Shown here: piece by piece, positions 1-33,742 of the stretch
How the letters are laid out: the number at the start of each line of letters is the position of its first letter
Position numbering within the stretch: the first letter of the stretch is position 1
NCBI RefSeq assembly: GCF_014698445.1
Contig: NZ_JACJSZ010000034.1
Location: 1-33,742 of the forward strand
Length of the DNA: 33,742 nucleotides
Source of the DNA: Microcystis elabens FACHB-917
GTDB taxonomy: Bacteria > Cyanobacteriota > Cyanobacteriia > PCC-6307 > Cyanobiaceae
Reading direction: 5' to 3'
Notes under the pieces: generated by a model
Told to the model about the DNA's origin: nothing
What the model saw: only the letters and a program-made list of their open reading frames with translations
Database searches by the model: none
Program-made: the position numbers and the translations under genes

Positions 1-129
1 ATGGGAACCAGGTGCTCCACGTCAGGAGGCTGGTTGCTCACCCCCATCGCCACGATCACCTGGTGGTCGCCGTCGACAACCGCCTGGCAGTTGTAGCCCT
101 GGATCCAGCCGTCCCCACCTTTGAGGATC
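1..129 (-). pseudogene. Transposase fragment, DDE type (IS1182-like), cut by IS66
   Basis: Read on the minus strand, this stretch gives an uninterrupted peptide containing GYNCQAVVDGDHQVIVA and then SNQPPDVEHLVP. That is the pattern around the second catalytic Asp in IS1182/IS5-like DDE transposases (GYNxQxxVDxxxQVIVA, from memory of the family). The frame continues off the left edge of the window, so the true extent is unknown. Upstream, the frame stops abruptly at 130, where the terminal repeat of the IS66 element begins, so at least the N-terminal part is missing here. The family name is a recognition from motif shape; another DDE family is possible. Confidence 0.6.
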
Positions 130-153
130 GTACCCGTTCAGAGGTCGGGATGC
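130..153 (+). repeat. IS66 terminal inverted repeat (transposase 3' side)
   Basis: It begins GTACCCGTTCAG and matches the reverse complement of 1998-2021 at 21 of 24 positions. It lies downstream of the transposase stop codon at 225-227. Confidence 0.8.
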
Positions 154-1060
154 CCCGGCGCAGGACTCCACGCCTGATGGCTCATCGCTGAGCGATCAAG
201 CAGCAATGTTTCGTGTCGCCGCATTCAGGGATCCGGCAGCAGGGATGGCATCACCCCACCGTGGTGATGGGCGATCCAGGCCTGTTCCAGGAACTGCCAG
301 ACATCGCGGCCCTGTTGCCTGAGGGTGGTGGTGACGGTGAGCAGGCGTGCCCTGCAGATGGCGCCGTTGGCTGATTGCACGCCCCGGCTGTTGCTTGGCA
401 ATTCGCTGACCTTGCGCTGGATGACGGCCGGCCGCAAGGCTCTCTCGGCAGCGTTGTTGGTGGGCTCGATTCCCTCAATGTCCAGGAAGGTCCACAACGC
501 ATCAGCCACCTTCAGGAGCTTCTGGCAGGTGCGCACCGTGCTGGCCCATGGCGTTCGATCGCCGCGCTGAACGCCCAGCTCCACCACCTGCTGGAGGGTG
601 GTCTCAAACGCCAGCCGGATCGGCTTGCACTCCTGTCGCAAGGCAAGCCAGTCGATCGTTCCGTCCTTGTAGCGGTGCCACTGCTCAAAGAGCTGTCGCT
701 GCAGCTCCAGCAGCTGGGCGCCGAACCCAGCGTTGGCATCGGAGCGCTCAGCGATGGCGGTGAGATCACGGATCAGATGGGCCACCCACAGCTGGCGCTG
801 CTGGCTGGGCAGGTGGTTGTAAGCCGAGAAGCGATCGCTCACCACGATCCCGCCAAAGCCGGGGCCCAGCAGTTCGGTGGCTGCTGCCGCTGAGCGGCTC
901 AGGCCCTGCAGAAACACCGTCACAACCGGAGACGTACACGCCCACAGCCAGCCGCGCCTGCCGGTGGTATGACGGCCCACCGCTGCGCGCAAGACTTCGT
1001 CTACGGCATTGCCGGTGGGTGCACCGGTTTCATCCACGTCAACCACCGGCTGCTGGCGCA

Positions 1061-1068
1061 AGGCCCGA
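1061..1068 (+). repeat. Target-site duplication, left, of miniature element copy 1
   Basis: AGGCCCGA, identical to 1223-1230 and directly abutting the element's terminal repeat. One copy is original transposase coding sequence (part of the codons for His-Arg-Ala-Leu). Confidence 0.9.
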
Positions 1069-1222
1069 CCTGATCAGCAACGAAGCTCCGCAGTGACAAT
1101 TTGCCGTCGTTCAGGGATGCCGACCAGTGCCGCATAAGGCCACAAAAGACAGCTTCCGCAGGACATCTGCCTTTATGCGTTCAAAAGCAATAACATGATG
1201 CGGAGCTTTGTTGCTGATCAGG
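1069..1222 (+). mobile_element. Miniature inverted-repeat element, copy 1 (154 bp)
   Basis: Both ends start, reading inward, with CCTGATCAGCAAC and match over 24 bp with one mismatch (G versus A at position 14). It is flanked by the perfect 8-bp repeat AGGCCCGA. There is no open frame inside and the sequence is much less GC-rich than its surroundings. It matches the reverse complement of 32227-32380 at 147 of 154 positions by my hand alignment. Removing 162 bp (element plus one duplication) joins the IS66 transposase in frame (HRA-LRQQPVVDVDETG). The family of the transposase that moves it is unknown. Its ends do not resemble the GTACCCG ends of the host IS66 element. Confidence 0.88.
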
Positions 1223-1230
1223 AGGCCCGA
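1223..1230 (+). repeat. Target-site duplication, right, of miniature element copy 1
   Basis: AGGCCCGA, the exact partner of 1061-1068. Confidence 0.9.
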
Positions 1231-1997
1231 TGGGCTGCTGTGGTGGGCTGCTCCAGCGCTGCACTCACCCGCTGGAGGCTCCTGACGATCGACGCTCGCG
1301 ACAGCATGACCCCCAGCACCTGCTGCAGCAGCGCCTGACTCCTGCTGATGCTCAGGGGGAAGGCAGCCCCCATCAACGCGATCAAGGAACTGAGCCTTGG
1401 GCCGTAGCGGCTCACGTCCACAGCCGCCGGCAACGGGGCGCAGGTGCTGGTGGAGCAGCAGGGGCAGACCAGGCGATGCAACCGATGCTCGATCACCAGC
1501 GGTGTGATCGGCGGGATCTTGATCAGCTGATGGCGCAACGGATCTGGATCCTCTCCCGCAAGCAACGAGCCGCAACGGCGGCAGGCATCGAGGTGGTGGT
1601 CCACCACCTCATCCACCCGCTCGATCGGCAGCAGCTCCGGCCCTGCGCCGGGATGGCCCGGCTGACCGCCGCGCTCCGGCCACTGCCCTTACGCCGCTCC
1701 GGTGGCTTAAATCCCGGGCCATCGCTGGAGGGTGGTTAGGAGGAGTTGCGCGAGCTGCGGCCGATCCGCTCCCGCAGGCTGGCCAGCTCGGTGGCCAGGG
1801 CGGTGAGCTGGCTGCGGAGCTCATCGTTTTCCTGCTGCTGGGCCAGGATGAAGGCTCGGACGGCAACAGGTGTGGCCAGCCAATCCGCTTCTGGAATCCC
1901 GGCAGGAGGGCTGCTCATCACAGGCGGTCTCTGCCTGAGATGCAACCGGGAATCAAGCTGTCGTCAAGGGTTCAGCAGGGCTGAAGTTCGAGATGAG

Positions 1998-2021
1998 CCG
2001 TCCCGACCCCTGAACGGGTAC
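1998..2021 (-). repeat. IS66 terminal inverted repeat (transposase 5' side)
   Basis: Read on the minus strand it starts GTACCCGTTCAGGGG. It matches 130-153 and the first bases of the second copy at 33608. The boundary is sharp because ppk2 coding sequence begins in frame directly after it. Confidence 0.8.
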
Positions 2022-2479
2022 CGGAGATGCTTGCCAGAGAGACCCTTCCAGCCGATCGCATCTCCAAAGATATCTGGAAAGATCGTTTTCGCGACATCAG
2101 AAACTACGAACGCTATCTCCATAACAATGGCATCGTCGTTCGCAAGTTTTTCCTAAACGTTTCCAAGAATGAGCAGAAGAAGCGCTTTCTCGAACGCCTC
2201 GATAACCCAGACAAGAACTGGAAGTTCTCCGCTAACGACATCAAGGAGCGGACGTTCTGGGACGATTACATGAATGCCTGCGAGGACATGATCCGCCATA
2301 CCTCCACCAAGGAAGTCCCCTGGTATGTGGTGCCAGCGGACAACAAGTGGTTCACCCGCATCGCCGTGGCGGCCGCCATCACCGGAACCCTGGATTCCCT
2401 GAACCTGCGTTATCCCGAGGTGAGGGCGGAAGCCCGCGCCCAACTGGATGCGGCCCGTGCCGTGCTCGAGAACGACTGA
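2022..2479 (+). pseudogene. ppk2: Polyphosphate kinase 2 (PPK2) C-terminal fragment
   Basis: PPK2 enzymes transfer phosphate between polyphosphate and nucleotides. The remaining 150-odd residues match the C-terminal half of the family: PEMLARE at the junction, SKDIWKDRF, ERYLHNNGIVV, KFFLNVSKNEQKKRFLERL, DNPDKNWKFS and PWYVVPADNKWFTR. The N-terminal half, with the Walker A loop (GxDxxGKxG) and the WYNR segment that bind the nucleotide, is missing because the IS66 end lies at 2021. An ATG at 2027 allows a 150-residue product, but without the Walker loop it should not be a kinase. Base composition is visibly lower in GC than trpC or lpd next door, suggesting a different origin or weaker selection. 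It converges on trpC, with 23 bases between the stops. Confidence 0.85.
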
Positions 2480-2502
2480 TCCGTGCCCGGCCCCCTCGGG
2501 TC

Positions 2503-3387
2503 TCAGCCTCCGATCAGGGTCTCCAGGGCCGCCGTGACGTCGTCCTGGCGCATCAGGGCTTCCCCCACCAGCACCGCATCGGCGCCGGCGCCGACGGCAC
2601 GATCCAGGTCCTGGCGGCTGAACAGGCCCGATTCGCTCACCAGCAGGGCACCGCGGGCACGCACCTGCTGGCCGAAGGCAGCCATCAGTTGTTCGGTGGT
2701 GGCGAGATCCACCGTGAAGCTGGCCAGATCACGGTTGTTGATGCCGATCAGGGTCACACCTTCCAGTTGCAGCACCCGCTCCATCTCCGCCGCGTCGTGC
2801 ACCTCCACCAGCACCGCCAGCCCCAGGCCCCGGGCCACCTTGAGCAGGTAGGCCAGATCCTGGTCGGTGAGGATTGCCGCGATCAGCAGGGCGGCGTCGG
2901 CCCCGGCCGCCCGGGCCTGGAACAGCTGGTAGGGGGTGAGGATGAAGTCCTTGCAGAGCAGGGGCAGCTCCACCGCCTCCCGCACCGCCACCAGCATCTC
3001 GAAGCTCCCCTGGAAGAAGCGTTTGTCCGTCAGCACCGACAGACAGCTGGCGCCACCGTCCCGGTAGCCCCGGGCGATGGCGACGGGATCGAAATCCTCC
3101 CGGATCACCCCCTTGCTGGGGCTGGCCTTCTTGATCTCGGCGATCACGGCCGGTTTGCGGCAGCTGGCCCGCAGGGCCGCCAGAAATTCCCGGGTGGGGG
3201 GCAGGTCGGCCACCTGCTGCTTGAGGGACTCCAGGCTCACCCGTTCCCGGGCGGCCGTCACTTCCCGGTCCTTCTCCCAGACGATCTCCTCGAGGATGTG
3301 GCGGGGGCTCTCCTCGGGATGGGGAGTGCCGAACTCCAGGTGGGCCACCCGCACCGAGGGGTTGGGGGGCCGGCGACGGATCTCCAT
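2503..3387 (-). CDS. trpC: Indole-3-glycerol-phosphate synthase
   Basis: This enzyme catalyses the ring-closing step of tryptophan synthesis, converting CdRP to indole-3-glycerol phosphate in the cytosol. The sequence is a complete (beta/alpha)8 barrel with the family signatures [11 protein letters not shown] (catalytic Lys), [20 protein letters not shown] and [11 protein letters not shown] (phosphate-binding end). It carries the N-terminal extension seen in cyanobacterial TrpC, starting [11 protein letters not shown] chose the ATG at 3387 (294 residues) because it gives that conserved start and lies one base after the lpd stop. A GTG at 3396 would add three residues and overlap lpd by eight bases. 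It is probably cotranscribed with lpd upstream. Confidence 0.96.
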
Positions 3388-3388
3388 C

Positions 3389-4888
3389 TCAGGCACCCAC
3401 GGCCGTGGCCAGGCTGGCGGCGGCCTGCTTGTAGGCCACTTCCACCACCTCGGAGAGCGTGGGGTGGGTGTGCACTTCGCTGGCCAGCTGCCGCACCCCC
3501 TGGCGCCGGGCCACCGCGTTGGCGATCTCCTGGATCAGGTCGGCCGCGTGCAGCCCATAGATGTGGGCCCCCAGCACTTCGCCGGTGTCCTTGCGGAACA
3601 GCAGCTTCAGCAGGCCGTCGCTCTCCAGTTCGGCCAGGGCCTTGGAGTTGGCCTTGAAGTAGCTGCGCACGGCTCCCAGCTGGAAGCCCTCCGTCTCGGC
3701 CAGCTCCTTGGCGTCCGCCTCCGACAGTCCCACCGAGCTGATCTCCGGATGGGTGAAGGTGGCCGCAGGGATCGAGCGGTAATCGATGCGGCGGGCGTGG
3801 CCGAGGATGTTCTCGATGGCGATCGCGCCCTGGGCGGCGGCGGTGTGGGCCAGCATCATCTTTCCGGTCACGTCACCGACGGCCCACAGGTGGGGTACCG
3901 GCATCCCGTTCGCCAGCACCCGCAGGCCGTCGTCGACGGGGATGAAGCCCCGGTTGGTCTCCACCCCCACGCTCGCCAGGTTGAGGTCGCGGCTCACCGG
4001 CACTCGGCCGGTGGCCACCAGCACCGCATCCACCTCCAGGGTCTCCACCGGCTCGCGGGTGGCCATGTCCACCAGTTCGATCCTCACCGGGCAGCCGGGC
4101 GTGATCCTGCTGGCGAGCACGCCGGAGCGGGCGTCGATGTCCCGGCCGTCGATCAGATGGCGGGCGGCGATCTTGGCGATGTCCGGATCGAAGGTGGGCA
4201 TCACCCGGTCGAGGGCTTCGATCATCGTGACCTCGCAGCCCAGGGCCGTGTACACATCGGCGAACTCCAGGCCGATGTAGCCGCTGCCGATGATCGTGAT
4301 CCAGCGGGGCAGCCATTCGAGGTTGATGGCCTCGTCGCTGGTGAACACGGTGCGGCCGTCGGTCTCGATGCCGGGCGGCACGAAGGGATCGGAGCCGGTG
4401 GCGATGATCACCTCACGGGCGGCATAGACCCGCTCGACGCCGCTGGCCTCGCGCACCGCCACCCGCTGGGGGCCGTCGAGGCGGCCCTTGCCCCGCAGGA
4501 TCGTGGTGCCGGCGCGCTCCAGCGTTTTTGTCAGGTTGGTGCGGATCGTGGCCACCAGCTGGGCGGCATGGTCGGCGATCTTCTGGCGCTCGAAGCGCAC
4601 CGGCGCCGCGTGGATGCCGAAGCCCCTGAGGTGTTCGGCGTCGGCGAGCTCCCGCACCCGGCCGCTCGCGGCCAGCAGGGCCTTGGAGGGGACGCAGCCC
4701 CGGTTGACGCAGGTGCCGCCCATGTCGCGGGATTCCGCGATCGCCACCTTCAGGCCGTGCTCGGCGCCGTGCTTGGCCGCATCGAAACCGCCATACCCGG
4801 CCCCGATGACGATCACGTCGAAATCGAACCCGGTGGGAGGGGAGGCGGTTGCTGCGGTCACCGGACGGGGCTGCATGGGTTGGGGCAT
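3389..4888 (-). CDS. lpdA: Dihydrolipoyl dehydrogenase (E3)
   Basis: This flavoprotein reoxidises the dihydrolipoyl groups of pyruvate dehydrogenase and the glycine cleavage system, passing electrons to NAD+. The 499 residues show, in order, an FAD-binding Rossmann loop ([15 protein letters not shown]), the redox-active disulfide ([15 protein letters not shown]), a second NAD-binding fold ([19 protein letters not shown]), the FAD-contact motif ([17 protein letters not shown]) and the C-terminal His-Glu catalytic motif ([14 protein letters not shown]). An extension of about 22 residues precedes the first strand and may be shorter in the real protein. The gene is followed at once by trpC and preceded by the methyltransferase nine bases away, so the three look like one operon. 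Confidence 0.96.
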
Positions 4889-4897
4889 TCTCCCCTG

Positions 4898-5668
4898 TCA
4901 GGCCCCGGGCCGGCCGTGGGCCTGGCGGGGGCGCTCCAGCAGCAGCAAGGCGGCCGCGGCCGCCACATTCAGCGATTCCACCGCTGGACTGTGGGGGATC
5001 GTCACCCGCCGGTCGGCCAGGCGGGCCAGCTCCGGAGCCAGCCCCGCCCCCTCGTTGCCCAGCAGCAGGGCCGTGGGGCGGCACCAGTCCAGCGCCCAGT
5101 AGGGCTGGGCGGCAGCGGCCGCCTCGGGGACCACCGCCGCCACCACCTGCACACCCCGCTCCCGGGCCGCCGCCAGGCGGGCGGGCAGGTCGGCGGGCGC
5201 CATCCGCTCGATCGGCAGGGCCAGGGCGGCGCCGCTGGAGGCGCGCAGGACCTTGGGCTGCAGCGGATCGGCCCCCTCCGCCAGCCACACCTGCTCCACC
5301 CCGGCCGCCAGCGCCGTGCGCAGCAGGGTGCCCAGGTTGCCAGGATCCTGGAGCCGGTCGAGGACCAGCAGGAAATCCGGGGGCCCCGTCGGCAGGGCGG
5401 GCAGGTCGGCGGCCTCCAGAGTGAGCAGCACCCCATCGGGATGGGCGGTGGTGGCGGCGGCGGCCAGAACCTCGGGACTGGCGATCCGCAGCCGGCCCGC
5501 ATCCGGCAGCCGTTCGACCAGGGCGCCATGGCGGGCCAGCCAGTCGGTGGTGGCGAGCATCTGAACGGGCCGCAGACCGAGGGCGAGGGCCTCCTGCAAC
5601 AGGTGGGTCCCCTCCAGCAGGATCAGGCCCTGCTCCCTGCGGCCGCTGGGCCGGTGCAGGCGCCGCAA
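4898..5668 (-). CDS. SpoU/TrmH-family RNA 2'-O-methyltransferase
   Basis: SPOUT enzymes methylate ribose 2'-OH groups of tRNA or rRNA with SAM, using a trefoil knot. The knot motifs are present: LVLDRLQDPGNLGTLLRTA (motif 1), ALLLGNEGAGL (motif 2) and ITIPH-like VTIPHSPAVESLNVAAAAALLL (motif 3, interrupted here as VTIPHSP plus ESLNVAAA). The N-terminal substrate-binding domain starts GLILLEGTHLLQEAL. The start is a problem. The first usual start codon in frame is the TTG at 5666-5668, but the open frame upstream encodes IRSVRNPLVQALRRLH, which belongs to the family's N-terminus. No ATG, GTG or other TTG lies there; only CTG codons (5720-5722, 5678-5680) are available. The exact RNA target cannot be read from sequence. 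Confidence 0.88.
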   Translation of the reverse strand: MRRLHRPSGRREQGLILLEGTHLLQEALALGLRPVQMLATTDWLARHGALVERLPDAGRLRIASPEVLAAAATTAHPDGVLLTLEAADLPALPTGPPDFLLVLDRLQDPGNLGTLLRTALAAGVEQVWLAEGADPLQPKVLRASSGAALALPIERMAPADLPARLAAARERGVQVVAAVVPEAAAAAQPYWALDWCRPTALLLGNEGAGLAPELARLADRRVTIPHSPAVESLNVAAAAALLLLERPRQAHGRPGA

Positions 5669-5754
5669 CGCCTGGACCAGAGGATTGCGGACGCTGCGGA
5701 TGGGCTCGCTGTCCGGCGACAGACCGCGGTGGTCAGGAGAGCAACCCGGGGACG

Positions 5755-6003
5755 TCAGATGGTCTTGCGGCGCCGGAGCTTGAGGTGCTCGTGGATGACG
5801 AGGTCGTCGTCGCTGAGGTCGAGCCCCTTGAAGGCTGCCACCTCGCCGCGGATGCCCTCGGCCTTGAGGTTGGCCACCAGGCGATCGATGACGATGTCCT
5901 CCACCTTGTTCTGGTCGTAGGCGTCCGGCGTGAGACGCTCCAGAAATCTGCCGATGTTCGCGGCGACGACATCGGAAGCGTTGGTGATCTTGAGAACAAT
6001 CAT
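5755..6003 (-). CDS. Small conserved protein of unknown function (82 aa)
   Basis: Starts MIVLKITNASDVVAANIG and ends KLRRRKTI; acidic in the middle and basic at the end, with no signal peptide and no membrane segment. From memory it resembles a short protein kept in many cyanobacteria, but I cannot name the family or a function. The ATG at 6003 is preferred over an upstream in-frame start at 6054, because that longer frame would read into the tRNA-Leu gene. The gene lies just downstream of tRNA-Leu(CAG) on the same strand and ends about 30-90 bases before the methyltransferase, so they may share a transcript. Confidence 0.8.
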   Translation of the reverse strand: MIVLKITNASDVVAANIGRFLERLTPDAYDQNKVEDIVIDRLVANLKAEGIRGEVAAFKGLDLSDDDLVIHEHLKLRRRKTI

Positions 6004-6013
6004 AAAAAAATCA

Positions 6014-6097
6014 TGCGGATGGGGAGACTTGAACTCCCACGACATTGCTGCCACTAGTACCTGAAACTAGCGCGTCTACCAATTCCGCCACATCCGC
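6014..6097 (-). tRNA. tRNA-Leu (anticodon CAG)
   Basis: On the minus strand the acceptor arm GCGGATG pairs with CATCCGC, followed by discriminator A. The D-arm has GAATTGGTAGAC. The anticodon stem is CTAGT/ACTAG around loop TTCAGGT, giving CAG. A long variable arm typical of leucine tRNAs follows, then GGGAGTTCAAGTCTCCC as the T-arm. CCA is not encoded. It reads CUG, which is the dominant leucine codon of the genes here. Confidence 0.95.
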
Positions 6098-6275
6098 GGG
6101 CGTGTAGCCGCCACGTAGACCGCGGCGCTGAACGGAGCATAAATCATCACCGGCGGCCCGCCGCCTCCGGACGACGGCGGCCCGTGACGGGCAAGACAGT
6201 TTGAGCGGCGACCCCTAGACGACGGGATCATTCGTTGTCAAGATGCCTCCGAAATTGATACCGGGACTCCTGTCC

Positions 6276-7583
6276 ATGACCGTATCCCCCATGCCTGTCA
6301 AGGCCATCGCCGGCACCAGGCTGGAGATCAGTGGTGGGCGGCGTCTGGACGGGGAGCTGAGGGTCAGCGGGGCCAAGAATTCGGCCCTGGTGCTGATGGC
6401 CGCCTGCCTGCTCACCGAGGACGGACTGCGGCTCAGCAACGTGCCTCCCCTGACCGACATCACGGCCATGGGGGAGATCCTCTCCGCCCTCGGGGTGAGG
6501 GTGCAGCGCGGCGGCGACGCGATCGTGCTCCACGGCGACCACATCACCACCGCAGCCCCGCCCTATGAGCTGGTCAACAGCCTGCGGGCCAGCTTCTTCT
6601 GCATCGGCCCGCTGCTGGCCCGCATGGGCATGGCCCAGGTACCCCTGCCCGGCGGCTGCCAGATCGGCACCCGGCCGGTGGTGGAGCACGTCAAGGGACT
6701 CAAGGCCCTCGGCGCCCAGGTCACCATCGAGCATGGCGTGGTCACCGCCGTTGTTCCTGGCCGCCAGCGTCGCCTCACCGGCGGCCACATCCACCTCGAC
6801 TGCCCCAGCGTCGGCGCCACTGAGACCCTGATGATGGCGGCGGCCCTCGCCGATGGCGAAACGGTCATCGACAACGCCGCCCAGGAGCCGGAGGTGATCG
6901 ACCTGGCCCGGCTGCTGCTGGCCATGGGGGCCAAGGTGCGCGGCGCCGGCACCCCCACGATCACGATCGTCGGTGTGGAGCGGCTCCATGGCGCCGACTA
7001 CGCCGTCATCCCCGACCGCATCGAGGCCGGCACGTTCCTGCTGGCCGGCGCCATCACCCGCTCCCGGCTGCGGGTGTTCCCAGCCCTGCCCGAGCACCTC
7101 GGTGCCGTGATCACCAAGCTCGAGGAGGCGGGCTGCCGCATCGAAGCCGATGACCAGAGCCTGATCCTCACGGCCGACAAGGTGCGGGCGGTGGACCTGC
7201 GCACCCAGCCCTTCCCCGGCTTCCCCACCGACCTGCAGGCCCCCTTCATGGCCCTGCTGGCCACCGCCGAGGGCACCAGCATGGTGGTGGAGAACATCTT
7301 CGAGAACCGTCTCCAGCACGTGGCCGAGTTGCAGCGCATGGGCGCCTCGATCCGCATGCAGGGCAACACCGCCTGCGTGGAGGGGGTGGCCCGGCTCAGC
7401 GGCGCCCCCGTCCACGGCACCGACCTGCGCGCCTCCGCCGCCATGGTGCTGGCGGGCCTCGCCGCCGAAGGCATCACCACCGTGCGGGGCCTGGAGTACC
7501 TCGACCGGGGCTACGCCGATCTGGAGGGCAAGCTCAACGCCGCCGGCGCCTCGATCCGCAGGCTGCCCACCACCGCCGCCTAG
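6276..7583 (+). CDS. murA: UDP-N-acetylglucosamine 1-carboxyvinyltransferase
   Basis: MurA carries out the first committed step of peptidoglycan synthesis, adding enolpyruvate from PEP to UDP-GlcNAc in the cytosol. Signatures visible: [13 protein letters not shown] (the substrate-binding Lys-Asn), [29 protein letters not shown] with the catalytic Cys that fosfomycin modifies, [10 protein letters not shown] and [12 protein letters not shown]. From the ATG at 6276 the protein is 435 residues, close to the family norm. In-frame alternatives are the ATGs at 6243 and 6291; the sequence before the first beta strand gives no clear choice. It is the only murA in the window and lies between two leucine tRNA genes of opposite orientation. 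Confidence 0.96.
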
Positions 7584-7595
7584 AGTCCGCCTTGC

Positions 7596-7677
7596 GGGAG
7601 CGTGCCGGAATTGGTAGACGGACTCGACTCAAAATCGAGCGCCTTCGGGCATGTGGGTTCGAGTCCCACCGCTCCCA
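7596..7677 (+). tRNA. tRNA-Leu (anticodon CAA)
   Basis: Acceptor GGGAGCG pairs with CGCTCCC, then discriminator A. The D-arm has GGAATTGGTAGAC. The anticodon stem CTCGA/TCGAG surrounds loop CTCAAAA, giving CAA, which reads UUG. The variable arm is GCGCCTTCGGGCAT, and the T-arm GTGGGTTCGAGTCCCAC is standard. It begins 12 bases after the murA stop and ends just before argD. Confidence 0.95.
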
Positions 7678-7703
7678 TCCAGCCGGAACCCATCGCCCCG
7701 GTG

Positions 7704-8882
7704 ATGGACACCTATGGGCGGTATCCCCTGGCCCTGAGCCGCGGCCGCGGGGTCTGGCTGTGGGATGACCATGGCCGGCGCTATCTCGACATGGTGGCCG
7801 GCATCGCTGTCTGCACCCTGGGCCACAGCGATCCGGTGCTGCAGCGGCGGCTCTGTCGGCAGCTGGACCGTCTCCAGCACGTCTCCAACCTGTATCGGAT
7901 CCCTGAGCAGGAGGCCCTGGCCGGGGCGATCACCGCCCGCAGCTGCGCCGACCGGGTCTTTTTCTGCAATTCCGGCGCCGAGGCCAACGAGGCCGCCATC
8001 AAGCTGGCCCGCAAGCACGGCCACCTGGTGCGTGGGATCGCCGATCCGCTGATCCTCACCGCCGAGGCCAGCTTCCACGGCCGCACCCTGGCGGCGGTGA
8101 CCGCCACGGGCCAGCCGAAGTACCACCAGGGTTTCGAGCCCATGGTGTCGGGCTTCCGCTACTTCCCCTACAACGACATCGCCGGCTTTGAAGCCCTGCT
8201 GGCCTCCTGTGAGGCCGATGGGCCCCGGGTGGCGGCCGTGCTGCTCGAGCCGATCCAGGGCGAGGGCGGGGTCAACCCCGGCGATCCGGCCTTCTTCCGG
8301 CGCGTGCGGGAGCTCTGCGATGCCCACCGCATCCTGCTCGTCTTCGATGAGGTGCAGATCGGCGTCGGCCGCAGCGGCCACTGGTGGGGCTACGAACAGC
8401 TCGGGGTCGAGCCCGATGCCCTGACCATGGCCAAGGGCCTCGGCGGCGGCATCCCCATCGGGGCCCTGGCGGTGAAGGCCGCGGCCGACCACTTCCGCCC
8501 CGGCGACCACGCCAGCACCTTCGGCGGCAACCCCTTCGCCTGCCGCGCCGGCCTGACGGTGATCGAGGAGATTGAACGCCGGGGCCTGCTGGCGAAGGTG
8601 AGCGCCAACGCAGCCCTGCTCCAGTCCCTGCTCCAGGAGCTGGTGGGCCGCCACCCCGAGCGGCTGGCCGGCGAGCGCGGCTGGGGTCTGCTGCGGGGCC
8701 TGGTGCTGCGCGAGGGCGGACCCACGGCGCCGGAGATCGTCCAAGCCGCCATGGCGGAACGTCTGCTGCTCGTGCCGGCCGGCCCCGGGGTGGTGCGGTT
8801 CGTGCCGCCGCTGGTGGTCAAGCCTCGCCAGCTGCGCAAGGCGGTGAAGCGCCTGGAAAAGGCCCTGCGCAGCCTGGCCTGA
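7704..8882 (+). CDS. argD: Acetylornithine aminotransferase
   Basis: A PLP-dependent class-III aminotransferase that makes N-acetylornithine from N-acetylglutamate semialdehyde in arginine synthesis. It shows the cofactor-phosphate motif FFCNSGAEANEAAIKLARK, the Asp that holds the pyridine ring in LLVFDEVQIGVGRSG, the Schiff-base Lys in TMAKGLGGGIPIGA, and TFGGNPFACRAG. I chose the ATG at 7704, giving 392 residues beginning MDTYGRYPLALSRG. A GTG lies one codon upstream, and further upstream the open frame runs back through the tRNA and cannot be coding. Succinyl-diaminopimelate or ornithine transaminase activity cannot be excluded from sequence. folC follows after 13 bases. Confidence 0.94.
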   Translation: MDTYGRYPLALSRGRGVWLWDDHGRRYLDMVAGIAVCTLGHSDPVLQRRLCRQLDRLQHVSNLYRIPEQEALAGAITARSCADRVFFCNSGAEANEAAIKLARKHGHLVRGIADPLILTAEASFHGRTLAAVTATGQPKYHQGFEPMVSGFRYFPYNDIAGFEALLASCEADGPRVAAVLLEPIQGEGGVNPGDPAFFRRVRELCDAHRILLVFDEVQIGVGRSGHWWGYEQLGVEPDALTMAKGLGGGIPIGALAVKAAADHFRPGDHASTFGGNPFACRAGLTVIEEIERRGLLAKVSANAALLQSLLQELVGRHPERLAGERGWGLLRGLVLREGGPTAPEIVQAAMAERLLLVPAGPGVVRFVPPLVVKPRQLRKAVKRLEKALRSLA

Positions 8883-8895
8883 TCCCTTCCTGTCC

Positions 8896-10215
8896 GTGCC
8901 GTCCCCGCTGCCCCCCCCGGTCGACCTGGGCGACCTGCTCGAACCCTTCGCCAGCCGCGGCGTCGACCTGGGCCTGGAGCGGCTGGCCGGCGCCCTTGCA
9001 GAGGGGGGCCATCCGGAGCGGCGCTTCGCCGCCGCCCAGGTGGCCGGTACCAACGGCAAGGGCTCGATCTGCACCTTCCTGCACGCGATCCTGCGGGCCA
9101 CCGGCGTGCGCGTGGGCACCTACCGCTCCCCCCACCTGGTGAGCTGGTGCGAGCGGATCCAGGTCAATGACGCCTGGATCACGCCCACCACCCTGCGGGG
9201 CGACCTGGCCCGCTGGCAGCCCCTCGCCCGCCAGCACCGGCTCACCCCCTTCGAACTGATCACGGCCGCGGCCTTCGAGCACTTCGCCCGCGAGCGGGTC
9301 GATCTGGCGGTGCTGGAGGTGGGCCTGGGGGGACGGCTTGATGCCACCACCGTCCACCCCCGCCGCCCCGTGATCGGCTTCGGGGCCATCGGCCTTGACC
9401 ACCGCGAGCACCTGGGCGACACCCTGGCCGCCATCGCCGCCGAGAAGGCCGCCGTGATGGGACCGGGCTGCCGGGCCTTCAGCGCCGCCCAGGAACCGGA
9501 GGCCCGCCGGGTGCTGGAGGCGGAGGCCCGCCGCCGCGGCGCCAGCCTGGAGTGGCTCGACCCCCTGCCCGCCGTGGCCGACGGGGGGCCCCGCCTGGGC
9601 CTGGCGGGGGAGCTGCAGCGCCACAACGGGGCCGTGGCGGTGGCCCTGGCCCGGGCCCTGACCGCCCCGGACGGCCCCCTGGGTGGCACGCACCTGGACG
9701 CATCCACGATCCGCACCGGCCTGGAGGCCGCCCGCTGGCCGGGGCGGCTGGAGCACCGCCGCTGGCGCGGCCGCGAACTGCTGATCGACGGGGCCCACAA
9801 TCCCCCGGCGGCGGCGACCCTGCGCCGCGAGCTCGACCGGCTCGACGGCGACAGCCAGGAGGGGGGCCGGCCGCGCCGCTGGCTGCTGGGCATCCAGCGC
9901 CACAAGGAGGGCGCGGTGATGCTGGAGGAGCTGCTGCGCCCCGGCGATCGGGCGGCGGTGGTGGCGGTGCCGGAGCACGCCAGCTGGACGCTGGAGGAGC
10001 TGGCCGCCGCCTGTCCGGACAAGGCCGACCAGCTTGAGGAGGCCGGCAGCCTGACCGCCGGTCTGGACAGCCTGCTGCCGGGCGGGCCCCTGCCGGTGGT
10101 TGCCGGCTCCCTGTTCCTGCTGGGGGCCGTGCTGCCCCTGCTCGACGCGCCGGAGGCTGACGAAGTCCCCGGGCCGGGTCAGCCTGGAGGGATCCCCGGC
10201 AGCCACGGTCCATGA
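8896..10215 (+). CDS. folC: Folylpolyglutamate / dihydrofolate synthase
   Basis: A Mur-ligase-superfamily enzyme that adds glutamate to dihydropteroate or folate using ATP. The P-loop is VAGTNGKGS (about residues 49-57), followed by FLHAILRATGVRVGTYRSPHL, LAVLEVGLGGRLDAT and, in the C-terminal domain, LLIDGAHNPPA. The 439 residues begin at a GTG (8896), the first usable start after argD. The C-terminal 30 residues (from about LDAPEADEVPG) look like low-conservation tail. The stop overlaps the ATG of the next gene by four bases (ATGA at 10212-10215), so translation of the two is probably coupled. Confidence 0.93.
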   Translation: MPSPLPPPVDLGDLLEPFASRGVDLGLERLAGALAEGGHPERRFAAAQVAGTNGKGSICTFLHAILRATGVRVGTYRSPHLVSWCERIQVNDAWITPTTLRGDLARWQPLARQHRLTPFELITAAAFEHFARERVDLAVLEVGLGGRLDATTVHPRRPVIGFGAIGLDHREHLGDTLAAIAAEKAAVMGPGCRAFSAAQEPEARRVLEAEARRRGASLEWLDPLPAVADGGPRLGLAGELQRHNGAVAVALARALTAPDGPLGGTHLDASTIRTGLEAARWPGRLEHRRWRGRELLIDGAHNPPAAATLRRELDRLDGDSQEGGRPRRWLLGIQRHKEGAVMLEELLRPGDRAAVVAVPEHASWTLEELAAACPDKADQLEEAGSLTAGLDSLLPGGPLPVVAGSLFLLGAVLPLLDAPEADEVPGPGQPGGIPGSHGP

Positions 10216-10736
10216 CGACGGCCCCCGCCTCCAAGGCTCCCCTGGCACCCCGGCGGGCCCTCCTGCTGCTGGGGCTCCTGCTCGGCCTGCTGCTGCTGGC
10301 CCCCTCCGGCGCCCTGGCCGACTTCCAGGACCGGGTCGACTACACCCTCACCAACCAGAGCGGCAAGGACTTCAGCGGCCAGCAGCTGGCCGGCAGCTCC
10401 TTCGCCGGGGCCACGGGCCGCCAGGCCCGTTTCCGGGACGCGGATCTGCACGGGGCGATCCTCACCCAGGCCGCCTTTCCGGAGGCCGACTTCCATGGCG
10501 CCGACCTCAGCGACGCCCTGATGGACAAGGTGGACATGAGCGGCACCGACCTGACCGGCGCGGTGCTGCGCGGAGCGATCGCCTCCGGCAGCAACTTCAC
10601 CGGCGCCACGGTCACTGATGCGGACTTCACCGATGCCCTGCTCGACCGGGTGGACCAGCGCAACCTCTGCCGGGAGGCCCGGGGCACCAACCCGGTGACC
10701 GGTGCCGACACCCGCCTGAGCCTGGACTGCCGCTGA
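10212..10736 (+). CDS. Exported pentapeptide-repeat protein
   Basis: The 174-residue protein has a signal peptide: a short basic start, a hydrophobic core LLLLGLLLGLLLLAPSG, and a likely cleavage after ALA (about residue 36). The mature part carries A(D/N)LXX-type pentapeptide repeats between about residues 52 and 145, for example ADLHGAILTQAAFPEADFHG and GTDLTGAVLRGAI, which fold as a square beta-helix. The C-terminus NLCREARGTNPVTG with SLDC is a short Cys-containing cap that I associate with cyanobacterial thylakoid-lumen pentapeptide proteins. The location is probably lumen or periplasm; the molecular role is unknown. It is coupled to folC by a four-base overlap and converges on the FAD oxidase. 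Confidence 0.88.
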   Translation: MTTAPASKAPLAPRRALLLLGLLLGLLLLAPSGALADFQDRVDYTLTNQSGKDFSGQQLAGSSFAGATGRQARFRDADLHGAILTQAAFPEADFHGADLSDALMDKVDMSGTDLTGAVLRGAIASGSNFTGATVTDADFTDALLDRVDQRNLCREARGTNPVTGADTRLSLDCR

Positions 10737-10754
10737 GACACCGGCGGGGCGTTC

Positions 10755-12155
10755 CTAGCCCGTCCAGCCCCGCAGCTTGCCCGGGTTCATCAGTCCGGCC
10801 GGGTCGAAGGCGGCCTTGGCCGCCACCTGATCGGCGTCCACCACCCCCAGGCCGCCGTCCTCGACGGTGATCACATGGGGATCGAAGGGCACCGCCCCGA
10901 GTTCGCGGCACTGGGCGACCAGATCGGCCAGGGCCTCGGGCCCCTGCCAGCGCACCAGGGGCAGGGCCGTCAGCCGTGGCTCACCCCGGTGGCGCACCCC
11001 TTCCAGGTGCCAGAAAACGTCGGAACCCCAGCGCTCCCGCACGGCCGCCAGCAGGGGAGCCTCCGGCCGGGGCAGCAGCAGCTGCAGGTAGGTCCACTCC
11101 GGCGCATGGGACCGCCAGTGCAGGGTGGTGTGGTTCCAGGTGAGTTCCCCCAGGGGCAGGCCCCGTGCCCGCCCCGGCTCCGGCCGCCGGCCCTGCCAGC
11201 GGATCCGGCCCCCCCGGGCCGCCAGCCAGCCCGGCAGGGCCTCGAGGCTGTCGGGGGCGGCGTGGAGCAGCAGGCGGTGCTCGCCGGCGCTGGCGGCGGG
11301 GCAGCCGGCGGGCCAGGGCATGGCCGCCGCCACCGGGGCCTCCAGCAGGCAGAGGGCGTTCAGCAGCAGGGCGGTGGTGGGCAGCTCCCTGGAGGCCTCC
11401 AGGGCCTCCTCCCAGCGGTCGAACCCCACCACCAGCTGCTCCCAGGCCACCGCTTCGGTGGTGGCCAGCCGCAGGGCGGTGATGATGCCGTTGGTTCCGT
11501 AGGCATGGTTGAGCGGGGCACTGGCGGCGGCGTCGAGCCGCAGCAGCCGCGGCTCGGCCTCCAGCGTCACCACCTCCAGCCCCAGCAGGTGGCCCGGATC
11601 ACGCAGGAATCCCCAGCGCAGGGACCCCAGCCCGCCCGATCCGCCGGCGATGAAGCCGCCGAGGGTGGCGCTGCGGTAGGTGCTGGGCGCCAGGCGCAGG
11701 GCGCGGCCGCGGGCCAGCAGCTGGCCATCCAGATGGGCCAGGGTGCAGCCGGCTTCCGCCTCCGCCACACCGCTCCCCGGATCCACCTCCCGCAGCCGGT
11801 TCAGGCCGCCCATGTCGAGCACCAGGCCGCCGGCCAGCGGCACGCACTGGCCGTAGTTCCCGGTGCCGGCGCCCCGCACGGTCAGCGGCACCCGGTGGCG
11901 GGCGCAGGCGCCGGCCACCGCCATCACCTGCTCCAGCCGCTCCACCTTCACCGCCAGCTGGGCCCTGCGGCCCTTCAGCAGCGGCTCGAGCACGGGGGAA
12001 TAGTCGTGGAAGTCGGCCGAAAGCCTGGCCAGCTCACCGGGAGAGAGGATCGGCGTCAGCCCCGCGGGGCCGGCAGCCAGTTCGGCGGCCAGGGGCCGGA
12101 TCCATTCCGGATCGGCGGGTGCGGGGAGGTTCCCCGGCAGGGCGTTGTCAGGCAT
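10755..12155 (-). CDS. FAD-linked oxidase (GlcD/D-lactate dehydrogenase type)
   Basis: A VAO/PCMH-family flavoprotein of 466 residues. The FAD-binding half has RHRVPLTVRGAGTGNYGQ, PLAGGLVLDMGGLNRL and LGGFIAGGSGGLGSLRWG. The C-terminal end has the family signature FDPAGLMNPGKL. Members oxidise 2-hydroxy acids such as glycolate or lactate, passing electrons to a quinone or another protein. The substrate here cannot be told. There is no iron-sulfur domain and no separate glcE/glcF next to it. Its start overlaps the end of the amidohydrolase gene by eight bases, so the two are cotranscribed. Confidence 0.85.
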   Translation of the reverse strand: MPDNALPGNLPAPADPEWIRPLAAELAAGPAGLTPILSPGELARLSADFHDYSPVLEPLLKGRRAQLAVKVERLEQVMAVAGACARHRVPLTVRGAGTGNYGQCVPLAGGLVLDMGGLNRLREVDPGSGVAEAEAGCTLAHLDGQLLARGRALRLAPSTYRSATLGGFIAGGSGGLGSLRWGFLRDPGHLLGLEVVTLEAEPRLLRLDAAASAPLNHAYGTNGIITALRLATTEAVAWEQLVVGFDRWEEALEASRELPTTALLLNALCLLEAPVAAAMPWPAGCPAASAGEHRLLLHAAPDSLEALPGWLAARGGRIRWQGRRPEPGRARGLPLGELTWNHTTLHWRSHAPEWTYLQLLLPRPEAPLLAAVRERWGSDVFWHLEGVRHRGEPRLTALPLVRWQGPEALADLVAQCRELGAVPFDPHVITVEDGGLGVVDADQVAAKAAFDPAGLMNPGKLRGWTG

Positions 12156-13461
12156 GGCAGGCGGTCAGGGAAGGGGACGGCTCCTCACAGGGGGGTGGAT
12201 CCAGCCAGCGGCCGGCCCGCAGCACCCGCCGCCGGGGCGGGCGGGCCAGCAGCTCGGCCCAGGAGGGGGCCCCCAGCACGACCAGATCGGCCGGCCCTCC
12301 CTCCCGCAGAACCCCGTCCCACTCCAGACCCAGCAGCTGGGCCGCGGCGGTGCTGAAGGGGCTCAGACCCAGGCGCCGCCAGGGCATCAGATGGCTGGCG
12401 GCCAGGCTGAAGCGCAGCAGGGCGATGGGATCGAAATCACCCCCGGGGAACCAGGGGTCCTGGACATTGTCGGCCCCCACCGCCACGGTCACCCCAGCCT
12501 CTTGCAGCTGGCGGATCGGGGCCTGGGGCCGCAGCGACGGGGTGCGGCGGTGGTGCTTGCCCAGCAGCCAGAGATTGGTGGTGGGCAGGGCCACCACCCC
12601 CACCGCCGCAGACGCCATCGCTTCGGCCAGGCGGCGACAGGACCGGTCGGCCATCAGACCCATGCTGCTGGCGTGGCTGCAGGTGAGCGGCACCACGATG
12701 CGATGGCGCAGCAGCAGCTCGCTCACCAGGGCCACGCCGCGGCCGTGCTCCTCGGCGCTCTCGTCGACGTGCAGATCCACGCCGCAGCCGAGGCGCTCCG
12801 CCAGCCGCAGCAGGGCCAGCAGGCCGGCGCGGTCGGTCGGCGTCGAGCGGAAGGGGGCGCCGAGCACGCCCCCCAGCAGGCCGCCGCGGGCGGCGACCCA
12901 GGCGGCGAAGGCCTCCCCCTCGGCCGTGCGCCAGTGGCCCACCGGCACCAGGGCCACCAGCTGCAGCTCCACTCGGCCGCGCCAGCGGTCGCGCAGCTCC
13001 AGCAGCGCCTCCCAGCTGGGGGCGGCCCCGGGGCCGAGGCTGTCGATGTGGCTGCGGATCGCCCGCAGGCCGTAGCGCCAGGCCCGCTCCAGGGCCCGCT
13101 CCCCCCGTCGGCGCACCGTCTCGGCCGTTCTGTGGGCCGCCTCGCGCCCGTTCGCCGCCATGGCGCCGGCCATGGTCCCCTCGGGGTTGGGGAAGTCCTC
13201 GCCGCTGAAGGCCTTGTCGAGGTGGGCATGGGGCTCCACCAGCGGCGTCAGCGCCAGGGGGGCCGGCGAGCCGTCCCCCCTGGCGTCGCCGGAGCCGGCG
13301 GCCAGCCCGTGGATGGTGCGGATCCGTCCGTCGCCGTGCTCCAGTTGCACCGTCACCAGCCCCTGCTCGTCCGCGGCCGGCAGGGGGCAGCAGGGGTCGA
13401 GCAGGAGCCGTGGGACCCGCAGCGGGGGCAGGCGGCCGGGAGGAGGGGGCGCCCCGCTCAC
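12148..13461 (-). CDS. Cytosine-deaminase-like amidohydrolase
   Basis: A metal-dependent amidohydrolase of 437 residues. Metal and catalytic motifs in order: PLVEPHAHLDKAF (the HxH pair and the carbamylated-Lys-free cytosine deaminase style start), SHIDSLGPGA, VDLHVDESAEEHG, TCSHASSM and VGADNVQDPWFPGGDFDP, the last close to the DDxxDPWYPxG of CodA. This supports deamination of cytosine or a related ring, such as a pterin or creatinine-like amide; the natural substrate is uncertain. The GTG at 13461 is the best start because it overlaps the preceding stop as GTGA. A much longer open frame upstream is not coding, since it runs through the next gene antisense to its neighbours and through tRNA-His. 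Confidence 0.82.
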   Translation of the reverse strand: MSGAPPPPGRLPPLRVPRLLLDPCCPLPAADEQGLVTVQLEHGDGRIRTIHGLAAGSGDARGDGSPAPLALTPLVEPHAHLDKAFSGEDFPNPEGTMAGAMAANGREAAHRTAETVRRRGERALERAWRYGLRAIRSHIDSLGPGAAPSWEALLELRDRWRGRVELQLVALVPVGHWRTAEGEAFAAWVAARGGLLGGVLGAPFRSTPTDRAGLLALLRLAERLGCGVDLHVDESAEEHGRGVALVSELLLRHRIVVPLTCSHASSMGLMADRSCRRLAEAMASAAVGVVALPTTNLWLLGKHHRRTPSLRPQAPIRQLQEAGVTVAVGADNVQDPWFPGGDFDPIALLRFSLAASHLMPWRRLGLSPFSTAAAQLLGLEWDGVLREGGPADLVVLGAPSWAELLARPPRRRVLRAGRWLDPPPCEEPSPSLTACHA

Positions 13462-13892
13462 GGCATCGGGCTGGCCGGTACGCTCTCGCCGGCGCTGAGG
13501 AGCACGAAATGGCCGGCCATCGCCAGGGTGACGGCGTCGTAGCGGGGGATGCTCCAGTTGGGCAGCACCTTCTCGCCTCCCAGCCGGGTGCCGTAGATGC
13601 TCAGCAGAACGAAGTTGTAGCGGCGTGAGTGCTCCCGGGCCAGGCGACCCAGCACCTTGCGCTGGGAGCGCACCAGCTCCGGACAGTTCTGGATCAGCAG
13701 CCGGGCCAGCAGGGGCAGGCCCTCGTCGCGGCACAGCTCCTCGCTGGCCAGTTGGGTGAGCTTCTCGGCCGCGAACTCCTCGAAGGCCGCCGGCCCGGGA
13801 TTGGTGACGGCAAGGCCGATCAGCCCCCCCGCGACGGCGATGAGGCCCAGAAGACCGGAAACGGTGCGGGTGGTGGTGGTCGGCGGTGGCAA
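13458..13892 (-). CDS. DUF4359 protein with N-terminal membrane anchor
   Basis: The 144-residue protein has one hydrophobic helix near the N-terminus (LLGLIAVAGGLIGLAVT, about residues 14-30), followed by NPGPAAFEEFAAEKL, an ELCRD...QNC segment with two Cys, and RRYNFVLLSIYGTRL. This pattern of NP-x5-YxxFA, Cys, Cys and NFxLxSIY is how I remember DUF4359, a cyanobacterial family of unknown function, probably periplasmic or lumenal. The start is a TTG at 13892; no ATG or GTG is available before the helix. It ends in a four-base overlap with the amidohydrolase (GTGA), so the two and the FAD oxidase form one minus-strand operon. Confidence 0.75.
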   Translation of the reverse strand: MPPPTTTTRTVSGLLGLIAVAGGLIGLAVTNPGPAAFEEFAAEKLTQLASEELCRDEGLPLLARLLIQNCPELVRSQRKVLGRLAREHSRRYNFVLLSIYGTRLGGEKVLPNWSIPRYDAVTLAMAGHFVLLSAGESVPASPMP

Positions 13893-13936
13893 GAGGGGGG
13901 GCCGGCAGGCTCGCTTGATACATTGGCAAAGACCAC

Positions 13937-14010
13937 GGCGGGCGTCGCCAAGTGGTTAAGGCAGTGGCTTGTGGCGCCACCATTCGGGGGTTCGAGTCCC
14001 CTCGCTCGCC
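13937..14010 (+). tRNA. tRNA-His (anticodon GTG)
   Basis: Acceptor GCGGGCG pairs with CGCTCGC (one G-U). It has the histidine-specific extra G at -1 (13937) opposite C73 (14010). The anticodon stem GTGGC/GCCAC surrounds loop TTGTGGC, giving GTG. The D-arm AAGTGGTTAAGGC and T-arm GGGGGTTCGAGTCCCC are normal. It is transcribed against both neighbouring protein genes. Confidence 0.95.
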
Positions 14011-14016
14011 CTTCAG

Positions 14017-14046
14017 GCCCGGCGCTACGGCGTCGGGCTTCTTTCT
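14017..14046 (+). terminator. Rho-independent terminator after tRNA-His
   Basis: A 9-bp stem (14017-14025 with 14030-14038, one G-T pair) closes a TACG loop as C(TACG)G, a very stable UNCG tetraloop. It is followed by TTCTTTCTT. The stem lies partly inside the last codons of the convergent DUF1611 gene. Confidence 0.75.
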
Positions 14047-15104
14047 TGGCTGAAGAGCAGCTCCAGCAGGGCCTCGCCGCCCTGACGCACCGGATCGACG
14101 CAGGGGAGCCCCGTGTCCCTGGCTGTGGCCGTCAGGGCCGCCGCCGCCGCCGCCCCGTCCAGGTGGGCGGTGTTGAGGGCGATGGCCGCCACCCTGGGGG
14201 GCGGAGCCGATCCAGCCGGCCGGCCCAGGGCCGCCAGCGCCTCCACGGCGGCGATCACCTGGCCGAGGGGAGGGAGGGGGCAATCCGCCAGCCGCTGGAT
14301 CGCGTGCTGCCCGGCGCGGTGGACCAGCAGCAGATCGGTGGGCTGGCTGCCGCGGATCAGGGGCAGGGTGGCGCTCGATCCGGGATGGCAGAGGGAGCCC
14401 TGTCCCTCGATCAGCACCAGGGTGTCCGGGCCGGCGCCGCCGGCCGCGGCCAGCACCGCCGCCTCGACGGCGCCGGCGGCGTAATCGATGCGCACCGCAT
14501 CGAGGGCCACCCCGCCGCCGCTGATCAGGATGCCGGCCTGCCCGGTGCCGACGAAGCGAGCCTCACGGCCGCGGCGCCGGGCCGCGGCCAGCAGCTCCAG
14601 GCAGGCGCTCATCTTGCCCACCGACATGTCCGTGCCCACGGCCAGCAGCCGGCGGCACGGCAGCGCTGCGGCAAGGCCGCAGGCGACGCTCAAGCCCGGG
14701 GGCTCCCGGCGCAGGTCCCAGATCCAGCGCCCTGGCCGCACCAGGGCCGCCAGGGACGGATCGTCCGCCAGGCGGCTGTGCAGACCGCTGGCCACCGACA
14801 GCCCCGCCGCCAGGGCGGCCGCCACATCGGAGCCCATCCCGTCCGGCAGACGGCCGCCGGAGGGTGCAAGCCCCACCACCGCCACCTCGGGAGCGAACGG
14901 CAGCGCCTCCGCCAGCGACCCCACCACCGGCACGGCCCGATCGATGCCGGTGAGCGCCCGCAGGTCGGCGCCGGGGTGGGCCGGGTCCACCACCGCCACG
15001 ATCGGACCGGGGCGGTACCGCAGCATCGCCAGACCCGTCTTGCCGCCGAGGTTGTCCAGGCCGCCGTGCTGCAGCAGCACGATCGGGGTGTCAGCCCCGA
15101 ACAT
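14025..15104 (-). CDS. DUF1611 protein, DgcN-like (D-glutamate N-acetyltransferase family)
   Basis: A DUF1611 protein of 359 residues with a Rossmann-like N-terminal domain and a C-terminal P-loop domain. Motifs: VGTDMSVGKMSACLEL (Walker-A-like), FVGTGQAGILISGGGVALDAV and LVLIEGQGSLCHPG. Characterised DUF1611 members include DgcN, which N-acetylates D-glutamate and works with the epimerase DgcA. The adjacent upstream gene here is an enolase-superfamily epimerase and overlaps this one by 14 bases, matching that pairing. Whether the substrate is D-Glu or a muropeptide fragment is inference. The gene ends inside the tRNA-His terminator. Confidence 0.82.
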   Translation of the reverse strand: MFGADTPIVLLQHGGLDNLGGKTGLAMLRYRPGPIVAVVDPAHPGADLRALTGIDRAVPVVGSLAEALPFAPEVAVVGLAPSGGRLPDGMGSDVAAALAAGLSVASGLHSRLADDPSLAALVRPGRWIWDLRREPPGLSVACGLAAALPCRRLLAVGTDMSVGKMSACLELLAAARRRGREARFVGTGQAGILISGGGVALDAVRIDYAAGAVEAAVLAAAGGAGPDTLVLIEGQGSLCHPGSSATLPLIRGSQPTDLLLVHRAGQHAIQRLADCPLPPLGQVIAAVEALAALGRPAGSAPPPRVAAIALNTAHLDGAAAAAALTATARDTGLPCVDPVRQGGEALLELLFSQERSPTP

Positions 15105-16170
15105 GGAGCACCCCCAGGCCGGGGCCTGTCCCCGGCCTCAGCCGATCCACTTCGATCACGGGCCCGGTGAAGGGGTCGTCCACCAGGTTCAGGTGACTGT
15201 CGAGATCCGGCCAGCGCACTAGGGGCAGCAGCTGGGCCGCGGCGCCGTTGAGCAGGGCGCTGTCGGAGTAGCAGCCGAGCATCACCCCGAGGCCCAGCCG
15301 ACGGGCGGCCCTGGCCATCAACAGGGCTTCCGCCAGCCCGCCGCTCTTGAGCAGCTTGATGTTCACCCCGTCGACGTAGGGGGCGAGCCGCACCAGGTCG
15401 GCCAGGTTCCAGCAGCTCTCATCGGCCACCAGGGCGATCGGGCACTCCAGCTCCAGGGCGGCGAAGGCGGCGCAGTCGGCCTCGGGATCCTCGAGGGGGG
15501 CCAGGGGCTGCTCCACCAGCGCCACCCCCTGATCCGCCAGCCAGCCCACCATGGTGCAGGCCTGCTCCAGACTCCAGCCGCCGTTGGCGTCCACCTGCAG
15601 CTCACCGGCCAGCCCCAGGCTCTGGCGGCACCGCTCCAGCGCCTCGGCCACCGCCCGCACCAGGGCCCGGTCATGGTCGAGACCCTCCGGACTGCCGAGC
15701 TTGAGCTTGATGCGGCTGGCGGGCAGCTGCTGCCACCAGCGCTCCAGCCGCTCCAGCACCGCCGCCTCACCGCCGAGCCCCAGGGTCACGCTGGTGGGGG
15801 CAATGGCGGCGTCATCGAGACCCCAGAGCCGCCACAGCGGCTCGCCCAGCCGCTGCCCCCACCAGTCGTGCAGGGCCAGGTCGACGGCGCAGCGGGCCGG
15901 GGGCGAGAGTGGCTCCAGCAGGGGCTCGAGGGCCTGGAACGGATCCGGGGCGACGCTTTCGAGGGCCGGCAGGACGGCCTCCAGTTCGGCGGCCAGGTCG
16001 TCGGTCCGGTAGCTCCTGTGGCCGGTGTCGAAGCCGCCGGTCTCGCCGCGGCCGGTGATGCCGTCATGCTCGACCTCCAGCAGGAGATGCTCCACGGCGG
16101 CGGTGGTGCCTCGGCTGATGGCCAGGGGCACCGCCTTGGTGAGGGGAAAGCGGCTCAGGCGGCAGCGCAT
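15091..16170 (-). CDS. Dipeptide epimerase-like enolase-superfamily enzyme
   Basis: The 359 residues match the muconate-lactonizing/Ala-Glu epimerase subgroup. A capping domain starts MRCRLSRFPLTKAVPLAISRG, then comes the barrel with catalytic KxK (SRIKLKLGS), the metal ligands Asp (VDANGGW), Glu (VEQPL) and Asp (VADES), and the second catalytic Lys (VNIKLLKSGG). These fit a two-base 1,1-proton-transfer epimerase or racemase. L-Ala-D/L-Glu epimerase of peptidoglycan recycling and N-acetyl-D-Glu racemase (DgcA) are the main candidates; o-succinylbenzoate synthase (MenC) is less likely. It overlaps the DgcN-like gene downstream and is divergent from miaB across 79 bases, which should hold both promoters. 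Confidence 0.86.
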   Translation of the reverse strand: MRCRLSRFPLTKAVPLAISRGTTAAVEHLLLEVEHDGITGRGETGGFDTGHRSYRTDDLAAELEAVLPALESVAPDPFQALEPLLEPLSPPARCAVDLALHDWWGQRLGEPLWRLWGLDDAAIAPTSVTLGLGGEAAVLERLERWWQQLPASRIKLKLGSPEGLDHDRALVRAVAEALERCRQSLGLAGELQVDANGGWSLEQACTMVGWLADQGVALVEQPLAPLEDPEADCAAFAALELECPIALVADESCWNLADLVRLAPYVDGVNIKLLKSGGLAEALLMARAARRLGLGVMLGCYSDSALLNGAAAQLLPLVRWPDLDSHLNLVDDPFTGPVIEVDRLRPGTGPGLGVLHVRG

Positions 16171-16249
16171 GCCAGGAAGGGGCCGGGAGGTTCACGCTGC
16201 CACAGCCGCCGCGTTGGCGGCGGCAGGGCGATAGCGGAAACTGGATCCC

Positions 16250-17659
16250 ATGACAGCCACCGTTTCCGGCCCTCAGGCCGACCAGGCGCCATCGGCACGG
16301 CGCGGCAGCTACTGGATCACCACCTTCGGGTGCCAGATGAACAAGGCGGATTCCGAGCGGATGGCCGGCATCCTCGAAGCCATGGGTTACGCCCGCGGCA
16401 GCGACGAGCACAGCGCCGATCTGGTCCTCTACAACACCTGCACGATCCGGGACAACGCCGAGCAGAAGGTCTACAGCTACCTGGGACGCCAGGCCCAGCG
16501 CAAGCGGGCCAACCCCGGCCTCACGCTGGTGGTGGCGGGTTGCGTGGCCCAGCAGGAGGGGGAGTCGCTGCTGCGGCGGGTGCCGGAGCTGGATCTGGTG
16601 ATGGGCCCCCAGCACGCCAACCGGCTCGAGACCCTGCTCAGCCGGGTGGAGACCGGCCAGCAGGTGGTGGCCACCGACGAACACCACATCCTCGAGGACA
16701 TCACCACCGCCCGGCGGGACAGTGAGGTCTGCGCCTGGGTGAACGTGATCTACGGCTGCAACGAGCACTGCACATACTGCGTGGTGCCCTCCGTGCGCGG
16801 CCGCGAGCAGTCGCGTCTGCCCGAGGCGATCCGTCTGGAGATGGAGGGGCTGGCGGGGCGGGGTTACCGGGAAGTCACCCTGCTGGGCCAGAACATCGAC
16901 GCCTACGGCCGCGACCTGCCCGGCATCACCGCCGAGGGCCGGCGGGCCCATACCCTCACCGACCTGCTGCGGGAGGTGCACGATGTGCGGGGCCTCGAGC
17001 GCATCCGCTTCGCCACCAGCCACCCCCGCTACTTCACCGACCGGCTGATCGACGCCTGCGCCGACCTGCCCAAGGTGTGCGAGCACTTCCATATCCCCTT
17101 CCAGAGCGGTGACGACGACGTGCTGCGGGCCATGGCCCGGGGCTACACCGTGGAGCGCTACCGGCGGATCATCGAGCGCATCCGCCGGCGCCTTCCCGAT
17201 GCGGCCATCAGCGCCGACGTGATCGTGGCCTTCCCCGGCGAGACCGACGCCCAGTTCCGCCGCACCCTGGCGCTGATCGCATCGATCGGCTTCGACCAGG
17301 TCAACACCGCGGCCTACTCGCCGCGGCCGGGCACCCCCGCGGCCGACTGGCCCGACCAGTTGCCGGAGGCCGTGAAGGTGGAACGGCTGCAGGAGCTCAA
17401 CGCCCTGGTGGAGAGGGTGGCCGCGGAGCGCAGCTCCCGCTACCTGGGGCGGCGGGAGCAGGTGCTGGCCGAGGGGATCAATCCCCGCGACCCCAGCCAG
17501 CTGATGGGCCGCACCCGCACCAACCGCCTCACCTTCTTCCCCGCCGACCCCGGCGACGGCCGCCCCTTCGCCCCCGGGGACCTGGTCGACGTGGTGATCG
17601 AGACGGTGCGGCCGTTCAGCCTCAGTGGCCGGCCCCTGGGCCACGGCGGGGCTCGCTGA
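16250..17659 (+). CDS. miaB: tRNA-2-methylthio-N6-dimethylallyladenosine synthase
   Basis: A radical-SAM methylthiotransferase that adds the 2-methylthio group to i6A37 of tRNAs reading UNN codons. The N-terminal UPF0004 domain gives the three auxiliary-cluster cysteines ([36 protein letters not shown]). The radical-SAM cluster is [15 protein letters not shown]. The C-terminal TRAM domain runs from about residue 390 ([11 protein letters not shown] to [14 protein letters not shown]). 469 residues, normal length. ATG at 16250, following the divergent spacer. ddl starts 26 bases after the stop, so the two are probably cotranscribed. Confidence 0.96.
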
Positions 17660-17685
17660 TACGTTTGGCCCTCTTTCCTGTGCCG

Positions 17686-18801
17686 ATGGCCCCCACCCCC
17701 ACCCGCGTCGGCCTGGTGTTCGGGGGAGCCTCCGGCGAACACGCCGTCTCGATCCTCTCGGCCCGCACCGTGCTGCGGGGACTGCGCAGCGGTGCCAATG
17801 CCGAGCGCTACCGGGTCAGCACCTTCTACATCGATCGCGGCGGCCGCTGGTGGCCCGACGCCGTGGCAGAGGCGGTGCTGGAACGGGGCGTGCCGGCCGA
17901 GCCCGGGGATCTGCCGGGCCCGGCGGAGCCGGGGGGCTTCCGGGGCTTCCCCGACGGCGCCCTGGAGATGGAGGTGTGGTTCCCGGTGCTGCATGGCCCC
18001 AACGGGGAGGACGGCACGATCCAGGGACTGTTCACCCTGATGGGGGTGCCCTATGTGGGCTCCGGGGTGCTGGGATCGGCCCTGGGCATGGACAAGCAGG
18101 CGATGAAGGCCGCCTTCGCCGCCGCCGGCCTGCCCCAGGTGCCCTACGCCTGCGTGGCGGCCCATGAGCTGACCGGCGACGACGGCGCTGCCGAGGCCCT
18201 GCTGGAGCGGCTGGAGAGCAGCCTCGGCTACCCCTGCTTCGTCAAGCCGGCCAACATGGGGTCTTCAGTGGGCATCAGCAAGGCCAGCGACCGTGCCGGC
18301 CTGCTGGCGGGCCTGGAGCTGGCCGCCGGCCTCGACCGGCGCCTGGTGGTGGAGCAGGGCGTGAAGGCTCGGGAGCTGGAATGCGCCGTGCTGCGGCGCC
18401 AGGGGGGCGCCGGCGACGGCCTCTGCGCCTCGGTGCTGGGCGAGATCCGCTTCGACGCCGACTGGTACGACTACAAGACCAAGTACAGCGAAGGCCAGAG
18501 CCACACCGTCATACCCGCGCCCGTGGACGCGGCGGTGAGCGAGCGGGCCCGGGCGATGGCGCTGGCCGCCTGCCGGGCGGTGGATGCCGGAGGGCTGGCC
18601 CGGGTTGACTTCTTCTACGACGAAAGCTCCGGCAGCCTCTGGCTGAACGAGATCAACACCCTGCCGGGCTTCACCAGCCAGAGCATGTACCCGATGCTGT
18701 GGGAGGCCAGTGGATGTCCGCTCCCCGACCTGGTGCACCAATTGTTGCTGGGCGCGGGAGGATCGAAGCCTCGGATGAACGTGGAAGGAACGGCGCCATG
18801 A
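17686..18801 (+). CDS. ddl: D-alanine--D-alanine ligase
   Basis: An ATP-grasp enzyme that joins two D-Ala for the peptidoglycan stem peptide. Motifs: [17 protein letters not shown] at the N-terminus, [50 protein letters not shown] (the glycine-rich ATP loop), and the metal site [16 protein letters not shown] near the C-terminus. The Ser and Tyr of the last motif are retained. ATG 17686 gives 371 residues; a GTG two codons upstream is an alternative. The stop overlaps the next gene's start as ATGA (18798-18801). Confidence 0.96.
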
Positions 18802-19208
18802 TCCATGGCTTGCTCTGGCTGCCCCTGCTGGGCGCCTTCGTGCTCCTTGTGGCCCTCGGCTGGCTCGAGCGGCGTCGCCAGCAGCTGTTCCGAGACTGGG
18901 CCAGCGGCGCCGAGCTGGCGAAGCTGGACGGCTGCGGAGCCGCCCGCCTCGTCAACGGGGAACTGAGCTGGAGCCGGTTCGTGGCCGGCAGCTTCCAGCC
19001 GGTGGGGTGCTTCAGCATCAAGCAGCTGGAAATGGTCGAGCTGCTTTCCCTCAGTTCCGGGGAGGCCCCCCTGACAGAGGAGAGCGAGGGGGCCTGCCGG
19101 CTGCGGCTGGTGGGGGGCGGACGGCAGGAGGAGCTTCCCTTTTCGGATGCCCGCCGGGCCCGCAGCTGGATGGATGAACTCATGGCCCGCTCCCGCTGCG
19201 AGCTGTGA
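18798..19208 (+). CDS. Small membrane-anchored protein between ddl and ftsQ
   Basis: The 136-residue protein begins with a single hydrophobic helix ([19 protein letters not shown]), then a basic stretch [11 protein letters not shown] and a soluble C-terminal domain with a central Glu-rich segment. No domain I can name. It is locked between ddl and ftsQ: ATGA overlap on the left (18798-18801) and GTGA overlap on the right (19205-19208). From memory a small protein of this kind sits at the same place in related Synechococcus, so it is likely a genuine gene of the wall/division operon. Function unknown; a role near the divisome is inference from position alone. Confidence 0.82.
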
Positions 19209-20086
19209 GGCCGGTCCGCCCGTCGCAGGGAGCGCCCCCATCGCCGGGAGCGCCATTGCCGCCCGGGGTCCTGCGCCGCAAGGAACTGCGCCGTCAGCGC
19301 CGCAGCGAGCGGCTGCGCCAGCTGTGGCGGATCCTGGTCTTGAGCGGCCTGTCGGTCGGGCTGGGCTACGTGCTGCTGCGGCAGGGCTGGACCCTGCGGG
19401 AACCGGCCCAGGTGGAGGTGATCGGCAGCGCCGTGGTCAGCCGTGACCAGGTGATCGCGGCGGCGGGCCTGCGCTTTCCCCAGCCCCTGATGGGCCTGCA
19501 GCCCCGCCTGGTGGCCAGCGAACTGATGGGGGCCCTGCCGGTGGAGCAGGTGAAGGTGAGCCGACTGATGCTGCCGCCGCGGCTGCGGGTGGAGCTGAAG
19601 GACAGGGAGGCGGTGGCCAGGGCTGTGCGCCGCACCGACCGGGGCCCGGAGATGGGCTTCGTCGACGGCCTGGGCAACTGGATCAGCATCCGCCAGCACG
19701 TGGGCATCCGCAGCCAGGGGGACCTAAGTCTGGTGGTGGTCGGCTGGAATGCCCGCCACCGGGCGGTGCTGGCCCAGGTGCTGAAGGAACGGGAGTTCCT
19801 GGGCCCCGGCCTGCAGGAGATCCGCTTCGAGCCGGACGGCAGCCTGTGGCTGAGCACCACCCAGCTGGGCCGGGTGCGGCTGGGCCCCCCGGACGGCCGG
19901 CTGTCCCGACGGCTTGAGGTGGTCGCCCACCTCAGCCGGACCCTGCCGCCCACCGTCCGGGGCGCCAGGCCCCAGCTGATCGACCTGACCGATCCGGAGC
20001 AGCCGGAGCTGAGCCTGGGCGCCCGGGGGGCCGGCGGTGCGCCGACCCGTCCCCCTGCCGCCGGCACAGGCACAGGCACCCAGTGA
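19205..20086 (+). CDS. ftsQ: Cell division protein FtsQ
   Basis: FtsQ is a bitopic membrane protein that links early and late divisome components. The basic cytoplasmic tail (RRKELRRQRRSERLRQ) is followed by one transmembrane helix (ILVLSGLSVGLGYVLL, about residues 43-58), then the POTRA domain (QVEVIGSAVVSRDQVIAAAGL, about 73-140) and the beta domain. The sequence ends with a low-complexity Pro/Gly/Thr tail (PPAAGTGTGTQ). 293 residues. The GTG start overlaps the previous stop as GTGA. A gap of 237 bases before the chosen ftsZ start suggests ftsZ has its own promoter. Confidence 0.9.
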   Translation: MRPVRPSQGAPPSPGAPLPPGVLRRKELRRQRRSERLRQLWRILVLSGLSVGLGYVLLRQGWTLREPAQVEVIGSAVVSRDQVIAAAGLRFPQPLMGLQPRLVASELMGALPVEQVKVSRLMLPPRLRVELKDREAVARAVRRTDRGPEMGFVDGLGNWISIRQHVGIRSQGDLSLVVVGWNARHRAVLAQVLKEREFLGPGLQEIRFEPDGSLWLSTTQLGRVRLGPPDGRLSRRLEVVAHLSRTLPPTVRGARPQLIDLTDPEQPELSLGARGAGGAPTRPPAAGTGTGTQ

Positions 20087-20309
20087 GGCCCGCGCCGGAC
20101 CGTCACGGTGGCCTGGGGGTGTCCGGCGACCACCAGACAATCCTCACAGGCCGTTGCGCCCTGCTGAGATTCGGTCCAATGTGATCTATCGGCAACTCTG
20201 GCTGAGCTGGCCACCGACATAATGCAGCCGCAGATCAACGGCCACACTCACCCTCCCGCGATGTCGCGCGATCAGGACCGCCCTTACCACGTCGATCTTC
20301 CGTCCCCGC

Positions 20310-20314
20310 AGGAG
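20310..20314 (+). promoter_or_regulatory. Ribosome binding site supporting the ftsZ start
   Basis: AGGAG nine bases before the ATG at 20324, in a sequence otherwise poor in purine runs. The in-frame ATGs at 20222 and 20261 have no comparable site. Confidence 0.6.
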
Positions 20315-20323
20315 CCCCACGCG

Positions 20324-21412
20324 ATGAGCCAGATCTCGCCCAGCAGCAACGGGATCGTCCCGAGCCAGTCGGCCCGGATCGAGGTGATCGGCGTGGGGGG
20401 AGGCGGCAGCAACGCGGTCAACCGGATGATCGCCACCGACCTCAACGGGGTGGGCTACCGGGTGCTCAACACCGACGCCCAGGCCCTGCTGCAGTCGTCG
20501 GCGGGACAGCGCATCCAGCTGGGCCAGAAGCTCACGCGGGGCCTGGGGGCCGGCGGCAACCCGGTGATCGGCCAGAAGGCGGCGGAGGAATCCCGGGCCG
20601 ACCTGCAGCAGTCCCTGGAAGGCGCCGACCTCGTCTTCATCGCCGCCGGCATGGGCGGCGGCACCGGCACCGGCGCGGCGCCGATCGTGGCCGAGGTGGC
20701 CAAGGAGTGCGGCGCCCTCACCGTGGGCATCGTCACCAAACCCTTCGGCTTCGAGGGGCGCAAGCGGCTGCGCCAGGCGGAGGAGGGCATTTCCCGCCTG
20801 GCCGAGCATGTCGACACGCTGATCATCATCCCCAACGACCGCCTGCGGGATGCGATCGCCGGCGCACCGCTGCAGGAGGCCTTCCGCGCCGCCGACGACG
20901 TGCTCCGCATGGGCGTGAAGGGCATCACCGACATCATCACCAGGCCTGGCCTGGTGAACGTCGACTTCGCCGACATCCGCTCGGTGATGGCCGACGCCGG
21001 CACCGCCCTGCTGGGCATCGGCGTGGGCTCAGGGCGTTCCCGCGCCATCGAGGCGGCCCAGGCCGCCATGAGCAGCCCGCTGCTGGAGTCGGCCCGCATC
21101 GACGGCGCCAACGGCTGCGTCATCAACATCAGTGGCGGCAAGGACATGACCCTGGAGGACATGACCACCGCCTCGGAGGTGATCTACGACGTGGTCGATC
21201 CCGACGCCAACATCATCGTGGGCGCGGTGGTGGACGAATCGCTCGAGGGGGAGATCCACGTCACGGTGATCGCCACCGGCTTCCAGAGCGGCGGCCATTA
21301 CCGGCCCGAGCGTCCCGCCGCCAGCTTCGCCGACACGCTCACCCATACGCCGGAAGAGCGGGGGGCCATGATCCCGCCGTTCCTGATCAACCGCCAGAGC
21401 CGGGTCGACTGA
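20324..21412 (+). CDS. ftsZ: Cell division GTPase FtsZ
   Basis: FtsZ polymerises into the cytokinetic ring. Present are the nucleotide-binding start [15 protein letters not shown], the tubulin signature [12 protein letters not shown], the T7/synergy region [11 protein letters not shown] and the C-terminal tail ending [13 protein letters not shown], which should bind partner proteins. From the ATG at 20324 ([10 protein letters not shown]) the length is 362 residues, and this start has the only clear ribosome site. Starts at 20222 and 20261 would add 34 and 21 residues of proline- and charge-rich sequence. In the 237-base gap before it I see no firm promoter or terminator. The SRP RNA follows on the other strand. 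Confidence 0.96.
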
Positions 21413-21471
21413 CCCGGCGACCCCGCAGCGCCGACGGGGGAGGCCGGCCGAACGACCGGCCTGAAGTGGGT

Positions 21472-21565
21472 GACCCGGAATCCACGCCTGCCCTGAGCAT
21501 CCCGTGTGGCTGCTCCCTTCCGGTCCTGACCAGGTTTGGGCGTCAGAGCCGCGTGGGTCCGAGTC
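21472..21565 (-). ncRNA. ffs: Signal recognition particle RNA (4.5S-like)
   Basis: On the minus strand the universal SRP domain is intact: GGTCAGGACCGGAAGG (with the GGAA tetraloop) followed by AGCAGCC. The flanks pair to extend the hairpin, GACTCGGA-CCCACGC at 21551-21565 with GCGTGGATTCCGGGTC at 21472-21487. This gives one long rod of about 94 nucleotides of the short bacterial type without an Alu domain. The RNA scaffolds Ffh for membrane targeting. The ends are estimated from pairing. It lies between ftsZ and panB, antisense to both. Confidence 0.88.
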
Positions 21566-21603
21566 GGGGGGATGCTAGCAATGCCCCCTGCGAACCCCGT
21601 GCC

Positions 21604-22452
21604 GTGCCCCTGCGACCCGCTGATCTGACACGGCGCAAGCAGGCGGGCCTGCCGATCACCGTGCTCACCGCCTGGGACGCCCTCTCCGCCGCCGTGGTGG
21701 CCGGCGCCGGGGTGGATGCGGTGCTGGTGGGCGACTCCCTGGCGATGGTGGTGCTGGGCCACGCCACCACCCTGCCGGTGACCCTCGAGGAAATGCTCCA
21801 CCACTGCCGCGCCGCCGGCCGGGGGCTGGCGGCGGCGGCACCCCAGGATCCGCCGCTGCTGATCTGCGATCTCCCCTTTCTCAGCTACCAGTGCGGCGCC
21901 GACGCGGCCGTGGCGGCGGCGGGACGGGTGCTGAAGGAGACCCCCGCCGTGGCGGTCAAGCTGGAGGGCGCCGAACCCGAGACCCTGGAGGTGATCGACC
22001 GGATGGTGCGCAGCGGCATTCCGGTGATGGGACACCTGGGGCTGACGCCCCAGTCGGTGCATCAGCTGGGCTACCGCCGCCAGGCCAACGATCCGGTCAG
22101 CCAGGAGCGGCTGCGGCGGCGGGCCCGGGCCCTGCAGGAGGCCGGCTGCTTCGCCCTGGTCCTCGAGCACGTGCCGGCGGAGCTGGCCGCGGAGCTCAGC
22201 GCCGCCCTGGCGGTGCCGGTGATCGGCATCGGCGCCGGCGATGGCTGCGACGGCCAGGTGCGGGTGACGGCCGACCTGCTGGGGCTCACGACCCGCCAGC
22301 CCCCCTTCAGCCCGCCCCTGATGCAGGGCCGGGCCCTGGCGGTGGAGGTTCTGGGCCGCTGGGTCAGGGAGCAGGGACCGGTCGCCCCAGGGGCGCGGGC
22401 CGTTCCAGCTCCTGCCACCAGGCCAGCATCTCCCGCAGCACCCCATTGCTGA
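21604..22452 (+). CDS. panB: 3-methyl-2-oxobutanoate hydroxymethyltransferase
   Basis: PanB makes ketopantoate in pantothenate and coenzyme A synthesis. The barrel motifs are [19 protein letters not shown] (Mg-binding Asp), [32 protein letters not shown] and [14 protein letters not shown]. The GTG at 21604 gives 282 residues ([15 protein letters not shown] start) and no closer start exists. Normal PanB sequence ends near [10 protein letters not shown] (about residue 257). The last 23 residues are a Pro/Ala/Arg tail read from DNA that also encodes the end of hemW on the other strand, an 89-base tail-to-tail overlap. Confidence 0.94.
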
Positions 22453-23602
22453 GGGCCAGTCCCTGCGGATCCGCCAGGCGCCAGCGGGGCCCCTCGACGC
22501 GCAGCAGGCCGCGCCGCTCGTAATCCCCGAGCCGCCGCCGCAGCCCCTCCAGCAGGGATGGCGCCAGGCTCTCCTGGCGCGCCAGCCGCTCCAGGTTCAC
22601 CCCCTCCCGGCGGCGCAGGCCCACCATCAGGCGCTCGTCGAAGGGCATCCCCTCCCCCTCGGCCTCCCCGATCGCCGCATCGGGCCCCTCCAGCCCGTCG
22701 GCCCGCGCCGACAGCAGCTCCGCGTAGCCAGCCCGGGTGCGGGGGTGGGCCCGGCGGCGGCCGCGGGGGGCACCGGTGGCGCCCATGCCGAACCCCCACC
22801 AGCCGGCGCCGCTCCAGTAGACGCGGTTGTGGCGCGACGCGTGGCCGGGCAGGGCGTAGTTGGACACCTCGTAGTGGCCGTAGCCGGCGGCGGTGAGGCG
22901 GCTCCAGGTCAGGTCCATCAGGTCGGCGGCCAGATCCTCCGGCGGCAGGTCCAGCGCCCCCAGCGCCAGGCGCCGTTCGTAGACCGTGCCCGGCTCGATG
23001 CTCAGGTCGTAGACCGACAGATGGGGGGGGTCCAGGGCGATGGCCTCCGCCAGCTGGCCGTCCCAGTGGGCAAGGCCCTGGCGTGGCACCCCCTGGATCA
23101 GGTCCAGGCTCCAGCTGGCCAGGTCGCCCCGGCGCCGGGCCCGCCCTAGCCAGCCGGCCGCCTCCCGCAGGTCGGCGCCCCGGTGGCGCCGGCCCAGGTC
23201 CGCCAGGACCCGATCGTCGAAGCTCTGCCCCCCCAGGCTGACCCGGTTGATGCCGGCAGCGAGGTAGTCCGCCAGGCGGGCCTGATCGAAGCTGGCCGGA
23301 TCCAGTTCCAGGGTCAGCTCCGCCCCCGGCGCCAGGCCGTAGCGGCCCTCCAGGGCCGACAGGATGCCGGCCACCTGGGCGCCGGTCAGCATCGAGGGGG
23401 TGCCGCCACCGAGGTAGACGGTGGCCAGGGGTGGGCCGGGCGGGGCGCCGGCAATCTCCCGCCGCAGCAGGGTGAGATAGGCGGCGATGGAGCCGGAGGA
23501 GGCCCCGTCGGCCCGGTCCCCCAGGGGCACTACCGGGAAATCGCAGTAGAAACAGCGCCGGTGGCAGAAGGGAATGTGGACGTAGGCGGATCGGGGATCC
23601 AT
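22364..23602 (-). CDS. hemW: Radical-SAM heme chaperone HemW (HemN-like)
   Basis: The 412-residue protein has the oxygen-independent coproporphyrinogen oxidase-like architecture. [18 protein letters not shown] carries the CxxxCxxC iron-sulfur motif, followed by [47 protein letters not shown] and [17 protein letters not shown], then a C-terminal winged-helix-like region. The single-Cys spacing (CHRRCFYC, without the fourth Cys of true HemN) favours HemW, which inserts heme, over the oxidase. I prefer the ATG at 23602 ([13 protein letters not shown]); an in-frame start at 23647 adds 15 residues. It is divergent from the PIN-TRAM gene and overlaps panB at its 3' end. Confidence 0.88.
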
Positions 23603-23695
23603 CACGGGCGGTAATCCCTGGGGCCCAAACCTCGGAAGATCGGCCAAGCTGCTCTCCAGACCTGCCGGGCGGCCGAGGCGTCGGGACTTCTAAGC

Positions 23696-24859
23696 ATGGT
23701 GGACACCCTCATCTTGCTGCTGTTCCTGATCTCAGGGGCTGCCACCGGCTGGCTGGGGGTTGACCTGCTGCCGGAACAGCTGCTGCTGGAGGTCACCAAC
23801 CTGGAGGGTCTGCGCACGGTGCTGGCTGGCTTCGGCGCCTTCTTCGGACTGATCGCCGGCATCTTCTTCCAGCAGTTGCGCCGGCGCCTGATGGCCCAGG
23901 TGCGCAGCATGCCCACCGACCTGCTGATCAGCCGGGCGGTGGGGCTGATCCTGGGGCTGCTGGTGGCCAACCTGCTGCTGGCGCCGATCCTGCTGCTGCC
24001 CCTGCCCTGGGAGGTGGTGCTGGTGAAGCCGCTGGCGGCGGTGCTCAGCAACGTCTTCTTCGGGGTGCTGGGCTACAACCTGGCTGAGGTGCACGGCCGC
24101 ACCCTGCTGCGGCTGTTCAACCCGGCCAGCACCGAGGCCCTGCTGGTGGCCGACGGGGTGCTGCTGCCCGCCAGCGCCAAGATCCTCGACACCAGCGTGA
24201 TCATCGACGGCCGCATCCGGGGCCTGCTGGCCTCCGGGCTCCTGGAGGGCCAGGTGATCGTCGCCCAGGCCGTGATCGACGAACTCCAGTCGCTGGCCGA
24301 CTCCTCCAACGGAGAGAAGCGGGCCAAGGGACGGCGAGGCCTGAAGCTGCTCACCGAACTGCGGGAGAACTACGGCCGCCGGCTCGTGGTCAACAGCACC
24401 CGCTACAGCGGCAACGGCGCCGACGACAAGCTGCTCAAGCTCACCGCCGACACCGGCGGCACCCTGCTCACCGCCGACTTCAACCTGGCCCAGGTGGCCC
24501 AGGTGCAGGAGCTGCGGGTGCTGAACCTCAGCGAACTGGTCATCGCCCTGCGGCCCGAGGTGCAGCCCGGCGACGGGCTTCAGCTCAAGATCGTGCGCGA
24601 GGGCAAGGAGGCCGATCAGGGCGTGGGCTATCTGGAGGACGGCACCATGGTGGTGGTGGAGGACGCCCGGCGCCGCATCGGCGAACGGCTGCCCGTCACC
24701 GTCACCGGCGCCCTGCAGACCCCCACGGGCCGCATGGTGTTCGCCCGCTGCGACCGCAGCCCAGACCGCAGCCCCGAGCGGGGCAACGGGCGGGGCCTCG
24801 ACAAGCAGGGCGGGAAACCCGTCGCCGTGCGGGAGCACCAGCCTCCTGGCCCCGGCTAG
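23696..24859 (+). CDS. Membrane-anchored PIN-TRAM domain protein (YacL-like)
   Basis: The 387-residue protein has three or four hydrophobic helices in the first 135 residues (LILLLFLISGAATGWLGV, VLAGFGAFFGLIAGIFF, GLILGLLVANLLLAPILLLP), then a PIN nuclease fold with the acidic residues in ILDTSVIIDGR, AVIDELQSLAD, DDKLLKL and LLTADFNLA. A TRAM domain follows at about residues 295-355 (VQPGDGLQLKIV to TPTGRMVFAR), and a charged tail closes it. This is the arrangement of Bacillus YacL and its cyanobacterial relatives, a membrane-tethered RNase candidate. The RNA target is unknown. clpR follows after 31 bases. Confidence 0.88.
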   Translation: MVDTLILLLFLISGAATGWLGVDLLPEQLLLEVTNLEGLRTVLAGFGAFFGLIAGIFFQQLRRRLMAQVRSMPTDLLISRAVGLILGLLVANLLLAPILLLPLPWEVVLVKPLAAVLSNVFFGVLGYNLAEVHGRTLLRLFNPASTEALLVADGVLLPASAKILDTSVIIDGRIRGLLASGLLEGQVIVAQAVIDELQSLADSSNGEKRAKGRRGLKLLTELRENYGRRLVVNSTRYSGNGADDKLLKLTADTGGTLLTADFNLAQVAQVQELRVLNLSELVIALRPEVQPGDGLQLKIVREGKEADQGVGYLEDGTMVVVEDARRRIGERLPVTVTGALQTPTGRMVFARCDRSPDRSPERGNGRGLDKQGGKPVAVREHQPPGPG

Positions 24860-24890
24860 GCTCCTGCCTCACGACTGCTGGTGAGCGCGG

Positions 24891-25562
24891 ATGACGGTGT
24901 CGGCCCCCTACTACGGCGATTCCGCGGTGATGCGCACGCCGCCGCCTGACCTGCCGAGCCTGCTGCTCAAGGAGCGGATCGTCTACCTGGGGCTGCCCCT
25001 GTTCTCCGACGACGACGCCAAGCGTCAGATGGGGATCGACGTCACGGAGCTGATCATCGCCCAGCTGCTCTATCTGGAGTTCGACAACCCGGAGAAGCCG
25101 ATCTTCTTCTACATCAACTCCACCGGCACCAGCTGGTACTCCGGCGACGCGATCGGTTTCGAGACTGAAGCCTTCGCCATCTGCGACACCCTCCGCTATG
25201 TCAAGCCGCCCGTGCACACCATCTGCATCGGCCAGGCCATGGGCACCGCCGCCATGATCCTCTCGGCGGGCACCAAGGGCCAGCGGGCCGCCCTGCCCCA
25301 CGCCTCGATCGTGCTGCACCAGCCCCGCTCCGGTGCCCGCGGCCAGGCCAGCGACATCCAGTTCCGGGCGAAGGAAGTGCTGCACAACAAGCACAGCATG
25401 CTGGAGATCCTCTCGGAGAACACTGGCAAGAGCATCGAGCAGCTTACGCGCGACTCCGACCGCATGACTTACCTCACCGCCGAGGAGGCCAAGGCCTACG
25501 GACTGATCGACCGTGTGCTGACCAGCCGCAAGGAGCTGCCCACGGCCGCACCAGTGGCGTGA
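24891..25562 (+). CDS. clpR: ClpR, catalytically inactive ClpP paralogue
   Basis: ClpR joins ClpP in a mixed heptameric ring of the cyanobacterial Clp protease. The 223 residues are plainly ClpP-like (PIFFYINSTGTSWYSGDAIG, AGTKGQRAALPHASIVLHQP, LTAEEAKAYGLIDRV). Aligned with the neighbouring ClpP, the catalytic Ser position of GLAASMGAF is Gly in GQAMGTAAM, and the catalytic Asp of DRDYF is replaced in DRMTY, while the His of LHQP is kept. Loss of two of the three triad residues identifies ClpR rather than an active protease. It is 117 bases ahead of clpP and probably cotranscribed, as in other cyanobacteria. Confidence 0.94.
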   Translation: MTVSAPYYGDSAVMRTPPPDLPSLLLKERIVYLGLPLFSDDDAKRQMGIDVTELIIAQLLYLEFDNPEKPIFFYINSTGTSWYSGDAIGFETEAFAICDTLRYVKPPVHTICIGQAMGTAAMILSAGTKGQRAALPHASIVLHQPRSGARGQASDIQFRAKEVLHNKHSMLEILSENTGKSIEQLTRDSDRMTYLTAEEAKAYGLIDRVLTSRKELPTAAPVA

Positions 25563-25679
25563 CGCACCGGCAGGGGTGATCCCCGCCGCGGGCCCTGCCC
25601 GACCCGCCCCCACAACCGGCCTCCGGCCACCCCTCCCCACCACTTCCTCTCTCCTGCTCCGAAAGGGAGCCTTCCCGCC

Positions 25680-26282
25680 ATGCCCATCGGCACCCCCAGC
25701 GTTCCCTACCGCCTCCCCGGCAGCCAGTACGAGCGCTGGGTCGACATCTACACCCGCCTCGGGGTGGAGCGCATCCTGTTCCTGGGCCAGGAGGTGACCG
25801 ACGGCATCGCCAACAGCCTGGTGGCCCAGATGCTGTATCTCGACTCCGACGACAGCTCGAAACCGATCTACTTGTACATCAACTCACCGGGCGGTTCGGT
25901 GACCGCCGGCCTGGCGATCTACGACACCATGCAGTACGTCAAGTCGGACGTGGTGACGATCTGCGTCGGGCTGGCGGCCTCGATGGGCGCCTTCCTGCTG
26001 GCGGCCGGCACCAAGGGCAAGCGGCTGGCCCTGCCCCACAGCCGGATCATGATCCACCAGCCCCTGGGCGGCACCAGCCAGCGCCAGGCCAGCGACATCG
26101 AGATCGAGGCGCGTGAGATCCTGCGCATCAAGGACATGCTCAACCGGTCCCTGGCCGACATGTGCGGCCAGCCCCTGGAGAAGGTCACCAAGGACACCGA
26201 CCGCGACTACTTCCTCAGCGCCGAGGAGGCCAGGGAGTACGGCCTGATCGACCGGGTGATCGCCCACCCCAGCGAAGCTTGA
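25680..26282 (+). CDS. clpP: ATP-dependent Clp protease proteolytic subunit
   Basis: A complete ClpP of 200 residues with the full triad: Ser in [14 protein letters not shown], His in [10 protein letters not shown] and Asp in [13 protein letters not shown]. The N-terminus ([20 protein letters not shown]) is the axial-loop region and differs from the usual MIPxV start, as in the ClpP3-type subunit that pairs with ClpR. It works with ClpC/ClpX unfoldases, which are not in the window. The start is preceded by GGGAGCCTTCCCGCC, a weak ribosome site. ilvC follows after 59 bases. Confidence 0.95.
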
Positions 26283-26311
26283 TCGCCGGTGGCCAGCGGG
26301 CGCTTGGGTAG

Positions 26312-27337
<1,026 letters not shown>

Positions 27338-27350
27338 TCCGGGAGCGGCC

Positions 27351-28409
27351 GTGAGCAACCGTGCCGCCCTTCCCTCGCTTCTCTGGTTCAGCCAGCGCAC
27401 CGCCCAGTCCCTCGCCGGGGCCTCGGCGGCCTGGCTGCTCAGCGGTCTGAGCCAGGCGCCGCTGATCAACGGCCTGCTGCCGGCCATCAGCGCTTCCACC
27501 ACGCTGTTGCCGCTGCGCCCCCGCGCCCGGCTCGGGATGGCGCTGCAGCTGTGCGGACTGCTGCTGCTGCTTGTTGTGGCCCTCAAGCGGCTGGGGCCTT
27601 CGCCGGTCTGGCCTCTGGTGGCAGGCGGCCTTGTGGGGCTGGGCCGGACCGCCAGCCTGCTGCCGCTGCAGCGCTGGCTGCTGACGCCCCGGCGCCTGAG
27701 CCTGGTCTGGCTGCAGCGCCTGGGTGATGCCGGCGGGCTCACGGGCAGCCTGCTCACCGCCCTGCTGTTCCCGCTGCTGCGCAACACCGCTCCCCAGTTC
27801 GCCATGGCGGCGCTGCTGCTGCTGCCCGGCCTGCTGCTGGTGTCCTCCCCCCGCTTCCGGCCGCCGGCGGTGAGCGCGCCGATGTCCCCGGTCGCAGCTT
27901 CGGGCCTGGATCTTCGCAGCGGCGCTCAGGGCCTGCTGTTCGGTGCCCTGTTCGCCCTGCTGCCGCTGTGGGTGCGCACGATCGGCAGCGGCGACTGTGT
28001 GGATTTCGGCCTGGTGCTGGCCGCCTACGGACTGGGCCGGATCCTCACCCTCCCCCTGCCCTTGCCGGGGTGGAGCCTTTATGCGGCCATGGCGCTGCTG
28101 CTGCAGGCCACCACCTGGCTGCCCGCCTGGGGATCCACGGCGCTGTTCGTGCCGCTGGGGGCCCTGGCCGCCGGCAGCGATGGGCGCCTGGCCGCCTCCC
28201 TGACCGCCGGGGGAGGGGAAGGGAGCGTCGGTGCTGCGGATGGACTGGCACGGATCGACCGATCGCTGGCCATCGGCAGCCTGCTGGGAAGCCTCGCCAT
28301 GGGTGCCGGCAGCCAGCTGCTGGGCCTTTCCCATGCCCGGAGCCTGATCGTGACCGCCTACGGGCTGGCGGCCCTTGTGCTGCCCCGCCGCCACATCACC
28401 ACAGCATGA
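27351..28409 (+). CDS. Polytopic membrane protein of unknown function (MFS-like)
   Basis: From the GTG at 27351 the protein has 352 residues and about nine to eleven hydrophobic segments (for example LQLCGLLLLLVVAL, PLVAGGLVGLGRTASLLPL, FAMAALLLLPGLLLVSS, LLFGALFALLPLWVR, LYAAMALLLQATTWLPAW, SLLGSLAMGAG). Spacing and the Gly-rich turns suggest a degenerate major-facilitator-type fold, but no transporter signature is conserved, and I do not recognise a family. It is preceded closely by ilvC (13 bases) and followed by cobD (55 bases), so it may be part of the same transcript. A role in cobalamin or amino-acid transport would be a guess. Confidence 0.72.
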   Translation: MSNRAALPSLLWFSQRTAQSLAGASAAWLLSGLSQAPLINGLLPAISASTTLLPLRPRARLGMALQLCGLLLLLVVALKRLGPSPVWPLVAGGLVGLGRTASLLPLQRWLLTPRRLSLVWLQRLGDAGGLTGSLLTALLFPLLRNTAPQFAMAALLLLPGLLLVSSPRFRPPAVSAPMSPVAASGLDLRSGAQGLLFGALFALLPLWVRTIGSGDCVDFGLVLAAYGLGRILTLPLPLPGWSLYAAMALLLQATTWLPAWGSTALFVPLGALAAGSDGRLAASLTAGGGEGSVGAADGLARIDRSLAIGSLLGSLAMGAGSQLLGLSHARSLIVTAYGLAALVLPRRHITTA

Positions 28410-28464
28410 CGCTGCCCATGCTGCTGCTGCCCCTGCAGCACCCCGCCCTGCTGCCCGCACGGCA

Positions 28465-29490
28465 ATGGCCGCGGCCTTGAGCCCGGCCCTGCTTGTGCTG
28501 CTCGCCTGCGGCCTCGACCGGCTGCTGGGGGACCCCCTCTGGTCACCGCACCCCGTCCAGGCGATGGGCTGGGCGATCGCCGGGCTGCGCCGGGCCGTGG
28601 AGTCCTGGGCCGGCGCAGCCCCCCGGCGCCTGCGCCTGGGCGGGCTGCTGATCACCCTGCTGGTGGTGGGCGCCAGCGGCCTGGCGGGCTGGGGCGTGGA
28701 AGCCCTGGCCCGGCGGCTCCCTCCGGTGGGGCTGCCCCTGCTGGTGCTGGGCATGGCCAGTGCCCTCGCGGGCGGCAGCCTGGGACGGGCGGTGCGGGCC
28801 GTGCTGGCGGCGCTGCCCGACCTGCCCGTGGCCCGTTCGCGCCTGGCCCGGATCGTCGGGCGCCAGGTGAGCCACCTGCCCGAGGCGGAGATCCTGCGGG
28901 CCGCCGCCGAAACCGCCGCCGAAAACGCCGTCGACGGCCTGTTCGCCCCGCTCTTCTGGATGCTGGTCGGGGCGGCGCTGCTGCAGCTGGGGCCACCACC
29001 TCCGGGGCCGCCGTGGCCCGGCCCCCTGGCCCTGGTCTGGGGTTTCAAGGCCGCCAGCACCCTCGATTCGATGCTGGGCTACCGCCACGGGCGGCTGCGC
29101 TGGCTGGGCACCGCCGGCGCCCGCCTCGACGACCTGCTCACCTGGCTGCCCACCCGGCTCGTGACCCTCAGCCTGCCCCTGGCGGCCGGACGACCCGAGC
29201 GGACCCTCCGCTGGCTGCGGGCGGCCCTGCGGGACGGGGCCCCCGACCCCTCGCCCAATGCCGGCGTCTCGGAGGCAGCCTTCGCCCATGCCGCCGGCGT
29301 ACGCCTGGGCGGCGCCAACACCTACGCCGATGGGGTGCGGATCAAGCCCCCCCTGGCGGCCGATGGCCGTCCGCCGGATCGGGCCGGAGTGGAGCGCATC
29401 CTGGCCCTGGGCGATCGGCTGGAACTGCTCTGGCTGGTGATGGCCCTGCCGGCCCTGGTCGTCCTCGGAGCCCTGCCGGCCCCACGCTGA
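28465..29490 (+). CDS. cobD: Adenosylcobinamide-phosphate synthase
   Basis: CobD/CbiB attaches the aminopropanol arm to adenosylcobyric acid in the membrane during cobalamin (or pseudocobalamin) synthesis. Motifs: DRLLGDPLWSPHPVQAMG, AAETAAENAVDGLFAPLFW, MLGYRHGRLRWLGTAGARLDD and SPNAGVSEAAFAHAAGVRLGG with NTYADGV. Four or five hydrophobic segments fit the family. ATG 28465 gives 341 residues; an in-frame start at 28375 lies inside the end of the previous gene. It converges on the sugar-transferase gene. Confidence 0.93.
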   Translation: MAAALSPALLVLLACGLDRLLGDPLWSPHPVQAMGWAIAGLRRAVESWAGAAPRRLRLGGLLITLLVVGASGLAGWGVEALARRLPPVGLPLLVLGMASALAGGSLGRAVRAVLAALPDLPVARSRLARIVGRQVSHLPEAEILRAAAETAAENAVDGLFAPLFWMLVGAALLQLGPPPPGPPWPGPLALVWGFKAASTLDSMLGYRHGRLRWLGTAGARLDDLLTWLPTRLVTLSLPLAAGRPERTLRWLRAALRDGAPDPSPNAGVSEAAFAHAAGVRLGGANTYADGVRIKPPLAADGRPPDRAGVERILALGDRLELLWLVMALPALVVLGALPAPR

Positions 29491-29514
29491 CGCCACAGGG
29501 CTGTATGGCGGCGT

Positions 29515-30231
29515 TCAGTAGGCGCCGCGGTCGCGGGGGTCGAGCATCACGCCGATCGTGCGCAGGATGATGCGCAGATCCATCAGCAGGGTGCGGCGAC
29601 GGGCGTAGCGGACGTCCAGCCGGACCCGCTCGGGGTAGCTGAGGTTGTTGCGGCCGGACACCTGCCACAGCCCCGTCAGGCCGGGCCGCACCGCCAGCAC
29701 CTCATCCATGCGGCTGCCATAGCGCTCCAGCTCGCTCTTCACGATCGGCCGGGGGCCCACCACACTCATCTCCCCGCGGAGCACATTGAGGAACTGGGGC
29801 AGCTCGTCGAGGCTCGAACGGCGCAGGAACTTGCCCAGACGGGTGATGCGCGGGTCGTTCCTGAGCTTGAAATCGTTGCGGAACTCCTCATCCAGATCCG
29901 GGGATTCGGCGAGCAGCTTGGAGAGCAGGCGGTCGGCATCCCGCCGCATGGTGCGGAACTTGATGCAGCCGAAGCTCCGGTAATCGCGGCCCACCCGTTG
30001 CTGGACGTAGAACACCGGACCCCGGGAGGTGACCTTCACCAGCAGGGCCAGGGTCAGCAGCACCGGCGACCCGAGAGTCAGCACGGTCAGAGAGAAGAAG
30101 ATGTCCCCGGCGCGCTTGATGACGCGGTCGCGCTTGGACTGGAAGGCGATCAGCTCTTCCGCGGTGAGCACCTGCGCCGGAGCCGTCACCAGCTGCCGAG
30201 AGGCGTAGGGAGTCCCGATGGAAGAGAGCAT
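29515..30231 (-). CDS. Polyprenyl-phosphate sugar-1-phosphate transferase
   Basis: A WcaJ/WbaP/RfbP-type initiating transferase that puts the first sugar phosphate on undecaprenyl phosphate for exopolysaccharide or O-antigen. At 238 residues it is the catalytic core with one membrane segment (FFSLTVLTLGSPVLLTLALLV, about residues 45-65) and without the four-helix N-terminal region of longer members. Motifs: GRDYRSFGCIKFRTMRRDA, RITRLGKFLRRSSLDELPQF, NVLRGEMSVVGPRP and RPGLTGLWQVSGR. Sugar specificity cannot be told. It follows the glycosyltransferase gene on the same strand after 65 bases. Confidence 0.92.
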   Translation of the reverse strand: MLSSIGTPYASRQLVTAPAQVLTAEELIAFQSKRDRVIKRAGDIFFSLTVLTLGSPVLLTLALLVKVTSRGPVFYVQQRVGRDYRSFGCIKFRTMRRDADRLLSKLLAESPDLDEEFRNDFKLRNDPRITRLGKFLRRSSLDELPQFLNVLRGEMSVVGPRPIVKSELERYGSRMDEVLAVRPGLTGLWQVSGRNNLSYPERVRLDVRYARRRTLLMDLRIILRTIGVMLDPRDRGAY

Positions 30232-30296
30232 GGGGGACGTGTTCGTTAGAGGAAGTTAAGGATCAGCCCGTGCGGAACTCCATCCCGCAGGGCCAC

Positions 30297-31490
30297 TCAG
30301 ATCAGAGGCACAGGACGGCGGAGGCGGCGACGGTGCCGCTCCCACAGCTGATCGAGCAGGGTTTCCATGCGCTGCCGGAAGACCGCCGGGGCGAACGCCT
30401 CCGCCCGGCGCCGCTGCCCTTCCGCCGGCAGGGATCGCCACAGCCGTCCCGCTTCAAAGTGCTCCAGGGCCGCCGCCAGGCTGGCGGCGGTCTGCTCCGG
30501 AAACAGCAGGCCGGTGGGGGCGGGCTCCCCGTCGCCGAGACAGCGCACGCTGTCGAGCACCCCGCCCTGGCCGAAGGCGATCACCGGGGCACCGGCGGCC
30601 ATTGCCTCCACCGGTGCGATGCCGAAATCCTCCAGGCCGGCGTAAACGTAGGCCCGCGCCCGCTCCAGCCAGGCGGCGGTCTCGTGGTCGGGGAGGCGCC
30701 CGAGGAAGCGGATGGCGGGGCCCGCCATCGCCTCCAGCCGGCCCCGCTCGGGGCCATCCCCCAGGACCACCAGGGGCAGTCCGGTGCGGTTGAAGGCCTC
30801 CACCACCACATCCACCCGCTTGTTGGGGACGAGCCGGCAGAGGCTCACGTAGACGTCATCACGGGGTCGATCCCAGCGGAAGCGCTCCACCGCCACCGGC
30901 GGCGGCAGTACGTGGGCGCGCCGACGCCAGAAGCAGCGGATGCGGCGGGCGGTGAAGCGGGAGTTGGCCACCAGCGCATCCACCCGGGTGCTGCTGACCA
31001 CGTCCCACTGGCGCAGCTGGTGCAGCTGCAGCCGCACCAGGGGGCCCAGGGGCCCGCGGGCCAGGGCGGAGCGCTCCAGATAGGTGTGCATCTGGTCCCA
31101 GGCGTAGCGGGCCGGGGTGTGCACATAGCTGACATGGAGCTGGTCCGGACCGGTGATCACCCCCTTGGCCACCAGATGGCTGCTGCTGATCACCAGGGGA
31201 TGGCCTGAGAGGTCGAGCTGCTCGATCGCCAGGGGCAGCAGCGGCAGGTACTGCTGCACACGGCTCACCCCCCAGGGCAGGCGCTGGATGAAGCTGGTGC
31301 GGATGGTGCGCCCCGCCAGCCAGCTGCCGGGCCGGGAACTCTCCCCATCCACCAGGGCAAACAGGTCAGGGGCGTGGCCCCGGGCGGACAGCAACCGGTC
31401 GAGTTCCACCACCACCTGCTCGGAGCCACCCACCGAACGGGGGGTGAACCACTCGTGCACAAGGGCGACGGGACGGGGGAAGACCTCCAT
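30297..31490 (-). CDS. GT4-family glycosyltransferase
   Basis: A GT-B-fold glycosyltransferase of 397 residues from the ATG at 31490 (MEVFPRPVALVHEWFTP). A GTG at 31517 would add nine residues. The N-terminal domain has the acceptor-side VGGSEQVVVEL. The C-terminal domain has the family features VSLCRLVPNKRVDVVVEAF, LVVLGDGPERGRLEAMAG, RFLGRLPDHETAAWLERARAYVY and the ExFGxxxxE motif (LEDFGIAPVEAMAAGAPVIA) for the nucleotide sugar. It lies upstream of the initiating sugar transferase, so the two probably build one surface polysaccharide. Donor and acceptor are unknown. Confidence 0.92.
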   Translation of the reverse strand: MEVFPRPVALVHEWFTPRSVGGSEQVVVELDRLLSARGHAPDLFALVDGESSRPGSWLAGRTIRTSFIQRLPWGVSRVQQYLPLLPLAIEQLDLSGHPLVISSSHLVAKGVITGPDQLHVSYVHTPARYAWDQMHTYLERSALARGPLGPLVRLQLHQLRQWDVVSSTRVDALVANSRFTARRIRCFWRRRAHVLPPPVAVERFRWDRPRDDVYVSLCRLVPNKRVDVVVEAFNRTGLPLVVLGDGPERGRLEAMAGPAIRFLGRLPDHETAAWLERARAYVYAGLEDFGIAPVEAMAAGAPVIAFGQGGVLDSVRCLGDGEPAPTGLLFPEQTAASLAAALEHFEAGRLWRSLPAEGQRRRAEAFAPAVFRQRMETLLDQLWERHRRRLRRPVPLI

Positions 31491-31597
31491 GGCTGGCACC
31501 GTAGGCGCCAGTGTCACGAAAACTCTCAGCCGATTGCCCTGTCGGGGCTCTGTGGAGAAGCTAAGACGACGACTGGGATGGCGTGAGCCTGGACACG

Positions 31598-31840
31598 ATG
31601 GCGATCCGCGAGCTCCTTGAAGACGCCCTTCAGGAGCCTTCCATCGGCACTACCGCCTGCTTCCGGTGGCATGCCACCCCGGTGGGCATCGCGGCCCTCT
31701 GGTGCGACGGCAAACCACCGCCGGCCCCCCCGTTCGATGTGGCGCTCAAGGAAGGATTGCAGGTCGGCCTGGACCTGAGCCGGGAGGAGAGGGAGTTTCA
31801 CCAGGTGAAATCGGGTCTGGTGCTGCTGTTCCATTCCTGA
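31598..31840 (+). CDS. Small hypothetical protein (80 aa)
   Basis: MAIRELLEDALQEPSIGTTA starts at the ATG; a GTG at 31583 adds MSLDT. The protein is soluble, with a middle segment FRWHATPVGIAALWCDGKPP and a charged end LSREEREFHQVKSGLVLLF. I do not recognise a family. Codon use matches the core genes, which supports it being real. It is divergent from the glycosyltransferase across about 100 bases where both promoters should lie; no clear -10/-35 boxes are visible. It is the last apparently intact gene before the decayed region. Confidence 0.6.
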   Translation: MAIRELLEDALQEPSIGTTACFRWHATPVGIAALWCDGKPPPAPPFDVALKEGLQVGLDLSREEREFHQVKSGLVLLFHS

Positions 31841-31981
31841 TCAGGTGGGGAGGATTCATGCCCGAGGCCTGCAGGAGATCGACGCCAAGCAATTCCAAAA
31901 GCTGCAGAACATCCTCACTCCAGCCTCACCCCAGCGCTCGTGGAGAAGTCGGAGCATCTGGTGAGCAGCCGAAGCATCCGT
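31841..31981. other. Non-coding or decayed spacer
   Basis: Only short frames on either strand. Nothing recognisable. It separates the last intact gene from the sulfotransferase-like pseudogene. Confidence 0.5.
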
Positions 31982-32181
31982 TCAGAGACGAAATTTCGGG
32001 TGTGCCGCAGCCGCTGCTTCCAAGCCCTGCCCAGCCCCACCGAGCAATCGCAGCCCATCCGCCACCGAGTGGATCCGCCCCAGGAACTGGAGCGGAGCTG
32101 GACGCTGCGGTTCTGGGTCGTAGATCAGGATGCAAACGGCCCGGAAACGATCGAAGTAGCGCCTGCAGATCGGGAAATCAA

Positions 32182-32210
32182 CAGGCGTGGTGAAAGAATC
32201 ACCACGCCTG
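32182..32210. repeat. Perfect 12-bp hairpin inside the pseudogene
   Basis: CAGGCGTGGTGA (32182-32193), loop AAGAA, then its exact reverse complement (32199-32210). No T-run follows on either strand, so it is a poor terminator. It lies 9 bases from the duplication flanking miniature element copy 2. Confidence 0.7.
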
Positions 32211-32218
32211 ATCGCTGA

Positions 32219-32226
32219 TTTCAGGT
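32219..32226 (+). repeat. Target-site duplication, left, of miniature element copy 2
   Basis: TTTCAGGT, identical to 32381-32388 and different from the duplication at copy 1, as expected for an independent insertion. Confidence 0.9.
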
Positions 32227-32380
32227 CCTGATCAGCAACAAAGCTCCGCACCATGTTAATGCTTTTTAACGCATAAAAGCAGATGTCCTGCGGAAACTGT
32301 CTTTTGTGGCCTTATGCGGCACAGGTCGGCATCCCTGAACGACGGCAAATTGGCACTGCGGAGCTTCGTTGCTGATCAGG
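32227..32380 (-). mobile_element. Miniature inverted-repeat element, copy 2 (154 bp)
   Basis: Same length as copy 1 and in the opposite orientation. Ends read CCTGATCAGCAAC inward on both sides. Seven substitutions and no indels separate it from copy 1 by hand alignment. An internal inverted repeat CGCATAA / TTATGCG flanks the centre, so the whole unit can fold. It is bounded by the perfect 8-bp duplication TTTCAGGT. Element plus duplication is 162 bp, a multiple of three, and stop codons inside the element end the interrupted frame. Confidence 0.9.
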
Positions 32381-32388
32381 TTTCAGGT
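32381..32388 (+). repeat. Target-site duplication, right, of miniature element copy 2
   Basis: TTTCAGGT, the exact partner of 32219-32226. Confidence 0.9.
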
Positions 32389-32679
32389 TGATTCGTCGAA
32401 CCGAGTTCCGCTCGATCTGAAAACAAGCGGATGCCAGGCAATCAACAGGATCCCTGATGCCGATGATGATTCGCGCCTGCGGCTGAATCGTTTGATCTGA
32501 TCCACGGAATCGATTCTCAGGGAGTAGCCGACCGTTCCATCCATGCGCCAGCGTTCTGTCGTGGCCATCCTGAAGTTCGCCATGCAGTGCTGGCACTCGT
32601 CCACACAGTCCGGTCCCGCTGCAGGGTATCGACAATCCAGAAGGCGAGAACTTCGCGGCCGCGTCCCGCTGGCCTGGCA

Positions 32680-32982
32680 TCACAGCAGCGCCTGCACGCT
32701 GGCCACCCTATCCTCCAGGGTCTGCTGGTCCTTGGTGGTTGATCCACGGCACTGGTTCCTGGTGCAGTCTTGCAACTTCGCCCCCCCGCAGTCCTGCCAG
32801 CGCCCGAGCAGAGGCGCCAGCTCTGGGAAGGAGCAGCCCTGATCGCAGAAGCAGCGGATCGCTTTCGCCGGCAGGCCGGTGTGCCGGGCCACCTCGCCGG
32901 TGCGCAGAAAGGGAGCTGGTGTCGCTGAGAGGGATCCCCGGCGGACCAAGACAAAACCCTCTACCGCGGGGTTACTTTCCAA
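32680..32982 (-). pseudogene. MerR-type regulator remnant
   Basis: The 100-codon frame contains LRTGEVARHTGLPAKAIRCF (about 32907-32845), the DNA-binding helix-turn-helix of MerR regulators (LxxGEVARxTGVxxxTIRYY). The rest of the winged domain, which should follow as xGLLxPxRxxxGYRxY, is missing and is replaced by CSFPELAPLLGRWQDCGG. No complete dimerisation helix is seen. Interpreted as an internally deleted regulator, possibly one of the polysaccharide or metal-stress type; nothing says which. It could still be a small expressed protein, but the missing wing argues against it. Confidence 0.45.
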
Positions 32983-33099
32983 GCGAAGGCAGATCCGCTG
33001 AGGCCGCTCAGTGTCATGGCTGAATGCGGCATCCTGCCGATGGGGGTAGTGGTGGCAGGCGCGAGTGCCAAGGGGATCTGGTCGCTGATCCGAAGCTGG

Positions 33100-33318
33100 C
33101 TATAACCACCCCAGCAGCGGGCTGCGCGCCAACAGCTTCTGGCCCACCCAGGCCCCCAGGCGGGCCTTCTGAAGACCCGTGCGCTGGGCTGCGAGGGCGT
33201 GCACGCCATGGGCGAACTCTGGATGCCCAACCTCAGCCTGGCTCTGCTCCTCACTCCGCAGGCCGGCGAAAAGGATCCACAGCTCCACAGGGGGGTTCCC
33301 CGGCAGGAGGCCCCCTGG
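33100..33318 (-). pseudogene. Unidentified coding-like remnant
   Basis: The minus-strand frame PGNPPVELWILFAGLRSEEQ, then HPEFAHGVHALAAQRTGLQ and ARLGAWVGQKLLARSPLLGW up to a TAG at 33100, has the codon bias of real genes here but no convincing start. I do not recognise the family. It is probably the 3' end of a lost gene. Confidence 0.35.
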
Positions 33319-33607
33319 TGCTGTCGAAGCTCCTCTGCATCCACGCGCTGTCGATCAGAACCGGAACGTGATGGATGAGAGCTGGGTCCATTGATGCACT
33401 TTCTCCGCTCACGCCTGTAGCCCAATGCTGCAGCGGCGCCGAGGATGGGTAGCGGACCGGGTACTGCAGCTGGCGGGACAGCGGTGGCAGTAGCCCAGGG
33501 ATAGTCGAAAAACCTATCGGGACTACAAAAAGGATTTGAGGGTCCGAATGAGAACGCAGTGTCTGCAGATCCCGCGACGCCAACACATGGAGCAGCATTG
33601 CAGAAGG
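33319..33607. other. Spacer with no recognisable gene
   Basis: Frames are open on the minus strand but their translations match nothing I know, and base composition is lower in GC than the core. The base before 33608 is the inner junction of the second IS66 copy; its 8-base flank is GCAGAAGG. Confidence 0.5.
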
Positions 33608-33742
33608 GTACCCGTTCAGGGGGCGAGATGGCTCATCTCGTACTTCAGCCCTGCTGAACCCTTGACGACAGCTTGATTCCCGGTTTTATCTCAGGCAGAG
33701 ACCGCCTGTGATGAGCAGCCCTCCTGCCGGGATTCCAGAAGC
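33608..33742 (+). mobile_element. Second IS66 copy, 5' end only (runs off the window)
   Basis: It starts GTACCCGTTCAGGGG and matches 1887-2021 read on the minus strand, with six substitutions in 135 bases. The transposase start codon is at 33711, encoding MSSPPAGIPEA as in copy 1. The rest lies outside the window, so whether this copy is intact is unknown. It points away from the core genes, as copy 1 does. Confidence 0.85.
33711..33742 (+). CDS. IS66 transposase, N-terminal 10 residues only
   Basis: ATG at 33711 followed by SSPPAGIPEA, identical to residues 2-11 of the corrected copy-1 protein. Truncated by the window edge; intactness unknown. Confidence 0.7.
   Translation, partial: MSSPPAGIPE

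Follow-up and report, generated by a model that had tools for sequence, protein, structure and literature searches.

The minus-strand reading frames on the two sides of positions 32219 to 32388 continue one another in phase across an inserted sequence, and this locus raises the question of what was inserted and what it landed in. The window, by which we mean the whole stretch of 33,742 nucleotides analysed, is contig C50 of a genome of 3.68 Mb in 121 contigs, and its genes have a picocyanobacterial look. Its insert (copy 2; 32227 to 32380, orientation taken as plus) has a length of 154 bp and is flanked by exact 8-bp direct repeats of TTTCAGGT, the target site duplication, at 32219 to 32226 on the left and 32381 to 32388 on the right. 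A 24-bp terminal inverted repeat, CCTGATCAGCAACAAAGCTCCGCA, opens it (32227 to 32250, plus) and agrees at 23 of 24 positions with either end of the IS1595 elements in the same genome; the 24-bp repeat at the right end (32357 to 32380, minus) differs from it by one mismatch. The other copy in the window, copy 1, was located at 1069 to 1222 on the minus strand, between 8-bp duplications of AGGCCCGA (1061 to 1068 and 1223 to 1230), and the two copies have opposite orientations, just as an earlier note on this DNA had said. With high confidence, we identify this insert as a MITE, a non-autonomous miniature element, belonging to the IS1595 family and lying in what is now a degraded sulfotransferase-like gene.

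Element and duplication together amount to 162 bp (154 + 8), and the minus-strand frames on both sides do share one phase, as the earlier note had proposed. After removal of these 162 bp, the minus strand shows one stop-to-stop frame of 187 codons, which holds a single stop inside when the element is in place. That the frame “rejoins perfectly” is correct as far as the phase goes, but it is mere arithmetic, 162 being 3 × 54, and applies to any copy whose duplication measures 8 bp. By itself, a joined frame of 187 codons is no evidence of coding here; the flanks of the copies on C33, C68, and C35 (C35b), which could be assigned to no clear gene, also give spanning stop-to-stop frames, of 179, 205, and 374 codons. 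Biological meaning should not be read into a “rejoined” frame, as any 154-bp element with an 8-bp duplication would produce it.

The upstream side of the junction gave more to work with. The piece running up to the junction (PQARIIIGIRDPVD...RRINLK, minus strand, placed at 32390 to 32491 by frame arithmetic) matches Pfam Sulfotransfer_3 (PF13469) with an E-value of 0.011 in one frame (0.011 to 0.02 for the piece alone). When the continuation in the neighbouring frame (32479 to 32577, minus) is fused to it, the E-value falls to 2.4e-5 with 25.1 bits, which does not reach the Pfam cut-off of 27 bits. Genus sulfotransferases, gathered by Pfam family, served for comparisons and profiles. A profile of nine sulfotransferases from related genomes scored 27.4 bits with both frames and 16.7 bits with the single-frame piece, and after iteration the two-frame upstream side reached 32.4 bits. 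Taken over two frames, the sulfotransferase match of the upstream side is significant. Since the match is best with the neighbouring frame added, the reading frame changes about 100 bp upstream of the element, at approximately 32479 to 32491. By tblastn, distant matches taking in the upstream piece were found in frames of 260, 264, and 271 amino acids in three other genomes (G020, G079, and G007). When the two-frame reading was compared with the sequences in the PDB, it gave two matches to ribosomal proteins (E 0.29 and 1.2) and none of relevance.

An intact gene at this site would be expected to begin with the P-loop of the family and to run in one open frame. None of the three minus-strand frames at the locus showed the P-loop end, which reads GTQKGGTT in the homologues, and a profile of seven sequences gave no match to the P-loop part in any of the six frames. 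Because of the frame change and the P-loop end not being found, we take the locus to be a pseudogene, and the proposal that copy 2 split an intact gene does not hold. Further upstream, at about 32680 to 32982 on the minus strand, LRTGEVARHTGLPAKAIRCFCDQG looks like a MerR regulator by eye; this stretch showed no Pfam match.

The downstream same-phase continuation (31982 to 32226, minus; SAIRRGDSF...) is more difficult to assign. No Pfam match was obtained for it, and the profile alignment from the upstream side extends three residues beyond the junction. By eye, its pattern RRYFDRF...LIYD...FLGR resembles the C-terminal part of a sulfotransferase. The idea that the two sides are remnants of different genes, so that the joined “sulfotransferase” was never one protein, is possible, though we consider it rather doubtful. 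In its favour, the downstream side did no better than shuffled sequence against sulfotransferase profiles: 45 of 300 shuffles, attached to the upstream part, were equally good, as were 68 of 300 with a wider profile. Its best matches moreover fall in a stretch of a protein that, judged by eye, could be an ABC transporter substrate-binding protein (best E 5.1e-5 per genome), and a profile of 12 such sequences gave 14.7 bits, with none of 300 shuffles and two of 3000 random window fragments as good, the one fragment shown being the same stretch. However, this match was picked from 400 genomes and had itself served to select the sequences of that profile, and we take it to be one chance match repeated in orthologues; it also stops short of the upstream side. 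The target duplication indicates that the flanks were contiguous DNA before the insertion, and an intact homologue of 264 amino acids (L129) aligns for 28 residues past the junction in one pairwise alignment, with 29.5% identity and 37 bits. We keep to the reading of a degraded sulfotransferase-like gene, whose remnant may reach past the junction.

The joined sequence had been called sulfotransferase-like in the earlier note, and this stands for the upstream side, while the downstream side is without a significant match. An uninterrupted orthologue of the joined frame, which the same note had suggested looking for in a relative, was not found in 200 other genomes of the family, in 387 other genomes of the class, or in a larger, overlapping draw of 399 other family genomes, in which the homologues were all distant, with about 31% identity. 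Joined queries of 85 or 108 amino acids brought nothing beyond weak matches, whether in genomes of the family and the class, in plasmids and phages, or in viral contigs; the sole viral match (L139) is short and lies in a frame broken by stops.

The genome carries at least 14 full copies of the element, copy 2 being one of them and every one of exactly 154 bp; the count is a lower bound, 40 of 50 first-look candidates having been scored. Against copy 2 as the query, the 13 other full copies gave E-values from 6e-76 to 9e-65 in this same genome, so that the repetition is far above chance. Pairwise, the 14 copies differ at zero to nine positions, five of them are mutually identical, and two additional pairs are identical as well. 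Eleven of the 14 show the exact 8-bp duplication; at the copy on C84, whose end is varied, it agrees at seven of eight bases, the copy on C89 is without a target duplication, and on C92 the duplication is cut off by the contig end. In every one of the 14 copies, all six frames are interrupted by one or more stops. Short, bounded by inverted ends and a target duplication of fixed length, without a transposase gene, and present in many near-identical copies, the element is a MITE. One copy (C67, L009), a single base off copy 2, lies shortly upstream of what resembles, by eye, a ribosomal protein S1 frame.

A long frame is split by six of the 14 copies, with the element in sense in three and in antisense in three. 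The lack of an orientation bias mentioned in the earlier note had rested on the two copies of the window; three against three among six agrees with it and still says little. The split frames comprise an IS66 transposase, a zinc-dependent dehydrogenase (C65), a type I restriction specificity subunit (C100), one frame each on C112 and C35 (C35a), with joined lengths of 623 and 603 codons and without a Pfam match, and the copy 2 site. Both insertions of the window had been placed in coding DNA; for copy 1 this is correct, while copy 2 lies in what is probably a degraded sulfotransferase-like gene. Copy 1 lies, in sense, within the IS66 family transposase frame at 225 to 1616 on the minus strand (PF03050 with E 6.6e-23 over 225 to 1061, zf-IS66 with E 6.5e-7 over 1218 to 1616), and an uninterrupted IS66 copy in the same genome (C34, L043) represents its empty site. 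The copy on C100 (L017) splits a type I restriction specificity gene (PF01420), and the 603-codon joined frame on C35 (L014) reveals, by eye and without a Pfam match, a DPPYYDN motif. With both frames split by MITE copies, this strain may lack an active restriction or methylation function.

For the dehydrogenase on C65, the test with uninterrupted relatives, which had been suggested for the copy 2 site, succeeds. In this genome, the gene consists of two parts separated by the element, with one stop (TGA) in frame, and in ten of 41 other genus genomes it runs uninterrupted across the junction with 91–98% identity; the remaining genus genomes display weaker homologues or none. A gene split in this species is thus whole in relatives. 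The empty sites also bear on the reading of the element as a structured RNA or a regulatory or palindromic repeat (REP/ERIC-like) that merely looks mobile. Both strands of the MITE do fold strongly, with −68.7 and −69.1 kcal/mol (z −7.3 and −7.4), but most of this structure comes from the inverted ends pairing with each other, which any MITE would show, and insertion is evident from the exact duplications at 11 of 14 copies together with the split dehydrogenase and its uninterrupted relatives. Duplications and empty sites already refute this reading as a full alternative, and we regard it as very improbable, although the MITE could still be transcribed. Least credible of all is that frame preservation is functional, the host making a protein with a 54-residue insert by stop-codon read-through like the Rickettsia palindromic elements: the net length is a multiple of three at every copy with an 8-bp duplication, just one stop interrupts frame −0 in all 14 copies and frame +0 in 13 of them, and the split dehydrogenase frame holds one TGA, but no copy is free of stops in any of its six frames, only six of 14 lie in a long frame, equal lengths are expected from recent spread (five identical copies), and with all copies at 154 bp and an 8-bp duplication, giving 162 bp, phase is kept wherever the element lands and no selection is needed.

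The near-identity of the MITE ends with those of IS1595 elements points to the machinery by which the MITE is moved. Besides the full copies, 23 loci with a single end were taken, of which 22 lie no farther than 560 bases from where a contig stops; ten are of one end kind and 13 of the other. With 16 of the 23 forming eight pairs with the same 8-bp duplication, and seven unpaired, we interpret them as the opposite ends of a longer element that the assembly does not bridge. A domain scan covered two of these IS-end stretches: one showed Zn_ribbon_IS1595 (PF12760, E 4.7e-14), with 46 bits against NF033547, under the cut-off of 75, and the second matched the IS1595 transposase NF033547 with E 2.6e-22 and 79.7 bits (cut-off 75). 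DDE_Tnp_IS1595 (PF12762) matches six times in the genome, three times at these ends (C110, C32, and C118), while no such ends were seen within the stretches taken around the other three (C74, C93, and C39). Over 24 positions, the IS ends of this genome show one difference from the left MITE end and two from the right end in its usual form. A complete IS1595 parent could not be read in this genome, the contigs breaking inside the element. A complete relative is found in another genus (G111), with 1050 bp, a frame of 318 amino acids, and the duplication TAATGAAT; it is about 78% identical over 464 to 468 bases to each of two IS pieces of the present genome. In three genomes of the genus (G566, G547, and G540), the IS ends equal the left MITE end at 24 of 24 positions. 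At two loci of the present genome (L043 and L041, on C34 and C52 of G000), IS1595 ends are followed immediately inward by IS66-type sequence, which suggests that the IS66 element transposed into copies of IS1595. With its 8-bp duplication and ends in common with a transposase-coding IS, the MITE is classified as an IS1595 derivative.

Both elements also prefer the same target. Among the MITE copies, the 11 with an exact duplication have CA immediately outside it at 13 of 22 half-sites, and the eight IS1595 pairs have it at 12 of 16, against a background in the window of 6.5%, averaged over the dinucleotide frequencies of CA and TG. Pooled over 19 sites, the favoured target is the palindrome (T)CA-W-N6-W-TG(A), CA-N8-TG being preferred by both. 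This shared preference supports a probable mobilisation by the IS1595 transposase, and it is the main reason, together with the near-same ends and the same duplication length, for assuming that one transposase moves both; very probably, it is that of the full-size IS1595. The MITE, having no coding capacity of its own, would be recognised at the shared 24-bp ends by the IS1595 transposase supplied from full-length copies elsewhere in the genome, and this enzyme would insert it at sites favouring CA-N8-TG, duplicating 8 bp. At 32219 to 32388, it landed in a sulfotransferase-like gene that was degraded then or has become so since. The genome thereby offers a clean pair of a mobile element and its probable driver with a sharp target preference, and the five identical copies are taken as signs of recent activity.

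The interior of the MITE gives a different picture from its ends. Against three IS stretches, the 106-bp interior remained at shuffle level, with 29, 135, and 45 of 200 shuffles as good, which rules out the MITE as a simple internal deletion of the IS parent found here; derivation of the interior from a parent by deletion, which a MITE does not require, is not suggested by the sequences. The full MITE was not found in 200 other genomes of the family, at most four candidates per genome being scored, or in 41 other genomes of the genus, scored for at most 20 candidates each, a number that fell below all candidates only in G000, G546, and G547 among 42 genus rows. Above chance, other genomes revealed matches to the MITE ends plus one stretch in another genus (G059; L084, C66, approximately 1001 to 1114), where 114 ungapped bases match MITE positions 9 to 122. 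It was the top match among 200 genomes (E 1.7e-5, calculated for its own genome), and the interior by itself reached a score of 50, where 500 single-base shuffles gave no more than 33. A second inverted end or a visible right end was not seen in this stretch, near which the contig stops. This stretch may be an ancient relative of the MITE, or the MITE may have drawn its interior from it. A scan with a 20-base core pattern of a collection of genome contigs, which may omit the window's own genome, gave four stretches; none of them contained the 18 outermost bases of the left end, even with three mismatches allowed, for which reason we take them as chance. One could go further and suppose that the MITE is restricted to this species, that its interior came not from an IS parent but from an unrelated sequence surviving, diverged, in G059, and that the IS1595 machinery captured and amplified foreign non-coding sequence with a net length of 162 bp that makes every insertion frame-neutral; taken as a whole, we find this proposal unlikely.

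In kind, the MITE is a clear example of an ordinary mobile element, and MITEs related to IS1595 are already in print. One of these comes from an archaeal host, Haloquadratum walsbyi. By its table description, the MITE of ISHwa6 (IS1595 family) has 165 bp, seven copies, an inverted repeat of 25, and a direct repeat of 8 (PMC3852290); compared with this entry, ours is likewise IS1595-related with an 8-bp direct repeat, but has 154 bp, 14 copies found, and 24-bp ends. Members of the IS1595 family are characterised, in the account given in PMC8101967, by 8-bp duplications, an N-terminal zinc finger in most groups, and DDE_Tnp_IS1595, and 8-bp direct repeats are likewise stated for ISApl4 in PMC12561309. 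The duplication length is the same here, the IS pieces of our genome share these domains and their ends nearly match those of the MITE, whereas the MITE is without a transposase gene. MITEs splitting genes are known in cyanobacteria, as described in PMC3542288 and in the review PMC10969869. Those of Anabaena sp. 90 are small with inverted ends, 15 of 147 split genes, and the authors noticed no similarity between them and the ends of that genome's ISs (PMC3542288); in contrast, an IS with nearly matching ends is present in our genome. Nezha (reference: Zhou et al. 2008) is likewise a small cyanobacterial element with inverted ends. The passage on Rickettsia palindromic elements in PMC10969869 describes them as about 150 bp long, inserted in frame, and translated; our MITE also keeps phase by its net length, but with stops in all six frames it leaves no open frame through the element. 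The excerpted text of PMC9208149 holds nothing on an IS1595 MITE, and no paper title in our literature search names this element.

Two further repeats of the window may be mentioned. Inverted copies of 136 bp (96%) lie at 1887 to 2022 and at 33607 to 33742, the sequence being one that adjoins the IS66 transposase, and because the contig stops inside the second copy, the right end of the window looks like an assembly break at a repeat. The positions 6062 to 6091 and 7602 to 7631 form an inverted match of 30 bp that looks like parts of tRNA genes.
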